The translations under genes and the position numbers were made by a program. Positions 1 through 64,000 of a stretch of 64,000 nt of DNA are shown here, piece by piece. Every line of letters begins with the position of its first letter. The stretch's first letter is position 1. The notes beneath the pieces were generated by a model, which saw nothing but the letters and a program-made list of their open reading frames with translations, was not told where the DNA came from and did no database searches. The DNA comes from Candidatus Nitrosotalea okcheonensis (GTDB taxonomy: Archaea > Thermoproteota > Nitrososphaeria > Nitrososphaerales > Nitrosopumilaceae): the NCBI RefSeq assembly GCF_900177045.1, contig NZ_LT841358.1, positions 17,073-81,072 of the forward strand, given 5' to 3'.

Positions 1-1
1 T

Positions 2-1939
2 TCTCAAGTCAATATGGTAGCAAAATCAATTTCTGATAATTCTATATCAATAGGAAATGCTACTGCAACTGATAACATCAAGTTGGTCTCACTCACAAAC
101 AACGCATCAAAGACATTCCCGCTTGGCAAGACTACCATATTGTGGGTGGCAACTGATGAGGCAGGCAACAAGGCAAATGCCACACAGATAGTTGATGTGG
201 AAAATACCACACCGCCAAAACTAACCGTTCCAGCAGGTATCACCTTTGAGGCAACTTCTCTTAACAATAATACCATACCAATAGGAAATGCTACTGCAAC
301 TGACATAGAACCGGTAACGATAACAAACAATGCTCCAAAGACATTCCCGCTTGGCAAGACTAGCGTATTATGGATTGCAACAGACGCATCTGGCAACAAG
401 GCAAATGCCACACAGATAGTTGATGTAGTTCATACAACTCCGCCAAAACTAACCATTCCAGCCAATGTTACATTTGAAGCGACATCTATTGATAACAATA
501 CTGTATCCCTAATGCCACCAAATGTATCTAACATAGAACCGGTAACAATAACAAACAATGCTCCAAAAACATTCCCGCTTGGCAAGACTAGCGTATTATG
601 GATTGCAACAGACGCATCTGGCAACAAGGCAAATGCCACACAGATAGTTGATGTAGTTCATACAACTCCGCCAAAACTAACCATTCCAGCCAATGTTACA
701 TTTGAAGCGACATCTATTGATAACAATACTGTATCACTAATGCCACCAAATGTATCTAACATAGAACCGGTAACAATAACAAACAATGCTCCAAAAACAT
801 TCCCGCTTGGCAAGACTAGCGTATTGTGGATTGCAACAGACGCATCTGGCAACAAGGCAAATGTTACACAGATAGTTGATGTGGAAAATACCACGCCGCC
901 AAAACTAACCGTTCCAGCAGGTATCACATTTGAAGCGACATCACTAAAAGACAACCTAGTTCCAATAGGGAATGCTACTGCAACTGACATCCAACAAGTC
1001 ACAATAACAAACAACGCATCAAAGACATTCCCGCTTGGCAAGACCAGTATTCTATGGATTGCAACAGACGCATCTGGCAACAAGGCAAATGCCACACAGA
1101 CAGTTGATGTAGTTGATACTACAGCACCAAAGATAACTGCACCGCATAACATCATAGTAAATGCTACAAGCTCTACAGGAACTCGTGTTGATATTGGAAA
1201 CTTGACAGCTAGCGATAATGTACAATTAGTCACAATTTCAAATAATGCTCCAATATTATTCCCATTCGGGAATACTACTGTAACGTGGACTGCAAAAGAT
1301 GAAGCGGGGAATGTGGCCAATGCTACTCAGATAATTCAAGTTGTTGATAGATCACCACCACAATTGACAATTCCTGTAGATGTAGTAACTGATGCAACGG
1401 CATTTGAAACACCTCTTGTGATAGGAAATGCTAATGGTACAGGAATAATCGACGCCTCACCGAAAATAACAAGTAACTCTACTGGACTATTTCACATTGG
1501 TAAAACAATAGTACAATGGACTGCAACTGACAAGTTTGGCAATGAAAAGACACTCGATCAAACTGTTACAGTGCTTGCATGTGGAAAACCATCTTCTGAC
1601 TATAACTTGGTTATGGGAACAAATAGCAGTGACACACTAACAGGCTCGATGGTGCCAAATCTGATAATTGGACTAGGGGGCAATGATGTAATTCATGAGG
1701 GTTCATCTGGTGACTGTGTAATTGCTGGAGATGGTAACAATATCATATATGCAGGAAATGGCACCAATACAATTTACGCAGGTAATGGTGATAACGTCAT
1801 AAGAGGAGGAAATGGAAATATGCAGGTGTTTGCAGGCACTGGAAGCAACATAATCCAAGGTGGAAGTGGACAGAACACTTGCAGCCTTGGCAGCCCAGCA
1901 AAAGATCTAGTTACAAACTGCCAGGTAAAACTCCGCTAA
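2..1939 (+). CDS. Surface protein with HYR repeats and RTX-like C-terminus (5' partial)
   Basis: The frame is open from the window edge and the first visible residues already align with the middle of a repeat, so the N-terminus lies outside. Six or more modules of about 76 residues carry the hyalin-repeat (HYR) pattern: a D-V-x-x-T-x-P-P-K-L-T linker, an FEATS-like strand, TFPLGKT and WIATDASGNKAN. The last 120 residues switch to glycine/asparagine-rich nonapeptide-like repeats (for example NGTNTIYAGNGDNVI), resembling RTX calcium-binding beta-rolls. HYR domains are Ig-like adhesion modules, so an exported cell-surface or S-layer-associated role is inferred. No C-terminal membrane anchor is visible. 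The gene ends 58 bp before hemL. Confidence 0.85.
   Translation, partial: SQVNMVAKSISDNSISIGNATATDNIKLVSLTNNASKTFPLGKTTILWVATDEAGNKANATQIVDVENTTPPKLTVPAGITFEATSLNNNTIPIGNATATDIEPVTITNNAPKTFPLGKTSVLWIATDASGNKANATQIVDVVHTTPPKLTIPANVTFEATSIDNNTVSLMPPNVSNIEPVTITNNAPKTFPLGKTSVLWIATDASGNKANATQIVDVVHTTPPKLTIPANVTFEATSIDNNTVSLMPPNVSNIEPVTITNNAPKTFPLGKTSVLWIATDASGNKANVTQIVDVENTTPPKLTVPAGITFEATSLKDNLVPIGNATATDIQQVTITNNASKTFPLGKTSILWIATDASGNKANATQTVDVVDTTAPKITAPHNIIVNATSSTGTRVDIGNLTASDNVQLVTISNNAPILFPFGNTTVTWTAKDEAGNVANATQIIQVVDRSPPQLTIPVDVVTDATAFETPLVIGNANGTGIIDASPKITSNSTGLFHIGKTIVQWTATDKFGNEKTLDQTVTVLACGKPSSDYNLVMGTNSSDTLTGSMVPNLIIGLGGNDVIHEGSSGDCVIAGDGNNIIYAGNGTNTIYAGNGDNVIRGGNGNMQVFAGTGSNIIQGGSGQNTCSLGSPAKDLVTNCQVKLR
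431..886 (+). repeat. Two near-identical 228-bp tandem units inside the HYR gene
   Basis: The unit 431-658 is followed directly by a second copy 659-886 with only a few base differences. Both encode the same 76 residues, beginning HTTPPKLTIPANVTFEATS. Flanking units are clearly related but more diverged, so this pair looks like a recent in-frame duplication. Being in frame and 228 bp long without spacers, it is not a CRISPR array. Confidence 0.85.
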
Positions 1940-1997
1940 ATTTTTAGCAAAACACTATTTTTCATATAGATTATAATTACAACTGTCCATTTTCTAT

Positions 1998-3278
1998 ATG
2001 ATGACAAGTTCCAAGAACCTGTTTTCCCGTGCCAAAAAAATCATACCGTCTGGCATAAACAGTCCCGTAAGATACTATGATCCGTATCCATTCTTTGTAA
2101 AAAAAGCCAAAGGTAGTACATTGTGGGATGTAGATGGGAGACATTATCTTGATTACTGTAACGCATATGGCGCATTGCTTCTTGGACACGGGCGCAAAGA
2201 AATAATTTCTGATGTAAAAAGGCAGCTAGGAAAGGGAACCCTTTACTGTGCCCCTACTGAAATTGAGGTAGATCTTTCTGAATTAATATCTGGAAATTTT
2301 CCATCTATGGAAAAAGTACGGCTAGTTAATACTGGCAGTGAAGCAACCATGACATCTATTAGGTTGGCAAGGGGATTCACAAAAAAGAAAAAAATAGTAA
2401 AATTTGAAGGATGTTATCATGGTGCACATGATTATGTTTTGGTCAAAGCCGGTTCTGGTGCTGCACATATTGGCATGTCTGTCTCTGAGGGAAGCTTGGA
2501 CGAAGTCTCAAAAAATACTCTTGTCGTTCAGTATAACAACTCTCAACAATTACAATCGTTATTGGAAAAAGAAGATGATATAGCTGCAGTAATTGTAGAA
2601 CCTGTTCTTGCAAACATGGGACTAGTATTGCCTGCAAAGAATTTTCTAAATGACTTAAGAAAAATAACCTCAGAAAAAAACATTGTATTAATTTTTGATG
2701 AGGTAGTAACAGGATTTAGAATGTCCTCTGGCGGCGCTCAAAAATATTTTTCAATACAGCCAGATATTACAACTCTTGGTAAGGCTCTAGGAAATGGTTT
2801 TCCTATTGCTGCAGTGGGGGGGAAAAGTGAGATCATGGACATGCTGTCTCCAGAAGGAAAAGTATATCAGGCAAGTACATATGCAGGAAATCCCATATCT
2901 GTCTCTGCTGGAATAGCATCTGTCAAGACCATGAATAAACTCCAGTCCAAATTATATCCAAAACTTGAAAAGAATTGCACCAAGCTAGTTTCTGCAATAC
3001 ATGATTTAGCATCAGACCTGAAAATTCCCCACCAAATTAATTCTATTTCGTCTATGTTTCAGATCTTTTTTACAGATGAGCCAGTTGTGGATTACTCATC
3101 TGCAAAAAAAGCAGACATGGTGAAATTCAAAAAGTTATTTGAAATATTACTCAAAAATGAAATATTTATTGCACCATCCCAATTTGAAACAGTTTTTCTG
3201 TCATATGCACATTCTAAGGATGATGTGAAAAAAACAATTTCTGGTTACGAGAAAGCACTAAAAGCGGTGAAATCATGA
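1998..3278 (+). CDS. hemL: Glutamate-1-semialdehyde 2,1-aminomutase
   Basis: PLP enzyme converting glutamate-1-semialdehyde to 5-aminolevulinate, second step of the C5 pathway. The 426-aa length is normal. Visible motifs are NTGSEATMTSIRLARG for cofactor/phosphate binding, FDEVVTGFR with the PLP aspartate, and TLGKALGNGFPIAAVGG with the Schiff-base lysine at about K262. Two adjacent ATGs (1998, 2001) could start it; an AT-rich TATA-like stretch near 1969-1980 is at the distance expected of a leaderless mRNA. It is the first gene of hemL-hemC-SUMT-hemD and its stop overlaps the hemC start. The preceding enzyme, hemA, lies 24 kb away in the second cluster. Confidence 0.95.
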   Translation: MMTSSKNLFSRAKKIIPSGINSPVRYYDPYPFFVKKAKGSTLWDVDGRHYLDYCNAYGALLLGHGRKEIISDVKRQLGKGTLYCAPTEIEVDLSELISGNFPSMEKVRLVNTGSEATMTSIRLARGFTKKKKIVKFEGCYHGAHDYVLVKAGSGAAHIGMSVSEGSLDEVSKNTLVVQYNNSQQLQSLLEKEDDIAAVIVEPVLANMGLVLPAKNFLNDLRKITSEKNIVLIFDEVVTGFRMSSGGAQKYFSIQPDITTLGKALGNGFPIAAVGGKSEIMDMLSPEGKVYQASTYAGNPISVSAGIASVKTMNKLQSKLYPKLEKNCTKLVSAIHDLASDLKIPHQINSISSMFQIFFTDEPVVDYSSAKKADMVKFKKLFEILLKNEIFIAPSQFETVFLSYAHSKDDVKKTISGYEKALKAVKS

Positions 3279-4210
3279 AATATGTGATTGGAACTAGAGG
3301 TAGTCAGCTCTCACTTACTCAAACAAACTGGGTGGTATCAGAAATTAAAAAAAAATCTCCCCAGACAGAATTTGAAATAATTACAATAAAGACACAGGGG
3401 GATACTGATGCACGGCCTCTTTTCACAATAAACCAAAAAGGAATATTTGAAAAAGAGATTGATAGGGCAGTGGCAGAAAGAAAGGTTGACTTTGCAGTGC
3501 ACAGCCTAAAAGATGTTCCCGTGGAATTACCAGAAGATCTGGTACTAGCATGTGTTCCAAAAAGAGAAGAAGCAAATGATGTCTTTATAGCAAATGATGG
3601 AAGTATGTTAAACACAATAAAAAAGGGGGCACTCATTGGCACAAGTAGCTTGAGAAGGGCGGTACAAATTACAAGAATTAGACCAGATGTTGTAGTGAAA
3701 CCAATTAGAGGCAATATTGAAACAAGAATACGAAAAGTCCATGATGGGGAATTTGACGGTGTAGTCTTGGCCCAAGCAGGAATCACAAGATTGGGGCTTG
3801 GTGTAAAATTTCAGAGATTGTCAATGGACACATTTCCACCATCTCCAGGACAGGGAGCGCTTGGCATAGTATCACGAAAAGATAATGTTTCATTGATCGA
3901 GTTGCTCAAAAAAATTGAAGATCCAGAGACTCGGAATGCAATAGAGGCAGAAAGATCGCTTTCAATGTTTGTTGATTCTGGGTGCCGATTTCCGGTTGGA
4001 GCATTCGCTCACAGAGACAATGATCGTCTAAAATTAAAAGTAATAGTATATTCAATAGATGGGAAAAAATCTATAATGGTGGAAAAAGACTCGGAAACAA
4101 GCAAGGCAAATGATCTTGGTAAACAAGTTGCGACAGAGCTCCGTGAAAAGGGAATTTCAGACATTGCAAAGGACTGGAGAGAAAAAGTAGAGGAATGGAA
4201 TAACAAATGA
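3275..4210 (+). CDS. hemC: Porphobilinogen deaminase (hydroxymethylbilane synthase)
   Basis: Polymerises four porphobilinogens into hydroxymethylbilane on a covalently bound dipyrromethane cofactor. The N-terminus has the family signature (GTRGSQLSLTQTNWV), followed by VHSLKDVP, the GTSSLRRA phosphate/substrate loop and GNIETR. The cofactor-bearing cysteine is about C237 in DSGCRFPVGAF. Length (311 aa) is standard. Its ATG overlaps the hemL TGA by 4 bp, and its own stop overlaps the next start the same way, so translation is probably coupled along the operon. Confidence 0.96.
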   Translation: MKYVIGTRGSQLSLTQTNWVVSEIKKKSPQTEFEIITIKTQGDTDARPLFTINQKGIFEKEIDRAVAERKVDFAVHSLKDVPVELPEDLVLACVPKREEANDVFIANDGSMLNTIKKGALIGTSSLRRAVQITRIRPDVVVKPIRGNIETRIRKVHDGEFDGVVLAQAGITRLGLGVKFQRLSMDTFPPSPGQGALGIVSRKDNVSLIELLKKIEDPETRNAIEAERSLSMFVDSGCRFPVGAFAHRDNDRLKLKVIVYSIDGKKSIMVEKDSETSKANDLGKQVATELREKGISDIAKDWREKVEEWNNK

Positions 4211-4947
4211 CTGGCAAAGTTTTCATTGTTGGTGCTGGTCCTGGAGACCCAAAACTTATCACACTAAAGGCAGTTGAATCTATCAAGTCTGCAGATATAG
4301 TCCTCTATGACAGATTGGTGAGTAAAAAAATAGTTGGCATGATCCCAAAAAGGGCTGAAAAGATGTATGTTGGAAGAGATGTTGGTGATGATTACAAACA
4401 CCAGAATACAACAAATGATATGATGGTAAAATTTGCGAAAAAAAATAAAAATGTTGTACGACTAAAGGGGGGAGATCCTTTTATTTTTGGAAGAGGTGGG
4501 GAAGAAGCAGAGTTTCTACGAAAACATAAAGTCAAATATGAAATAATTCCTGGTATAACATCTGGCATTGGTTCTGCAGCATATTCTGGAATTCCTCTAA
4601 CACACAGAAAATATGCATCATCTGTAGTATTTGTAACAGGTCATGAGGACGCAAAGAAAACTGAAGGCGTAGTTGACTGGAAAAAACTTGCAAACGCAGT
4701 AGATACCATAGTAATCATGATGGGCCTATCAAGACTTGATATCATATCAAAAAAATTGATCAGCGGAGGGTTGAGCAAGAATACACCGGTGGCAGTGATT
4801 CAAAACGGAACCACTGATGAACACAAGATGATAAAAGGTACACTCTTGAACATATCTAGAAAGGTCAACGAAGCAAAAGTCAAACCTCCGACCATCGTTG
4901 TAGTCGGCAAGGTGGTAAATCTCTCTGGTAAAATAGGGTGGAGATGA
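4207..4947 (+). CDS. cobA: Uroporphyrinogen-III C-methyltransferase (SUMT)
   Basis: SAM-dependent methylation of uroporphyrinogen III at C2 and C7 to give precorrin-2, the branch point to siroheme, cobalamin and, in archaea, heme. The family signatures are present: VGAGPGDPKLITLKA at residues 8-22, GGDPFIFGRGGEE from about 88, and IPGITSGIGSAAYSGIPLTHR for the SAM site. At 246 aa it is the stand-alone form, without the CysG dehydrogenase/chelatase domain, which is encoded separately at 26557. It overlaps hemC and hemD by 4 bp at each end. Placing SUMT beside hemC/hemD fits a cell that sends uroporphyrinogen III through precorrin-2. Confidence 0.94.
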   Translation: MTGKVFIVGAGPGDPKLITLKAVESIKSADIVLYDRLVSKKIVGMIPKRAEKMYVGRDVGDDYKHQNTTNDMMVKFAKKNKNVVRLKGGDPFIFGRGGEEAEFLRKHKVKYEIIPGITSGIGSAAYSGIPLTHRKYASSVVFVTGHEDAKKTEGVVDWKKLANAVDTIVIMMGLSRLDIISKKLISGGLSKNTPVAVIQNGTTDEHKMIKGTLLNISRKVNEAKVKPPTIVVVGKVVNLSGKIGWR

Positions 4948-5744
4948 TGATGCAGGGAAAAATCATTGCTATTACCAGATCCAAAGAAGACTCGGAGGAG
5001 TTTACTAGATTGATATCTAATGCAAAAGCAAAAGCAATCTCATTGCCAACGATAGAACTTGTAAGCAAAGGGGAGGGAATGGTGGACGAATTTTTAGATG
5101 CAGTAAAGACAGATGATCCGGATTATTCTGTTTTTATGAGCTCAAAGGCAGTAAAACTTTTGTTTGATACTGCAAAAAAAATCTCCAAATATGAAAAACT
5201 CCAGCTTGCTGTAGCAAATACGACCGTAATTGCAGTGGGTCCAAAAACAAAAACTGCACTTGAATCTGAAGGCATTAGGGTATCACATGTACCAGAAAGG
5301 TTCTCGTCAGTTGGGGTAGGAGAGGTTTTCACATTTCTTAATGCTGATGGAAAAAAAGTAATTGTTCCGCGAAGTGGGGCATCAACACCATTTCTTGCAC
5401 AGCTTTTAAAAAAAATAGGCCTCAAAGTAAAAGAGGTCTATCTATACGATGTCAAATCTTCTAGCTCATTGTCCTATTGGAATGAATTCAAAGAACTTTT
5501 TTCACAAAATAAGGTGGATGGAATAATATTCACAAGTGCCTCATCTGTACGAGCATTTTTTGATATCATGTTGTCTGATGTGGATGAAAAAACGCTAAAA
5601 AATAATATAGAAAAAACTACAACTATTGCTATAGGTCCCTTTACAGCAGATGAACTCAAAAAATTTGGGGTGAAACCATTCACGGCAGATGTACATACAG
5701 TACAGGGCGCAGTAGATGCCATGAAGAGTTGCTTTACTAGGTGA
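4944..5744 (+). CDS. hemD: Uroporphyrinogen-III synthase
   Basis: Cyclises hydroxymethylbilane with inversion of ring D. HemD sequences are poorly conserved, but this 266-residue protein has the two-lobe pattern, the start GKIIAITRSKEDSEEF, FMSSKAV, VPRSGAS and the late GIIFTSASSVRAF strand typical of the family, and it sits beside hemC. An in-frame GTG exists at 4938, but ATG 4944 forms the 4-bp overlap with the SUMT stop used throughout this operon; ATGs at 4947 and 4950 are also possible. Last gene of the operon. Confidence 0.9.
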   Translation: MMMQGKIIAITRSKEDSEEFTRLISNAKAKAISLPTIELVSKGEGMVDEFLDAVKTDDPDYSVFMSSKAVKLLFDTAKKISKYEKLQLAVANTTVIAVGPKTKTALESEGIRVSHVPERFSSVGVGEVFTFLNADGKKVIVPRSGASTPFLAQLLKKIGLKVKEVYLYDVKSSSSLSYWNEFKELFSQNKVDGIIFTSASSVRAFFDIMLSDVDEKTLKNNIEKTTTIAIGPFTADELKKFGVKPFTADVHTVQGAVDAMKSCFTR

Positions 5745-5774
5745 GCAATTTTAATAATGACCCAATAACCAGAA

Positions 5775-6962
5775 ATGACAGAAAACAACTTGAATCAAAT
5801 GTCAAAGGAAATGTTATCTAAAACCCGTTCTCTTTCCATTGTTATTCCTACATATAATGAGTCAAAAAATATAGTGAAGATGCTTGATTCACTACGTGCA
5901 ACACTAACACGGGAAATGAATGCAGAAATTATTGTGGTTGATGATAATTCTCCTGACGGCACAAGTCAGACTGTTGAAGAATATGCAAAAAATTCTGAAA
6001 ACACTGGATATACTATTCAAATAATACGCCGTGAGAACAAGCGAGGCCTGAGCTCTGCCATTGTAACGGGAATAGAAAGCGCAAAAGGTGATGCTGTGGT
6101 TGTAATGGATAGTGATTTGTCTCATCCTCCGCAGACCATACCTCAAATGGTTGAAGAACTACAAAATTCTGATTGTGATATTGTCGTGGCATCACGATAT
6201 GTGAATGGCGGGGGCGTTTCCGGGTGGCCATTTAAAAGAAAATTAATCAGTAAGGGTGCGACCAAAATTGCTCAACATGGGCTGGGAATAAAAATAAAAG
6301 ATCCAATGTCTGGATTTTTTGCATTCAAGCGTCATATTGTAAATAATATAAAATTTGATGCCATTGGATACAAGATACTACTTGAAATTCTTGTAAAAGC
6401 CAAGGAAGCCAAAGTCAAAGAGATACCTTATACGTTTATCAATCGTACTACAGGCTCGAGCAAGCTTGATTTCTCAGTAGGTGTTGGTTATTTACAATCT
6501 ATATGGAAGTTGTATAGATACGGCAAGTCTGTCAAGTCAAACGAGAGACGCACATCTGTTCATTTTCTCTCAAAGGCTGGAAGATTCTATACTGTTGGCG
6601 CATCTGGCTTGCTAGTAAATTATTTTGTATCTTTCATGTTTGGAGCAGTACTTTCCAATCTCTGGTATATCTATGCCACAATGATAGGCATTATCTTCTC
6701 TATGAGCTCCAACTTTATACTAAACAAGATCTGGACATTTGAAGATAGAACATTTGAACCAAAGCGAACTCTGATGCAATATGGATTATTCCTTGGATTC
6801 AGTGGAATTGGTGCAGTATTTCAACTGTTGATGGTATATGGTCTTGTTGAACTCAGACATTTGAATTATTCAATTGCCTTGTTCTTGGCAGTTGCCATTG
6901 CATCTGTAGGTAACTTCATCCTAAACAAAAAGTGGACCTTCCAAGAAAAAGTTTGGAGCTAA
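5775..6962 (+). CDS. Dolichol-phosphate mannosyltransferase-like GT2 with GtrA membrane domain
   Basis: The N-terminal 240 residues are a GT-A glycosyltransferase of the DPM1 type: SIVIPTYNESKNI, VVDDNSPDGT, the metal-binding MDSDLSHPPQ (DSD near 112-114) and DPMSGFFAFKR. The C-terminal 130 residues form a GtrA-like domain with about four membrane segments and two copies of an N-F-I-L-N-K-x-W-T-F motif. It probably transfers a sugar from a nucleotide donor to a polyprenyl phosphate for surface glycosylation; donor and acceptor cannot be read from sequence. It starts 30 bp after hemD but does not overlap it, so cotranscription is uncertain. T-rich runs follow at 7010-7027. Confidence 0.9.
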   Translation: MTENNLNQMSKEMLSKTRSLSIVIPTYNESKNIVKMLDSLRATLTREMNAEIIVVDDNSPDGTSQTVEEYAKNSENTGYTIQIIRRENKRGLSSAIVTGIESAKGDAVVVMDSDLSHPPQTIPQMVEELQNSDCDIVVASRYVNGGGVSGWPFKRKLISKGATKIAQHGLGIKIKDPMSGFFAFKRHIVNNIKFDAIGYKILLEILVKAKEAKVKEIPYTFINRTTGSSKLDFSVGVGYLQSIWKLYRYGKSVKSNERRTSVHFLSKAGRFYTVGASGLLVNYFVSFMFGAVLSNLWYIYATMIGIIFSMSSNFILNKIWTFEDRTFEPKRTLMQYGLFLGFSGIGAVFQLLMVYGLVELRHLNYSIALFLAVAIASVGNFILNKKWTFQEKVWS

Positions 6963-7109
6963 ACCATATTCTAAATTCTTGGAATATCTTTTCTTAGTTG
7001 GGCCTAATGTTTTTTATTTAATTTTTTCATGTTTGATCCCATTTAGCTTAGCCTACTCCGCTATACGAGTGTGAAGAGGGGTGTAACTTTTTTATAACAT
7101 AACGGGGTT

Positions 7110-8519
7110 ATGTCAAGTATGACTTCTGAGAACCTCAATATGGATTATAGTAAATATGATTTTAAAGACTCTACTGAGATGTATGTTTACACTAGTAAAA
7201 AGGGTCTATCAAAGGAAGTGGTCGAAGAAATTAGCAGAATGAAGGGAGAACCACAATGGATGCTGGACTTTAGACTTCGCTCATACGAGATCTTTATGAA
7301 AAAACCCATGCCAAACTGGGGGGGTTCTTTGAGTCAGATTGATTTTAACAATATCTATTATTATGCAAAGGCTTCTGAAAAAACAGAAAAGGATTGGGAT
7401 AATGTTCCATCTGAAGTAAAAGCAACATTTGATAAACTGGGAATTCCTGAAGCGGAAAAGAAATTCTTGGCTGGAGTAGGAGCACAATATGAATCAGAAG
7501 TTGTTTATCACAGTTTGAGAGAAGATCTTGCAAAAAAAGGTGTGTTATTTTTGGATACTGATACTGCTCTAAAAGAACATCCCGAAGTCTTCAAAAAATA
7601 TTTTGGCAAAGTAATTCCGCCGGAGGATAACAAGTTTGCAGCACTTAACAGCGCTGTATGGAGTGGAGGATCGTTCATCTATGTTCCAAAAGGGGTCAAA
7701 GTGGATCTTCCATTACAGGCATACTTTAGAATCAACAAGGAAAACATTGGTCAGTTCGAAAGAACTCTCATAATTGCAGATGAGGGTGCAGAAGTGCATT
7801 ACATAGAAGGCTGTACAGCACCAGTCTATTCTTCGGAATCATTACACTCTGCAGTTGTAGAATTAATCGCAATGAAGGGTGCAAAACTGCGATACACGAC
7901 AATTCAAAATTGGAGTAATGATGTGTATAATTTGGTTACAAAGAGAGCATATGCATATGAAGGTGCCAGTGTAGAATGGATTGATGGAAATATTGGCAGT
8001 AAACTTACCATGAAATATCCTGGAATTTATCTAATGGGACCGCATGCGCATGGTGAAACGCTTTCAATTGCATTTGCCGGCAAGAATCAGCATCAGGACA
8101 CTGGTGCAAAAATGGTTCATCTTGCACCACATACTACATCTAGAACAACATCCAAGTCAGTAAGCAAGAGTAATGGTAGAACAACATATCGCGGTCTCTT
8201 ACATGTAGCAAAAGGTGCAACTGATGTCAAAGCATCAGTCAGATGTGATGCGTTGTTACTGGATGATATTTCAAAGACTGATACTTATCCATACATGGAA
8301 ATCAACCAAGAGGATGCAACAGTGACACATGAGGCCACTGTTGGAAAAATTGGTGACGAACAAATCTTTTACCTGATGACAAGAGGATTTACTGAAGAGG
8401 AAGCACTTACACTTATTGTGAATGGATTCATAGAGCCGTTTACCAAAGAGCTTCCGATGGAATATGCAGTAGAACTTAACAGGCTGATTAAAATGGAAAT
8501 GGACGGCTCAGTCGGCTAG
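7110..8519 (+). CDS. sufB: Fe-S cluster assembly scaffold subunit SufB
   Basis: SufB forms the SufBC2D scaffold on which Fe-S clusters are built. The 469-aa protein has the family pattern: an N-terminal helical region with [17 protein letters not shown], a beta-helix core with [21 protein letters not shown], and the C-terminal [20 protein letters not shown] and YPYMEI. ATG 7110 is the first start, but a TATA-like TTTTTATAA near 7089-7097 lies about 26 nt before the in-frame ATG at 7119, so 7119 is likely if the mRNA is leaderless. First gene of a SUF operon; the ATPase sufC is 26 kb away. Confidence 0.96.
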
Positions 8520-8549
8520 CGTGCTGATTGTGTCAACTTGTGATGTAAA

Positions 8550-9950
8550 ATGTCTTCTTTTGTTCTCTCTAAACTTAACTCTAGTCACATAGACGAAATT
8601 TCTGAAGCAAATAATGATCCAGCATGGCTGAAAGAATATCGCAAGAATGCATTTACCATATTCCAACAACTTCCTCCGGAGGTATCTCCTCTTTACAACA
8701 AGTACAGCGACGCAAACAAGATGGATCCAGAACAAATAATGTTCTCCCTGAGCTCTGACAGCACAATCCCAGACTTTGTCAAAGACAGGTTAGTAGAAAT
8801 TGGTAATAATCCAAGCATAGTTCAAATCGGTACTAGCATCCACAAAATCAATATTCCGTCCGAACTAAAAGAGAAAGGTCTTGTGATGTGTTCTATCCAA
8901 GACGCAATCAAAAACTATGGTGACAAGATAAAAAAATCATTTGAACAAACAGATTCAAAGAGAGACAAGTACATCGCACTAAACAATGCTTTTTTCAATT
9001 CTGGAATATTCATCTATGTTCCACGAAATCTTGTTTTGGAAAAAACAATACATCTTGTGTCATCACTTTCACTTGACCAGACCTCTACTATATCACGCAA
9101 TGTTATAGTGGCGGAGGATAACAGCAAGTCCTCGATTGTTCAGGAAATCTATGCGCCTCACGCAACAAAACAACAAGCATATCTTGAATTATTGGATGTC
9201 ACAATTAATCCCAACAGCCAATTTGATCTGGTTACATTGCAGGCAATGGATGAGACTGCGGTCAACTTTTCTTCCAGGGTGGCAAGAATAGAACGTGATG
9301 GTAGAATGAATTGGTACCTGGGATTGTTTGGCTCACACCTCTCGAGATATAAAGTTGATAACTTTCTTAACGGTCAGGGTGCAACTGCACAAGATACCGA
9401 AGTGGTTTTTGGAAACAAGAACCAATCATATGATCTTGCCTCAAATTTGATTCACAATGCACCATCTACAATCGGCCGAGTCTTGGAAAAATCTGTTCTC
9501 AAGGACACTGCCAAATCTCTCTTTAAGGGAATGATACGAATTGAAAAAGACGCACATCACGCAGAATCCTATCTTTCAGGACACTCTATTCTGCTTGACA
9601 AGGGAGCAAAATCTGACTCTATACCAGGACTTGAAATATTTACAAACGATGTCAAGGCAACACACTCTGCGTCAGTTGCCCAAATGGATGAAGAACAAAT
9701 TTTTTATCTTGCTACCAGATGCTTGAACAAATCTGATGCTCAGAAAATAATTGTTGAGGGATTTCTTGAACCCCTTTCAAGAAAGATGTCATATCAGGTC
9801 CGTGCATGGATAAGTTACCTGATAGATTCCAAATGGGCAGGACGTAATCTCACTATTAAGACTGATGAACAACTCAAGGCTATGCTTGAAGTAGAAGAAA
9901 CAAGATATCGTGAGACTGACACATTTGAAAGCCATTACAAGTATCGGTGA
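8550..9950 (+). CDS. sufD: Fe-S cluster assembly protein SufD
   Basis: Second subunit of the SufBCD scaffold, paralogous to SufB. Shared features are NDPAWLKEYRKNAFTIF near the N-terminus, the FIYVPRNLVLEKTIHL beta-helix entry, SLFKGMIRIEKDAH, and HSASVAQMDEEQIFYLATR near the end. Length (466 aa) is typical. It begins 30 bp after sufB, and its TGA overlaps the GTG start of the Rieske gene, so the genes form one operon. Confidence 0.94.
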   Translation: MSSFVLSKLNSSHIDEISEANNDPAWLKEYRKNAFTIFQQLPPEVSPLYNKYSDANKMDPEQIMFSLSSDSTIPDFVKDRLVEIGNNPSIVQIGTSIHKINIPSELKEKGLVMCSIQDAIKNYGDKIKKSFEQTDSKRDKYIALNNAFFNSGIFIYVPRNLVLEKTIHLVSSLSLDQTSTISRNVIVAEDNSKSSIVQEIYAPHATKQQAYLELLDVTINPNSQFDLVTLQAMDETAVNFSSRVARIERDGRMNWYLGLFGSHLSRYKVDNFLNGQGATAQDTEVVFGNKNQSYDLASNLIHNAPSTIGRVLEKSVLKDTAKSLFKGMIRIEKDAHHAESYLSGHSILLDKGAKSDSIPGLEIFTNDVKATHSASVAQMDEEQIFYLATRCLNKSDAQKIIVEGFLEPLSRKMSYQVRAWISYLIDSKWAGRNLTIKTDEQLKAMLEVEETRYRETDTFESHYKYR

Positions 9951-10267
9951 GATCTTTGTCCAAATGGGTTAATGTTTGTAAAACAAGTCAATTAAAGAAA
10001 GGTGAGATGCTTGATTTTGATCATGGGGATAAAAAAATTTTACTTGCAAATCTTGATGGCAAAATCTATGCATCCGATAGAATTTGTACTCATGCTGATG
10101 CAGACCTCTCTACTGGAATATTGACAGAAGAAGGGGTTACCTGTCCACTTCATCTCTCTACATTTAATCTAAAGACGGGTGTGCCAGAAAACCTTCCAGC
10201 TGAGATACCGCTGAAAATCTACAATGTTAAAATAGAACAAAACGAGATCTACATTGAGGTAAACTAA
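9947..10267 (+). CDS. Rieske-type [2Fe-2S] ferredoxin
   Basis: Small soluble Rieske protein. The cluster ligands are C47 and H49 in RICTHADADL and C66 and H69 in TCPLHLSTF, the Cys-x-His...Cys-x2-His pattern of bacterial-type Rieske ferredoxins. It has no signal peptide or membrane segment. The GTG start overlaps the sufD stop (GTGA); a TTG at 9956 is an alternative. Its place between sufD and sufS suggests an electron-transfer role in cluster assembly, or simple co-expression; the sequence cannot decide. Confidence 0.92.
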   Translation: MRSLSKWVNVCKTSQLKKGEMLDFDHGDKKILLANLDGKIYASDRICTHADADLSTGILTEEGVTCPLHLSTFNLKTGVPENLPAEIPLKIYNVKIEQNEIYIEVN

Positions 10268-10268
10268 T

Positions 10269-11513
10269 TTGCAAACAAGTTTCATAAATATTGAAAACAT
10301 TCGAAATGACTTTCCGATTCTGAAACGTATGGTACACAAAAACAAGCCGCTTGTATATTTTGATAATGCAGCCACTACGCAAAAACCAATTCAAGTGATT
10401 GAGGCCATTAGTAACTATTATCTGAATTATAATTCTAATATTCACAGAGCTGTTCATGAGCTTGCTGAAGAAGCTACACTTGCATATGAGGCAACAAGAG
10501 ACAAGATAGCTAAATTCATCAATGTAAAAAATCGTGAAGAGATTGTTTTTGTAAGGGGAACTACCGAAGCAATCAATCTTGTTGCTTATGCATGGGGGCG
10601 ACAAAACATCAACAAAGATGACATCATAGTAACCACCGAATATGAACATCACAGCAACATAGTCCCATGGCAACTTTTAGCAAAAGAGAAAGGGGCAAAA
10701 CTAGAATATATTGGAGTAGATGACAACGGGGATCTAATCCTTGATCATTTAGATACATATCTCAAGACAGGGAAGGTAAAAATTGTAACATTTAGCCAAA
10801 TGTCTAATGTTCTTGGTACAATCACTGACTCTGAAGAAATTGTCAAGAGGTGTAAAGCATATGGTACACGAGTGCTTATAGATGGTGCACAATCGGTTCC
10901 ACATCTTAAAGTAGACCTGCAAAAACTTGACTGCGACTTTTTTGCCTTTTCGGCACACAAGATGCTTGGCCCCACTGGAGTTGGGGTTCTTTGGGCAAAA
11001 AAGGAATTGCTCCAAGAAATGGTTCCGTTCAATGGCGGAGGAGACATGATACGAGAGGTACACAAATACGAGACTACATGGAATGATCTACCATACAAGT
11101 TTGAGGCTGGCACTCCAAACATTGCAGATGTAATAGGATTTGCAGCAGCACTAGATTATCTTAATAAAATAGGCATGGACAAGGTGCGAGAACATGAAAT
11201 GGAACTGACAAAATATGCACTGGACAAACTATCACAAATAAAGGGAATCATACTATATGGTCCAAAAGATGTGGCAAAAAGGGGCGGTGTGATATCATTC
11301 AATCTCGGAGATATTCATCCACATGATCTTGCCACTATAATTGATGAAGATGGAATTGCTATTCGTTCTGGTCATCACTGCGCACAAGTACTGATGGAAA
11401 GATTGGATGTATCTGCAACATCCCGCGCAAGCTTTTATATCTATAATACAAAAGAAGAAGTAGATGTTTTTATCAGGTCACTTAACAGGGCAAAGGAGTT
11501 GTTCAAGCTATGA
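10269..11513 (+). CDS. sufS: Cysteine desulfurase SufS (class II)
   Basis: PLP enzyme releasing sulfur from cysteine as an enzyme persulfide for cluster assembly. Diagnostic parts are YFDNAATTQKP near the start, EYEHHSNIVPWQ, VDGAQS-type strand IDGAQSVPH, the PLP lysine at about K231 in FSAHKMLGPTG, and the persulfide cysteine at about C371 in RSGHHCAQVLMERL, the short-loop arrangement of SufS rather than IscS. The start is TTG, 1 bp after the Rieske stop. The stop overlaps the sufU ATG by 4 bp. Confidence 0.95.
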   Translation: MQTSFINIENIRNDFPILKRMVHKNKPLVYFDNAATTQKPIQVIEAISNYYLNYNSNIHRAVHELAEEATLAYEATRDKIAKFINVKNREEIVFVRGTTEAINLVAYAWGRQNINKDDIIVTTEYEHHSNIVPWQLLAKEKGAKLEYIGVDDNGDLILDHLDTYLKTGKVKIVTFSQMSNVLGTITDSEEIVKRCKAYGTRVLIDGAQSVPHLKVDLQKLDCDFFAFSAHKMLGPTGVGVLWAKKELLQEMVPFNGGGDMIREVHKYETTWNDLPYKFEAGTPNIADVIGFAAALDYLNKIGMDKVREHEMELTKYALDKLSQIKGIILYGPKDVAKRGGVISFNLGDIHPHDLATIIDEDGIAIRSGHHCAQVLMERLDVSATSRASFYIYNTKEEVDVFIRSLNRAKELFKL

Positions 11514-11950
11514 GCAGTGCTGATATTTACAGAGAAATTATTCTTGATTATTATCGGAATCCAAGGAACTATGGAAAAATACAGGATCCTGACATTGCAC
11601 AAAGAGACAGCAATCCTCTCTGCGGTGACGAGCTTGAGATGCATCTTAACATAAAGGATGATAAAGTTGCAGACGTAAAATTTACAGGGAAAGGCTGTGC
11701 CATAAGCCAAGCAAGTGCGTCCATGTTGACAGAACTCATACTGGGCAAGGATTTTGAATATGTAAAAAAACTCACAAAAGAGGACATACTTGATAACCTT
11801 GGTCTTCATGATCTTGGACCTGCCAGAATCAAATGTGCCTTGTTATCATTGAAGGTTTTAAAATCTGGTCTGTATTCTTATCTTGTTGACAAGCTACATG
11901 ATACTGCATCTGCAGACAAGATAAAAGAAGAATCTTCAGGTCTTTACTAA
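11510..11950 (+). CDS. sufU: SufU/IscU-like sulfur acceptor or scaffold
   Basis: The 146-aa protein has the three conserved cysteines of the family: C38 in NPLCGDELEM with D40, C63 in GKGCAISQASASM, and C109 in RIKCALLSL. The approximately 20-residue insertion between the second and third cysteines indicates SufU more than IscU. SufU proteins accept sulfur from SufS, usually through a bound zinc. The ATGA overlap with sufS supports translational coupling and a direct SufS-SufU partnership. Confidence 0.93.
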   Translation: MSSADIYREIILDYYRNPRNYGKIQDPDIAQRDSNPLCGDELEMHLNIKDDKVADVKFTGKGCAISQASASMLTELILGKDFEYVKKLTKEDILDNLGLHDLGPARIKCALLSLKVLKSGLYSYLVDKLHDTASADKIKEESSGLY

Positions 11951-11951
11951 A

Positions 11952-12290
11952 TTGTCCATCTCAAATATTGCATTACCACTTCAGATTAGAAAAATAATCT
12001 TTGAAAAATTTAATGATACAAATGTTAGATTCACAAATGACGAAATCCTCGAACTGCTAAAAAATAACGGCCTTGACAGCTCTGTTACAATTGATGATGT
12101 TGAGCAATATTTTAACCAGTTGCGTGATGCTGGATTGATAAGGCAGATTGCCCAGAACTTTACCACTAATTGGTACAAACTCTTTGATGTTGTAGAAAAA
12201 ATCAAATGTAATTCATGCAACCAGGAAATTTATCTGGGGAAACTAGAACCGCGAGTATGTACAAATTCTGAATGCAAGGCAGCCATTTAG
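11952..12290 (+). CDS. Small winged-helix plus zinc-ribbon protein at end of SUF operon
   Basis: The first 80 residues resemble a winged helix (EILELLKNNG...VTIDDVEQYFNQLRDAGLIRQI); the last 30 hold a CxxC...Cx4C zinc ribbon (C86, C89, C103, C108). I do not recognise a named family. It starts with TTG only 1 bp after the sufU stop, so it is almost certainly cotranscribed with the SUF genes. A DNA-binding regulator sensing zinc or Fe-S status is a reasonable inference, but a structural role is equally compatible. A T-poor 35-bp gap separates it from the convergent ywbE. Confidence 0.75.
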   Translation: MSISNIALPLQIRKIIFEKFNDTNVRFTNDEILELLKNNGLDSSVTIDDVEQYFNQLRDAGLIRQIAQNFTTNWYKLFDVVEKIKCNSCNQEIYLGKLEPRVCTNSECKAAI

Positions 12291-12325
12291 GTAATCATAT
12301 TCTAGATTAAATTCCAGTATCTGGA

Positions 12326-12532
12326 TCATGCTATTTTCTGTACTCTGCCTATCTTGCCGCTTTGTAACTCTACTTTAATTCCATGAGGGTGAGAGCTGCT
12401 CGAAGTAAGGATTCTTTTTACTATGCCATCGGTTAGTTTGCCTGTATGTTGATCCTGTTTTTGCACTATTGATACTGATATTCCTATCCTAATTTTATCT
12501 CTTGTAGGTATGTTTTCCAACATAAGTCTCAT
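12326..12532 (-). CDS. YwbE family protein (DUF2196)
   Basis: The 68-aa protein matches the YwbE/DUF2196 pattern almost throughout: VSIVQKQDQHTGKLTDGIVK, ILTSSSSHPHGIKV and GKIGRVQ. The family is widespread and uncharacterised, predicted to be a small beta barrel. It lies 4 bp downstream of phosphoglycerate kinase on the same strand, so it is probably the second gene of that transcript. ATG 12532 is used; an internal ATG three codons later is possible. Confidence 0.85.
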   Translation of the reverse strand: MRLMLENIPTRDKIRIGISVSIVQKQDQHTGKLTDGIVKRILTSSSSHPHGIKVELQSGKIGRVQKIA

Positions 12533-12536
12533 GTAC

Positions 12537-13745
12537 TCATTTAGAACGATATCTTGTGGCAGCTTCTTCTAATGCTTGAATCATTGGTAGCTTTACACCT
12601 GTGAGGTATAGTACCAATGCACCTCCTGCGGTGCTTATGTGGTTTATCTTTTCGGCAAGACCGTATCTTTTTAATGCTGCAGTAAGATGTCCGCCGCTTA
12701 CAATTGTAGTGGCAAATGAATTTGCTACTCCCCTGAGGAGTGACTCTGTTCCAAATTTGAAATTCTCATTTTCAAAAAATCCTGCCGGTCCACTCATGAA
12801 TACAGTTCCTGCACTCTGGATAGATTTTAGGTAATAGTCGACTGATTTTGGTCCCAAATCAAATATCTGCTCACCTTTTGAAATTTCACGTACATCCATT
12901 TCTTCTCTTTTTCCATTTCTCTCAACTGCAATGTCTACTGGAACTGAAAATACATCTGGGTATTCACCAATTAGAGCATGTGCCTTTGAGACTACCTCTT
13001 CCTCTCTCTTTATTCCCAAAGGGAACTTTATCCTTCCCTGAGCTCTCAAAAAGACATTTGCAATAACTCCTGTAAGAAGAACTTGGTCTGCTCTGCCGTT
13101 CTGAATTAGCTCCTTTATTGCCTCAAGCCTGTCAACCACCTTCGAGCCTCCAAGCACAACCACATGTGGTCCCTTGGCAACAGTCATTATTTCATCTAGC
13201 TTTCTGACCTCTCGTTCTACCAACTTTCCCGCACATGATGGAAGAACATGTGCAAAACCAATTATTGATGGATGTGATCTGTGGGAGCTTGGAAAAGAAT
13301 CCAGTACACAAATATCAAATAATTTTGAAAGTCTTTGTACCATTATTGTTTTTGATGCGTCAGAAGATGAGAATTCATAATTTTCTTCTGCACATAATCG
13401 CAAGTTATCAAGTAATATGATATCGCCATCTTTCATATTTTTGATTTCTCTTTGTGCTTCTGAACCAATTACATCTTCAATGTATTTTATCTTGCGGCCC
13501 AATATCTGCTCTAACACCTTTGCATGTTTTTCCATTCCTGTGTAGTCTTTGTTGCCGACTCTTCCTTGGTGCGAACCGATCACTACTTTGGCACCCTCTA
13601 GGTCTTTGAGAGACTCGGTTGATTCCCGAATCCTGCTTGTCTCAATTATCTCCATTGTGACAGGATCTATGGGGCAGTTCATGTCTACTCTGAGAAATAC
13701 AGTCTTACCCTTTGTGTCAAAGTCGTTAATTGTTAAGATTCTCAA
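12537..13745 (-). CDS. pgk: Phosphoglycerate kinase
   Basis: Interconverts 1,3-bisphosphoglycerate and 3-phosphoglycerate with ATP/ADP; in autotrophic archaea it mainly serves gluconeogenesis. The 402-aa protein has the archaeal family signatures: FLRVDMNCPIDP, SHQGRVGNKDYTGMEKHA, LLDNLRL, SHRSHPSIIGFA, VVLGGSKVVDRLEA, the MSGPAGFFE nucleotide site and GGHLTAAL near the C-terminus. It is followed at 4 bp by ywbE. The 260 bp upstream hold no gene I can support. Confidence 0.95.
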   Translation of the reverse strand: MRILTINDFDTKGKTVFLRVDMNCPIDPVTMEIIETSRIRESTESLKDLEGAKVVIGSHQGRVGNKDYTGMEKHAKVLEQILGRKIKYIEDVIGSEAQREIKNMKDGDIILLDNLRLCAEENYEFSSSDASKTIMVQRLSKLFDICVLDSFPSSHRSHPSIIGFAHVLPSCAGKLVEREVRKLDEIMTVAKGPHVVVLGGSKVVDRLEAIKELIQNGRADQVLLTGVIANVFLRAQGRIKFPLGIKREEEVVSKAHALIGEYPDVFSVPVDIAVERNGKREEMDVREISKGEQIFDLGPKSVDYYLKSIQSAGTVFMSGPAGFFENENFKFGTESLLRGVANSFATTIVSGGHLTAALKRYGLAEKINHISTAGGALVLYLTGVKLPMIQALEEAATRYRSK

Positions 13746-14015
13746 TATTGTTCCTATCTTTGGATGTGGTTAAAATCTTTTAGATGGTTATTTTTTGTTT
13801 TGCTAAATCTTTTGGACGATCATTTTTACAATTGGGTTTTTCTTGAATTCATTCCAGATTACCAGTCCATGTTATGGTGTAATTGACATCTTTGTACTTG
13901 GATAGGGACAATTCTGGTGAAACAAAAATGAAAAAGATGAGCAATCTGATTTTAATATGGTGATATCAAGCAATGGTTAGATGTCGCATCTAGGAGGGAA
14001 ATCTCGCTGCAGAAC

Positions 14016-14666
14016 GTGATCTTTGACATACGAAGCAGGACATTTTTCTTACTATTGCTGGCTTTTCTGATTCTGCTTTATCTATCTGTTGCAAAAATAG
14101 TGATTGTACAAGATACAGGATTTGAAACAACGCTTTCAAAACTTGTGGGAAATCCTGTAGTAGATCTTACGATGGATGTATTTACAGAACTTGGGTGGGT
14201 GCTGTATCCAATATTTATCAGTATTATACTGTTTATTATAAAAAGAACAAGACGTCTTGGACTTGTACTTCTTCTCTCGTTATTGATAGGTACTATGGTT
14301 GCAGCCTATATGCGATGCTATACAGGATATGAAAAGCCCGCACTTGATTTCATCGGTGCACATCTGGCAATCAAATCTGGTGCAGATGTGAGTGTACCAT
14401 GTACTATTGATGGCACTTTTCCTGCAGGCGATACCGTGAGAACCACCATATTTGCATTTATCATAGGATATGCATTATCCAAAAGATTTCCGCGGGGATG
14501 TTATCTTTTATGGGTGTATCCTACAGTAGTCTCAATAAGCAGATTGTATCTATTACAAGAATATCCATCAACTGTAGTTGCTGGGGTGATATTTGGCATA
14601 TTGATTGCGAATATAATCTCCAAAAAATTAAAGATAGAACTTATCTTTGACAAGTCAAAATCCTAG
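14016..14666 (+). CDS. PAP2-like integral membrane protein with degenerate active site
   Basis: About five or six hydrophobic segments. The order of motifs follows the PAP2 phosphatase fold: GYEKPALDFIG, then FPAGDTVRTT where PSGH is expected, then SRLYLLQEYPSTVVAG where SRx5HxxxD is expected. The catalytic histidines and aspartate are replaced (D, E and T), so phosphatase activity is doubtful. The start is GTG 14016; a strong AGGAGGG site at 13992-13998 is 17 nt away but only 8 nt from an in-frame CTG at 14007, so a CTG start is possible. The 3' end overlaps the convergent next gene by 12 bp. Confidence 0.7.
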   Translation: MIFDIRSRTFFLLLLAFLILLYLSVAKIVIVQDTGFETTLSKLVGNPVVDLTMDVFTELGWVLYPIFISIILFIIKRTRRLGLVLLLSLLIGTMVAAYMRCYTGYEKPALDFIGAHLAIKSGADVSVPCTIDGTFPAGDTVRTTIFAFIIGYALSKRFPRGCYLLWVYPTVVSISRLYLLQEYPSTVVAGVIFGILIANIISKKLKIELIFDKSKS

Positions 14667-14981
14667 CTCTTCCATAACCTTGGAGCTTATCAGAACCATT
14701 GCATAGTGATCTGTGTCGTAACTGTATATCCAATATCTTACATCGCGTTCTTGTTTTGCTTTTCTCAATCCAAAATTAAGCTCATTCATAATTGTAAAAC
14801 CAATTTTTTTTGCAGACTTTTGCTCTTTTGTCATGATGATCCTAAATGCGCCCTTTTGCGCTGAAAAACCGAGTCTTATCATTTGTTCAGCCAAATCGGG
14901 AGCCTTTCGCTCTTCATCGATCTGAAATGAATGAGCAATTGGTAGTTGTGACGGGTGAAAATCCATGACTTGTGTATGCAC
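14655..14981 (-). CDS. Conserved-looking hypothetical protein, 108 aa
   Basis: A soluble, mixed-charge protein I do not recognise. It has no signal peptide, membrane segment or metal motif. The C-terminal half (RDVRYWIYSYDTDHYAMVLISSKVMEELGF) looks like an alpha/beta fold. Support comes from length, good codon usage for the region and its filling of the space between the PAP2-like gene (12-bp convergent overlap) and the divergent coiled-coil gene. Confidence 0.6.
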   Translation of the reverse strand: MHTQVMDFHPSQLPIAHSFQIDEERKAPDLAEQMIRLGFSAQKGAFRIIMTKEQKSAKKIGFTIMNELNFGLRKAKQERDVRYWIYSYDTDHYAMVLISSKVMEELGF

Positions 14982-15123
14982 TTGCTAAATAAAATCTACT
15001 TGGTCATACTTGAAACATCTCAAAATTTTGCTAAAAAGCTCAAAAATATGTTGAAAATTTTCACTCATATGTCAAATACTGATCATAACAAAAACTTAAT
15101 CGATTACAAAGGCTCATTATCAC

Positions 15124-16029
15124 ATGGCATCGCTTGAGGCTTTATCAAAATCATACGGTATGAAAAAGGCGGCAGTATCAAAATTGCGAAAACAGGTTGA
15201 AAATAAACTAAAAGAGGCTGTTTCTAAAAAGCGAAGAGCATCATCAGGTCTTGTTGCCTTGGAGAAACAAAAGGAAAATTTGACAAGGGCCAAAGTCCAT
15301 GTATCTCAGATTCTAAACCAACATCTTTCTCAAAAGGCAAGCATTGAGAGGCTCAAAATTGCGGCAGAAGAGAGATTGCTGCATGAACAGGATGCAAAAG
15401 ACCAGGTAACCCAACAAAGTGAGTATGGGTCCTCTGAAGACAAGAACTCTGTAATTGAAAGGCTCAAGTATATTGATGAAAAAATAGCTGAATTACATTC
15501 CGAATTAAAAGAAAGAGAATCTGGTTATTCTAGACTGGAAAAAGCGATAGAGTCAGGTGAAAAAGAACAATCCAAGCTCGAAGGCCAGCTAAAAAAACAA
15601 GGTCACACCAAACCTATCTTGATTGAACAGCTAAAGGCTTCCACAAAAGCAGAATCTATCTTGAGACCAAAGTTTGAGTCTCTTTTGAAACTTGAAGCCC
15701 AGGCAAGTAATGCCTTGGTAACGGTGCAAAAGAAATTGGCAGAGATTGCAGCACAGAGAAGAAAGAAGATGGCAACACTTGCAGCCATGAAAAGAAAAAG
15801 AATGGCAGCACTTGCAGCTCGGAGGAGAAAGAACAATGCAAGAAAATTGGCCCTGAAAAAAACCAGAAAAGCAAAGACAAGAAAGGCAAAAAGAAAACAC
15901 GCTAAATCTGCAAAACACAAGACCCGTTCGGAAAAAGTATCAAGAAAAAAGGTAATGAAAACCGTTAAAAGAACAGCGACTAGTACCAACAAAAAAGCGG
16001 CGATAAAGAAGAAACTCAGACGCAAATAG
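15124..16029 (+). CDS. Coiled-coil protein with highly basic histone-H1-like tail
   Basis: Residues 1-200 are charged and heptad-like with no proline-rich breaks (for example SKLRKQVENKLKEAVSKKRRASS), predicting long coiled coils. Residues from about 200 to 301 are dominated by K, R and A (MAALAARRRKNNARKLALKK, KAKTRKAKRKHAKSAKHKTR), like the tails of histone H1 or bacterial Hc1-type DNA compaction proteins. No enzyme motif is visible. DNA or RNA binding by the tail is inferred. A TATA-like element around 15093-15100 suits a leaderless start at ATG 15124. The long minus-strand frames opposite the tail are artefacts of lysine codons. Confidence 0.7.
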   Translation: MASLEALSKSYGMKKAAVSKLRKQVENKLKEAVSKKRRASSGLVALEKQKENLTRAKVHVSQILNQHLSQKASIERLKIAAEERLLHEQDAKDQVTQQSEYGSSEDKNSVIERLKYIDEKIAELHSELKERESGYSRLEKAIESGEKEQSKLEGQLKKQGHTKPILIEQLKASTKAESILRPKFESLLKLEAQASNALVTVQKKLAEIAAQRRKKMATLAAMKRKRMAALAARRRKNNARKLALKKTRKAKTRKAKRKHAKSAKHKTRSEKVSRKKVMKTVKRTATSTNKKAAIKKKLRRK

Positions 16030-16072
16030 TAACCGCGCGCACCATTAATATTGAATTAATTTTTCCGTAACG

Positions 16073-16852
16073 ATGTTGTCACTACCACAACATATTGTTG
16101 TAGAATTTACCGAAATACCCACTCTTAAAAATCCATCACTTATTTGTGGATTTCCAGGAAGTGGATATGTTGGTAAGCTTGCGATTGATCACATGATCGA
16201 AGAATTAAAAGCAATCCCATTTGCAAACATACTGTCATCATCATTTCCTCCGCAGGTGTTAATTCAGCCTGATGGAACAACCGATCTTATGAAAAATACT
16301 TTTTACTTTTACAAGGGAAGTTCAAATGATCTTGTTCTATTAAGTGGAGATGCACAACCTGTAACTCCTGAAAGCGAGTATGAGATGGCTGAAGAAATTA
16401 TAAAAATCTGTGATAAACTTGGGATAAAAACTATCTACACGCTTGCTGCATACATCACAGGAGTTTTTTCTAAATCTCCCAAAGTTTATGGTACTAGCAC
16501 CATCCCACAAATTGTCAATGACTTTCAAAACTATGGCATATCAACTATGAATGGCGGAAGCATAACTGGAATGAATGGTCTTATTCTTGGTGTGGGAAAA
16601 AGAAAAGAAATCACTGGAATTTGTTTACTTGGAGAAACATCCGGATATGTTGTAGATGCCAAGGCGTCAAAAATTGTGCTTGAAATGCTGTTAAGGATGT
16701 TGAATCTTAAACTTGATTTGACCGGTATTGCAAAAAAAGCACAGGATACAGAACAACTGGTGAAAACAATTGAGGAACAAATGGGGCAAAGAACCGGAGG
16801 GAATTCACTATCAATGCCACAACATGACAAAAAACTAGGGTACATAAGCTAG
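16073..16852 (+). CDS. PAC2-family proteasome assembly chaperone-like protein
   Basis: The 259-aa protein matches the archaeal PAC2/PbaB family: PSLICGFPGSGYVGKLAIDHMIEEL near the N-terminus, ILSSSFPPQVLIQPDG, LVLLSGDAQP, IYTLAAYITG and GLILGVGKRKEITGICLLGETSGY. Relatives include eukaryotic PAC2 and archaeal PbaB, which assist 20S proteasome assembly; many archaeal members are untested. The last 35 residues look flexible. It is separated by 2 bp from the next, membrane-anchored gene, so they are probably cotranscribed. Confidence 0.88.
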   Translation: MLSLPQHIVVEFTEIPTLKNPSLICGFPGSGYVGKLAIDHMIEELKAIPFANILSSSFPPQVLIQPDGTTDLMKNTFYFYKGSSNDLVLLSGDAQPVTPESEYEMAEEIIKICDKLGIKTIYTLAAYITGVFSKSPKVYGTSTIPQIVNDFQNYGISTMNGGSITGMNGLILGVGKRKEITGICLLGETSGYVVDAKASKIVLEMLLRMLNLKLDLTGIAKKAQDTEQLVKTIEEQMGQRTGGNSLSMPQHDKKLGYIS

Positions 16853-16854
16853 AC

Positions 16855-17466
16855 ATGAAAAAACGTGGACCAATAATTGCAATTGCAGGGGCTGTAATGA
16901 TTGTAATGGCTGCATCCATTGCATATTCTGTAATGCCTAAAACATCCCTTGGTAGTGGGGGAGGAAATTTTTTCCCTTCGCCAGAAAGCCTGTTTGATAG
17001 TGTCTCTGATAAAGTAAGTATTGATGCAGGAAATGTATACACTTTTTCACATACTGTAAATGCTGCTCAGATACCCCTGATGTGGGGAGTTCATGTTGTG
17101 GACTATAACCCGAATGATTCTGTGGCAATATCTATAACAAATATCTTCGGAGACAAGTTTGGTTCATTTGTAGACAATGATCCTATTTTTATAAAATCAT
17201 TCAATGTGCCAAAAGCAGATACCTATAGCTTTAACATTGAGAACAAGGGCAAGGAACCAATTACCGTAGTGATGTTATTTACAGAAAATCCTGAGCAGTC
17301 CAAAGCATTGACTGATCCCAACTCGCCGTTTGTAAAAAACATACTGCCACTGGCAGAGGCTGGATTCTTGTTGATTATAGGAATCATTGTGATAATATCC
17401 GGTACATTACTTGGTGTACTAGATTGGAGAAAGGGAAAAAATCCATCTAGTGGTAGATATGTCTAA
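16855..17466 (+). CDS. Membrane protein with N- and C-terminal TM segments, unknown function
   Basis: Residues 4-27 form a hydrophobic N-terminal anchor, residues 160-190 a second membrane helix (FLLIIGIIVIISGTLLGVL) followed by a basic cytoplasmic tail. The 130 residues between appear to be an extracellular beta-rich domain (SVSDKVSIDAGNVYTFSHTV...), possibly emp24-like by layout only. No family is recognised. It begins 2 bp after the PAC2 gene and ends 4 bp into the convergent OB-fold gene. Confidence 0.7.
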   Translation: MKKRGPIIAIAGAVMIVMAASIAYSVMPKTSLGSGGGNFFPSPESLFDSVSDKVSIDAGNVYTFSHTVNAAQIPLMWGVHVVDYNPNDSVAISITNIFGDKFGSFVDNDPIFIKSFNVPKADTYSFNIENKGKEPITVVMLFTENPEQSKALTDPNSPFVKNILPLAEAGFLLIIGIIVIISGTLLGVLDWRKGKNPSSGRYV

Positions 17467-17762
17467 AATTCTAACACTACTAGTTTTCCAAACTTTCCAA
17501 CATTGAGTGCATTTTCGCCTCTAAATGTAGAAATATATCCATTTTCGATTCTTACCTTTGAACCTTGTTTTACCATTTTTATCTGTGCATCCCATAGGCT
17601 AAGCTTGATCTGTCCGGTTTCATCTTTTAACATTGCATCTGCAACTTGAGCTTGTCCGCCCGTTTTGAGGTTGACAGTTCTTGGATCGCTGATGCTCTCG
17701 ATGATTCCTTCAACTGGCTCTAGCTTGTTTTGTGGTCTACTCAGTTGATCTATGCTTGGCAT
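17463..17762 (-). CDS. OB-fold single-strand nucleic-acid-binding protein (RPA/SOSS-B-like)
   Basis: A compact OB fold: EPVEGIIESISDPRTVNLK, VADAMLKDETGQIKLSLWD, GSKVRIENGYISTFRGENALNVGKFG. This is the pattern of short archaeal RPA-like/SOSS-B proteins that bind ssDNA or RNA. ATG 17762 (MPSIDQLSRP) gives 99 aa, normal for the family. The frame runs on to 17945, but that extension crosses the 17800-17870 repeat, so I exclude it. The gene marks the left edge of the accessory island. Confidence 0.75.
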   Translation of the reverse strand: MPSIDQLSRPQNKLEPVEGIIESISDPRTVNLKTGGQAQVADAMLKDETGQIKLSLWDAQIKMVKQGSKVRIENGYISTFRGENALNVGKFGKLVVLEF

Positions 17763-17799
17763 TTGAGAAAATTGTCCATTCACAAATAATAAGTGTTTT

Positions 17800-17870
17800 G
17801 ATGGTAACTTCTGGAAAGAGAACGGGGTTTGATTAAATGAAATTCTTGGTGTGCAATTTCGGGGTTTAGA
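17800..17870 (-). repeat. Left copy of a 60-70 bp dispersed repeat
   Basis: Read on the minus strand, this segment goes from AAACCCCGAAATTGCACACC to CAAACCCCGTTCTCTTTCC and ends in AGAAGTT. The same sequence with about 75-80% identity lies at 20650-20720 on the plus strand, so the two are inverted around the AbiV/IS segment. The last 27 bases are identical between the two. It abuts the stop codon of the AbiV-like gene (17872) and lies just upstream of the OB-fold gene. Confidence 0.75.
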
Positions 17871-17871
17871 T

Positions 17872-18492
17872 TCATGGGAGTGCTTTTCCTGTTCCGATAA
17901 AGACTGAAACATCATTTTCGTTTTTAGGATTTGGTGGTACAACAATCAAAGAAACGATATTAAAATCGTCATTCAATCCATTTTGTTCAACTAGTTTGTA
18001 AAAAGCACGATTCGTGTGCCATTTTTGATTTGTTTCATTCCACATATAGTCTAGATCGGTTATTGATTTAGGATGATGCCATTTCGCTCCTTGCAGATCT
18101 GCGTATAGATAACTCTCTCTTTCTTTTTTGTATTTTTTCCACGAAGCGTCATTTTGTTGTATTATTTTTTCGAAATCAATATTCTCTAACATTTCTCCAT
18201 CAAGTAAGTATACGCCTTTTTCATATCCAAATGTCTTATCGATGAAAATTGTTTTATTGAGAATAATCTTTGATTGATGTAATCTAAAAATAGAATTAAT
18301 CTGTTCTTGCTTCAAATGTTTAAAATGAACTAAAAGACAAAAAATCGCCTTTTCTAGTTCTTCACAAGAGGTACATAGTAGAAACAATGCAACGGGCTTG
18401 TTTGTTGATTCATACAAACTATTTGCAGATTCTTTCAATTCTTCTGCATTTTCATAAGATTTTCTACTACCATCTAAAAAATTTATTTTCAT
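17872..18492 (-). CDS. AbiV-like abortive-infection family protein
   Basis: The 206-aa protein resembles the AbiV family: an N-terminal helical stretch AEELKESANSLYESTNKPVALFLLCTSCEELEKA, where AbiV has a conserved S-x-E-E-x-x-K element, then KKYKKERESYLYADLQG matching the R-E-x-x-L-Y-V-D element, ending in a P-rich strand. AbiV blocks phage translation in Lactococcus; members are HEPN-like helical proteins. Function here is inferred by resemblance only. It is downstream of and co-oriented with an insertion sequence, next to a dispersed repeat, which suits a mobile defence gene. Confidence 0.6.
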   Translation of the reverse strand: MKINFLDGSRKSYENAEELKESANSLYESTNKPVALFLLCTSCEELEKAIFCLLVHFKHLKQEQINSIFRLHQSKIILNKTIFIDKTFGYEKGVYLLDGEMLENIDFEKIIQQNDASWKKYKKERESYLYADLQGAKWHHPKSITDLDYMWNETNQKWHTNRAFYKLVEQNGLNDDFNIVSLIVVPPNPKNENDVSVFIGTGKALP

Positions 18493-18509
18493 ACATCCTT
18501 TATGATTTA

Positions 18510-19763
18510 ATGCTATAAAATGTTCATGTTATCTATGAATGACTTTTCGATGCTAATTTTATGAGATTTTCAATTTTATTTTCTCCCAAATCCAATTTGA
18601 TCCCTGCTTGTTCTGCGGGTGTCTTTCCAATTGATCCATGCTCTCTAATGAAGTTGTAATGAATTCGATAAGCATCTATTAATTTCTGTGCAGATTCTTT
18701 GTGATCCATGCCTCTCATTACCACTTCTCTATCCCTGAAAACTCCGTTCAATCGTTCTACTTTTTGGTTTAATCCGTTATGTCTCACACTAACAGACCTG
18801 ATGTTCTTGACTCTCTTGCCTTCCATAATATAGTATTCTTTCCAATATGCCTCATTGTAAGATTGATTTCCGTCATGAACTATGGCTATTGGCATCGGCG
18901 TCTTAGATTTTGCATCTTGGAATACTGCTCTTGCATCTGCAACCTCACGCCTTTGAGATACTTTTGAAGTAATCCAAAATCTAGTGGTATTGTCCATCAT
19001 ATTCCATAACCATTGATAATGTCCTTTTTCGTGGTGTTCTTTTCTTACATGAACCATCATTTCATCAACATGATATACACCTGACATTTCTTTTGGAACT
19101 AGAGAATCTACAAAGGGTGATACAACTTCACCAAATTTTTGAACCCAGTTTAGAATAGATCTGTGGCTAACCTCAATTCCATGAAATAGTTTGATATGTT
19201 CTGTTACTTTCCTTAGTGAAATTCCCTTGAAGTACAGATCTAATGCCACTGTAATTATCTTTGAATTTATCTTGTTGTAGGCAAAGCCCAGATTATCAGA
19301 CCACTTGCGGTTACATTCCTTGCACTTGAATCTCTGAATATCTCCGGATTTGTTATGTCTGATTCCTATCTTGATTACATTTATCGATCCACATTTACAG
19401 ATTAGTTCGCTATCTGCTTCAAGTTGTTTTACATCAGTGTTTGCAACGATTTTATTTCGTAACTCTTTTGAAATTAAAACTGCTTGAATGTGCTTACATT
19501 GTAGTCTTTTTTCCACATCGTCATATTTCTGGTCTTTATTGTACTTTGAAAGTCTGAAAACATAATCAGGACAAGAACAAGTCCAACCCTGTTTGTATTC
19601 ATGAATTGTGTCATACCAATTATCAGATGACTGTGATTTTACCTTGTAAGTTACTGCATTGATTCTCTTGATTTGATCATTGTGACCAACTATCGTTAGT
19701 GCTTTCATTTGTCTCATGTTGCCTTGTTTTCTATTGATGACCATCTATTACCTGCTATAGCAT
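18510..19763 (-). mobile_element. Insertion sequence with SWIM-DDE transposase (ends tentative)
   Basis: A single 403-aa transposase fills most of this 1.25-kb element. An 8-bp match ATGCTATA lies at 18510-18517 and, inverted, at 19756-19763, about 20 bp outside each end of the gene; it may be the tip of the terminal repeats, but no target duplication is obvious, so the ends are uncertain. The complete reading frame suggests the element could still be active. Confidence 0.55.
18533..19744 (-). CDS. DDE transposase with N-terminal SWIM zinc finger
   Basis: Domain order: SWIM zinc finger (C56, C58, C83, H85 in WTCSCPDY...LQCKH), a zinc ribbon (C117, C119, C141, C144), a helix-turn-helix (SLRKVTEHI...SHRSILNWVQKF), then an IS6-like RNase-H-fold core. 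The catalytic triad appears as D227 (HVDEMM), D291 (IVHDGNQSY) and E330 (QKVERLNGVFRDRE). The reading frame is intact at 403 aa. In-frame ATGs follow at codons 10 and 13. A TATA-like AT-rich tract shared with the divergent RHH gene lies upstream inside an inverted repeat. Confidence 0.92.
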   Translation of the reverse strand: MVINRKQGNMRQMKALTIVGHNDQIKRINAVTYKVKSQSSDNWYDTIHEYKQGWTCSCPDYVFRLSKYNKDQKYDDVEKRLQCKHIQAVLISKELRNKIVANTDVKQLEADSELICKCGSINVIKIGIRHNKSGDIQRFKCKECNRKWSDNLGFAYNKINSKIITVALDLYFKGISLRKVTEHIKLFHGIEVSHRSILNWVQKFGEVVSPFVDSLVPKEMSGVYHVDEMMVHVRKEHHEKGHYQWLWNMMDNTTRFWITSKVSQRREVADARAVFQDAKSKTPMPIAIVHDGNQSYNEAYWKEYYIMEGKRVKNIRSVSVRHNGLNQKVERLNGVFRDREVVMRGMDHKESAQKLIDAYRIHYNFIREHGSIGKTPAEQAGIKLDLGENKIENLIKLASKSHS

Positions 19764-19802
19764 ACCGCACTAATATTTATAAGGGTTGCTATAGATGGTA
19801 AT
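19747..19802. promoter_or_regulatory. Inverted-repeat operator around a bidirectional promoter
   Basis: ATTACCTGCTATAGCA (19747-19762) and TGCTATAGATGGTAAT (19787-19802) are inverted copies with two mismatches. They flank AATATTTATAA (19773-19783), which can serve as TATA box in both directions: toward the transposase start at 19744 and toward the RHH gene at 19811. The arrangement is what an autoregulating RHH repressor would bind; binding itself is inferred. Confidence 0.6.
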
Positions 19803-19810
19803 GTATGGCA

Positions 19811-19945
19811 ATGAAAAAGATCACGGTAGCAATTACTGAAGAACTTGAGAGAGAACTTGAGAAGGAACGAAAAGATAGACGATTTGAATCAGTACCAGAA
19901 GTTGTTAGAGTAATTCTTAGTGATTATTTTAGAAAAAACTCCTAG
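19811..19945 (+). CDS. 44-aa ribbon-helix-helix (CopG/Arc-type) protein
   Basis: A short gene encoding MKKITVAITEELERELEKER and ending VVRVILSDYFRKNS. The beta strand with alternating hydrophobics, then two helices joined by a SVPEVVR turn, is the RHH DNA-binding pattern of CopG/Arc proteins, and 44 aa is the minimal size. It diverges from the transposase across a symmetric promoter. Another in-frame-free ATG at 19801 gives a different frame and is not used. Likely a repressor of itself and of the transposase, or the antitoxin-like half of a lost pair; no toxin follows. Confidence 0.7.
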   Translation: MKKITVAITEELERELEKERKDRRFESVPEVVRVILSDYFRKNS

Positions 19946-19952
19946 AATAACA

Positions 19953-20357
19953 CTATACAATTATGGGTAGAAATCCAACTAACACAGAAAGCGATATTCC
20001 AACTTTTTCATTTCTACTAAATCTTCCTCCAAGTTGACCTCTTATAGGAACTAGATATGTCCAAATTCCAAGAAAAACAAGATATGATAAAAAGTAATGC
20101 TGATAATTTGCATAGAGATTGCCAAAGAAATTATCTGTCAAGAATGGCAAACCGAATAAAACAGCAATTTCTATAGTTCGTAATAGTAAACCGTCTGTAC
20201 GTGTTATGAATCGACGGTCAAATATGGTTCTAATTCCATTTCCAGTTCTTTGTACAATACGTCCATCAATAGTATAAATTAAATTAAAACTTGACAGAAA
20301 TCCTAACATTAGAAATGGACTAATTGATTCTGTCGTGGTTTGCCATGCTATGTTCAT
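19953..20357 (-). CDS. Small multi-pass membrane protein, unknown
   Basis: A 134-aa protein with three or four hydrophobic segments (PFLMLGFLSSFNLIY, IEIAVLFGLPFL, YFLSYLVFLGIWTYLVPI, GISLSVLVGFLPIIV) separated by short basic loops. I recognise no family. It lies inside the accessory island, tail to tail with the RHH gene at 7 bp. Support is the length of open frame and its membrane-protein composition. Confidence 0.5.
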   Translation of the reverse strand: MNIAWQTTTESISPFLMLGFLSSFNLIYTIDGRIVQRTGNGIRTIFDRRFITRTDGLLLRTIEIAVLFGLPFLTDNFFGNLYANYQHYFLSYLVFLGIWTYLVPIRGQLGGRFSRNEKVGISLSVLVGFLPIIV

Positions 20358-20400
20358 GTATTAATTGTTTATGACTAGTCTATTATGATCAAATTCTAAA

Positions 20401-20634
20401 TCAATTATCTTTGACTTTTAACATGTTGAATATTCTAATTGCCACAATCATAATTGTGATGGTAAACACTATCACAATGGAAATGTTGATCTTGTCTACA
20501 ATTAACATTTTTAGCGTTACAAACATGTCTGCAACCAATATTAGAAGGAAAATAAAAATTGCATTTTTTGTTAAGATGAATGGCTTATCAGAGGTCAAAA
20601 ACAACCCTAGCCAAAGTAGAAAATACTTTGGCAA
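20401..20634 (-). CDS. Possible two-TM small membrane protein
   Basis: A 77-aa frame with two hydrophobic helices (FIFLLILVADMFVTLKMLIV and IVIVFTITIMIVAIRIF) and a basic tail. It has no recognisable homology to me. It ends 44 bp before the preceding membrane gene starts, on the same strand, so the two could form a pair. A plus-strand frame over the same DNA is less convincing because it runs into the repeat. Confidence 0.4.
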   Translation of the reverse strand: MPKYFLLWLGLFLTSDKPFILTKNAIFIFLLILVADMFVTLKMLIVDKINISIVIVFTITIMIVAIRIFNMLKVKDN

Positions 20635-20649
20635 GAGTTTTTGGTTTGT

Positions 20650-20720
20650 AAACCCCGATTTTGCACACGGACAATTTCAAGGTGTCAAACCCCGTTCTCT
20701 TTCCAGAAGTTGATGGTAAG
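20650..20720 (+). repeat. Right copy of the dispersed repeat
   Basis: AAACCCCGATTTTGCACACG to CAAACCCCGTTCTCTTTCC and AGAAGTT, the plus-strand counterpart of 17800-17870. Within the aligned region there are substitutions but no length changes, so one frame translates alike in both (ending QTPFSFQKL). The 3' end continues TGATGGTAAG, also shared with the third copy at 21502-21540. Confidence 0.75.
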
Positions 20721-20903
20721 TTCTGCTAAGATGTCGATTTCATCATCTAAATTTACCGTGTTAAGATCGGGGGGTGATTATTTGAAAACAGATTTTGAAT
20801 ATGTTGTATGTTTCCAAGATTTTTTTCTGCTTTTGTTTCTATACTATCAATCAGTTCATGTTATTTGCTGACTAATTCTAGTAGCCTTTCTCTATTATTG
20901 AGT

Positions 20904-20980
20904 GGAAACCATGGATCAAATCTAGATTTAGGTCAAAACAAGATAGAAAATATTATCAGATTAGCCTCTAAAAATAATTC
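20904..20980 (+). pseudogene. Remnant of a second transposase (C-terminus only)
   Basis: Reading from 20904, the plus strand encodes GSNLDLGQNKIENIIRLASK, which aligns with the last residues of the complete transposase (GIKLDLGENKIENLIKLASK), and the DNA also matches recognisably. No other transposase sequence is visible upstream, so only the 3' tip survives. The remainder of the 318-bp gap between 20720 and 21038 holds no gene I can support. Confidence 0.7.
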
Positions 20981-21037
20981 ATTATATAAGATTGTACTAG
21001 TTCAATCATTAAAAATGCTTTTCTAGTCTCTTGCTCT

Positions 21038-21457
21038 ATGATACAAAAGATGCCCTCAACAACAGAGAAGACAAAAATTCTCATCGTTGATGATGAACAC
21101 GACATAGCTAATTCGCTCAAAAAAGGATTAGAATCCAGGGGATATGCCATTGATGTATTTATTGATCCTCAAGAAGCATTAGAGAATTACAAAGTAGGTA
21201 AATATGATCTTTGTATTTTTGATATTCGAATGCCAAATATGAATGGTTTTCAGCTGTATGTTGAGATAAAAAAGTTAGATCGTAATGTAAAGATCTGTTT
21301 CTGTACTGCACATGAGTCAGAATATCATGAAGAATTTCATAAAGCATTTCCTGAATTAGATGAAAAATATTTTATTTCAAAACCAGCTACGTTGACCCAA
21401 TTGGTTACCCGTATCGAAAAAGAATTAGAAAACGGGTCTTCAGGACAACATTACTGA
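21038..21457 (+). CDS. Single-domain response regulator (CheY-like receiver)
   Basis: A stand-alone receiver of 139 aa. The acidic pocket is D18/D19 (ILIVDDEHD), the phosphoacceptor is D62 in CIFDIRMPNMNG, the switch threonine is T90 (CFCTAHE) and the conserved lysine is K115 (FISKPATL). There is no output domain. No histidine kinase is adjacent; the nearest is at 58.4 kb. The first ATG (MIQKM) is used; ATG at codon 5 is possible. Confidence 0.92.
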   Translation: MIQKMPSTTEKTKILIVDDEHDIANSLKKGLESRGYAIDVFIDPQEALENYKVGKYDLCIFDIRMPNMNGFQLYVEIKKLDRNVKICFCTAHESEYHEEFHKAFPELDEKYFISKPATLTQLVTRIEKELENGSSGQHY

Positions 21458-21501
21458 TGTAAAGATATTTTCTTATCTTTTATCTCCCGGAAATTAATGC
21501 C

Positions 21502-21540
21502 TGTATCAAACCCTTCATCTTACCAGATCTTGATGGTAAC
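21502..21540 (+). repeat. Third, shorter copy of the dispersed repeat
   Basis: Reads TGTATCAAACCCTTCATC, TTACCAGATCTTGATGGTAA, aligning with the 3' half of the copy at 20650-20720 with roughly three quarters identity and two short gaps. It lies just after the receiver gene and has the same orientation as the second copy. Confidence 0.55.
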
Positions 21541-21569
21541 TTTTTGCAATTTAATGATTGGTGATATAT

Positions 21570-21938
21570 TCACTTGGTAATTATTTGGTTTTTCAACCAC
21601 TGTGCAATCTGTTTTGTAGCCTCATTGTGTGACATGTCAATTATTGGTAAGAGAACATTGTTGTTATTATTTTTCAGGTATTGTTTGTATTGCGGCATCT
21701 CGGTGTATTCTATTGCTGCAAAATGTATCTTGCCTTCTATCTGGTCCTTGATAATCTCAGGAGTGGGAGGAAAACCTTGTGGTTCGTATAATATTCCATC
21801 TGCCCACCGCGCTGGAGGCGCAGAGCTACCGAGAGGTACATTGTTGGTCTTGATACTTAGAAAATCATCAATGCTGTTGACTTTGACAAGCTCATGAATT
21901 ATTATTTCGTTTATTGGTTGGTGTCTGATTATTACCAT
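21570..21938 (-). CDS. Hypothetical protein, 122 aa
   Basis: A soluble protein with no family I recognise. Visible features are an N-terminal MVIIRHQPINEIIIHELVKV strand-helix, a proline-rich middle (SSAPPARWADGILYEPQGFPPTP) and an amphipathic C-terminal helix (HNEATKQIAQWLKNQI). No cysteine or catalytic motif stands out. It is alone on the minus strand between the receiver and the chlorite-dismutase-family gene. Its start ATG 21938 is followed upstream by AT-rich DNA. Confidence 0.55.
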   Translation of the reverse strand: MVIIRHQPINEIIIHELVKVNSIDDFLSIKTNNVPLGSSAPPARWADGILYEPQGFPPTPEIIKDQIEGKIHFAAIEYTEMPQYKQYLKNNNNNVLLPIIDMSHNEATKQIAQWLKNQIITK

Positions 21939-22004
21939 ATTTCTAAAGAAATTAGTGTATCATTTAATGGATCCGATTCACTTTATTTGAGATATCTTCC
22001 AGAA

Positions 22005-22097
22005 CTAGTATGACTGGAGAACAAGAACAATCATTACAATCGTAAATGCAGTAAAGATGGATCCGATTCCTATTGCCATCTTGGTGTTTCTACTCAT
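22005..22097 (-). CDS. Possible 30-aa single-TM peptide
   Basis: A short frame encoding MSRNTKMAIGIGSIFTAFTI followed by VMIVLVLQSY: a basic N-terminus and one membrane helix. TATA-like AAAATATATGAG precedes the ATG. Length alone gives little statistical support; composition and position in an otherwise empty 283-bp gap make it plausible. Confidence 0.4.
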   Translation of the reverse strand: MSRNTKMAIGIGSIFTAFTIVMIVLVLQSY

Positions 22098-22221
22098 ATA
22101 TTTTCTACTCCCATTTCGCTAATTTAAGACATTACATGTATGTCAAAATACAGATTTTGGTTTTACCAAACTTGGTTAACTTGATTAGATTTTAAATAAG
22201 GTAACAATAATTCTAGTCTGC

Positions 22222-22893
22222 ATGAGCGAACAACCAAGGCAATTTTTCAATTTCTCATTTTTTAAGGTAGATCCAAAATGGAGATGGATGGCAGATCTTG
22301 CAAAAGAAGAATCTGCAAAAGAAGTAGAAATTGTCCTTAAGAACTCACAAATAAAGTACAGGACATATTCTACCTTGGGTCTTAGAGATGATGCAGAGTT
22401 TTTGTTATGGTTTGTATCTGATTCTATTGAAAAAATCCAGGATATAATATCTAAACTATACCTTACAGTCTTTGGAAAATATATTGTACCAACTCATGTC
22501 TATCTGTCCAACACAAGACCATCAATGTATGCTGATAGCAAAACACAACGTGGTTGGCTTGGGGGAGAGGATCAAAAAAAATATGCCATCGTATATCCCT
22601 TTATCAAAACACGAGAATGGTATCTACTGCCGCTTGAAAAGAGAAAAGAGATGATGGGGGAGCACATACAGGTTGGACACAAATATCCTGAAGTTTTACT
22701 CAATACGTCATATTCATTTGGAATACATGATGAAGACTTTATGCTTGCATTTGAAACCGATACTCTGCACAAGTTTCAGGATCTGATCATGGACTTGAGA
22801 GAAACTCAAGTCAGTGGATACATTGCAGTAGATACACCAATGATTGTATGCGTCAAAAAAGATATTGTCTCTTTGATTAGGAGTCTTGGATGA
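22222..22893 (+). CDS. Chlorite dismutase-family heme protein (HemQ/coproheme decarboxylase-like)
   Basis: The 223-aa protein has the two-barrel chlorite-dismutase family layout. Diagnostic parts are FFKVDPKWRW at the start, REWYLLPLEKRKEMMGEHIQ and VGHKYPEVLLNTSYSFGIHD, where family members carry the proximal heme histidine; H148 is the likely ligand by position. This matches the HemQ/Cld-like group rather than demonstrated chlorite dismutases. In actinobacteria and firmicutes HemQ turns coproheme into heme; with Ahb genes 3-6 kb away a late heme role is attractive, but detoxification or heme transfer is possible. Its TGA overlaps the next ATG. Confidence 0.88.
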   Translation: MSEQPRQFFNFSFFKVDPKWRWMADLAKEESAKEVEIVLKNSQIKYRTYSTLGLRDDAEFLLWFVSDSIEKIQDIISKLYLTVFGKYIVPTHVYLSNTRPSMYADSKTQRGWLGGEDQKKYAIVYPFIKTREWYLLPLEKRKEMMGEHIQVGHKYPEVLLNTSYSFGIHDEDFMLAFETDTLHKFQDLIMDLRETQVSGYIAVDTPMIVCVKKDIVSLIRSLG

Positions 22894-23438
22894 TGAAGGC
22901 TCTAAAAGAGTGGGCTACCGTAATAACTGCGCTTGAAAATGGAGACCAAACAGTTCTGCTTCGAAAGGGAGGAATACTTGAGACTGCATCAGGCTTTAAG
23001 GTAGAGGATAAAAAATTTGCACTCTTTCCAACATATGAACACCAAGACAACTCTTCTTTAAAATCACAGTTTTACAGATATCTTGCTGATGTGAGAGAAC
23101 AAAAACCCAAAGATGGTGTAAACAAAATTACATCTTATGCTGAAGTACTTGCAGAGCATGATGTTTCTTCCATGAAAAAAATTGAAGAATTGTCAAGATT
23201 TCATATCTGGAGCGATTCCTATATTGTAGAGCGGATGAACTGGATGCCACAAAAACCCATGACTGCAATGTTTCTCAAGGTGTACCAGATTCCTTCTATT
23301 GAGATTCCGGTTCTTCCTGAATATCACGGTTGCAAATCTTGGATAGAATTAAATGCTAATACTGGAGATGGATCAGCTGTTTTAAATGAGACAGATCTTC
23401 AGCAACAATTATCAGAGTTTAGGAGTATTGTGAATTGA
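22890..23438 (+). CDS. DUF1802 family protein
   Basis: The 182-aa protein shows the DUF1802 signature near its N-terminus: LKEWATVITALENGDQTVLL, RKGGILE, FALFPTYEHQ, and later FHIWSDSYIVERMNW. The family's function is unknown. It overlaps the Cld-family gene by ATGA and the aldo/keto reductase by TTGA, so the three genes are translationally linked and may share a pathway. Confidence 0.85.
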   Translation: MMKALKEWATVITALENGDQTVLLRKGGILETASGFKVEDKKFALFPTYEHQDNSSLKSQFYRYLADVREQKPKDGVNKITSYAEVLAEHDVSSMKKIEELSRFHIWSDSYIVERMNWMPQKPMTAMFLKVYQIPSIEIPVLPEYHGCKSWIELNANTGDGSAVLNETDLQQQLSEFRSIVN

Positions 23439-24433
23439 AATATAGAAAGCTAGGAAAGAGTGGAATTAATGTCTCTGAAATTGGGTTTGGAGCATGGACT
23501 CTCGGTCTTGACTGGTGGGGCAAAAAAATCGAAGATGATGAAGCCAAGAGAATGCTAAAACGTGCATTTGATCTGGGAATTAATTATTTTGAGACCGGGG
23601 ATATTTATGGAAGGGGAAAAAGTGAGAAATTAATTGGTGAGGTATTCTCCGGGATGAGAAACCAAGTTGTCTTGTCTACAAAGTATGGATATGATATTTA
23701 TTCAAATGAACAGATAGGTCACAAGGAACTTCCTCAAAAATTTACAGCTGAATTTACTGATTTTGCCTTGAAGAAAAGCCTTGAACGACTACAAACAGAT
23801 TATGTTGACGTATATGGATTACACAACCCAAAGATCTCAACCATACGTGACAAACAAGTTTTCGAATTCTTGGACAAAAAAACAAAAGAAGGACTTATCA
23901 AAAGTTACCAAATTGCACTCGGTCCTGCCATTGGATGGACCCAAGAGGGAATTGAATCCATGAGGATAACTAATACTACTGCAGTACAGACTGTATACAA
24001 TATTCTTGAACAAAATCCAGGAAACACGCTAATCAATGAGGCAGAAAAGAATAATGTTGGAATTCTAGTTCGTGTACCTGATGCCTCTGGAATACTGACC
24101 GGTAAAGTAAATGCAGACACAAAAATTAGCGAAAAGGATCATCGTTCTGTAAGAAGCGGAAACTGGATACAAGAGGCGCTAAAGAAAGTTGATCAATTGA
24201 TGCCTATAGCAAAAAGAAACGGCTTGAATATTACAGAACTTGCAATCAAGTTTATTTTATCGCAAAAATCTGTCTCATCAGTATTGCCCACGGTTGTAAG
24301 TGAAGAAGAGATTGAAATGTTCTCCGCAATGTCTGATGGCAAGTATCTAAACGATGCTGACAAAAACGAGATAGTTGGGCTTTTCAACCAGTGGCCGTCA
24401 TATGATCTAAAGGCTTCTGTACAAACAGCCTAA
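23435..24433 (+). CDS. Aldo/keto reductase
   Basis: NAD(P)H-dependent oxidoreductase of the AKR superfamily. The TIM-barrel signature starts at RKLGKSGINVSEIGFGAWTLG. The catalytic tetrad is D56, Y58 (FETGDIYGRG), K83 (LSTKYGY) and H130 (VYGLHNP). The C-terminal cofactor region is KFILSQKSVSSVLPTV. Length 332 aa is normal. The start is TTG in a 4-bp overlap with DUF1802. Substrate cannot be told from sequence. Confidence 0.93.
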   Translation: MKYRKLGKSGINVSEIGFGAWTLGLDWWGKKIEDDEAKRMLKRAFDLGINYFETGDIYGRGKSEKLIGEVFSGMRNQVVLSTKYGYDIYSNEQIGHKELPQKFTAEFTDFALKKSLERLQTDYVDVYGLHNPKISTIRDKQVFEFLDKKTKEGLIKSYQIALGPAIGWTQEGIESMRITNTTAVQTVYNILEQNPGNTLINEAEKNNVGILVRVPDASGILTGKVNADTKISEKDHRSVRSGNWIQEALKKVDQLMPIAKRNGLNITELAIKFILSQKSVSSVLPTVVSEEEIEMFSAMSDGKYLNDADKNEIVGLFNQWPSYDLKASVQTA

Positions 24434-24499
24434 GTCTTATTTACAAATCACTGGAAAAATAAAACAAATTATATTCAAAGACGAATTAACACAAGTGAA

Positions 24500-25030
24500 A
24501 TGGCTGTAAATCCCAAGAAGACGTCCACTATGACGTTCCGAATCGATGAAGATGTATTAAAAAAACTTCGTTCTGAATCAGAACATCGGGAAACCAGTCT
24601 CAATACATTTGTCAACCACATTTTCAAAAGATATGTCGAGTGGGACATGTATGAAGCAAAAGTGGGAATGATTCCAATTGCAAAGCCGATCATTTTAGAA
24701 CTTTTTGGAAATCTAACCAAAGATCATGTTGTTGACATGGCAACTCGCATTGGGAAAAATGTAGTCAGAGATACGGCATTGTTCATGCGTGGAGATTTTA
24801 ACCTGAACTCATTCATATCTTGGTTTGAGGCTAGAATGCGTGCCTCTTCGATTGAAATAAATCATAACATAAAAAATAATGTCCATACGTTTATCATAAA
24901 ACACGACCTTGGGGAAAATTGGTCTCTTTATCATACTACTGTACTTGGGCTGATCTTTCGTGAAGTTTTGGATACGACAGCTGATTTTGAATACAACGCT
25001 GGCATGATGGCGTTTAAATTTACTGAATAA
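24500..25030 (+). CDS. RHH-type N-terminus fused to an unknown domain
   Basis: Residues 8-45 (TMTFRIDEDVLKKLRSESEH...SLNTFVNHIFKRYVEW) look like a ribbon-helix-helix DNA-binding unit. The remaining 130 residues form an alpha/beta domain with KNNVHTFIIKHDLGENWSLY and a hydrophobic helix GLIFREVL; no named domain is recognised. A transcription regulator with a sensing domain is the simplest reading. It follows the aldo/keto reductase by 66 bp on the same strand. Confidence 0.7.
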   Translation: MAVNPKKTSTMTFRIDEDVLKKLRSESEHRETSLNTFVNHIFKRYVEWDMYEAKVGMIPIAKPIILELFGNLTKDHVVDMATRIGKNVVRDTALFMRGDFNLNSFISWFEARMRASSIEINHNIKNNVHTFIIKHDLGENWSLYHTTVLGLIFREVLDTTADFEYNAGMMAFKFTE

Positions 25031-25104
25031 ATAATTGCATACGATTGCAAGTGTTTGCAAATGAATTCAGTCTAATCACTCTTGTTATATTTCTGTAGTC
25101 TAGT

Positions 25105-25434
25105 ATGCTAGTAATGCAAGTGTTACAACAGGGAAGAATACTTGAAAACAAAGACGCGGACAATATCTTAAAAATAATGTCAAATGACCAAGCTATGACT
25201 ATACTTAGATCTACCATTGACACGCCAAAATCAGCATGGGATATTAGCGTCATGTCTGGGGTTCCGCTAACCCAGGTATATAGGTGGGTTAGGAGGCTTC
25301 ACACATCTGGACTTGTACGTGTATCGGGCGACACAAATTTGTCTGGCAAAAAATTCTTCATGTATCAAAGCAAGGTAAGCTCAATCAAGGTAACATTGAC
25401 ATCCATCACAGAATCAGTGATGGAGATATCCTAG
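25105..25434 (+). CDS. Winged-helix (ArsR-like) transcription regulator
   Basis: The 109-aa protein is mostly one wHTH domain: IMSNDQAMTILRSTIDTPKS, WDISVMSGVPLTQVYRWVRR (recognition helix), LHTSGLVRVSG, then a wing and a C-terminal beta segment. There are no metal-binding cysteines typical of ArsR metal sensors. It faces the AhbA-AhbB gene tail to tail 20 bp away. Target genes are unknown. Confidence 0.8.
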   Translation: MLVMQVLQQGRILENKDADNILKIMSNDQAMTILRSTIDTPKSAWDISVMSGVPLTQVYRWVRRLHTSGLVRVSGDTNLSGKKFFMYQSKVSSIKVTLTSITESVMEIS

Positions 25435-25454
25435 AAATTTATTTTATAATGTGA

Positions 25455-26468
25455 TTATGCTGTAATTAGATCCTCAATGTTAAATTCATGTTCTACGAAA
25501 TACTCCACTCGCGTCTTTTTGAATTCTCTTGAACTGAATAGGATTTTGTAATTGCTAACCTGGACTTGTTTTTGAATCTCTTTTGCCATATCTTCTGCCT
25601 CTTCGATTGATTTGCAATGTACCATTGAAAATACACTATATGGCCAATCCTGGTAGACAGGCCTCTGATAACAATGACTTATTTGTGGAAACGAGCCTAA
25701 TTTTGAACCAACCTCTTCAATTTTTTCATCTGGGACTTGCCATACTATCATGCCATTTGCAGTAAAGCCGACTTCTCTATGTCTTAGGATTGCAGCAAAC
25801 CTTCTCATTATTCCTGTCTCTTCATACAGTTTTACCTTTTCAAGAAGTTGTTCTTCAGTTATTCCAAGTTTCTGGGCAGATTTTAAAAATGGCCTCTCAA
25901 CTATCTCTAGATCTTTTTGCAGTTCTCGTATGTAGTTTTTCTCTTCCTCGGTTGCAATAAACTTGGTTTCTACAATCTTCTTCTTCTCTTCTGATGGTTT
26001 GATGTCCGATTTTTTTTCCTCTACCATCTCAAGCTTTACTCCGATCTTGAACAGCTTGATTGTAGGAAGAAGCCTTGTTTTTTTAATTCCTGCTAACTTT
26101 GAAAATTTATCTATCTCCGTCTTTAGATCGGACCCCGGAGGAACTGCTAAGGTGAACCATAGATTGTATTCATGATTTCTCTCATAATTATGACTGACAC
26201 CTGGATGTTTGTTTACCTGATTTGCGACATGATCTAGTTTCTCTGGGTCTATTGCCATTGCAACAAGTGCACTCTTGTATCCTAGTTTTCGTGTGTCAAA
26301 TATCGCACTAATCTGTCTGATTATTCCTGCCTTCTTGAGTGTAACAAGTCTCTGCATCAATTCTTGGTTTGATAGATCGAATTTTTTTGCCATGGATTCA
26401 TATGGTTTTGGGATCAGAGGAAAAGTCCACTGGATTTCATTTAAAATTTCCTTATCCATCTTGTCCAT
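25455..26468 (-). CDS. Siroheme decarboxylase, AhbA-AhbB fusion
   Basis: Two AsnC/Lrp-like halves in one chain of about 337 aa. The first has GIIRQISAIFDTRKLGYKSA and SHNYERNHEYNLWFTL; the second GIMRRFAAILRHREVGFTAN and SHCYQRPVYQDWPYSVF. These match AhbA/AhbB (NirDL-type) enzymes that decarboxylate siroheme to 12,18-didecarboxysiroheme; the H-x-Y-x-R elements are at the active site. ATG 26468 gives a normal N-terminus (MDKMDKEILNEI); the frame continues to 26657 but that would overlap the divergent gene. The 88-bp space to 26557 holds both promoters. Confidence 0.9.
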   Translation of the reverse strand: MDKMDKEILNEIQWTFPLIPKPYESMAKKFDLSNQELMQRLVTLKKAGIIRQISAIFDTRKLGYKSALVAMAIDPEKLDHVANQVNKHPGVSHNYERNHEYNLWFTLAVPPGSDLKTEIDKFSKLAGIKKTRLLPTIKLFKIGVKLEMVEEKKSDIKPSEEKKKIVETKFIATEEEKNYIRELQKDLEIVERPFLKSAQKLGITEEQLLEKVKLYEETGIMRRFAAILRHREVGFTANGMIVWQVPDEKIEEVGSKLGSFPQISHCYQRPVYQDWPYSVFSMVHCKSIEEAEDMAKEIQKQVQVSNYKILFSSREFKKTRVEYFVEHEFNIEDLITA

Positions 26469-26556
26469 GTTAGATGAAAACCTTGTCTTACGATTAAAAA
26501 TGTTACCTAGTTTCTCATGGAATCTATAAATATCATTTACAGTCAGCCAAGATCCA

Positions 26557-27210
26557 TTGATAGTTGATCTAAATCTTAGAGGAGATTTGGTGATTATAGT
26601 GGGTGGAGGAAATGAGGGTTTGAAAAAAGTAAATTCCCTGCTGACCCAAGAATGCAAGATTCTCCTTATCAGTGATTCAACAAATAGGCAAATTCAAAAT
26701 TATGTTAAACAAAAAAAAATATCTTTCAAGAAAATGAGGCTTGTCAACGCAAATTTTCTAAAAAAATACAAACCGTTTATGGTATTGGCAACAACTGATG
26801 ACAAGGCACTCAATCGCAAAATTGTGGAACAGGCCAAGTCTATGCGTTGTTATGCATATGCTGCTGACGATCCTGAAGCAAGTGACTTTGCATTTGGTTC
26901 AGTGATTAATATAGCTGACACTGTACAAATTGCAATATCAACAGGAGGTCGAAGTCCTGCCATGGCAAGAAAACTAAAACTTCAGGCAGAACAAATCTTC
27001 AAAAAAGTGATAAAAAAAGAGGACATTTATCATATAAAACTACAGGATTTTGCAAGAAAGGCGGCAAAGTATAAGATCCAGACATTCTCTGAACGAAAAA
27101 AGTTCCTTTACAGTGTTATGAATGACAATCATGTTAAACAATTAATACAAGACGAAAATCTAAAAAAAGCACAGAAGCGGGTTATGGAGATGCTAGATAA
27201 TCTGATATGA
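26557..27210 (+). CDS. Precorrin-2 dehydrogenase / sirohydrochlorin ferrochelatase (Met8-like)
   Basis: Oxidises precorrin-2 to sirohydrochlorin and may insert iron to give siroheme. N-terminal NAD site LVIIVGGGNEGLKKVNSLL, then LATTDDKALNRKIVEQA and AADDPEASDFAFGSVI, which carries the aspartates of the active site, and ISTGGRSPAMARKLK. Length 217 aa matches stand-alone Met8/CysG-N proteins. Start is TTG 26557, with no better ATG nearby. Its stop overlaps the hemA ATG. Confidence 0.92.
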   Translation: MIVDLNLRGDLVIIVGGGNEGLKKVNSLLTQECKILLISDSTNRQIQNYVKQKKISFKKMRLVNANFLKKYKPFMVLATTDDKALNRKIVEQAKSMRCYAYAADDPEASDFAFGSVINIADTVQIAISTGGRSPAMARKLKLQAEQIFKKVIKKEDIYHIKLQDFARKAAKYKIQTFSERKKFLYSVMNDNHVKQLIQDENLKKAQKRVMEMLDNLI

Positions 27211-28460
27211 CAAGTGATGTAATCAACGCTAGAGTTACTTTTAGAAAGTCACCCATTCACATGCTTGAGAGGTTCACCTTTCCCGATCTAGATTCTGCAT
27301 ATGAATCATTTTTACAGCACTCTGGATTGCACGAGTGTGTAATTTTGCAAACCTGTAACAGGGTGGAACTTTTTGGTTGCGCAAATTCTACCGATCTTGA
27401 CAAAATAAAAAAAACATGGGCATCTGTAGCAGGATTGGAAGAAAATGCATTCAAAGAAAATCTTGAGATAAGTAAAGGAACCGATGCCTATGCACATCTG
27501 CTCAAGCTTACCTCTGGCCTTGATTCTCTTGTAATAGGGGAAGAGCAAATACTTGGACAAGTAAAAGAATCCATCAGTACAGCAAGAGGGATAAAAGCCT
27601 CGGGTGATAATCTTAATACTTTATTTGACAAGGCAATTAAAATTGGGACACGCGTACGTCAAGCAACCGGAATCAGTAAAGGAAGTATATCTATCGGTTC
27701 CATGGCAGTAAATCTGGCAGAAGAAAACATTGATGATCTGAAATCCAAACACATTTTGTTGATTGGAACTGGAGAGGCAGCAAGTCTTGTAGCAAAATCA
27801 CTCAAAAAAAGAGACATTGATTTTCTCATAACTAGCAGAACCTTTGAGCGCTCAAAGGCCTTTGCAGAGACTGCGGGTGGCAAACCATTACCATTCGAGG
27901 AAGCAACTACTAATTTCAAATCCATTGATGTGCTGTTTGTAGCTACAGTTGCACCATATTTTCTTGTGACACATGACAGAGTAAAAGAAGCAATGGATTC
28001 ACGAAATAATGGGATGCTCATAATGGATCTTTCTAATCCGCGAACTGTTGATGACAAGGTATCGGAAATAGATCATGTCAAAGTTATGAACTTGGACCAA
28101 ATTGCAGAGATGGTGGAAAAAAACATGAAAAATAGAATTGGTGTAGTATCATCAGCAGAGCATATAATTAATGAGGAATTACCTCTAGTAGAAGCAGCAA
28201 TGAAGAGACTCGAGGTGGAGCCTATTGTGACTAATGTATTCAAGGAGATAGATCAAGCACGAGTAAAAGAACTAAAAAAGGCACTTCAAATGCTAGGGGA
28301 AAAAGATGAACAAAAGATACGAATTATTGACCAGCTTACACAAGCAATTGTCGAAGACATAATGTCGATCCCAATGAATAATCTACGCAAGGCCTCAGAA
28401 CAAGGTGATTCTGAAATTCTAAAAACTGTTACAAGACTCTTTGATTATAAAAGAGAGTAA
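27207..28460 (+). CDS. hemA: Glutamyl-tRNA reductase
   Basis: NADPH-dependent reduction of glutamyl-tRNA to glutamate-1-semialdehyde, first step of the C5 pathway. The catalytic cysteine is C50 in LQTCNRVELFG; GLDSLVIGEEQILGQVKES follows; the NADPH domain starts at HILLIGTGEAASLVAK; the C-terminal dimerisation helix ends in VTRLFDYKRE. Length 417 aa is standard. The 4-bp overlap with the Met8-like gene links synthesis of precursor and branch enzymes. Confidence 0.96.
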   Translation: MTSDVINARVTFRKSPIHMLERFTFPDLDSAYESFLQHSGLHECVILQTCNRVELFGCANSTDLDKIKKTWASVAGLEENAFKENLEISKGTDAYAHLLKLTSGLDSLVIGEEQILGQVKESISTARGIKASGDNLNTLFDKAIKIGTRVRQATGISKGSISIGSMAVNLAEENIDDLKSKHILLIGTGEAASLVAKSLKKRDIDFLITSRTFERSKAFAETAGGKPLPFEEATTNFKSIDVLFVATVAPYFLVTHDRVKEAMDSRNNGMLIMDLSNPRTVDDKVSEIDHVKVMNLDQIAEMVEKNMKNRIGVVSSAEHIINEELPLVEAAMKRLEVEPIVTNVFKEIDQARVKELKKALQMLGEKDEQKIRIIDQLTQAIVEDIMSIPMNNLRKASEQGDSEILKTVTRLFDYKRE

Positions 28461-28496
28461 CAAATTATATTTGCTAAAAAGGATGTCTTGTATGTA

Positions 28497-29477
28497 ATGT
28501 CTTTTCCTAATTTGAGACTGCGACGTCTGAGAAAAACTGGCAAAATTAGGGAACTCTTGGAAGAAGTACGGCTATCTCCAAAGGATCTAATATGTCCAAT
28601 ATTTGTACAAGAAGATCTAAAATCAAGAATCCAAGGGAGCTCAATGCCTGGAATGGAGAGGCTTCCACTTGCAGATGTTGCAACTGAAATAAACACTATA
28701 GCAGAATTGAAAATTCCAGCAGTAATGGTATTTGGAATACCTTTATACAAAGATGAACATGGAACATCAGCTTTTTCTCAAAATGGAATTGTACAAAAAA
28801 CAATTTCTGAAATAAGGAAAAATATTGGAAACGACATTGCAATAATGGCAGATGTATGCCTCTGCCAATACACAAGCTCTGGCCATTGTGGACTTGTCAA
28901 GGGAGACAAGATAGATAATGACTCTAGTCTTGAAACTCTGGCAAAAGTTGCAGTGAGTCAAGCCCAGGCAGGAGTTGATGTTGTATCACCATCTGCCATG
29001 ATGGATGGGCAAGTAAAGGCAATACGACAGGGTCTTGATGATGCTGGGTTTCACGATGTTGCAATAATGTCTCACTCTGCAAAACATAGATCTTCATTAT
29101 ACTCACCGTTTAAGGACATGGCACACTCTGCACCTCAGTTTGGAGACCGAAAGACCTACCAATTGCCGTACACAAATCCAAAGGAGGCTATGAGGGAGGT
29201 TGAAACTGACATACAAGAAGGAGTAGATATAGTCATGATAAAACCAGCATTGGCATATCTGGACTTGATATCTATGACTAGAGAAAAATTCAATGTACCG
29301 ATTGCTGCCTATAGTGTATCAGGAGAATATGCTCTTGTAAAGGCAGCTGCTATGGCTGGATATGTTGATGAAAAAGAAGTTACATTGGAAATTCTTACAG
29401 CCATCAAGCGTGCTGGTGCGGACATGATAGTAACATATTTCTCAAAGGGTGCAGCAAAAACTCTTAACGAGAAATGA
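28497..29477 (+). CDS. hemB: Porphobilinogen synthase (delta-aminolevulinate dehydratase)
   Basis: Condenses two 5-aminolevulinates to porphobilinogen. From ATG 28497 the Schiff-base lysines are K196 (SHSAKHRSS) and K249 (VMIKPALAY). The zinc-type cysteine motif DVCLCQYTSSGHCG indicates a Zn-dependent enzyme. A TTG at 28488 gives three extra residues and is less likely. The gene follows hemA by 36 bp and overlaps the next small gene by ATGA. Confidence 0.96.
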   Translation: MSFPNLRLRRLRKTGKIRELLEEVRLSPKDLICPIFVQEDLKSRIQGSSMPGMERLPLADVATEINTIAELKIPAVMVFGIPLYKDEHGTSAFSQNGIVQKTISEIRKNIGNDIAIMADVCLCQYTSSGHCGLVKGDKIDNDSSLETLAKVAVSQAQAGVDVVSPSAMMDGQVKAIRQGLDDAGFHDVAIMSHSAKHRSSLYSPFKDMAHSAPQFGDRKTYQLPYTNPKEAMREVETDIQEGVDIVMIKPALAYLDLISMTREKFNVPIAAYSVSGEYALVKAAAMAGYVDEKEVTLEILTAIKRAGADMIVTYFSKGAAKTLNEK

Positions 29478-29785
29478 GAGAAGATCAAACATTTGAGATA
29501 GCACGTGCATATGACTTACTACCGCATGTGGTTGGTGCAAGCTGGGCATCAATCTGGTTTCGCATTAACAAAATAAGAAGACCTACAAAAGAAGAATTCA
29601 GAGAAAAAGTTGTCGAATATTTCAAAATGCTAGAGCCTCTTACAAACGCATATCCACAAGAGGAGAATTTCAGGGATATGATTAATTATATAAAAGATAA
29701 GCATGCTGATGAAATTAGAAGAATAATGACCGGAAATAATTCTGAAATTGAAAAACGATACAAAAGATATGTAGACTATGGCTAG
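29474..29785 (+). CDS. Hypothetical protein linked to hemB, 103 aa
   Basis: A helical, charged protein (FEIARAYDLLPHVVGASWAS, KEEFREKVVEYFKMLEPL, FRDMINYIKDKHADEIRRIM) that I do not recognise. It has no membrane segment or metal motif. The ATGA overlap with hemB makes it the last gene of the met8-hemA-hemB operon, so a role in tetrapyrrole supply is possible; nothing in the sequence proves it. Its end overlaps the convergent HD gene by 4 bp. Confidence 0.7.
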   Translation: MREDQTFEIARAYDLLPHVVGASWASIWFRINKIRRPTKEEFREKVVEYFKMLEPLTNAYPQEENFRDMINYIKDKHADEIRRIMTGNNSEIEKRYKRYVDYG

Positions 29786-30402
29786 ATCTCTTTTTTTAGT
29801 TGGTCAAGAAACTTTTTCATCACATTGATTCTTTTTCGCGCCTCAATTTTTCCAGCATCGGTGTTCATTGTTTTTTCCAAAAGCAAGAGCTTTTTATAAA
29901 AATGATCTACAGTCCAACTCTTATCATCTGGCAAGCGTTTTTTGCAGAATGGATCAACGTTGCTATAAAATGGTCTCTTTTCTGCACCGCTAACTGAAAA
30001 TGTCCTTGCTATTCCTATGGCTCCCAATGCATCTAATCTGTCTGCATCTTGTAGTATCTTACCTTCTATTGTCTTCGGTGTAGTGCCTCTTGAAAAACTA
30101 TGATCTCTTATTGCATCCGATATGATGTCAATCTCATCTTGACTGCAATTATATTTTTTTAAAATCTTTTTTGATTCTAGTGCACTCTCGGTTGCGGAAT
30201 TTTTTGAACGAGGATCGGATTTTTGATATGATATAATATCATGTAAAAGTACTGCAGCTGTTATGATTCTGATGTTGGCTTTTTCCTTCTTTGCAATCAC
30301 TGTTGCATTCTTGAGTACCCTCATAACATGTTCAAAATCATGAGCTGTATCGTTTTGCTCAAGTCTATTTTTTACAAGTGATCTTAATTTTTTAAACTCC
30401 AA
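29782..30402 (-). CDS. HD-domain phosphohydrolase
   Basis: The 206-aa protein carries the HD metal-binding signature: H21 and H25 in TAHDFEHVMRV, the HD doublet at 54-55 in AAVLLHDIIS, then IRDHSFSRG and ILQDADRLDALGAIGIARTF with the last aspartate. It belongs with the YedJ-like uncharacterised HD hydrolases that act on nucleotides or other phosphate esters. Complete catalytic residues suggest an active enzyme. A single gene between convergent and divergent neighbours. Confidence 0.92.
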   Translation of the reverse strand: MEFKKLRSLVKNRLEQNDTAHDFEHVMRVLKNATVIAKKEKANIRIITAAVLLHDIISYQKSDPRSKNSATESALESKKILKKYNCSQDEIDIISDAIRDHSFSRGTTPKTIEGKILQDADRLDALGAIGIARTFSVSGAEKRPFYSNVDPFCKKRLPDDKSWTVDHFYKKLLLLEKTMNTDAGKIEARKRINVMKKFLDQLKKEI

Positions 30403-30589
30403 TCTGGTCTATGATGCATATTGATTTTATAAATTGAGATTGTGATTCTGACTCGTGTCTAGATGGAAATTCATGAAATATGGCGTTAAACCGCAAATAA
30501 TTGCAAACATTTTGATCCTATACCACAGTTATGCAAAAAATGGCTGGCAAGTGCAATATATTTATAAATTAAAATCACGTACAAATTCT

Positions 30590-30712
30590 GTGAGCATCAA
30601 AGCGTGGAAATGTTATCGTTGCAACTTGACTTTTACTGATGAATCGCACGCTGCTTTACATGAAGATCTGTCGAAACACAACGTAAGAGAAATTCAGATA
30701 GTAAAAGTATAG
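30590..30712 (+). CDS. 40-aa C2H2-type zinc-finger protein
   Basis: The longer frame opens at 30455, but TATTTATAAATT at 30558-30570 lies about 26 nt before GTG 30590, the spacing of a leaderless archaeal mRNA. From there the product is one C2H2-like finger: C8 and C11 in WKCYRCNLTF, H20 and probably H24 or H29 in SHAALHEDLSKH. Such single-finger proteins are common in archaea and usually of unknown target. The 186 bp before it holds no other gene. Confidence 0.6.
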   Translation: MSIKAWKCYRCNLTFTDESHAALHEDLSKHNVREIQIVKV

Positions 30713-30782
30713 AAACCAAAACTAGATGATATGTATTGGGAGTCAACTGAATAAAACAATGTCTTACTCTAACATATCGAAG

Positions 30783-32012
30783 ATGAATTTTGAGGTCTCC
30801 GAAGAGCAGAAAATTTTTCTTGACAAGATAGACCGAGTCTGCAAATCCATACGAGATTATGAAACAAGATGTTATCTTGATGAAAGAATGAACGACCGAG
30901 TAATCCCGGAATTTGGAGAAATTGGAATGCTTGGGTGTCCGATATCGAAAAAATATGGAGGTTTGGGATATGACATTTTGACATATCTTTTTGCAATTGA
31001 AAGAATTGGCAGGGAAGGAAATTCTCTTCGTACATTTTTCTCTGCACATGTATCTATTGGTCAAATGGTGATACAAAATTGGGGAACCGAAGAGCAAAAA
31101 AAGAAATATCTTACAAATACTGTCAATGGAAATAACATAATGGGTTTTGCATTGACTGAGCCTGATGCTGGAAGTGATCCTAAAAAAATGACGACAACAT
31201 TTGAGGAACGTGGTAGCAATTATGTTCTCAATGGTACAAAGCACTGGGTTGGAAATGGAACATTTGCCAAATTAATTACAACTTATGCAAAAGGCTCTGA
31301 TGGGAAAATATCCGCATTTATTGTAGATACATCTTCAAAAGGTTTTGATGCACAAGAGATGAAAAACAAAATGGGGTTGCTTACTGTAAAAAACGCCGAA
31401 ATTACTTTTGAAAATTGTCTTGTCCAAAAACAAAATCTTCTTGGAAAAATTGGAAATGGTCTTAGTGTTGCATTTAGTGCATTAATTGACGGCAGGCTGA
31501 GTGTTGCAGCAGGAGCTGTGGGTGTAATGAAAGACTGTCTTGATGAATCTATTGCATATTCTCAAAAAAGAGAACAACATGGCTCTGTTCTTGCAAAAAA
31601 ACAACTTACTCAAGAGCATCTTGCTACAATGATTGTAAATATTGAAAGTTCTAGGTGGTTAGTATATCGTGCAGGTATGGCAAGGCAAAAACTACATGAT
31701 TATGTCGAAGACCTAAAAGAAAAAGATGCAAATTGGCTAGATGCCCTTAACAGGGAGAACAAGGAATATTCAGCACTACGTAACAGGGCAGATAGGCTTG
31801 CAGCTATTGCCAAACTGCATGCTACAAACGCAGCATTTGATTGTGCAAACCGCGCAGTCCAAATATTTGGTTCTTATGGATACCAGAAAACAAGCCGGGT
31901 TGCAAGACATTTTCTTGATTCTAGGGCGATTATAATCTACGAGGGTGCAAACGAAGTACTCAAACTAAAGATAGCATCGCTTGAAATGGGTGACAAGTAT
32001 GATGCATACTAG
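30783..32012 (+). CDS. Acyl-CoA dehydrogenase
   Basis: FAD enzyme introducing a double bond into acyl-CoA. Signatures are GFALTEPDAGSDPKKMTTTF, LNGTKHWVGNGTFA, GRLSVAAGAVGVMKDCL and, near the C-terminus, IIYEGANEVLKLKIAS, whose glutamate (E387 from this start) is the catalytic base. The overall pattern is closest to short-chain or glutaryl-CoA dehydrogenases. Upstream ATGs at 30726 and 30762 are also in frame. It meets the aminotransferase tail to tail with a 4-bp overlap. Confidence 0.93.
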   Translation: MNFEVSEEQKIFLDKIDRVCKSIRDYETRCYLDERMNDRVIPEFGEIGMLGCPISKKYGGLGYDILTYLFAIERIGREGNSLRTFFSAHVSIGQMVIQNWGTEEQKKKYLTNTVNGNNIMGFALTEPDAGSDPKKMTTTFEERGSNYVLNGTKHWVGNGTFAKLITTYAKGSDGKISAFIVDTSSKGFDAQEMKNKMGLLTVKNAEITFENCLVQKQNLLGKIGNGLSVAFSALIDGRLSVAAGAVGVMKDCLDESIAYSQKREQHGSVLAKKQLTQEHLATMIVNIESSRWLVYRAGMARQKLHDYVEDLKEKDANWLDALNRENKEYSALRNRADRLAAIAKLHATNAAFDCANRAVQIFGSYGYQKTSRVARHFLDSRAIIIYEGANEVLKLKIASLEMGDKYDAY

Positions 32013-33229
32013 GTTCTCATCAAAACTTTATGCATGATGTCAAGGCCCTCCTGAATCTGCTCTTTTGTAATTATCAATGGCGGTATGATTCTCATTGATT
32101 TTTGACCTGCTCCCAAAGTCATCAAGCCATGCTTGAACAACTCGACAAGTTTTTTGTCACGATGAGCAGTCGAGTCAAACTCTATGCCAACCATGAGGCC
32201 TAGTCCTCTGACATTTATCACTCCTTTTTTTCCCACCATTTCAACCAAGCCGGTCTTGAGGATGTGGCCCATCTTTGTTGCATTTTCAAGCAACTTGTCT
32301 CTTTTTATAACTTGAATTACCCTTGAACCTACTGCCATGTCTATTCTATTTCCCCCGCCCCACGTACTTGATAACACTGATCTCTGCATTGGATCAAATT
32401 TTTTGCTAAAAGCTGTTGCGCCTATCTGCAATGCCTTTGCCGTGCTCATTATGTCTGGTTTGATACCGTAATGTTCAAAGGCCCACCACTTACCTGTATG
32501 GCCTATCCCAGACTGGACCTCATCCAAGATGAGTGGAACTCCATATCTTGTTGCAAATTTTCTTAAATTTGAAATGAATTTCTTACTTGCAACATTGTAT
32601 CCACCCTCTCCTTGAATTATTTCCGTTAAGATGAATGCCACTTTATTTTCCTTTAGAATCTTTTCTGCAGCATCAAGTTCTGGATCGTTATCATTCGTAC
32701 AAAACTTGATTCTTTTTGATGGAAGTTCTGGAAAGTTATATTTCTGAACTGGTCTGCTAAATGTAAAACTCAGGGCTCCCAATGTTCTTCCATGAAATGC
32801 ACCAGTACAAGAAATTCCGGGAAGAGGACCCATTTTCTTGTATGCCATCTTTATTGCATTTTCAACTGCCTCTGCACCACTGTTTATGAAAAACGTCTTA
32901 AAGCCTGATGGTAAAATAGTTGAAATATTTTCCGCAAGATCTGCATGCTCCTGGCAATAAAAGTCCTGACCTGCTATCTTGTATGTTCCATTTGATGAAT
33001 ACTGTGCAAGTATCTCTACTATGTCAGGATGAGAATAGCCCAACGGACAGGAGCCTATGTTTGATGTAAAATCAAGATACTTGTTACCATCAATGTCTTC
33101 TATGATGCAATTATGTCCATGCGAAACAACTAGCGAATACACGAATGTCGAATCATAGGCGTGTTTTTTCATGGTGTCAATAACACGCATAGCTTTTGGA
33201 CCTGGTATGACATCCCTCGTTTTTTTCAT
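32009..33229 (-). CDS. Class III aminotransferase (acetylornithine/GABA type)
   Basis: PLP enzyme of 406 aa. NSGAEAVENAIKMAYK is the cofactor phosphate region, CTGAFHGRTLGALSFT the HGRT element, LILDEVQSGIGHTGKWWAFEHYG holds the PLP aspartate, and K265 in STAKALQIGAT is the Schiff-base lysine. GEGGYNV follows an invariant E. Substrate is not evident: it could be ornithine/lysine-type or omega-amino acid. It has no argininosuccinate or lysine-biosynthesis neighbours, which weakens an argD call. Confidence 0.9.
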   Translation of the reverse strand: MKKTRDVIPGPKAMRVIDTMKKHAYDSTFVYSLVVSHGHNCIIEDIDGNKYLDFTSNIGSCPLGYSHPDIVEILAQYSSNGTYKIAGQDFYCQEHADLAENISTILPSGFKTFFINSGAEAVENAIKMAYKKMGPLPGISCTGAFHGRTLGALSFTFSRPVQKYNFPELPSKRIKFCTNDNDPELDAAEKILKENKVAFILTEIIQGEGGYNVASKKFISNLRKFATRYGVPLILDEVQSGIGHTGKWWAFEHYGIKPDIMSTAKALQIGATAFSKKFDPMQRSVLSSTWGGGNRIDMAVGSRVIQVIKRDKLLENATKMGHILKTGLVEMVGKKGVINVRGLGLMVGIEFDSTAHRDKKLVELFKHGLMTLGAGQKSMRIIPPLIITKEQIQEGLDIMHKVLMRT

Positions 33230-33353
33230 TTTCTACTGCATACTAGCGAACAAATTTTCTAATAAACACTAGTATAGATTACCATGGTCGAAAACCATCC
33301 AGAATGTGATGATCTAAATCGCAAACAAGACAGAAAGGGAGAAAATGAGGGAT

Positions 33354-33451
33354 GCAGAGGGTGGGATTTGAACCCACGAACCCCTAAGGGAAGGGATTTC
33401 TTACGGAAGATCTTGAGTCCCTCTCGGTTGACCGGGCTTCGGTACCTCTGC
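33354..33451 (-). tRNA. tRNA-Leu (CAA) with a 14-nt intron
   Basis: On the minus strand the 7-bp acceptor pairs GCAGAGG with CCTCTGC, the T arm is GTGGG-TTCAAAT-CCCAC, and a CCC/GGG variable arm marks a class II tRNA. Reading straight through gives a poor anticodon stem, but removing 14 nt at 33398-33411 yields a perfect AGGGA/TCCCT stem and loop CTCAAGA with anticodon CAA (33413-33415). The mature length is then 84 nt, right for leucine. CCA is not encoded. Confidence 0.92.
33398..33411 (-). other. tRNA-Leu intron, position 37/38
   Basis: The minus-strand sequence ATCTTCCGTAAGAA interrupts the anticodon loop just after the G following the anticodon, the canonical archaeal site. TCTT and AAGA inside it can pair as a small hairpin. 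The exact splice points could shift by one base because A flanks both ends. Confidence 0.75.
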
Positions 33452-33513
33452 AACGAGAGATTCCTGTACTGAATATATAACTGAAACCGTGTCTGTCTGG
33501 GTTTTGAATATTG

Positions 33514-33672
33514 TTACTGTCCGCCTACAATTTTTTCTGACATTGCAGGCATGGTGTAGAAAAATTCGTCCTCAAAGCCATAGTCTTGTTTTCCAGTCTT
33601 TCTTAATGCTTCAAAGTATCTCATACAGTCTGTGTAAAATTCATTTGATTTTGACCGATCGTCTGTTTGCAT
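33514..33672 (-). CDS. Possible 52-aa small protein
   Basis: A short frame encoding MQTDDRSKSNEFYTDCMRYF and ending KQDYGFEDEFFYTMPAMSEK-IVGGQ. Charged and aromatic-rich, with no signal or membrane segment and no family known to me. It fills the 306-bp gap between the tRNA and the peroxiredoxin; the overlapping plus-strand frame has a poorer, hydrophobic composition. Confidence is limited by length. Confidence 0.45.
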   Translation of the reverse strand: MQTDDRSKSNEFYTDCMRYFEALRKTGKQDYGFEDEFFYTMPAMSEKIVGGQ

Positions 33673-33758
33673 GTCTACTGGTTAAAAAAATTAGGTTTGT
33701 ACACCGATGTAAGAAATTTTAGACATTGTTATTGTCTTTTTTTTATTAATTACTGGCC

Positions 33759-34196
33759 TTAGGAGTCTGCGAGGCTTTGTACAAACTCTATGTGATTTGA
33801 TACACTCATCACTTCTATCATATCCTCAATTCTTCCGTCAAGTCCAATGAGATATGTTATCCTTTTTGTGTATGTTCCGAGTATGCCTCTTGCCTGATAC
33901 TGTGCAGCTACCTTCTTGCTGGTATCTGAGAGTATCTTGAATGGAAGATCATATTTTTGGCAAAAATTTACATGTGATTCTATTGAATCTTGGTTTATTC
34001 CAATAACTTCGTACTTTTCTGATATTTTTGGATAGTAACTCTTGATCCCGTTTGCTTCTGCGGTGCAGCCAGGAGTATTGTCTTTTACATAGAAAAATAG
34101 AATTATCTTTTTCTTTCCAAAATATGATGAGAGTCTTACTTTTTCTCCTGTATTTGACTCTAGTTCAAAGTCTGGTGCGAAATCGCCTATCTTCAT
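33759..34196 (-). CDS. Peroxiredoxin, Bcp/PrxQ family
   Basis: Thiol peroxidase of 145 aa. APDFELESNTGEKVRLSSYF at the N-terminus and the peroxidatic cysteine C44 in DNTPGCTAEANGI. The usual resolving cysteine five residues later is absent (N at that position), so it is either a 1-Cys enzyme or resolves through the cysteine in HVNFCQKYD. LPFKILSDTSKKVAAQY is typical for the family. It lies 45 bp downstream of sufC on the same strand, which may link oxidative defence with Fe-S assembly. Confidence 0.92.
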   Translation of the reverse strand: MKIGDFAPDFELESNTGEKVRLSSYFGKKKIILFFYVKDNTPGCTAEANGIKSYYPKISEKYEVIGINQDSIESHVNFCQKYDLPFKILSDTSKKVAAQYQARGILGTYTKRITYLIGLDGRIEDMIEVMSVSNHIEFVQSLADS

Positions 34197-34241
34197 ACTG
34201 TATGTCTAAAATTATTTGATGTTGTACAAATGGAAAATTTT

Positions 34242-35027
34242 CTATTGTGTGGTTTCCTGAATTCCAAGCCATCCGTAACCTTTTTGTTCTAATTCGTCAG
34301 CAAGTTCCTTTGGACCTTCTTTGATCATTTTTCCTTGTGCCATAACATGAACAAAGTCAAGCTTGTCAAGGAATTTGAGAATTCTTGCATAGTGTGTAAT
34401 CACAATTACTGTTGCATCCTTTCTTGAAACTGAACTTATTGCCTTTGCAACTGCTTGTACTGCGTCAATGTCTAGACCTGAATCTGGTTCATCAAGAATT
34501 GAAATTCTTGGCTGAAGTACTGCCATCTGTAAAACTTCTGATCTCTTCTTTTCTCCGCCAGAAAACCCCTCATTGAGATATCTTGACAGAAAATCATGTT
34601 TTAACCCAACTTCATCAAGATTCTTTTTTAGGTAATTCTGAAACTCTCTTACTGTAAGAAAGACTTCTCTTTTTTCATCTGCAAGTGATTTGCTTAGTGC
34701 GTTATATGCAGTTCTAAGAAAATGAGAATAGCCTACGCCTGCGACTTCTGTTGGATATTGAAATGCTAAAAACAATCCTTTCTTTGATCTTTCATCAGCT
34801 GATAAACCAATAATGCTTTCACCATCTAACAAAATGTCTCCTTTTGTAACTTCGTACTTGGGATGGCCCAAAATTGTATATGATAATGTACTCTTACCTG
34901 ATCCATTTGGACCCATGATGGCATGGACTTCTCCCGGACCTGTCTTGAGATTTACTCCCTTGAGAATTTCCTTACCGTCTCTTTGTACATGTAGGTCTTT
35001 AATCTCCAGTATTGCCATTGTAATCAT
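34242..35027 (-). CDS. sufC: Fe-S cluster assembly ATPase SufC
   Basis: ABC-type ATPase of the SufBCD scaffold. Walker A GPNGSGKST (39-47), Q-loop FLAFQYPTEVAGVGYSHFLR, signature GFSGGEKKRSEVLQM and Walker B ISILDEPDSGLDIDAVQAVA are the SufC-specific versions. The TATA-like GATTATATAC before the start suits either ATG 35027 or the third-codon ATG at 35018 (MAILEIKDLHV). It is separated by 26 kb from sufB and sufD, on the opposite strand, so scaffold stoichiometry needs regulation in trans. Confidence 0.95.
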   Translation of the reverse strand: MITMAILEIKDLHVQRDGKEILKGVNLKTGPGEVHAIMGPNGSGKSTLSYTILGHPKYEVTKGDILLDGESIIGLSADERSKKGLFLAFQYPTEVAGVGYSHFLRTAYNALSKSLADEKREVFLTVREFQNYLKKNLDEVGLKHDFLSRYLNEGFSGGEKKRSEVLQMAVLQPRISILDEPDSGLDIDAVQAVAKAISSVSRKDATVIVITHYARILKFLDKLDFVHVMAQGKMIKEGPKELADELEQKGYGWLGIQETTQ

Positions 35028-35089
35028 GAAATGTTTTTGGGTATATAATCTAACAAAAAATTAGCTCTGTCTAACTACCTTTTTCATGT

Positions 35090-35626
35090 CTAGTCATCAT
35101 CAAGTTCCTTGTCAATTTTATCCTTTAATGATTTGTATTTGTTGAATCGCTTGTTCCAATGCGAAAAGAAGCGGTATTCCTTTATTGCAATAACCAACAA
35201 AATTATTGCAAATACTATTGAAATTATTATGAATGTCTTCAATCCAAAAAATATAGGTCCTGTGTGAGATCTATCTCCTATGTGTGATATTGGTAATTCC
35301 TTGATTATTGTACCATTTTGATCCACAATCTGAATGTGCATTCCAGGCTTGTGATATATACTGCTAAATCTTTCTCCGCCTTGCTGCGATGATTCTAAAT
35401 GTTTTATGTCATAATCTGGGTGACCTAGTAAAACGCCTCCTAGTATAACGGCAACTGGTCCAAAAAGTAATGCGCTTGCAATAAAAATAAGAAATAACCT
35501 GCGCGAACTGTTAGTGTGAGACAAAAGTTCATCTAAAATTTTCAGAATATTTTCTGATTTTTTTTTCTCGTCTCTGTCAGATGGTGATACATTGTTTTCA
35601 GGTGAATTATTTTCGGGTTCTGACAT
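35090..35626 (-). CDS. Two-TM membrane protein, unknown
   Basis: Residues 1-40 are acidic/polar and probably cytoplasmic; helix one is LFLIFIASALLFGPVAVILGG, followed by a 55-residue outside loop (HPDYDIKHLESSQQGGERFS...), then helix two FIIISIVFAIILLVIAI and a basic tail. No family is recognised. It lies 37 bp downstream of the wHTH regulator gene on the same strand and may be its operon partner. Confidence 0.65.
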   Translation of the reverse strand: MSEPENNSPENNVSPSDRDEKKKSENILKILDELLSHTNSSRRLFLIFIASALLFGPVAVILGGVLLGHPDYDIKHLESSQQGGERFSSIYHKPGMHIQIVDQNGTIIKELPISHIGDRSHTGPIFFGLKTFIIISIVFAIILLVIAIKEYRFFSHWNKRFNKYKSLKDKIDKELDDD

Positions 35627-35663
35627 TTACTAAGAACACTCCTGTTGCATTAAAAATGCTTCG

Positions 35664-35969
35664 CTAACTTTGTTCTTGATCATGTTTTTCATGTCTTGGA
35701 AATATGTCCTCATACGGTTCTAATATCATCTTGCAAAATTCTCGTCCTTTCTGTGTCACTGCATATTTTATTATCTTCTTGTTTCCCCACGCCTGTTCTG
35801 TTCGCTTTATGAAACCCTTTCTCTCAAGACTCTCAAGAATGTCCTTATGCTTCATTAAATTCAAACCACAATAACTAAGAAGTGATGTCTGATTAAGTTC
35901 ACCATGTTCTGTTAATTTTAATATGATGTCTTTTCGTATGTACACTCGGTCTCTGTATTCATGTGACAA
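35664..35969 (-). CDS. Winged-helix transcription regulator
   Basis: The 101-aa protein is a single wHTH: RKDIILKLTEHGELNQTSLL, SYCGLNLMKHKDILESLERK, GFIKRTEQ, wing KKIIKYAVTQKGREF. This is the layout of archaeal PadR/DUF-type helix-turn-helix regulators (SSO-like 'winged helix' with VTQKG). Upstream, between this gene and the divergent PepSY gene, is the motif TAACAATGTTC (36065-36075), also found before two further genes, making this protein the best candidate to bind it. Confidence 0.82.
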   Translation of the reverse strand: MSHEYRDRVYIRKDIILKLTEHGELNQTSLLSYCGLNLMKHKDILESLERKGFIKRTEQAWGNKKIIKYAVTQKGREFCKMILEPYEDIFPRHEKHDQEQS

Positions 35970-36064
35970 GATTATTACTCTGCCATCAAAATTATGTATT
36001 AAGCTTTTACTTGAAATTTCTCATAAAGTCTAAAACTTGCATATCTAATACTTTTACCTTTCAC

Positions 36065-36075
36065 TAACAATGTTC
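36065..36075 (+). promoter_or_regulatory. TAACAATGTTC motif, copy 1
   Basis: Identical 11-mer in the 150-bp space between the divergent wHTH and PepSY genes; it sits 55 bp before the PepSY start and about 95 bp before the regulator start. Two further copies at 36708 and 37597. An AT-rich TATTAAG box follows at 36098-36104. Confidence 0.55.
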
Positions 36076-36119
36076 ACTGACATAGTTTCGCAATTTTTTA
36101 TTAAGCAATTGTGGTATTG

Positions 36120-36638
36120 ATGGATATGAACACAACAGAACTAGTCAAGAATAAAAAGATGCTTGCTATAATAATTGGAGTAGCAATTCTTGCTACTGCA
36201 GGAGTGTCAGCAGCATCTGCACAAGTTTCACCAACATCAAGTCAGACCCCCACAATACAGGGCACAATCAACCTTCAGCAAACAATAATGTCTAACGTAA
36301 AGATTGCATTCCCTGATGCAGCAAATACTGCGGCAACAGCAGTAAGTGGAAAAGTGATAGGCGGAAGACTAACAGTGGCACAGGGATACGTAGTATACAG
36401 TTTCAAGGTGATTGATGACAAGAATATGGTATACACCGTAATTGTCGATCCATCAAGTGGAGCAGTATTGTACAAATCAACGGGTCGCCAGTTCGGAATG
36501 GGCGAATTTGGCATGGATCATGGACATATGATGCATGGACACATGGGTGAACAAGCATGGAACTCAAAGACTCCATCAGGAAACACAACTCCATCATCTG
36601 ACACGACAGCCCCAAGTGGATCACAATCCTGGTCCTAA
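36120..36638 (+). CDS. Secreted PepSY-domain protein with Met/His-rich tail
   Basis: From ATG 36120 the protein starts with a signal peptide (MLAIIIGVAILATAGVSAASA) and continues with a PepSY-like domain (NVKIAFPDAANTAATAVSGK, GYVVYSFKVIDDKNMVYTVI, VDPSSGAVLY). The C-terminus holds GMGEFGMDHGHMMHGHMGEQ, a likely metal-binding segment, then a Ser/Thr/Pro-rich linker. An extracytoplasmic copper or other metal-binding role is inferred. GTG 36111 is an alternative start. The motif TAACAATGTTC precedes it, and a T-rich terminator follows. Confidence 0.82.
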   Translation: MDMNTTELVKNKKMLAIIIGVAILATAGVSAASAQVSPTSSQTPTIQGTINLQQTIMSNVKIAFPDAANTAATAVSGKVIGGRLTVAQGYVVYSFKVIDDKNMVYTVIVDPSSGAVLYKSTGRQFGMGEFGMDHGHMMHGHMGEQAWNSKTPSGNTTPSSDTTAPSGSQSWS

Positions 36639-36640
36639 AC

Positions 36641-36660
36641 TCTTTTTTCCTTTTTATTTT
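36641..36660 (+). terminator. T-rich terminator after PepSY gene
   Basis: TCTTTTTTCCTTTTTATTTT begins 3 bp after the stop codon. Poly-T tracts without a required hairpin are the usual archaeal terminators. Confidence 0.6.
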
Positions 36661-36694
36661 AATTGATGATTTTTTAAAAGAATCGTTTCATCAC

Positions 36695-36718
36695 GAACAT
36701 TGTTAAGTAACAATGTTT
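36695..36718. promoter_or_regulatory. Palindromic double TAACAATGTT site, copy 2
   Basis: GAACATTGTTA and TAACAATGTTT face each other around a 2-bp centre (AG), a near-perfect 24-bp palindrome containing the same motif as copies 1 and 3. It lies 37 bp before the DUF6659-like gene. This is the strongest operator-like site of the three. Confidence 0.65.
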
Positions 36719-36754
36719 GATAATTGTTTTAACTGCAGTAACTAGTCCAAATGT

Positions 36755-37213
36755 GTGCAAATTGGATTGAAATCACTTCAAAACTTTGAAAGCGGATCGC
36801 ATTCCCCAGAAATATTCGAGCCTGTTTGTAACATGATCCTCAACTTGGATTCTAATATTCGATTTGTTGGGGTGATGAACAATAAAGGTAAACTGCTTAC
36901 TGCAAGTGTGAAAAAAGGAGTACGTACTTTTATTACTCCACAAGATCAGGAAATGCTACTCATGGAGATTGCACTGGGTGTGCGAATGCGTAAGGAACAT
37001 GATCCACAGTTGGGACCTGTAAATTTCACTATCTCATATGGTCACAAGATGGTATCCATGAATTTTCCACTGGACGATGAAATACTATGTGTCTCTGCGG
37101 AAAAAAAGATTGATCTTGTAGCAATACCGTTTCTAATATTACAACTTTTAGAAGCAGAATTGCATAAAAAAGAAGTTGATGATAAAAAGAATTTGGAACA
37201 GGAACATGTCTGA
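36755..37213 (+). CDS. DUF6659-like protein, 152 aa
   Basis: Related to the gene at 44874: both have an N-terminal helix, then a F-V-x-V-x-N-x-K-G-x strand (FVGVMNNKGKLL), a helix with QEMLLMEIALGVRMRKEHD and a late V-x-x-N-F/V strand. The family appears restricted to this archaeal group as far as I know; the number DUF6659 is from memory. Function unknown; the fold may be roadblock/profilin-like. The start is GTG 36755, uncertain. A palindromic operator lies upstream. Confidence 0.6.
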   Translation: MQIGLKSLQNFESGSHSPEIFEPVCNMILNLDSNIRFVGVMNNKGKLLTASVKKGVRTFITPQDQEMLLMEIALGVRMRKEHDPQLGPVNFTISYGHKMVSMNFPLDDEILCVSAEKKIDLVAIPFLILQLLEAELHKKEVDDKKNLEQEHV

Positions 37214-37378
37214 CAAAACTGAATTTCAAATGTGTGGAATGTATATGATGTCATATGATCATGTAATGTTGGAGATCCGCTTCAAATCGGTACATTATTC
37301 ACAATGTACTGGATTTTGGCATAAATGGTATTGAGAAAGCTAATTTCATGCACCACAATTTTTGGCAGTGATTTTCAT

Positions 37379-37543
37379 ATGATGCAGATTAGACTAGAAC
37401 CAAGAGATGTTGCAAGATTAAGTTCGCTTGGTAATAATGTATGCAGAAAATGTACTATGAAATTAATGGAAGGAGATGTTGTAATACGAATTGGGGCAAG
37501 ACCTCCAAAATATTATCATAAAGGATGTTTCAAGGTGTATTGA
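37379..37543 (+). CDS. Small zinc-binding protein, 54 aa
   Basis: From the double ATG at 37379/37382 the protein reads MMQIRLEPRDVARLSSLGNN and contains CRKCTMKL followed by YYHKGCFKVY. The CxxC...HxxC arrangement is a likely treble-clef or LIM-like zinc site. The longer frame to 37325 has an unlikely N-terminus. I know no family name. It stands alone between the DUF6659-like gene and the ABC operon. Confidence 0.55.
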   Translation: MMQIRLEPRDVARLSSLGNNVCRKCTMKLMEGDVVIRIGARPPKYYHKGCFKVY

Positions 37544-37596
37544 GTAGTTGGTGACACAAGAACATCTGATTTTTCTACGCATCTGATCCTACTCAC

Positions 37597-37607
37597 TAAC
37601 AATGTTC
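37597..37607 (+). promoter_or_regulatory. TAACAATGTTC motif, copy 3
   Basis: Identical to copy 1 and to the right arm of copy 2, 140 bp before the ABC ATPase start. It is followed by CTGAACAAGG, which may be a weak second half-site. Confidence 0.5.
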
Positions 37608-37746
37608 CTGAACAAGGTTTGGCAATCGTTTTATTCTAAAAACTAGACAAAGAATTTCATATGGTTCTTTCAAACATATGGAATTCACATAATGATTATT
37701 TTCATGCATATGAAACTCAAATAGATGAGTTCTAAAGAAGAAAAAA

Positions 37747-38502
37747 ATGATCTTGAAAAACATGACAAAAGATTTGGTAGTTGAAAAAAGCACACAGAAC
37801 GAAGTTGTCAACAACAACTCTTTTGCTCTGAGAGTAGAAAATCTTTCTAAGATATATGATTCTTCTGCGGGACGAGTTGTGGCACTAGACAATGTAAGCT
37901 TTGCAATCAAAAAGGGAGAATTTGTATCGGTTGTAGGCCCATCTGGTAGTGGCAAGTCTACTGTTTTGAATATGGTTGGAGCACTTGATAGGCCAACAAG
38001 TGGGAAGATCTACATCGATGGCATAGACGTATTTTCTCTTAATGATTCTGAAATTGCCACCATGAGAAATGGTCGTATTGGATTTATCTTCCAGTCGTTT
38101 AATTTGATTAATAGGACTACTGTCCACAAAAATGTAAGACTGCCTGGGATGATTGCAGGTATGTCAAATGACGATGTAAATTCTCGCACCATGAAGATCT
38201 TGGAAGCCCTTGGTATTGCTGACAAGAGGGATCAAAAACCTGTCAATCTAAGTGGTGGACAGCAACAAAGAGTCGCAATAGCTCGTTCTTTGATAAACAA
38301 TCCAACCATAATTTTGGCAGATGAACCAACTGGTAACTTGGATACGAAAACAGGTGATGATGTATTTGACATGTTGAAAATGCTTTCACATAAATTCAAA
38401 CGTACTATAGTAATGGTAACACACAATCCTGAACTTGCCGAGTCTACGGATAGATCTATATTGTTAAGAGATGGGAGAATAGAAAAAAATGTCATCAACT
38501 AG
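37747..38502 (+). CDS. ABC transporter ATP-binding protein (MacB/LolD type)
   Basis: The 251-aa ATPase has Walker A GPSGSGKST (64-72), Q-loop FIFQSFNLINRTT, signature [16 protein letters not shown] and Walker B ILADEPTGNLDTKTGDDVF, the version typical of MacB/LolD ATPases. It works with the FtsX-type permease at 40563. Its 3' end overlaps the large exported-protein gene by 14 bp, so the three genes make one operon, probably under the motif at 37597. Confidence 0.93.
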   Translation: MILKNMTKDLVVEKSTQNEVVNNNSFALRVENLSKIYDSSAGRVVALDNVSFAIKKGEFVSVVGPSGSGKSTVLNMVGALDRPTSGKIYIDGIDVFSLNDSEIATMRNGRIGFIFQSFNLINRTTVHKNVRLPGMIAGMSNDDVNSRTMKILEALGIADKRDQKPVNLSGGQQQRVAIARSLINNPTIILADEPTGNLDTKTGDDVFDMLKMLSHKFKRTIVMVTHNPELAESTDRSILLRDGRIEKNVIN

Positions 38503-40573
38503 AATTTCTGTTAAAAAGTTTTTTGGGAAAAGAATAGCAATCAAAATTGCAATTCCAATTTTAATTGTAATGTTGTTTGCACCTACTACAATCACATCTT
38601 TTAATGCATATGGACAAGTGGTCACAGTGGTACCATCTGACAATGGTCATCTGGGAATAGTACAATCACAGGATTGTTTCGCACCCCTTACTACAATACT
38701 TGATGCCACTTATTCTGGTCCTGTAGTAGTGGACTCATATTGGGTGGACCAAGGGACATCGTCTTCCACCGATATTACTAGTAATCCTGTCAAAAAAGAG
38801 ATAGGTCCAGGAGAAGGACCATCTGTTTTTGCTGTAGTCCTTAACAATAGAGGAACAGCATATTCTATAACTTCGATCACTGCATTTCTTAATCTTCCAT
38901 CAGGATTTGCGGCCACTGGTGAAAGCAAAAATCCACAATTACTTCAAAATTATAATCAAGCATCAAGAGTTGCAAATAATCCTGCAATAGGAAACTACTA
39001 TGGCCAAGTGGCACCAGGTGCATCATTTACTATGTATTTTAACATAGATGTATTACCGACAGCCAAAGTAGGCACTTTTTCTACAACCGTTGTTGCAAAT
39101 TATGTCCAAGTGGGAGTAGTTGGACAACAATGTACATCTGCATTGCTCAATGTACCGTTTGTTCTTCCAGGAAAAGTGATATTGGATGCATCAACCGTAT
39201 CTTCCAATCTTGCTCCTCAAACCAATGATCCGGTTTCGATAGAAATTGACAACAAAGGTTCCGCTGATGCAACTGGAGTTGTAGCAACAATTGTGGATCT
39301 TGGAAATTCTAAAGGCAGTTCGGGAAGTAGCAGTAGCTCAGGATCTGTTGTGCTACAATCATCTACGACACAAATTGTTAATCTTGGACCGAACACTTTC
39401 AATATAGGTACAATACCTGCAAAATCAAAAGCGGTAATAAGTACAACAGTTTACCCTGGTACAGCTGCAAGTGGTTCTACTCAGCAGGTTACACTTCAAA
39501 TAAATTATCAAAATGCATGGGGTAAACTTTTGACTAGCACAATTAATACGGGGCTTGTCATAGCACCCAATCCTCCACAGTCTCTTAACTTGTCATATCT
39601 TGGAAATACTACAACTCCTGTAATCACTGCATCCATGCTAGATGATCTGAATTTTGCAGTTGCAAACAACAGTACTGATACAATGTCCAATATTGTAATC
39701 TCTCTTGTACCGCAATCAACTTCGGTCTCTGTAGTGGGTCCCTCTACTTGGACAATACAGAACTTGACACCCGGTGAAAGACAGGTACTCACAACTAGAG
39801 TGTATGCTGCAAACACTTTGATTGCCACCCCTACTTCTTTTACATTAACCGCCACATATGTCTCAAAAGGTCAATCACAAACAAATTCTCTTACTCTGGG
39901 AACTTTTGTTGTTGGTGATATACGACTTCAAATTTATGATCTCTCGCTGACTACCTCTGGTGGTACCTCTAGCCTTGTTGGCAATTTACTTAATCAGGGC
40001 AGTACGACTGCATTATTTACTACTGCACAACTTGCACCTTCTCAACTCACAAGTGCAATGAAAGCTGCGAGAATGACAAACTTTACAAATAACACTGGAT
40101 CTAATGGTGACAATCCAGGTCAAGGTGGTCAGGGATTCCACGGTGGTCAGGGACGTAATGGTCCGGGTGGATCAAGTTTAACGCAACAATTCATAGGAGA
40201 TCTCTCACCTGATTCTCCAATTCCAATTAGTATACCCATTAGAGGAATCAATTACTTGTCATCAGGAATGTATCATGTAGTATTCAAAGTAACATATGCT
40301 GATGACTTGAAGAATTTTCATACCGTCCTAGTGAATGGAACAGTCAATATTGTGCGTAGTCCTCCGGTTAATATCTCTACAAACCAACATACTTTGATTG
40401 ACAGTATTCCTCTACCCATACTTATTGGAGCACCAATTGCAGTTGTAGCAGCAATTGTCTTTCTAGTAAAAAGAAAAAAATCAGAAAAGAAAAAATTGAA
40501 ATTGTTGACACAGGGAGACACTGACATCATCTCAATATTTGACAGCACAAAAAAGAAAGAAAATGAATCCTAA
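38489..40573 (+). CDS. Large exported protein of the ABC operon (S-layer/CARDB-like)
   Basis: The 694-aa protein starts with a basic stretch and hydrophobic signal (AIKIAIPILIVMLFAPTTIT), continues through repeated beta-sandwich-like segments rich in S, T, N and V (COG1361-type), has a glycine-rich stretch near 545-560 (GQGGQGFHGGQGRNGPGG), and ends with a membrane helix (PLPILIGAPIAVVAAIVFLV) and a lysine-rich tail. It is probably anchored outside the cell and presents cargo to, or is moved by, the ABC pair. It is not a MacA/HlyD-type adaptor. Confidence 0.78.
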   Translation: MSSTRISVKKFFGKRIAIKIAIPILIVMLFAPTTITSFNAYGQVVTVVPSDNGHLGIVQSQDCFAPLTTILDATYSGPVVVDSYWVDQGTSSSTDITSNPVKKEIGPGEGPSVFAVVLNNRGTAYSITSITAFLNLPSGFAATGESKNPQLLQNYNQASRVANNPAIGNYYGQVAPGASFTMYFNIDVLPTAKVGTFSTTVVANYVQVGVVGQQCTSALLNVPFVLPGKVILDASTVSSNLAPQTNDPVSIEIDNKGSADATGVVATIVDLGNSKGSSGSSSSSGSVVLQSSTTQIVNLGPNTFNIGTIPAKSKAVISTTVYPGTAASGSTQQVTLQINYQNAWGKLLTSTINTGLVIAPNPPQSLNLSYLGNTTTPVITASMLDDLNFAVANNSTDTMSNIVISLVPQSTSVSVVGPSTWTIQNLTPGERQVLTTRVYAANTLIATPTSFTLTATYVSKGQSQTNSLTLGTFVVGDIRLQIYDLSLTTSGGTSSLVGNLLNQGSTTALFTTAQLAPSQLTSAMKAARMTNFTNNTGSNGDNPGQGGQGFHGGQGRNGPGGSSLTQQFIGDLSPDSPIPISIPIRGINYLSSGMYHVVFKVTYADDLKNFHTVLVNGTVNIVRSPPVNISTNQHTLIDSIPLPILIGAPIAVVAAIVFLVKRKKSEKKKLKLLTQGDTDIISIFDSTKKKENES

Positions 40574-41801
40574 AGATCTTTTCTTGTTGTCATTTGAGGC
40601 ACTAGTTGACAGAAAGGTGAGAACACTTCTTACTATTCTGATGGTTGTGCTTGGAAGCAGTCTTGTTGTTGTATTGAATGGTTTGAGTGCTGGTCAAGCC
40701 GCATTCTTGGAAAAACAATTCAATACTTTGGCTGCTAATGTTATTTTTGTAAGCAGCGGACAACGTGGATTTCGAGATGCTTCAGCAGGAAATGCTCTGA
40801 TAATTAATAATGTCATTATTGAAAAAATGAAATCCCTACCATTGATATCTGATGTAATACCTGAATATGCTGGTTCAATAACGATGAATTCGCAAGGAAA
40901 CACTGAACGAGCGTCTGTCATTTCAATTGATCCAACAAAATTGTCTGTGGTGTTGCCTAATCTTGAATATGTTGATGGTTCTACAGTAAAACCAAACGAT
41001 CGATCCTCTGCTATTGTGGGAGATACCATAGTAAATCCCCCTGGTGCTGACAATGCCTTTGTTACACTTGGCCAGACTATTGTAGCTACATCTACATATT
41101 CCGATGGAGCTGGAAAGACAGTAACAGTAACGAAGAATTTTGTAATTTCTGGAATTTTAAAACCATCTGGTAATAGTAGGATAGATAATTCGGTTATCAT
41201 TAATCTTGATGCAGGAAACGATCTGTTGCACAAGCTAAACAAATATGATAGTGTAATAGTTGCAGCAACAACTCCAGATGATGTTGATGCCGTACAGCAA
41301 GAATTGACATCTACATTTGGAAAAACTCTTGGATCTACAACACCAAAAGCAATTATGGCGGTAAGACAGCAAGCTGCAAGTGGTAACGCTGCCTTTATTC
41401 TAATGGTTGGAATTATTGCACTTGTTGTAGGTGCAGTTGGTATTGTTACTACTTTGTATAATTCAGTCACAGAAAGGATTAGGGAAATAGGTACCATGAA
41501 AGCAATAGGCGCACAAAATACTACAATTCTCGCACTTTTTCTGGTGGAAGCAGCTTTGATAGGGATAATAGGTGCTTCATTGGGGTTGCTCATAGGTATT
41601 GGTGGAGGCTATATCATGAGTATTGCAACAACAACTTCTCCTGCGGGAGGAGGTCCAGCAGTGCATATACCTCCAATCTTTATCCCAATGGATTTGATCA
41701 AAGCCTGGCTCCTTTCTTTGTCACTAAGTGTTGTAGCTGGAATGTATCCTGCATGGAAAGCATCACAGTTGTCTCCAATGGTTGCACTGAGAAGAGAATG
41801 A
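40563..41801 (+). CDS. ABC transporter permease, FtsX/MacB type
   Basis: About 412 aa from ATG 40563, which overlaps the previous stop; the frame also opens at TTG 40539. Topology follows MacB: helix one TLLTILMVVLGSSLVVVL, a large extracytoplasmic domain of about 220 residues (residues 40-265), then three helices (FILMVGIIALVVGAVGIVT, LFLVEAALIGIIGASLGLLIGIG, LLSLSLSVVAGMYPAWKA) with the FtsX motif ERIREIGTMKAIGA. MacB-type systems extract or export lipids, lipoproteins or toxins; substrate here is unknown. Confidence 0.92.
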   Translation: MNPKDLFLLSFEALVDRKVRTLLTILMVVLGSSLVVVLNGLSAGQAAFLEKQFNTLAANVIFVSSGQRGFRDASAGNALIINNVIIEKMKSLPLISDVIPEYAGSITMNSQGNTERASVISIDPTKLSVVLPNLEYVDGSTVKPNDRSSAIVGDTIVNPPGADNAFVTLGQTIVATSTYSDGAGKTVTVTKNFVISGILKPSGNSRIDNSVIINLDAGNDLLHKLNKYDSVIVAATTPDDVDAVQQELTSTFGKTLGSTTPKAIMAVRQQAASGNAAFILMVGIIALVVGAVGIVTTLYNSVTERIREIGTMKAIGAQNTTILALFLVEAALIGIIGASLGLLIGIGGGYIMSIATTTSPAGGGPAVHIPPIFIPMDLIKAWLLSLSLSVVAGMYPAWKASQLSPMVALRRE

Positions 41802-42062
41802 AATTTTAGACCATGCCAAATCATGAATTTTTCCATGGGATAAATACAAAAACCGAGACTAGAAAAATGAAAAACTAGCATTACATGTGCAAATTTTGAA
41901 CGACGCATATAATGCTGACATATAGTCTTCCTTTTTCAAGCATGTGTGATATTTGTATAGCATGATCAAATGTGTAGCATTTTTGTAAATAATTTCTATG
42001 GACATCTCTTGGTTGATGGAAATGGAATAATTTCAGTATGAAAAAATCATCAAAAATATAGA

Positions 42063-43253
42063 CTATGACGCACTAAAGTCTCTAGTCCAGTTTGAATACT
42101 CTTGGATCATACCTGGACTTACACTAGGTCTTCTTTTTTTGATTATTTTTTTAAAATCGTCCATGGTAACATCACGTAGTTGTACATGTGTAAGATCTGT
42201 GTTTCCTCTGGATTCAGCTAAACTGAAAAATTCATCTATTACAGATAGCTGAACTGATTGACAAATATCTCTTATGTCGCTTGCACTGTAACCGTCTATT
42301 AATTGTGCAAGTTGTGATGCTTCTACCGAAGAATCTTTTTTTAGTTTTGATAAATACAATGAAAATAAATTTTGTCTAGTTTCTAGTGCTGGGAGTGGTA
42401 TGTAAATTCTTTTTGAAAATCTCCTGAGAAATGCCCAATCTAATTTCCAAGGTTTGTTAGTAGCTGCAATTACGTATGTTTGAAGATTTTTCCCTTTGTC
42501 ATTTACTCCATCCATTTCTGTGAGAAACTGATTTTTTACTCTGATCTCTCCACCGTTTTCATTCTGTGAATTACCAAGGAGTGAATCTACTTCATCTATC
42601 AACATGATTACTGGTACGTTTTCTTTCTTAGATAAATCTCGTGCCATATGGAATAACTGGGACACGTTTTTTTCAGCATCCCCTAACCACTTACTCATCA
42701 TTGATGCTGCATCCACATTTATGAAATAGCCATCAATTTCACTTGCAGTAGCTGCCGCAAGCATTGTTTTTCCACACCCCGGTGGTCCATACAGAAGAAT
42801 TCCTCGAGGCCATCCTAGAGTAAAAAGTTCTGGTTTTTTAGCAGGATATACAATGGATTCGCGCAGTGCTACTTTTACATCTTCTAATCCTATCACTTCT
42901 TTCCAGTTCACATTTGGTTTTTCCTTTATGATCATATTTTCAAGATTGTTATTAGATACAGTTTGATTGGAACTGACATGATCTGAAGAATTGCCGTGAT
43001 TGTTGCCATTTTGAGAAGAACCATCTGATGGAAAGTGTAATTCGCTTATTCTCTTTTTATATTGCTCGCAATGTTGCTCGTAAACTGGATTCAGTGTATT
43101 ATCTGGAAATAATTGGATTAATTTTACTAGTGCATCAATAGCTCTTTGGTAACTAGCGGCTGCTGCACTCTTGTCTCCTTGACCGTCTTGTCTTATTGCA
43201 TCTGCTGCATATTTTCCTGCTGCTCCTTCTAATGCTTGGGCTGCCGCACTCAT
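42063..43253 (-). CDS. cdvC: Vps4-like AAA ATPase with MIT domain (CdvC)
   Basis: Residues 1-75 are an MIT domain (three helices, YQRAIDALVKLIQLFPDN), which binds ESCRT-III/CdvB tails; then a linker and an AAA domain with Walker A GPPGCGKT (156-163), Walker B VIMLIDEVDSLL (215-226), NVDAASMMSKWLGDAE pore region and arginine-finger area FLRRFSKRIYIPLP. CdvC disassembles ESCRT-III during Cdv-type cell division. ATG 43253 (MSAAAQALEG) is preferred over the frame opening at 43346, which lies in promoter-like DNA. cdvB and cdvA are not in this window, so division role versus another Vps4 role is inferred. Confidence 0.9.
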   Translation of the reverse strand: MSAAAQALEGAAGKYAADAIRQDGQGDKSAAAASYQRAIDALVKLIQLFPDNTLNPVYEQHCEQYKKRISELHFPSDGSSQNGNNHGNSSDHVSSNQTVSNNNLENMIIKEKPNVNWKEVIGLEDVKVALRESIVYPAKKPELFTLGWPRGILLYGPPGCGKTMLAAATASEIDGYFINVDAASMMSKWLGDAEKNVSQLFHMARDLSKKENVPVIMLIDEVDSLLGNSQNENGGEIRVKNQFLTEMDGVNDKGKNLQTYVIAATNKPWKLDWAFLRRFSKRIYIPLPALETRQNLFSLYLSKLKKDSSVEASQLAQLIDGYSASDIRDICQSVQLSVIDEFFSLAESRGNTDLTHVQLRDVTMDDFKKIIKKRRPSVSPGMIQEYSNWTRDFSAS

Positions 43254-43292
43254 GAGAACATCACTATATATTCTAAAATTTACAAGGTATGG

Positions 43293-43462
43293 TATACTGT
43301 AAAATCGTATGATTCTATTAGTTAAATTAATTAAAGCACTTTTCATGTAATCGTTATTTTTGTATTACATTATTAGCACATGTCATGTTCATACTAAAAC
43401 TAGAGTAGAAAAGGTTACAGTATGCTCTGTCATACATATTATAATACTATGTTATACTGTAG
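43293..43462. promoter_or_regulatory. Divergent cdvC promoter with repeated ATACTGTA sites
   Basis: ATACTGTA occurs at 43294-43301 and 43454-43461, and its reverse TACAGTAT at 43416-43423. They lie between cdvC and the divergent orphan gene, the last one about 17 bp before its TTG start and the first 40 bp before cdvC. A common regulator is inferred. Confidence 0.45.
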
Positions 43463-43477
43463 TGAAAGGATATAGAT

Positions 43478-44812
43478 TTGGAGCCGCTTGAATTTTGTAA
43501 TGCTTGTTTTCAGAGGGGAAAACCCAATCTTTGTGAAACCTACAAAAATACGTTCACTAAAATCAATTCATTACAATTTTCCCAAAAAACTAGGTTAGAC
43601 AGGATTCTTACTAGATTAGAAATAAGGCCGCGTTCAGTTGATAAACGATGGACGCTGATCATTCCATCAGAAAAACGCAAAGAATTTCTTGATTCCTTGT
43701 GGGGGATAAATGTCACAGTACATACGTTAGAGGACCATGTCAAGGTCATAACACAACTCTATAAACCAGAGGTGAGAAAATTAGGTGTTAGAGAACAAAT
43801 CGAGCTTCCAACACCTGAATCATGGGAAGAATTTGATCCAAAATCAAGAGACTGGATTCCTCTCAAAGTTGTTATAAAAAAAGAAAAATTCTATGCTCAG
43901 GTAAATCTGGGAAATGTACTCAAGTGTTCAAGTTTTGAAGGAACAACATATTTTCGTACTTACCTAAATGCTGATACTCCAACGCTTACCCATATGGAAA
44001 AACGTGCGGTATACAACATCGTTTCTACTATATCTGAACCCATTACCGCTATCTGGAAGCATGATGATAGTGGCCAGCGCGGATTTATTGGATATGATCA
44101 ATTGTTAAACATACCTGATGAAATTTTTAATGTTCTGCGAAGGCTGGCAACTGTAGATAAGAGGGTTCCAGATACTATGATATTTGAAAATAATGATTTT
44201 GAATTGATAAAAACGGTACTAGGTTGTATCAAAATTGAACTGATCGTGTCTTCTGAAACAATAACTACTATATCTGATAAAAAATCTGATGTTCCATTAC
44301 TTATTGAAGGGATACAAAAAGATCGTCTCCAAGTTATGTTGAATATTATTAAAGAAATGGGCGGTAAAATCGAGATTGAAAAAGACAGCCTCACTGTATT
44401 AGGTACACGTGGATTGATTAAGATAACATTTGTAGATGATGACAAGAGCTCACAAGATGGCAATATGATGAAAATCTCTGTATCTGCTCTTGAAGATCCA
44501 CCAAGATTTGCAGAGATATTAGTGATGGTGAAAAAAAGACTTGGTCTTCTTGACCTACCGCTTGAGAATGTACTTAGTCAACACTGGCCAATAATTTCAG
44601 ATAACGATCTACAGTATATAATACAGACTGCAATCTCATGGTGGTCAAGTAACCCTGTATTGGCTACAAAAATAATTGGTGATGCCGAAAAATTTGCCAA
44701 AGTAAAAGAATGGAATGCAAAAATCAAAGAAGGCAAGATCCGTTCTACCCTTGACACCATAACACTTGGGAAGATAGTGAAACAAAAGGAATCAAATAAA
44801 TTCACAAAATAA
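43478..44812 (+). CDS. Unknown protein divergent from cdvC, 444 aa
   Basis: I recognise no family. The N-terminus has FCNACFQRGKPNLCETY, four cysteines that may bind zinc. The rest is alpha/beta with several KVVIKKEKFYAQVNLGNVL-type strands and a helical end (WWSSNPVLATKIIGDAEKFAKV). No signal peptide or membrane helix. It starts with TTG 43478. Sharing a promoter with cdvC and ATACTGTA sites, it may work in division or membrane remodelling, but that rests only on location. Confidence 0.65.
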   Translation: MEPLEFCNACFQRGKPNLCETYKNTFTKINSLQFSQKTRLDRILTRLEIRPRSVDKRWTLIIPSEKRKEFLDSLWGINVTVHTLEDHVKVITQLYKPEVRKLGVREQIELPTPESWEEFDPKSRDWIPLKVVIKKEKFYAQVNLGNVLKCSSFEGTTYFRTYLNADTPTLTHMEKRAVYNIVSTISEPITAIWKHDDSGQRGFIGYDQLLNIPDEIFNVLRRLATVDKRVPDTMIFENNDFELIKTVLGCIKIELIVSSETITTISDKKSDVPLLIEGIQKDRLQVMLNIIKEMGGKIEIEKDSLTVLGTRGLIKITFVDDDKSSQDGNMMKISVSALEDPPRFAEILVMVKKRLGLLDLPLENVLSQHWPIISDNDLQYIIQTAISWWSSNPVLATKIIGDAEKFAKVKEWNAKIKEGKIRSTLDTITLGKIVKQKESNKFTK

Positions 44813-44873
44813 TCTGTAGCATACTTCATAAGCAAAATATGAAAATTTAGTATCTATACGCTTGCCATATGTG

Positions 44874-45275
44874 TTAACATACCAGATCTGCTTTTTTGAT
44901 ATTATTCATTTTTTCCATAATGCTGTTTTTGAGTTGAATTGGATTCAAACCGGGTCTTGAAACTACCAAAATAACATAGTTGAAAAATTCAAATAAAAGT
45001 GTGGTAGATCTCTCCCTTTCAAGAATTGAGCTTTTCACTTTCCCAAATTCATCGTCATGATCCCGGTTCATTGATATCTGAAGAACACATTGCATGAAGA
45101 ACATCTCTTTTTTTTGCATAGTTAATATCTTGTCTATTCCATTTTCTCTTGCCTTGGTTTCTATGACTCTACCTTTGTGGTTTAAAACTGCAACAAATTC
45201 TACGTCATTATCTAAATTGGCAATGTCGTTACATAAAATGTCAAATTCAAAATAGTTATCATGTATTATTGACAT
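44874..45275 (-). CDS. DUF6659-like protein, 133 aa
   Basis: Paralogue of the protein at 36755: FEFDILCNDIANLDNDVEFV, VLNHKGRVIETKA, KKEMFFMQCVLQISMNRDHD and FNYVILVVSRPGLNPIQLKN. Intact start and stop. A broken copy of its 3' end lies at 60474-60610. Function unknown. It is convergent with the orphan gene and divergent from the next gene. Confidence 0.65.
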   Translation of the reverse strand: MSIIHDNYFEFDILCNDIANLDNDVEFVAVLNHKGRVIETKARENGIDKILTMQKKEMFFMQCVLQISMNRDHDDEFGKVKSSILERERSTTLLFEFFNYVILVVSRPGLNPIQLKNSIMEKMNNIKKADLVC

Positions 45276-45338
45276 TACAACATGATGAAATTACTGACTC
45301 AAAAGGATGTGCCGTATAGAATGTTATTGTGTATGATG

Positions 45339-45346
45339 TCTATATA
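45339..45346. promoter_or_regulatory. CTATATAG site 1
   Basis: Palindromic 8-mer in the 160-bp space before the DUF6659-like gene (start 45275) and the ABM-like gene. One of five in the 45-56 kb phosphate region. Confidence 0.35.
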
Positions 45347-45469
45347 GAAAATAAGAAACTATGATGTGTTCATTTTTCCAATTATTTGCAAGTTTGATCC
45401 TTTGAGAACTGTAAAAGACAATCAAGTTTTTATGTCATAATGCCATCTATTTTTCGAGCAAGTGCAATA

Positions 45470-45829
45470 ATGGAATCGATCACAATATTGGTACAGTATA
45501 AGATAAAAAAGAAAAAACTTACCAAAGCAACTAATGCAATATTAGAGTATGTGGAACAAGTAAAAAAGAATGAGCCTGGAACAACTGAATACACGGTGTT
45601 TCAGGATGAAAGTGACCGTACTATGTTTATACATGTCATGTCTTTTGTCGACAAGGCTGCCAAAAAGACACATGAAAAAAGTGAATATCTAAAAAAGTTG
45701 AAAAAAATACTGGTCCCAATATCCAAGGGAAAAGCTGTGTATACCAGTATGGTAGCAGTACAATCTCCTATATCTGAGGAAAATGCTGAAGAAATTAGAA
45801 AAGACATGTCTTCACATGAACCCGTCTGA
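45470..45829 (+). CDS. Antibiotic-biosynthesis-monooxygenase-like (ABM) small protein
   Basis: From ATG 45470 the 119-aa protein follows the ABM ferredoxin-like fold: SITILVQYKIKKKKLTKATN, EPGTTEYTVFQDESDRTMFI, HVMSFVDKAAKKTHEKSEYL. Such proteins include heme-degrading and quinone monooxygenases as well as inactive members; no catalytic residues can be assigned. ATG 45440 would add ten residues. The function here is open. Confidence 0.7.
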   Translation: MESITILVQYKIKKKKLTKATNAILEYVEQVKKNEPGTTEYTVFQDESDRTMFIHVMSFVDKAAKKTHEKSEYLKKLKKILVPISKGKAVYTSMVAVQSPISEENAEEIRKDMSSHEPV

Positions 45830-45927
45830 TTTTATCTCTGATTCATTTCTTGCTGTATTGGCATTGTAATGATTTCTAGTTTTTACATGTGACAAAATTT
45901 TTATCGGCGTCTTGGATTTTATTCAAA

Positions 45928-46659
45928 TTATTGGTTACCTACACGCTGAAGAAAAACATCGATTCTTTTCTGAAGATCATTGTGTATCTCTAACACTGTT
46001 CTGTTTCCATTGATTGGTATTAGACCATATTTTTTTTGCATTGCGTGAAACTCTTGTGAAATTCTTTTCTGGTAAATCAAAAATGACTCGTACATGTCTT
46101 CTGACAGACCAATGTCAGCCCCTGACTCGTAATGGTCTAGTGTAGAATTCTTCTGGAACACCCTGTGTATCAATACGGATGGCTCCACATCTAAATAAAA
46201 CACAATGTCTGGCTTTATGGCAAACCCATACAAATTATGGCACCATGTTCTGTCCAGCCCTCTTACCAAGTTTCTTGCTATGAGGGTGTAAATGTACCTG
46301 TCCGCAAGTACAATGTATCCTGCCTGTAACGCGGGTATAATCTTGTATTCAAATTGGTCTGCAAAATCTGCAGCATAGTACAACGCTAGAGTTTTTCTTC
46401 CTAGGTTGTAGTCTCTTTTTGCCTCTAATATTCCTCTGCCTACAAGCTCTGATCTTTTAAGGCCAGTATTGAGTACGGCGTGCCCGTCTGCCTCTAACCT
46501 CGTCGTAATCTCTTGGATTTGCGTACTGCGTCCTGATGCATCTGGACCTTCTATTACAATGAGTCTTCCCTTGATTTCTATCTCTTGTAGATTCTTTATT
46601 CCATGACCATAAAATTCAACAGTTCTCTTTCCAAGATCTTTGTATTTTGTTCGTGACAC
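45928..46659 (-). CDS. Thymidylate kinase-like protein with altered P-loop
   Basis: The 243-aa protein has a 30-residue N-terminal extension, then LIVIEGPDASGRSTQIQEI where the P-loop lysine is replaced by arginine (R44), LADRYIYTLIARNLVRGLDR for the DRY/base site, and KPDIVFYLDV. It is paralogous to its upstream neighbour, from which it starts 5 bp downstream. The missing P-loop lysine casts doubt on normal dTMP kinase activity; it may act on another phosphoryl acceptor, use arginine instead, or be regulatory. Confidence 0.8.
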   Translation of the reverse strand: MSRTKYKDLGKRTVEFYGHGIKNLQEIEIKGRLIVIEGPDASGRSTQIQEITTRLEADGHAVLNTGLKRSELVGRGILEAKRDYNLGRKTLALYYAADFADQFEYKIIPALQAGYIVLADRYIYTLIARNLVRGLDRTWCHNLYGFAIKPDIVFYLDVEPSVLIHRVFQKNSTLDHYESGADIGLSEDMYESFLIYQKRISQEFHAMQKKYGLIPINGNRTVLEIHNDLQKRIDVFLQRVGNQ

Positions 46660-46664
46660 TTTTC

Positions 46665-47342
46665 TTATCTCCTAGTTCTTGTCTTGTTTGCCTGATGACC
46701 TTCTAAAAGAGGCATTATTTTTTTTCTCACAATGTTCTGCTGTTCTTCGATATTCATTGTTCCATCTATTACTGTGAATTCTTCGTTTTCTGCAAGCGAA
46801 TCATACTGTTCAATTATCCTCCCCTGGAAAATTCTATAGCTCTCATATTGATCATTACTCAGGTTCATATCCATTCCAGCTTCGTAATACTTTAGCTTAG
46901 GTCTGCCTATCAGAATTCTGTCAACTGCAATATCGACTGGAACCTTAAAATAAAATGCAACATCAGGCTTTATTGCAAAATCATACACTTTCTTGACCCA
47001 TTCAGGATTACAACCTCTGACAATATCTCTTGCAAAAGCTGTATACACATATCTGTCTGCTAATACAAAATGACCAGCTCTTAGTAACGGTGAAATGTTT
47101 CTCTCATATCTGTCTGCAAAATCTGTGGCATGTAACAAGCTAAAAGTAGTTGGAGTAAGTAATCCTTTCTTCTTTCCTTTCGAAGTAATCTCCTTTACCA
47201 TCTCTGAAGAATTCCATTCTGACTTGAAAACACTGACACCTTTGTATGCTAACCATTTTTCTAAAAGATGAATCTGTGTGGATTTTCCTGAACCATCTAT
47301 GCCTTCAACTATGATTAGCTTTCCTCTGGATTCCGTCCTCAT
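46665..47342 (-). CDS. Thymidylate kinase-like protein
   Basis: dTMP kinase family, 225 aa. Intact P-loop VEGIDGSGKSTQIHLLEKW (GIDGSGKS at 14-21), LADRYVYTAFARDIVRG and KPDVAFYFKVPVDIAVDRIL. It would phosphorylate dTMP or a related nucleotide with ATP. The second gene follows after 5 bp. The pair lies next to SixA and Ppx/GppA, so a role connected with nucleotide or polyphosphate turnover is possible; a housekeeping tmk elsewhere cannot be excluded. Confidence 0.88.
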   Translation of the reverse strand: MRTESRGKLIIVEGIDGSGKSTQIHLLEKWLAYKGVSVFKSEWNSSEMVKEITSKGKKKGLLTPTTFSLLHATDFADRYERNISPLLRAGHFVLADRYVYTAFARDIVRGCNPEWVKKVYDFAIKPDVAFYFKVPVDIAVDRILIGRPKLKYYEAGMDMNLSNDQYESYRIFQGRIIEQYDSLAENEEFTVIDGTMNIEEQQNIVRKKIMPLLEGHQANKTRTRR

Positions 47343-47441
47343 TCTTGATTCACTATGATATGAGGCAATTTTAGGTTTTACAGAAGTTACTACGCTTTTT
47401 CACCTACCATTTGTTTTGTAGATAGGTGTAATGACTGTGAT

Positions 47442-47449
47442 CTATATAG
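47442..47449. promoter_or_regulatory. CTATATAG site 2
   Basis: In the 232-bp space between the kinase pair (start 47342) and sixA (start 47575), so it could serve either direction. That gap also holds a TATA-like CATAAATATG near 47544-47553 about 26 nt before the sixA ATG, suggesting a leaderless mRNA. Confidence 0.35.
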
Positions 47450-47574
47450 TAATTGTAACTCTATGAAACATATGACACCATGATTTGTATTTTCAAGATC
47501 TGGTCACTTCTAACCTGTTGATGGAATGCCAATTCCTTCAACTCATAAATATGTGAAAAATTGATGACTGGTAA

Positions 47575-48066
47575 ATGGATCTACTGATACTACGACACGG
47601 TGAGGCGGGAAGACATTCTTTGTCTCCGGGGGATTATAAAAGACAACTTACTTCAGAAGGAAGACAAGAAATTGTAGATTTGTCACATGGTCTACGTTCT
47701 TTGAAGGTAAAATTGGATTATGTTTTTACTAGTCCTCTTTCACGTGCCAAACAAACAGCCGAGATCGTGGCAAAATCTCTAAAATACGCCTGCAAAATTG
47801 AAGAACTTGATTCTTTAAAGCCAGAAGGTAACAGACTAGAGTTTTACTCGGTCTTGTCAAAATTAAAGCGTGATTCTGTGGTGCTCATAGTAGGTCATGA
47901 ACCATACCTTAGTGAAATGATAAGTGAAGCAATATCTCAGTCTGATTGCAGAATACGTCTAAAGAAAGCTGGCCTGGCAAGGATAAGAGTGATCTCAACA
48001 CTCCCAAAAATCAAAGGCGAATTGAGATGGCTGCTTGTCCCGAAACATCTAAACAAAATTACATGA
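47575..48066 (+). CDS. sixA: Phosphohistidine phosphatase SixA-like
   Basis: Histidine-phosphatase superfamily, 163 aa. The RHG catalytic motif is at residues 7-9 (LLILRHGEAG); TSPLSRAKQTAEIV and the second histidine in VLIVGHEPYLSEMI complete the site. SixA-type proteins remove phosphate from histidine. Followed after 108 bp by Ppx/GppA and then CHAD: these three families are often neighbours. Confidence 0.88.
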   Translation: MDLLILRHGEAGRHSLSPGDYKRQLTSEGRQEIVDLSHGLRSLKVKLDYVFTSPLSRAKQTAEIVAKSLKYACKIEELDSLKPEGNRLEFYSVLSKLKRDSVVLIVGHEPYLSEMISEAISQSDCRIRLKKAGLARIRVISTLPKIKGELRWLLVPKHLNKIT

Positions 48067-48174
48067 GATCTTTACGTTTTCTATATTTTTCATTTAGTAA
48101 AAAAATGTAAATCAGAAGTAGATTAATAGTGACATGTTAGTATCAATGCAGGTAATGTTTAACTGAAAATATCT

Positions 48175-49674
48175 GTGATTGATCTCGGCTTTAACTCTGC
48201 CAAACTCGTAATCTATAATGTTAAAGATGATGATTCGTTTGATGTTTATCAACAAGAAGGAGTCAAAGTGAGGTTGGGGGAAGGACTTGACAAAAAAGAC
48301 CTGCTAGAAAAAAAACCCATGTTAAGGGCAATTGATACACTAAAAATTTTCAGAGAGATAATCCAACTGAATCCGATAAAATCTGTCTTGCCCATTGCTA
48401 CTAGTGCAGTAAGAGAAGCAGGTAATCGTAATGACTTTGTCAGTTCTGTTTTCAAAGAAACTGGATTTAATTTCAAAGTTTTATCTGAACGAGAAGAAGC
48501 CTTGTATTCTTATGTCGGAGCAATAAAATCACTTCATATTCCTGATACATTATTCTTTGACATTGGAGGGGGTAGTCTGGAGATTGTCCACGCAGAACGA
48601 TTCAAGATAAAAAAAGTGATCTCATTGCCATTGGGATCTTTGAGATTGACAAACCAATTTGATGGAAAAAAAGGCAGACTTACTAGCAAGAATCTTAAAA
48701 ACCTTCATAGACATGTCTGGGATCTTCTACCCAGCAAAAAAGATCTTGGTCTTGGCAAAGATACTAAACTTGTGGGAGTTGGGGGTGCACTGCGTGCATT
48801 GGCCAGGTATGAACAAAGACTGTCTGGATATCCTCTGGATAAAATTCATAATTATAAAATTAGTCACAAATCACTTGATTCAACAGTTGACAAACTGTCA
48901 AAGATGAAATCTGATGACATTTCCAAGATTTCAGTCATAGGTTCAAGCAGGGCAGAAACGATTGTGGCAGGATCTTGTGTGATTAATACACTAATGGAAA
49001 AATATGGCTTTTCAAATCTGCATATAAGCAATCACGGACTCAGAGAGGGGGCACTTTCAATATTTCTAGAGGATCCAAAGATGTATGATGATGGAAATAT
49101 TACTGCCGAACAAATTCGAAAGATAATAGGTCTTGGTACACAACAAAAAACAAGTCCAGAAAAACAGGATCTTCTTAACAATTTGTATTCTATGCAACTA
49201 ATTTCTAAAAGGGAAAGAAACATACTTGATTACGCTGAAAAAAATATATCTGAAAAATCATCGTATAGTAATCCCCAGAGTGTTTTCTATTCAATTATGG
49301 ATGAAGATCTATCACTTGATCATACCGATCATCTAGTTTTGGGGCTTTCTCTTGTTCATGCACGACATTCAAAGACATCCGATTGGCTATTTTCAAGATA
49401 CAAAACAATCTTGTCTGAACAGGATAAGGTATCAATGAAAAAAATATCTGTACTACTTATCCTACGAAAGATTCTTGATAGGACCAAATCGAAGGCTGAA
49501 TTAAAATTACACGGTTCCAGAATAGTGGAGTTTGTTGTAACTCCATCAAGGTCTACTCAAACTTTTCTACTCAAAGACGCATTGAGAAAATTTGAGGCCA
49601 TGTTTGATGTCAAGGTGATTCTATCAACCCGCCCATATCCCGGAAGCTCGCATAGTGTCATATTAGAACTTTAA
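48175..49674 (+). CDS. ppx: Exopolyphosphatase/guanosine pentaphosphatase (Ppx/GppA)
   Basis: Actin-fold phosphohydrolase of 499 aa. N-terminal VIDLGFNSAKLVIYNV-type phosphate loop, PIATSAVREAGNR, the catalytic-region LSEREEALYSYVGAI and FFDIGGGSLEIV, and GSSRAETIVAGSCVI. A C-terminal HD-like helical domain follows from about residue 310. It degrades polyphosphate from the end, or ppGpp relatives. Start GTG 48175 gives a slightly short N-terminus but an upstream stop excludes more. Its end overlaps the convergent CHAD gene by 12 bp. Confidence 0.92.
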   Translation: MIDLGFNSAKLVIYNVKDDDSFDVYQQEGVKVRLGEGLDKKDLLEKKPMLRAIDTLKIFREIIQLNPIKSVLPIATSAVREAGNRNDFVSSVFKETGFNFKVLSEREEALYSYVGAIKSLHIPDTLFFDIGGGSLEIVHAERFKIKKVISLPLGSLRLTNQFDGKKGRLTSKNLKNLHRHVWDLLPSKKDLGLGKDTKLVGVGGALRALARYEQRLSGYPLDKIHNYKISHKSLDSTVDKLSKMKSDDISKISVIGSSRAETIVAGSCVINTLMEKYGFSNLHISNHGLREGALSIFLEDPKMYDDGNITAEQIRKIIGLGTQQKTSPEKQDLLNNLYSMQLISKRERNILDYAEKNISEKSSYSNPQSVFYSIMDEDLSLDHTDHLVLGLSLVHARHSKTSDWLFSRYKTILSEQDKVSMKKISVLLILRKILDRTKSKAELKLHGSRIVEFVVTPSRSTQTFLLKDALRKFEAMFDVKVILSTRPYPGSSHSVILEL

Positions 49675-50499
49675 ACCAAAATTATCTGCTTTTGGGTATT
49701 TTCTAAAAAAAGTAACAAATGTGTTATACTTCTTGTTTCGTTCCATCGTCTCTGCTGATATGATGTCTGAATATCTTGAATTTTGTTCAATACTTTTGAG
49801 ATAGTTGATTATAATATCGCTATCATGAATCTCTCCAAGCATGTCCTGGATATTTTTTAAATTTTTGAGCACATCGAAAGTTGTTTTTTTGTCTGACGAA
49901 AACTCAAGGGAATATCGCAATTTTTTAAAGTCTTTTCTGAGCATGTGGAGCTCATCAATTTTTTCCTCATCTCTTAGTGCAATTATTGTATTTTTCTGTA
50001 TGTTCAATACTATGCAGTCTAAAACCTTGAGATATTTTTTTTCCAATTTTGATTCTTTCAAAGCCGATTTGGGAATTTCAAGGCTGGGCAAGCGTGATAT
50101 CTTGAGTGCTAGTCTGTTGGCATTTTCAATGTGTTCAATCCTAGAATTTTTTAACGACTGGACTAGACTCAGCGTCCTGTCTGGGTATTTTGATGTCATG
50201 TTTGCACAAATTATGTCAAAATCTCTTATCTTTGCATTCATTTTGAAAAATTTCCTGTCTTGCTTTATGTTATTTTTAATCTTACTCTGTTCTCTTGTAC
50301 TCTTTGGAAGAATTTTGTATGCCGTTTCTAGGCGTCTAACTGATACTCTGATGTCATGTATGTTCTCATCATTAGGGTCTTCTATGTATTGGATAAGTTT
50401 TTGATTAAAGTTGTCTGAAGTCCTTTTAAATTTTTTAAGAAATATATTCTTACTAATCTTTATGGGTTTCTTCATTTTATTATTCATGATATGTGTCAT
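49663..50499 (-). CDS. CHAD domain protein
   Basis: The 278-aa helical protein has the conserved CHAD pieces: EDPNDENIHDIRVSVRRLET, ELHMLRKDFKKLRYSLEF and LGEIHDSDIIINYLK, each with the histidines and basic residues that line a phosphate-binding channel. CHAD proteins bind inorganic polyphosphate. Convergent neighbour of Ppx/GppA, so both polyP-binding and polyP-cleaving functions lie together. Confidence 0.92.
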   Translation of the reverse strand: MTHIMNNKMKKPIKISKNIFLKKFKRTSDNFNQKLIQYIEDPNDENIHDIRVSVRRLETAYKILPKSTREQSKIKNNIKQDRKFFKMNAKIRDFDIICANMTSKYPDRTLSLVQSLKNSRIEHIENANRLALKISRLPSLEIPKSALKESKLEKKYLKVLDCIVLNIQKNTIIALRDEEKIDELHMLRKDFKKLRYSLEFSSDKKTTFDVLKNLKNIQDMLGEIHDSDIIINYLKSIEQNSRYSDIISAETMERNKKYNTFVTFFRKYPKADNFGLKF

Positions 50500-50589
50500 T
50501 TCTTTTAAGTTCTAGCAATTATTTTGATGCAACAGGATGTTAAAAATTACATGACTTGATGTTGTTACATTGTATGAAATTTAATCTTA

Positions 50590-50745
50590 CTATGATATTG
50601 CCTTTATGAAAAACATTATAACAAATGACACTGCTGCGCTGGCAGGTATGGTAATTATCCATGCCCACACAATTCTCTTTCCTACACCCCATCTCACTGC
50701 TGACATTCTTCTTACTGCTCCTACTTCCATTGTGATCCAAAGCAT
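50590..50745 (-). pseudogene. Remnant of a PiT-family phosphate transporter (C-terminus)
   Basis: A 51-aa frame whose sequence GAVRRMSAVRWGVGKRIVWA followed by WIITIPASAAVSF matches the conserved C-terminal end of PiT (PitA) transporters, where R-W-x-x-x-x-x-I-x-x-A-W-x-x-T-x-P-x-S is typical. A stop lies right before its ATG and no further PiT sequence is upstream, so about 90% of the gene has been lost. It stays open, so expression as a small membrane peptide is possible. Confidence 0.75.
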
Positions 50746-50805
50746 TTTTCATTGAATCATTTTTAGAAATTAGTGAATCTAGACGGAATAATTACGCCCA
50801 TTCCT

Positions 50806-50819
50806 CATCTATATAGGAC
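50806..50819. promoter_or_regulatory. CTATATAG site 3 (CATCTATATAGGAC)
   Basis: Lies upstream of the PiT remnant on the minus strand and downstream of the AbrB-PhoU gene; a second similar CTGTATAGATG is at 50827-50837. Confidence 0.35.
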
Positions 50820-50870
50820 ATGAAATCTGTATAGATGAAAAATACTTGCGATCTGTCTGTATAATGTGCT

Positions 50871-51923
50871 TTAGAGTGAATTATTTTCTGAAATTACATC
50901 CTGCACTGTTTCATTAATGACTGCTTCCGCAATATCACTTGAATATTCTGCAGTTCTGCGAATGTCTTCGAGAACAAACTTGATAACACTAGAATATTTC
51001 TTTGATTCCTCTAGACTATCTGTGAATTCTCTTTCTTTCTCAGATATTCTGCGTGCATTTGATGCAACATTGTCTGCAAGAGTATAATCCCTTTTATTTA
51101 GAGCTAAAATGGAATCTTCAAAGACCTTGAGTGATTCTTCGCTTAGGCGTGTTATTTTTTGTATCAATGCTGGTTCCAAAGTTGATTTTAGGAATTTTAT
51201 TCTGCTAGCAATTGATACTGCATGATCTGCGATTCTCTCAATCGACTTGACTACTATTCTATAACTAATACAATCTGATGGTTTTTTAAGTCCTATGTCC
51301 CGGAGGATCTTTTCATGTTCAACCGCAAGTGTCAAGTTCCGTAGTATGTATAAACTGAATCTATCTACTTCATCATCTAGATGAGTGATCTCTTCACCTA
51401 ATTCCACATCCATTTCTTTTAATGCATCAATTGCCTGTCTATGCATCGTTGATGTGAGTAAAAACATTCTCTTGAGTGCATCACTTATTGAAAGTTCTGG
51501 AAGGCTGGTTAAAATCTGGATTGTAATGGATTCTGAGGTAGACTCTACTATCTCTGTTCCGATCATATTTTTTCTTACAAGGTCTCTTATTGCTTGCTTG
51601 TGTTCTATCTGAATTCTGCCTCCCTTTGCACGTATCTCGATAATCTGATAACCTGCCAAATACATTGCAATAGCTTTTCTCTGAATTGATTCGACAGAAT
51701 CTTTCTGGCTTATGACCGTCTTTGATTTTGAGATCTTTGGAGATGAATAGTTTTGTGTTGGTAATATTGAGAGCGATTTATTCACATTTTTAATTATTGA
51801 AACTGGATCTCCTGTTTTTAGTTTGAGCTCATCAACCCATTTTTTTGGAAGAGATAAAACATATGTAGATCCACCCACGAGTTGTAGTTTTCTGACCTCT
51901 TTTTCATTTAGTGTTTCTGACAA
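50871..51923 (-). CDS. AbrB/SpoVT domain plus PhoU repeats, phosphate regulator
   Basis: The N-terminus holds a swapped-hairpin AbrB-like DNA-binding domain (RKLQLVGGSTYVLSLPKKWV, ELKLKTGDPVSI); the remainder is two PhoU three-helix repeats (SDALKRMFLLTSTMHRQAID, VDRFSLYILRNLTLAVEHEK, DHAVSIASRIKFL, SLKVFEDSILALNKRDYTLA). This combination is a common archaeal phosphate regulator that probably reads Pst status through its PhoU part. The frame extends to a TTG at 51971, but CTATATAG at 51979-51986 would be too close, so TTG 51923 is preferred. Divergent from pstC. Confidence 0.85.
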   Translation of the reverse strand: MSETLNEKEVRKLQLVGGSTYVLSLPKKWVDELKLKTGDPVSIIKNVNKSLSILPTQNYSSPKISKSKTVISQKDSVESIQRKAIAMYLAGYQIIEIRAKGGRIQIEHKQAIRDLVRKNMIGTEIVESTSESITIQILTSLPELSISDALKRMFLLTSTMHRQAIDALKEMDVELGEEITHLDDEVDRFSLYILRNLTLAVEHEKILRDIGLKKPSDCISYRIVVKSIERIADHAVSIASRIKFLKSTLEPALIQKITRLSEESLKVFEDSILALNKRDYTLADNVASNARRISEKEREFTDSLEESKKYSSVIKFVLEDIRRTAEYSSDIAEAVINETVQDVISENNSL

Positions 51924-51978
51924 TGCACATATTGTACTTCTTATAGTTAAAGCACTTGTCTCCCAATTCAATATATCT

Positions 51979-51986
51979 CTATATAG
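51979..51986. promoter_or_regulatory. CTATATAG site 4, between AbrB-PhoU and pstC
   Basis: Near the middle of the divergent promoter region, next to a second CTATAG; AT-rich enough to double as TATA box. Confidence 0.4.
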
Positions 51987-52061
51987 TTCTATAGTGGACT
52001 ATGAAATCTAAGAAATTATGGTCGATCCTCTCATATCTTGTCTTACAATCCTGTATGTTAT

Positions 52062-53030
52062 ATGATGACTATTAAAATGAAAAAAGGATCATCTATCACT
52101 GATAAAATTTTCAAATATGTCGCTGTTGGTGCTGCTACTTATGTTCTGGTAATTATAGTCTTGATTGTAATTAATCTCTCTACAGGTTCTACCCAAGTTT
52201 GGCAGAAGGAAGGCATCTCATTTCTTACAGGTTCTGATTGGAATTCAGTTGACGGTAGAGAATCTTATGGTGCTGCGCCATACATACTGGGTACTCTTGT
52301 TAATGCTGGAATTGCTATGGCAATCTCAATACCTCTAAGCTTTGGAATTGCCATGTTTCTTTCTGAACTTGCACCTAAATTACTTCGAACTCCTCTTGCT
52401 ATGATAATAGAACTTCTTGCAGCTATACCAAGCGTCGTGTATGGATTGTGGGGACTCCTTGTTTTTAGATCTTATATTCAAAATTGGATAGAAATACCAC
52501 TTCACAATTTATTTGGTGATCAAAGCATAATATTTGCCGGAACTCCATTTGGGTTGGATATTCTTACTGCAAGTATAGTTCTAGCCATCATGATTGTTCC
52601 TACAATTGCTTCTATCTCAAAAGAGATCATGTTGGCAGTACCAAACAGTCAACGTGAGGCTGCATACATGCTTGGAGCAACAAAATGGGAAGTTTTCAGA
52701 ATTGCGGTTTTACCATATTCAAAATCTGGATTGATTGGAGCTATAATCTTGGGTCTTGGAAGAGCTGTAGGGGAAACGATGGCAGTTACAATGTTGATAG
52801 GAAACGCAACAGGTGCGGCAGCCTTCCCGTCATCTCTATTTGGGCCTGGACAGACATTGTCAAGTATAATGGCAAATGAATTTGCAGAAGCTTCTCAAGG
52901 AGGCCTTCATTTGGCAGCTCTTATTGGTATTGGACTAATTCTATTTCTTTTGGCTTTTGCTATAAATATAATTGCACATCTTCTTGTTGCAAAGGTGATC
53001 AAATCACACGAAGGAGCAGTACTAGCATGA
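52062..53030 (+). CDS. pstC: Phosphate ABC transporter permease PstC
   Basis: Six-helix permease: helix one YVLVIIVLIVINLS, then LGTLVNAGIAMAISIPLSFGIAMFL, the EAA-type loop ISKEIMLAVPNSQREAAYML and GATKWEVFRIAVLPYSKSGL, and GRAVGETMAVTMLIG, which is the PstC signature. TTG 52038 opens the frame, but ATG 52062 or 52065 starts a normal N-terminus. Overlaps pstA by ATGA. Confidence 0.94.
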   Translation: MMTIKMKKGSSITDKIFKYVAVGAATYVLVIIVLIVINLSTGSTQVWQKEGISFLTGSDWNSVDGRESYGAAPYILGTLVNAGIAMAISIPLSFGIAMFLSELAPKLLRTPLAMIIELLAAIPSVVYGLWGLLVFRSYIQNWIEIPLHNLFGDQSIIFAGTPFGLDILTASIVLAIMIVPTIASISKEIMLAVPNSQREAAYMLGATKWEVFRIAVLPYSKSGLIGAIILGLGRAVGETMAVTMLIGNATGAAAFPSSLFGPGQTLSSIMANEFAEASQGGLHLAALIGIGLILFLLAFAINIIAHLLVAKVIKSHEGAVLA

Positions 53031-53947
53031 TAACTGTAGAGCAAAGATCTGAATTTAGAAAACATTTTCACTATAACGTTGGCAGAAGGCTTGTCCTAGA
53101 CAAAGTCATAAAGTGTATTGTGTTTCTATGTGTGGTAATTGCAGTTGTCCCACTTGTAGCTATATTGGTTAATGTCTTTAGTAATGGGGCTGCTGCTTTA
53201 TCGTGGAATTTTCTCACTGAAATACCTGGAGCGGTTGGAAGTAACGATCTAGGTGGAATAGGTCCCGCTATCCAAGGAACATTAGTACTTATCGGACTAT
53301 CTAGTCTCATAGGAGTTCCAATTGGTGTTATGGGTGGAATATTTCTCTCGGAATATGGCAACAACAGATATGGAAGGACTATAAGATTTTTCAATGACGT
53401 TCTTGCAGAATTCCCAACGATTGTAATTGGAGTGTTTACATTTATCTTGATTGTTTTAACCGTTGGAAACTTTTCTGTCTGGGCAGGATCTTTTGCACTC
53501 TCAATTGTTATGCTGCCTATTGTAATGAGAACAACTGAAGAATCACTCAAGTTGGTGCCTGTCACATATAGGGAAGCAGGCTATGCCCTTGGAATTAGAA
53601 GATGGAGAATAATTTTCACAATAGTACTCAGTGGCGCAAAAAGCGGTCTTGTGACTGGGATTTTGTTATCAGTTGCAAGAATTGCTGGAGAAACAGCACC
53701 TCTTGTATTTACAATTCTTGGAAGTAGTCAGTTCATACAAGGTTTGGATGGGCCAATTGATGCACTCCCACTTAGGATCTGGAGACTTTCATCTCTTCCA
53801 TATGATAGCTCAGTAACTCAAGGGTGGGGAGCAGCATTTGTTTTGATAATTCTAGTTCTTTCCATAAATATCGGAGTAAGATACTTGTTCTTACGAAGAA
53901 AAGGACAAACCATATTAAAGTTCAAAAGGCTAGGAAGTATGTCATGA
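53027..53947 (+). CDS. pstA: Phosphate ABC transporter permease PstA
   Basis: Second permease, 306 aa. [56 protein letters not shown] (EAA loop) and [12 protein letters not shown] are PstA features. Its ATG overlaps the pstC stop, and its stop overlaps the pstB ATG, showing a tightly linked pstCAB operon. Forms the channel with PstC, with PstB as ATPase. Confidence 0.94.
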
Positions 53948-54753
53948 TGGAAACAATGACAAAAGCTCCATTGAAAGATATCTCTACCGAGGATGTAAAA
54001 TACAAACTCGTAGCAGAAAATATCTCTGCAAGCTATGATGGCATTGTTGCAGTCAAAAATGTTTCAATGAAGTTTCGTGACAAGGCTGTTACTGCACTCA
54101 TAGGGCCTTCTGGATGTGGCAAGACCACGTTTCTTCGATGTCTAAACAGAATGCACGAGCTTACAAAGAATGCGACATTGACAGGAAGAGTTTTGCTTGA
54201 TGGGGAAGATCTCTATTCTAATAAAGTGGATCCAATAATCAATAGACGAAAAATAGGAATGGTGTTTCAAAAACCAAATCCATTTCCTACAATGTCTATT
54301 TATGATAATGTGGCATGTGGTCTCAAACTCAACGGAGTAAAAGATAAAAAAATAATCGATGAGGTGGTAGAGGGATGTCTTAAGATGGCTTCACTGTGGA
54401 ATGAAGTAAAAGGGGATTTGAAAAAGCCTGGCATGAGTCTTTCAGGAGGCCAACAACAACGTCTGTGTATTGCAAGAGCACTAGCTATACAGCCAGAGGT
54501 TCTCCTGATGGATGAACCAGCTTCTGCACTTGATCCAATTGCAACCCAAAAAATCGAAGAAATGATACAAGAGTTGAAAAAGGAATACACTATAATTATT
54601 GTAACACATAACATGCAACAGGCAACTAGGGTATCGGATTATACTGGATTTATGTATCTTGGAGACTTGGTAGAATTCGGCGAAACAAAACAAATTTTCG
54701 AAAATCCTAGAAATGAAATAACTGCAAAGTATGTTCAAGGTCAGTTTGGCTAG
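53944..54753 (+). CDS. pstB: Phosphate ABC transporter ATPase PstB
   Basis: From ATG 53944 the protein is 269 aa; the frame opens earlier (53824) inside pstA. Walker [19 protein letters not shown]-loop [20 protein letters not shown], signature [19 protein letters not shown] and Walker [21 protein letters not shown] are all of PstB type. Powers phosphate import. phoU follows after 2 bp. Confidence 0.96.
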
Positions 54754-54755
54754 TC

Positions 54756-55382
54756 ATGACACGCCTCATAGATCCTCATCTGGCAAATTTGTCAGAAATG
54801 ATGAAGCAAATGTGTGATCTGTCAATTCGATGTACAAATCTTGCAATTGATGCGTATTTGGGTGGACAAAATGCAAGAAAAGAAGTACATGATTTCTCAA
54901 ACCAAATGATGGATCTATATGATAAAGTCGGTGAACTTACATTTGAGATAATTCTACGATATCAGCCAGTGGCAAGTGATTTTAGACTCGTACGTTCTTC
55001 ACTTGAAATTTCGTATGGATTTACCAGACTTGGAAGATATGCATATGATATAACATTGGTTAGAGATACTTTTGGTGATCTTTCTGATTGTAAAAATGAA
55101 GCGGTTTATACTCTTTCAGGTGAGATAAAACAGATGGTTAGACTTGCAGTCGAGTGTTTTGCAACTCTTGATTTGGAAAAAGCCAAGGAATTGCGAACTG
55201 ATGAAGACCTTGTAGACAAATATTATAACAAACATTTGCCAATGTTGATAACATTAAACAATGTAAAATGTGCTCTTGCAGATGCACTAGTTCTCAGATA
55301 TATGGAACGAATGGCCGATCATGCTGCATTTGTAGGAGATTCTGTAGGCTATATTGTTACAGGCGCAAGAACATACCGTTAA
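54756..55382 (+). CDS. phoU: Phosphate signalling protein PhoU
   Basis: The 208-aa protein has two three-helix PhoU repeats: LANLSEMMKQMCDLSIRCTN, FSNQMMDLYDKVGELTFEII, then RYQPVASDFRLVRSSLEISY and RYMERMADHAAFVGDSVGYI, with the metal-binding E/D-rich helix ends. It restrains Pst and signals phosphate status. Cotranscribed with pstCAB. The T-rich stretch after it (55395-55408) probably ends the transcript. Confidence 0.94.
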   Translation: MTRLIDPHLANLSEMMKQMCDLSIRCTNLAIDAYLGGQNARKEVHDFSNQMMDLYDKVGELTFEIILRYQPVASDFRLVRSSLEISYGFTRLGRYAYDITLVRDTFGDLSDCKNEAVYTLSGEIKQMVRLAVECFATLDLEKAKELRTDEDLVDKYYNKHLPMLITLNNVKCALADALVLRYMERMADHAAFVGDSVGYIVTGARTYR

Positions 55383-55394
55383 TTCTGTTTAAAA

Positions 55395-55408
55395 TTTTTT
55401 TATTTTGT
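55395..55408 (+). terminator. T-rich terminator after phoU
   Basis: TTTTTTTATTTTG about 12 bp after the phoU stop, the usual archaeal signal. Confidence 0.5.
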
Positions 55409-55557
55409 TGATTAATTCCATGCTTGAAAAAATTCTTGGTATTTTTGATCACATTTTTCACGAATTTAACATCATGACAAGTCCATGACGTTGTAAAAAT
55501 TATGTAACAAACGATGAAATTCAAAGTTAATCAACAAAGCATTTTTTCACAAAATCT

Positions 55558-55571
55558 AATCTATATAGATT
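55558..55571. promoter_or_regulatory. CTATATAG site 5, perfect palindrome before pstS1
   Basis: AATCTATATAGATT is a perfect 14-bp palindrome 61 bp before the pstS1 start. It is the most extended version of the CTATATAG motif in the region and a good candidate Pho-type operator. Confidence 0.5.
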
Positions 55572-55631
55572 ACTAATTGATATGCAAACTATGTTGACCA
55601 AGGGTAAATAGTATATCTTTCCTGTCGATGT

Positions 55632-56816
55632 ATGACTAATAAAGTCATTATGGGATTAACATTGATGTTAATCCTGATAGTGCCCACAACGTCGTTGCAT
55701 GCAAGTGCACAGACTAGTCAATCTTATACAATCACAGGGGCAGGATCAACCTTCGTGTTTCCATTAATGGATACTTGGAGAGTTGAATACAATAAGTTAC
55801 ATCCGAACATCAGCCTGAACTATCAGTCGATTGGAAGTGGAGCTGGAATAAAACTCTTGGAACAAAAAAGTGTAGACTTCGCAGCATCAGATGCTCCATT
55901 ATCCGCTTCTGAAGCAGCACAAGCACCTGGAGCCTTGACTATTCCAGATTCAATAGGCGGAATAACAGTTGCCTATAATCTTCCTGGAATTGATAAGGGG
56001 CTAAAACTAACAGGACCTGTTATTGCACAGATCTTTATGGGGACTATTACCTCATGGAATGATCCTGCACTAGTCAGTCTTAATCCTGGAGTAAACCTAC
56101 CTAGCCAAAAGATAATCATAGCTCACAGATCCGATGGTTCTGGGACGACATATGCCTTTACCGACTATCTTTCTAAAGTCAGTCCAGACTGGAAGAGCAA
56201 AGTGGGTGAAGGTAAAACAGTTCCATGGCCAATTGGTACTGGAGGCTCAGGTAATGCAGGTGTTGCAGCCATAGTAAAGTCTACACAGTATGCTATTGGA
56301 TATGTAGAATTGGCGTATGTATTTCAAAATAAAATGGCATACGCATTTGTCCAAAATGCAGATGGTACTTCCTTTGTAGAACCAACTATTGACACTGTCG
56401 CAGCAGATGCAGCTGCAGCAGGAAGCAACTTACCGGCAGCAGATGGTGACTGGAGTCAGGTATCTATAGTAAATCAACCAGGGAGTAACTCATACCCTAT
56501 ATCCACGCTGACCTATGTGATGGTATACAAGGACTTGAGTGTAGTAAGTGGAGAGACACAGGATAAATCTAATGAGGTAGTAAAATTCCTCAATTATATA
56601 ATCCATGATGGACAACAATATGCTTCCGGCCTGTTGTATGTTCCTCTGCCTGATACAATCAAAAAGATTGACGAAGATGGACTTGCTAAAATAACATTCA
56701 ACGGTGGCGCAGTTCCAGAATTTGGACCTATCTCAATTCTAGTTCTTGCAATTGCAATTATGTCAATAATTGCAGTTTCATATAAAACTGGATTCAGATT
56801 TAATCCAAAAATCTAA
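55632..56816 (+). CDS. pstS: Phosphate-binding protein PstS with PEFG-CTERM anchor
   Basis: The 394-aa protein opens with a signal peptide (IMGLTLMLILIVPTTSLHAS), then the PstS fold: GAGSTFVFPLMDTWRVEY, SIGSGAGIKLLEQKSVDFAA, DAPLSASE, HRSDGSGTTYAFTDYL for phosphate, and IVKSTQYAIGYVELAY. The C-terminus reads VPEFGPISILVLAIAIMSII followed by a basic end, a PEFG-CTERM sorting signal recognised by archaeosortase-like enzymes in this phylum. So it is probably surface-anchored. Paralogue of the next gene. Confidence 0.93.
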   Translation: MTNKVIMGLTLMLILIVPTTSLHASAQTSQSYTITGAGSTFVFPLMDTWRVEYNKLHPNISLNYQSIGSGAGIKLLEQKSVDFAASDAPLSASEAAQAPGALTIPDSIGGITVAYNLPGIDKGLKLTGPVIAQIFMGTITSWNDPALVSLNPGVNLPSQKIIIAHRSDGSGTTYAFTDYLSKVSPDWKSKVGEGKTVPWPIGTGGSGNAGVAAIVKSTQYAIGYVELAYVFQNKMAYAFVQNADGTSFVEPTIDTVAADAAAAGSNLPAADGDWSQVSIVNQPGSNSYPISTLTYVMVYKDLSVVSGETQDKSNEVVKFLNYIIHDGQQYASGLLYVPLPDTIKKIDEDGLAKITFNGGAVPEFGPISILVLAIAIMSIIAVSYKTGFRFNPKI

Positions 56817-56817
56817 A

Positions 56818-56835
56818 TCTTTTTTTCTTTTTTTA
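56818..56835 (+). terminator. T-rich terminator after pstS1
   Basis: Two poly-T runs (TCTTTTTTTCTTTTTTTA) start 2 bp after the stop codon. Confidence 0.6.
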
Positions 56836-57008
56836 TCATGCAAAAATTATGCACTGGTAATAATTTGATTTTTTAAATCATTATTATGATATGTTTTTCA
56901 TAGTATATGTTGATCGAAAAATGAATTCTATACATCAACGTAACATATAGCTATTTACGTAATCTATGTCGATTATGTGTAAATAAACAAATCTTTCACA
57001 TATGATTA

Positions 57009-58169
57009 ATGACAAAAAAAATCTTTTTAGGATTAGCATTAATGCTAGTTCTAATAATGCCGACAACTGTTCTTAGTGCACGTGCAGAATCTGCACCTCC
57101 AGCACCTGGCGACAGTGATAAGTACAACTATAATGCCGGAGGATCAACTTTTGCATTTCCGATAATCGACAAGTGGAGAGTTGAATATAACAAACTATAT
57201 CCCGGAATAACGTTGAATTATCAACCAATAGGTAGTGGAGCAGGCATTAAGCTGTTTACAACAAAGAAAATAGACTTTGCAGGAACAGATGCGCCATTGC
57301 AATCAAAAGAAATTGCAAAGGCTCCTAAAGGAACATTAACTATTCCAGAATCGATCGGTGCAATAGTTATTGCATACAATCTTCCAGGAGTTCAAAAAAA
57401 TGGACTCTTGTTAACTGGAGATGTCATAGCAAAGATCTACCTGGGTCAGATTTCTACATGGAATGATCCGCAAATTGTGAAACTCCAAACTGATCCAACC
57501 ATTGCAAAAGCATTGCAGGCTGACAGAAATAAGATTATTCTTGTACACAGATCTGATGGTTCTGGCACAACATTTGCCTTTACCAGCTATCTCTCACAAG
57601 TAAGTTCTGATTGGAGTGGTAGAATAGGACATTCGACATCTGTTCCATGGCCATCTGGAATGGGAGGCCCTGGTAATGCTGGGGTAGCAGCAATAGTAAA
57701 GAAAGTTCCTGAATCCATGGGATATATTGAATTGGCATATGCCAAGACTAACAAACTGGCATCTAACATTCCAATGACATATGCTTATGTTCAGAACCAT
57801 GACAAGACTGCATTTCTTGATGCTACTGTGGATACCACGGCAGCTGCTGCATCTGGGGCAGCACCCTTGCTACCATCAGCTGATGGAGTATGGAGTACTG
57901 TATCAATCAATAATGCACCAGGACCAAATGCATATCCAATTGCAACATTCACCTATCTATTGGTGAATCCAAACCTTGAACAACTCAAGGGTATGGATAA
58001 GGAAAAGGCACAGGATCTTGTCCACATGCTTTACTGGTTTGTAACAGACGGACAGAAATACTCTACAAAACTATTGTATGTACCACTACCAAGTACCGTA
58101 CAAGAGATAGACAAGAAGGGTATTTCTGAAATAAAATTCAACGGTCAACAGCTCTGGTCATATCCATAA
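57009..58169 (+). CDS. pstS: Second phosphate-binding protein PstS, without anchor
   Basis: The 386-aa paralogue shares AGGSTFAFPIIDKWRVEYNK, IGSGAGIKLFTTKKIDFAGT, HRSDGSGTTFAFTSYL and GNAGVAAIVKKVPESMGYIE with the previous gene, and has a signal peptide (LGLALMLVLIMPTTVLS). It ends at KFNGQQLWSYP, with no PEFG-CTERM or membrane helix, so it is probably released or held by other means. The 192-bp upstream space holds TACGTAATCTATG-like repeats that may be regulatory. Confidence 0.92.
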   Translation: MTKKIFLGLALMLVLIMPTTVLSARAESAPPAPGDSDKYNYNAGGSTFAFPIIDKWRVEYNKLYPGITLNYQPIGSGAGIKLFTTKKIDFAGTDAPLQSKEIAKAPKGTLTIPESIGAIVIAYNLPGVQKNGLLLTGDVIAKIYLGQISTWNDPQIVKLQTDPTIAKALQADRNKIILVHRSDGSGTTFAFTSYLSQVSSDWSGRIGHSTSVPWPSGMGGPGNAGVAAIVKKVPESMGYIELAYAKTNKLASNIPMTYAYVQNHDKTAFLDATVDTTAAAASGAAPLLPSADGVWSTVSINNAPGPNAYPIATFTYLLVNPNLEQLKGMDKEKAQDLVHMLYWFVTDGQKYSTKLLYVPLPSTVQEIDKKGISEIKFNGQQLWSYP

Positions 58170-58180
58170 AGGATACCCAC

Positions 58181-58194
58181 CTTTTTTATTTTCT
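58181..58194 (+). terminator. T-rich terminator after pstS2
   Basis: CTTTTTTATTTTCT about 12 bp after the stop codon. Confidence 0.5.
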
Positions 58195-58369
58195 TCAATT
58201 ATTTGAGGATTGGACATAAATATTTTTAAAAAATATCCATCATAGATCTATGAAACGTCGTACTACATATAGATAAAACTGAAATAATTACAATATCATA
58301 GAATTATGATATCTTGTTGATATTTGCTTTAGTTTGCCAATTCTCTAGATACTTTAAGGTGTAATCGAA

Positions 58370-60445
58370 TTGAAACATGTTATAATTATAATTTCAGTGT
58401 CTACTTTGGCTCTAGTTTTATTCATAGTATTTTATGCACACGAACAAGTACGACAAGAAACACGCATTATTGACACTGAGAGAATTGTATTGCTCAAACA
58501 AATTGCATCTATGACAGAGTTGAGATTTTCTGATGCGACTAAACTTTTACAAACGTTAAGCAAAGTTGCTTCAGTAATTAATCATACAGATGTCGCGCTT
58601 ATTGATAAAACACTGCATGGAGTACCAGAAAACAATGCGCTCAATGAGAGAAACTTGTTTGCAAAAACTCTTCAAACATATGACGATTTTGAGAGCATAA
58701 CCCACGTTTTACCAAATGGGAATACATACTTGGAAGAGCCTTACTCATATCAAAAAAATAACACAATTTCCAATTACGGGAACACAACCTGGTTCATAAT
58801 AATGTCATCCACTCTTGATACCTACGTAAATCCAATTACTACCTCTGACACAACTGGAAAAAAAATCACGCTCATAGGAGTTCCAATTTTTTCTCAAAAT
58901 GGTACTTTTTCAGGCTTTTTGGCTGGTACACTTGATCTTGGTGCAATACAAAAGAAACTTTACAATACGCAAGCATATTCTAATGAAAAATTTTTGATAA
59001 TAGACAGTGAGAGAAATATAGTAGCATCATCTGATAACGACACTACATCTCGTCTTAATTTAAGATCAATTTCTGCTTCGCTGTCTGGTGGTTCTGGTAC
59101 ATCCATTGATGATGTGGATGGGACCAAAATGTATGTATCATATTATCCGCTGTATATCGCGGGCTCAAGTCCATGGGCAATTGTCTTGATTCAACCTTAT
59201 GATGATGCATTTCACGAGGTCAATTCTAGTATATTGGAATCTGAAATACTGATTGCTGCAATATTGTCAGTCTCATCAATCTCGTCCTTTTTTATCATTA
59301 GATCGTTTAGAACACAACACGATCTGGCAATCAAACTAAAAGAATCAAATGCAATACTTGAAAAGTCGCAGGAAGATCTACATGCAAACCACCTAACAAT
59401 ACAAAATCATCTTGAAGAAATATCCAAGATCAAAAACGCATTAGATCAGTCTGCAATAGTTGCAATAACTGATAGGGATGGTACAATCACACAAGTAAAT
59501 GAAAATTTTTGTAGAATTTCAAAATATTCACACAAAGAACTTGTAGGTGAAAATCCCAGAATTTTAAAATCTGGATATCATATAGCGAAATTCTATCTAG
59601 AACAGTGGGATACAATATCTAATGGAAAAATATGGCAAGGTGAATTCAAAAACCGGGCAAAAGATGATTCATTTTATTGGGTAAAAACTATAATCATTCC
59701 GCATATCAAAGATGGGGAAATCACAGAATATGTCTCAATTGGAATAGATATCACAAAAGAGAAAGAACTGATGGAAAAATTGGGAAATTCCCAAAAATTG
59801 GCAACAATTGGTGAATTGTCTGCACGAGTTGCACATGACATTCGTAACCCTCTTTCTATAATTAAAAATAATTTTGAGCTTATACAATACAAGGATCCTA
59901 AATTTGCGAAAAAGAACCATGATGCACTTGAAAGGATAAAAAGAGCTATATTGCGAATCACCCATCAGGTAGATAATGTACTAGATTATGTTAGACCGCT
60001 TACATTGACGCTAAAACAAGAAAACCTCCGTACTATAATGAAATCAGCACTTGATAAAGTAGAAATTCCTGACAAGATCAAAGTTCGATATTTCAGAAAT
60101 GATGTCTTTCTTACATGTGATTATCTAAAGATTGAAGTCGTATTGATAAATATCATAACTAACGCCATTCAGGCAATGGGACTGAAAGGTACACTGGACA
60201 TAACGTGTGATATGAATGATGACAATCTTGTATTGACGATTAGGGATACTGGACCGGGAATTCCAGAAAACATTCTGCCTAGGATCTTTGATCCGTTGTT
60301 TACTACAAAACAAATTGGTACTGGTCTTGGACTTTCAAGCTGCAAGTCTATAATTGAACATCATGGTGGAATAATCAACGTTAAATCAGAAATGGGTTCT
60401 GGTACTAATTTTATCATAATTCTTCCACTTGATCAGAAAAAATAG
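58370..60445 (+). CDS. Sensor histidine kinase: dCache-PAS-HisKA-HATPase
   Basis: Membrane sensor of 691 aa. N-terminal helix (IIIISVSTLALVLFIVFYA), an extracytoplasmic double Cache domain to about 295, a second helix (IAAILSVSSISSFFIIRS), a PAS domain (SAIVAITDRDGTITQVNENF, GYHIAKFYLEQW), then the H-box with phosphoacceptor H489 (RVAHDIRNPLS), the N-box INIITNAIQAM, and G-boxes DTGPGIPE and GTGLGLSSCKSI. Start TTG 58370. It follows pstS2, so phosphate sensing is suggested but not shown; no receiver gene is adjacent. Confidence 0.92.
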   Translation: MKHVIIIISVSTLALVLFIVFYAHEQVRQETRIIDTERIVLLKQIASMTELRFSDATKLLQTLSKVASVINHTDVALIDKTLHGVPENNALNERNLFAKTLQTYDDFESITHVLPNGNTYLEEPYSYQKNNTISNYGNTTWFIIMSSTLDTYVNPITTSDTTGKKITLIGVPIFSQNGTFSGFLAGTLDLGAIQKKLYNTQAYSNEKFLIIDSERNIVASSDNDTTSRLNLRSISASLSGGSGTSIDDVDGTKMYVSYYPLYIAGSSPWAIVLIQPYDDAFHEVNSSILESEILIAAILSVSSISSFFIIRSFRTQHDLAIKLKESNAILEKSQEDLHANHLTIQNHLEEISKIKNALDQSAIVAITDRDGTITQVNENFCRISKYSHKELVGENPRILKSGYHIAKFYLEQWDTISNGKIWQGEFKNRAKDDSFYWVKTIIIPHIKDGEITEYVSIGIDITKEKELMEKLGNSQKLATIGELSARVAHDIRNPLSIIKNNFELIQYKDPKFAKKNHDALERIKRAILRITHQVDNVLDYVRPLTLTLKQENLRTIMKSALDKVEIPDKIKVRYFRNDVFLTCDYLKIEVVLINIITNAIQAMGLKGTLDITCDMNDDNLVLTIRDTGPGIPENILPRIFDPLFTTKQIGTGLGLSSCKSIIEHHGGIINVKSEMGSGTNFIIILPLDQKK

Positions 60446-60473
60446 CGTATTCTCTGAGTATGTTATAACTGCA

Positions 60474-60610
60474 CTATTCCACTTTCTTGACATTGTTTAT
60501 CTTTTCTAATATGTGCTGTTCTTGAGTTCAATTGGATCCAAACTAGGTCTTAGAACTACCAAAATTACATAGTTGAATGTTGGGAATAATTCCAAGCCTA
60601 TTTTGATCGC
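60474..60610 (-). pseudogene. Frameshifted remnant of a DUF6659-like gene
   Basis: The minus strand reads TFNYVILVVLRPSLDPIELK-NS then stops; the +1 frame continues ILEKINNVKKVE before its own stop. This aligns with FNYVILVVSRPGLNPIQLKN-SIMEKMNNIKK of the intact protein at 44874. One frameshift splits the copy and nothing earlier than the last 50 residues is clear. Confidence 0.75.
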
Positions 60611-60624
60611 ACAATAAAATCAGT

Positions 60625-60978
60625 TTGATAGAAAAAGCTAATGATCACTTCTTGGAAATATCATTACTATGTGCATTTCACAAGAAGACGCCTCTTGCAG
60701 GGATGGTATCGCATGTGGCGGCTGATTTCATCTATTCTGGAGAAGAGCAGTATGATTATTCCGAGGGCATAGGGATTGTACTTGTCTGCCCAATCAAGAA
60801 ATACAGGCACACAAAGGGAGAGCGTCTGAAAAGATATCCTTTCTTCCGGTCAATGAAGGGACAGCAAATAATTCGTAAAAGATCTGCCATTGTGAGAATG
60901 TTTGTTAGGACAAAGGATAACTTTGGGATATCAAGGGTTTCGGTACGAGGATTTGGGAATGTATCATCTATGTATTGA
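60625..60978 (+). CDS. Hypothetical protein, 117 aa
   Basis: A soluble, basic protein (KYRHTKGERLKRYPFFRSMK, QQIIRKRSAIVRMFVRTKDN) with no family I recognise. Start TTG 60625 is weak; a later ATG at the GMVSH stretch would shorten it by about 25 residues. Upstream is the DUF6659 remnant. Support is moderate because only frame length and codon quality point to a gene. Confidence 0.45.
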   Translation: MIEKANDHFLEISLLCAFHKKTPLAGMVSHVAADFIYSGEEQYDYSEGIGIVLVCPIKKYRHTKGERLKRYPFFRSMKGQQIIRKRSAIVRMFVRTKDNFGISRVSVRGFGNVSSMY

Positions 60979-61254
60979 CATGTGTTTTTGTGTACCAGGT
61001 TGCCATATACTATAACTGCATGATGGGAAGAAAAGACCGCAGTGTGTCAAGCACATGCTTGGAATATAGATATTTTTTGAAAATATTTATGTCCAATCCT
61101 TAATTATTTATCATATGATATGATTTGTCATGTGTAATGTATAATGTATGATATGTTTATCAGTGAAATCACAATGAACGCTATGGTATGCTACTGGATC
61201 TATTTGGGCTCTGCTAAAAACAAAGATCTACTCATTACAAAGTGTGATTGTATA

Positions 61255-61443
61255 ATGCCTGATGAGAGTTGCAGAATCTGTGGAGGAGAACTTGCAAAAT
61301 GCATGTGGTGTAACCAGTGTAGGAAAACAATACAAAAAATGTGCAAGATATGTGGCAGGAAAACATCTCAGCAACAACATGCCACATGTCTCTCTAATCT
61401 GGTAGACTTGAGATCTTTGACAAAAACTACTGTGACTAGTTGA
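61255..61443 (+). CDS. Small zinc-ribbon protein, 62 aa
   Basis: From ATG 61255 the product has cysteines in CRICGGELAKCMWCNQC and CKICGRKTSQQQHATC: CxxC pairs enough for two zinc sites. The frame opens at 61144, but the extra part has no zinc-like or conserved features and is probably untranslated. The family is unknown. It stands alone, with 276 bp of apparently gene-free AT-rich DNA before it. Confidence 0.55.
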   Translation: MPDESCRICGGELAKCMWCNQCRKTIQKMCKICGRKTSQQQHATCLSNLVDLRSLTKTTVTS

Positions 61444-61484
61444 AAGCCTGATCCTTGTTTGAATATAAAAATAAGAAAAAGGAT

Positions 61485-62447
61485 TTAGTTCTTAACTACT
61501 GATTGTCGTAATGTCACTTTCATCTTGTATGCCGTGAGAATCTCCTTGCATCTGTTTCGTATTGTGACCTCAGTTATTCCTGCAACACTTGAGACATCTC
61601 TTTGAAGGATGCTCTGTCCAAGAAGAGTTGATGCTATGTATAGATATGCAGCAGCCAACCCGTTTGGTGCCTTTCCGTCTGCAAGACTGTGATCTGATGT
61701 CTTTTCTGCAATTTCTGCAGCGAGTCTTTCTACACGAACTTCAAGTTTTGCCAGATTTGCTATTTTTGATATGTATTTCTCAAGAGTTACAGTGGGTGCT
61801 GTTTTAGAACCAAGTTCCATCACAAGTGTTCTGTAGTATTTTGCTGTCAGTTTGACATTAAGCTTATCTTCCTTTGAACTTCCTGTTGCAGCACAGATTT
61901 CATCAAGGGATCTTACAACATCGCATTGCTTACATGCCATGTAAATTGTTGCAGCGGACATGCAAGCAACTGATTTGCCTTTTGCATCTGCCTGTCCTTG
62001 AAAGTTTCTGTATATCATGGATGCTGACTCTATTACATTTCTTGGAAGTGATAGGACATGACACGTTTCTCCTATTTTTGCCAAGATGTTTGCAAGTCTT
62101 CGCTCTTCTGGTGATGCAACCCTTATCCTGGTCTGCCATTTTCTTAGGTTGTACATCTGATTTGCCATATCGCTTGATATTGTCCTTCCACTGAAGTCTT
62201 TTGATCCCATTGCAATCTCTGTTCTGATTCCCAAGTCATGTTGTGCATAACTTGTTTGTCCTGATGCTCTTGTCATCTTCATTTTTTCTTCAGGATTTGT
62301 TGCTCTTGATTCAATTCCGTAATCTGGCATCTGTTCCATTGCGACCAATCCGCAGCCTGAACAAATCTTCTCGCCACTATGGGTGTCGTCAATCAAATTG
62401 GAACGACACTCCGGGCAATGTGTTTGTAATTCTGTTATTGTGGTCAT
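61485..62447 (-). CDS. tfb: Transcription initiation factor TFB
   Basis: Archaeal TFIIB homologue, 320 aa. Zinc ribbon with C11, C14, C29, C32 (CPECRSN...CSGCGLV); a B-reader-like stretch RATNPEEKMKMTRASGQTSY; two cyclin folds (MYNLRKWQTRIRVASPEERR and KLTAKYYRTLVMELGSKTAP onwards); HTH SILQRDVSSVAGITEVTIRN at the end. Recruits RNA polymerase to TATA/BRE promoters. Its start overlaps the gar1 stop by 4 bp; gar1-tfb linkage is common in archaea. Confidence 0.95.
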   Translation of the reverse strand: MTTITELQTHCPECRSNLIDDTHSGEKICSGCGLVAMEQMPDYGIESRATNPEEKMKMTRASGQTSYAQHDLGIRTEIAMGSKDFSGRTISSDMANQMYNLRKWQTRIRVASPEERRLANILAKIGETCHVLSLPRNVIESASMIYRNFQGQADAKGKSVACMSAATIYMACKQCDVVRSLDEICAATGSSKEDKLNVKLTAKYYRTLVMELGSKTAPTVTLEKYISKIANLAKLEVRVERLAAEIAEKTSDHSLADGKAPNGLAAAYLYIASTLLGQSILQRDVSSVAGITEVTIRNRCKEILTAYKMKVTLRQSVVKN

Positions 62448-62713
62448 CTTCTTCTACCTTTGAATCGTTTTGGTCTCATCACAGGAGTTTCTTCGACGAT
62501 GAAAACTTTTTTTCCGATTTGTTTTTTTATGTTATTGGTAAGCGGAACTGCCGACGCGTATGGTGCATCAACAGGACCTATCATTTCTGATACTTTGGCG
62601 ACTTTGACTCCCGAATTGTCTACGACTACCTGGTTGTCTCTTAGTTGTTTTGTGAGTCTGATGATGACTCTGCCGCTACTCGCTAGATGCAATACTTCGC
62701 CTACCTCCTGCAA
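62444..62713 (-). CDS. H/ACA RNP component Gar1
   Basis: The 89-aa protein matches archaeal Gar1: EVGEVLHLASSGRVIIRLTK, GVKVAKVSEMIGPVDAPYAS and KKQIGKKVFI, with a basic end. It binds Cbf5 and helps H/ACA RNPs make pseudouridine in rRNA. Overlaps tfb by ATGA. Confidence 0.9.
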   Translation of the reverse strand: MQEVGEVLHLASSGRVIIRLTKQLRDNQVVVDNSGVKVAKVSEMIGPVDAPYASAVPLTNNIKKQIGKKVFIVEETPVMRPKRFKGRRR

Positions 62714-62787
62714 TTACATTCTCAACAAAATACTGTTATCAATATGGTTCTGTCAACATTACTTTAGCTGCAAGCTATAATGGGTAT

Positions 62788-63087
62788 TTACTTGGACTGT
62801 TTGGCTCTTTTTGAAACTAGTTTTTCAGAAATCGCAGAAATCATTTTGGATTTTGGCTTGGTCTTTGCAAGTGTTATGTAGCCAGACCTTACATACGGCC
62901 GTCTTGGAAACCTTACCTGATCATTTGTCTCGGTTGGTTCCAATCCTGAAGCCTTGGCAGCTACAATCAACTCACTTAACGATGGGTCAAAAATGCTCTT
63001 TTCACGAGAAACTTTTCTACCCATTTTCTTTGTAATGGTCTTATTGAAATAGTCGAGCCAGATTACGACATGTTCGTAATCCTTCAT
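62788..63087 (-). CDS. Signal recognition particle protein SRP19
   Basis: The 99-aa protein has the SRP19 order: VVIWLDYFNKTITKKMGRKV, a basic loop KVSREKSIFDPSL, and VRFPRRPYVRSGYITLAKTK. Binds SRP RNA helices 6 and 8 so that SRP54 can bind. 4 bp after the S8e gene and 74 bp before gar1, forming an information-processing cluster on the minus strand. Confidence 0.92.
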   Translation of the reverse strand: MKDYEHVVIWLDYFNKTITKKMGRKVSREKSIFDPSLSELIVAAKASGLEPTETNDQVRFPRRPYVRSGYITLAKTKPKSKMISAISEKLVSKRAKQSK

Positions 63088-63091
63088 CTTA

Positions 63092-63472
63092 TCACTTTAT
63101 CAAGATTGCATTTACTACGCCGTCTTGACCAGGTCTTGAAATTACCCTGCATTGACCTGCCTCTGTTTCTAAAATTGCACCTTTTGAAATTACTCCACGT
63201 CTCTCATAATCTTTATTTGATGGATTTTTTAACACCTTGAGAATCTTTAGTTTTTTAACTTTGGAGCCTGGGACTGTCAAGTTGACCACATTTGTTGTCT
63301 TTAAGGATGTTTTTTGATTCCCTCCTCTGGTCTTACGAGTTATGGTCACTTGTTCTCCTGGCACTGCCTCTACAGAATATCTGTCTATCTCGTATTTTCG
63401 TCTTGATCTGAGAGGATATCTTCTACCACCTGTAATCTTACTTGTTGCAAGATTTTCCACAGATTTCTTCAT
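63092..63472 (-). CDS. rps8e: 30S ribosomal protein S8e
   Basis: The 126-aa protein reads as archaeal S8e: KITGGRRYPLRSRRKYEIDR, RKTRGGNQKTSLKTTNVVNL, KILKVLKNPSNKDYERRGVI, SKGAILETEAGQCRVISRPG. Binds 16S rRNA. It probably heads the S8e-SRP19 transcript; 64 bp separate it from the ScpB gene. Confidence 0.95.
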   Translation of the reverse strand: MKKSVENLATSKITGGRRYPLRSRRKYEIDRYSVEAVPGEQVTITRKTRGGNQKTSLKTTNVVNLTVPGSKVKKLKILKVLKNPSNKDYERRGVISKGAILETEAGQCRVISRPGQDGVVNAILIK

Positions 63473-63536
63473 GTTGACTCGATAAAGTATCTCTAATTTA
63501 TACCATTTACAGCTTGGGTTGCTATTTTTGGACTGG

Positions 63537-64000
63537 TTATTGACTTGTCTGGGTCAATGGTTCCGTGGATGCTTCGGGTGTTTGCTGTTGTATGGCTTGA
63601 CTAGAGCTTCTTACTTTTGTAAAGAGTTTCTGCTTGAGAATATCCTTGTCTCCCTGTATGCCGAAATACTTTTGGAACTTTTCTGTAGTGTTGTATATCT
63701 TTAACCTGCCAACATTTTGATGTTCGATATAGTCTAATTGCTGTAATAATTTTAGATGCATGTACACTCCTGATCCTCTTACTTCCACTAGTCTCTTTGA
63801 AGAAACAGGTTGCATGTATGCAATATATGATAATGTCTTGAGAGTGGCTGTGGGCAAAAGTGGTTTTGAGGCATATTTTCTAATTACTGTGTTAAACTCT
63901 GGCTTTAGCTGAAATACATATGACCCGTCTGGCAAACTTGCAACCTCGATTGCCTTGAATACCGTTTTTGTTTTTTTGACAAGATTTGTCATTAGGGCCA
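63537..64000 (-). CDS. scpB: ScpB-family segregation/condensation protein (5' partial)
   Basis: The visible part has the ScpB winged-helix signature: TLKTLSYIAYMQPVSSKRLV, EVRGSGVYMHLKLLQQLDYI, GRLKIYNTTEKFQKYFGI, followed by a Q/T-rich tail. ATG 63992 gives only one winged helix; families start with another, and the frame is open to the window edge, so the true start is probably outside. ScpB partners ScpA and SMC in chromosome organisation. Confidence 0.82.
   Translation of the reverse strand, partial: ALMTNLVKKTKTVFKAIEVASLPDGSYVFQLKPEFNTVIRKYASKPLLPTATLKTLSYIAYMQPVSSKRLVEVRGSGVYMHLKLLQQLDYIEHQNVGRLKIYNTTEKFQKYFGIQGDKDILKQKLFTKVRSSSQAIQQQTPEASTEPLTQTSQ

Follow-up and report, generated by a model that had tools for sequence, protein, structure and literature searches.

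A TATA-phased tandem palindrome shared by scattered promoters of Candidatus Nitrosotalea, and a linked wHTH protein as its candidate regulator

Introduction

Three copies of one 11-mer lie within 1.5 kb of the chromosome of Candidatus Nitrosotalea okcheonensis. Do they mark a shared control element, and which protein would bind it? The copies were noted in a 64,000-nt stretch of this genome (hereafter, the window), for which a first-pass annotation proposed a local regulon made up of a PepSY gene, a DUF6659-like gene and an ABC operon, with the divergent wHTH gene as the natural source of the binding protein. Candidatus Nitrosotalea are acid-soil ammonia-oxidising archaea, and the relatives compared here include N. 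devanaterra and N. bavarica.

Results

The 11-mer forms one half of a TATA-phased 22-bp element

The exact 11-mer TAACAATGTTC was confirmed at 36065–36075 (+), 37597–37607 (+) and 36695–36705 (−), the last accompanied by a partner with one mismatch at 36708–36718 (+). As the first-pass annotation had stated, the 24-mer at 36695–36718 is a near-palindrome (20 of 24 positions match its own reverse complement), the three sites are all intergenic and upstream of the PepSY, DUF6659 and ABC ATPase genes, and the window holds no further exact copy. With one mismatch allowed, the window contained 8 copies in total against 2.9 expected, a number reached in 1 of 100 shuffles. Across the whole genome (1,972,585 bases [1.97 Mb], one contig), TAACAATGTTC occurred 6 times against 10 times for the reversed control, showing no enrichment. 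Because this count is at background level, the 11-mer alone means little, and it was rejected as the regulatory unit.

The three closely spaced copies nevertheless led to a larger unit, a 22-bp control element of which TAACAATGTTC is half. The element is the 22-mer AACANTGTT-N4-AACANTGTT, that is, two palindromic 9-mers AACAnTGTT placed 13 bp apart, and it lies directly upstream of the BRE/TATA (Table 1). In the same genome, the 22-mer had 3 sites at ≤1 mismatch and its reversed control had none; the composite site, defined as the 22-bp element plus AA and the TATA positions, had 10 at ≤3 mismatches, again with none for the control. A literature text search for AACAATGTT returned only unrelated papers among the matches listed.

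Phasing was examined in 60 independent sites, which were gathered by the 22-mer alone and from which similar ones were then removed. In 45 of the 60, a TATA word was found 9–10 bp past the element to one side only; no site had TATA words at this distance on both sides. The element thus stands at a constant distance upstream of BRE/TATA, as expected of an archaeal upstream-activator motif.

Table 1. Features of the locus in the window (nt positions)
Feature	Position	Strand	Remarks
2-TM protein, directly after wHTH gene	35090..35626	−	no family match
Single-unit version of the element (AACAAAGTT-AGCGAAGCA-TTTTT), 2-TM promoter	35652..35674	−	overlaps wHTH gene 3' end
Candidate wHTH regulator, 101 aa	35664..35969	−	HTH_45 (PF14947), 31.6 bits, above Pfam gathering score 25.5
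22-bp element 1 (AACAATGTTCACTGACATAGTT), PepSY promoter	36066..36087	+	2 mismatches; starts 60 bp before ATG 36126
PepSY promoter TATA region (TTTTTTATTA)	36094..36103	+	preceded by BRE-like TCGCAA
PepSY-domain secreted protein, Met/His/Gly-rich tail	36126..36638	+	PF03413, 24.2 bits (cut-off 24)
22-bp element 2 (AACATTGTTAAGTAACAATGTT), DUF6659 promoter	36696..36717	+	0 mismatches; 59 bp before GTG 36755
DUF6659 promoter BRE/TATA region TGATAATTGTTTTAAC	36718..36733	+	
DUF6659 protein	36755..37213	+	DUF6659, 39.4 bits (cut-off 27)
22-bp element 3 (AACAATGTTCCTGAACAAGGTT), ABC operon promoter	37598..37619	+	1 mismatch
ABC operon promoter BRE/TATA region TGGCAATCGTTTTATTC	37620..37636	+	
24-codon leader ORF (MVLSNIWNSHNDYFHAYETQIDEF), ABC operon 5' leader	37661..37735	+	starts ~60 bp past ABC element
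ABC transporter ATPase (LolD/MacB-like)	37747..38502	+	ABC_tran, 124.6
694-aa surface protein, ABC operon	38489..40573	+	no family match
FtsX/MacB-type permease, ABC operon	40539..41801	+	

The element is conserved before the same genes

The 22-mer was present at ≤1 mismatch in 33 of 37 Candidatus Nitrosotalea genomes, and the composite at ≤2 mismatches in 36 of 37; several sites were also found in the sister genus (G235–G237). For N. devanaterra, predicted sites are at G002:C1 431094, 431745, 432717, 606745 and 1095335. Spacing was taken from the loci around the wHTH gene. In relatives, the element started 59–66 bp before the PepSY start codon at most loci (59–72 bp overall) and 59–60 bp before that of DUF6659; this spacing suggests leaderless transcripts. 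For the ABC ATPase, it started 130–147 bp ahead of the start codon in the main species group, and the ABC operon would have a 5' leader of ~90 nt. In a second species group the ABC site lay farther upstream, adjoining the wHTH gene. The element was thus kept at the corresponding promoters of PepSY, DUF6659 and ABC, as expected of a single regulon, and the constant start-codon distance strongly supports a regulatory element common to the three. The first-pass annotation had named two results that would count against it, frequent occurrence at random positions and absence from the same promoters in relatives; the 22-bp element showed neither.

The regulon did not prove to be local, since genes elsewhere in the genome also have the element. 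One site (292226) precedes an Ig-repeat surface protein (Big_3_5) and another (898885) a second HTH_45 protein; weaker sites precede a 76-aa protein (165620–165655, minus strand) and a 73-aa membrane protein (864082). Grouped by downstream gene, 145 distinct composite sites (with partial redundancy between loci) gave clusters for the ABC ATPase (32), PepSY (22), the second wHTH (16), DUF6659 (15), the Ig-repeat protein (14), an ORF in the ABC leader of the second species group (11) and the 2-TM protein (10). The targets are for the most part secreted or membrane proteins. The ABC operon proteins scored highest, below cut-off, to LolD and MacB/LolCE models. The Met/His/Gly-rich tail of PepSY is kept in relatives; its composition permits the metal role hinted at in the first-pass annotation and is only suggestive of one.

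Small ORFs also occur near these sites. Relatives in the main group have an ORF of ~18–28 codons similar to the leader ORF in Table 1; it often terminates with (I)DEF and runs over the start of the ABC ATPase gene. In several relatives, a conserved 41-aa protein (MNRKCSMIAAYIMMLIVPFSGDIFSAAAQMTVKTVVPIISG) lies 60 bp past a composite site (L162, 1630–1759; L066, L072 and L033, minus strand); it was not seen at the corresponding place in the window genome. A protein of 54 aa bearing a CxxC...H..C pattern (37379–37543) is encoded in the window after DUF6659 and ahead of the ABC operon; it has neither an element of its own nor a family match.

The element is linked to a wHTH gene

The protein encoded at 35664–35969 scored below the cut-offs of related families: 30.1 bits for Sso10a NF053610 (NCBIfam curated cut-off 60), 17.1 for PadR PF03551 and 19.1 for MarR PF01047 (Pfam gathering scores 27 and 24.6). 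Its predicted structure is a winged helix with PadR/MarR-like neighbours (Z up to 12.4), which indicates likeness of fold only; Sso10a-2 (4hw0, Z 11.5) is also among the structural neighbours. In a PDB sequence search all matches were weak, the best having E 0.008. Identity was 73–100% across 23 aligned relatives, and Cys33, in SYCGLN, was invariant among the 23; a redox role for this residue is conceivable.

An ortholog was found in ~34 of the 37 Candidatus Nitrosotalea genomes, with sites close by in most. Two genomes had sites and no detected ortholog (G010 and G036, 84% and 78% complete). A truncated wHTH gene in G006 was considered as a loss fitting the few sites of that genome, and this was rejected because the gene runs into a contig end (L188). 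In Nitrosotalea sp. FS (G009; L179) the wHTH gene contains in-frame stops, and in Nitrosotalea sp. TS (G008) a second wHTH copy is broken (G008:C3:26738-27036); both may be assembly errors.

Outside Candidatus Nitrosotalea and its sister genus, ten genomes had one composite site each, and 7 of these 10 lone sites lay 0.1–0.6 kb from a wHTH homologue (G058, G081, G125, G149, G153, G171 and G221). Assuming a chance of 0.002 per genome, which is our own estimate, the probability of such proximity is ~1e-17; treating the four genomes that share a genus as a single case gives 6e-10. The gene behind the lone site varied, being ABC in G058, PepSY-like in G221 and other secreted proteins in G081 and G125, which indicates that the site tracks the wHTH gene more than any single target. 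Furthermore, outside the genus, sites were present in 11 of the 70 genomes that have a wHTH homologue and in 3 of the 143 that lack one (Fisher p 0.0004, a statistic that ignores relatedness). By this genomic association, inside and outside the genus, the divergent wHTH remains the best candidate binder, as first suggested; a conserved neighbourhood alone could also hold site and gene together.

The same association bears on whether any dedicated regulator is needed. The element abuts BRE/TATA at constant spacing, as might part of the core promoter itself, for example an extended BRE for an alternative TFB. However, each genome has this 22-bp near-palindrome at only a handful of promoters, and its presence tracks the wHTH gene with the above reservation about relatedness; we regard a core-promoter feature as highly improbable.

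Binding by another regulator, for example the second HTH_45 protein (G000:898944), also appears quite improbable. Its own promoter has a composite site, as expected of an autoregulated factor, and the offset was 59 in 15 of the 16 clustered sites. Against this, in at least 12 genomes where the element is retained, the closest homologues of the second wHTH share just ~31–57% identity with it, and the lone sites outside the genus adjoin homologues of the 35664 wHTH instead. The second wHTH would thus be a weaker candidate than the 35664 wHTH. A separate paralogous wHTH (57% identical; L219 2199-2893, G000:C1 near 686207) adjoins a convergent 2-TM-like protein gene, and the sites near it are no better than 4 mismatches.

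A putative membrane partner is encoded after the wHTH gene

Nearly all loci, among them those of two Nitrososphaera/Nitrososphaeraceae MAGs, have the 2-TM gene next after the wHTH gene, so that the HTH_45/2-TM pair is conserved beyond the family. The assignment of two transmembrane helices and of the topology draws on the sequence and on a model of low confidence (mean pLDDT 59). The 2-TM promoter has one unit at unchanged spacing in several genera. In Nitrosotalea this unit precedes the wHTH stop codon, whereas in other genera it comes after that codon; therefore, coding constraint is not the explanation. The predicted extracellular loop is almost missing in distant members, indicating that a loop-based sensor would not be general.

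Discussion

We consider it probable that the 22-bp element serves as operator for a single regulon, which would span Candidatus Nitrosotalea and the sister genus, and that the 35664–35969 wHTH most likely binds it and activates mostly surface-related targets. The wHTH would bind both AACAnTGTT units just upstream of BRE/TATA and, from this phased position, help TFB or TBP to load, so that it would act as an activator. Its targets would be mostly at the cell surface: PepSY, DUF6659, the LolCDE/MacB-like ABC operon, the Ig-repeat protein and the second wHTH. The co-encoded 2-TM protein, with one unit in its own promoter, is a likely membrane partner, and the signal may be surface-related.

Could the wHTH instead repress, by blocking TFB access at the BRE until released by a signal relayed via the 2-TM protein? 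Its predicted fold is PadR/MarR-like, and many proteins of this fold are repressors; the element also ends only a few bases ahead of the BRE, where a bound protein might repress by steric hindrance. However, the strict 9–10 bp phasing better suits protein contacts, and in the archaeal cases compared repressor motifs overlap or follow BRE/TATA whereas activator motifs lie upstream. On balance, repression seems unlikely. Work on other archaea (PMC4158304; PMC5512572; PMC9426492) associates activation with a motif placed upstream of BRE/TATA and repression with one placed downstream; together with the strict phasing, this makes an activator the most likely role for the wHTH.

Known systems resemble this arrangement in part. 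The Thermococcales glycolytic motif of TrmBL1/Tgr is likewise a palindrome common to scattered promoters that activates from upstream of BRE/TATA; however, it is TATCAC-N5-GTGATA rather than tandem AACAnTGTT units, and its regulator is a sugar-sensing TrmB rather than an HTH_45 protein without a known effector domain (PMC4158304). At the fla promoter of Methanococcus maripaludis, short repeated boxes directly upstream of the BRE are bound by the activator EarA, but these are four 6-bp boxes at one operon, whereas the present element stands at several promoters (PMC5512572). TFB-RF1 of Pyrococcus furiosus binds upstream of BRE/TATA and activates its own operon and an ABC transporter operon; it is another protein, and here there are a membrane-protein partner and more targets (PMC5937170). 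OxsR of Haloferax volcanii is also a small single-wHTH regulator with an activating motif upstream of BRE/TATA, but it belongs to the TrmB family and its sensor Cys24 is at the dimer interface, whereas the invariant Cys33 of the 35664 wHTH is in the HTH region (PMC9426492). The HTH_45 match and the structural likeness to Sso10a-2 recall the Sso10a/HTH_45 proteins; the 35664 wHTH differs in falling below the curated Sso10a cut-off and in being tied to specific operators. Our literature searches turned up no account of a transcription-factor regulon or operator in ammonia-oxidising archaea.

More tentatively, the locus may encode a membrane-coupled one-component system, in which the HTH_45/2-TM pair would report the state of the cell surface and set a regulon of surface proteins and an ABC exporter through TATA-phased tandem palindromes; we offer this as a possibility to which we give less than even weight. 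The operator is defined, the candidate regulator named and the target list short, and they occur also in cultured strains such as N. devanaterra, so that a putative surface-control circuit of acid-soil nitrifiers becomes directly testable.
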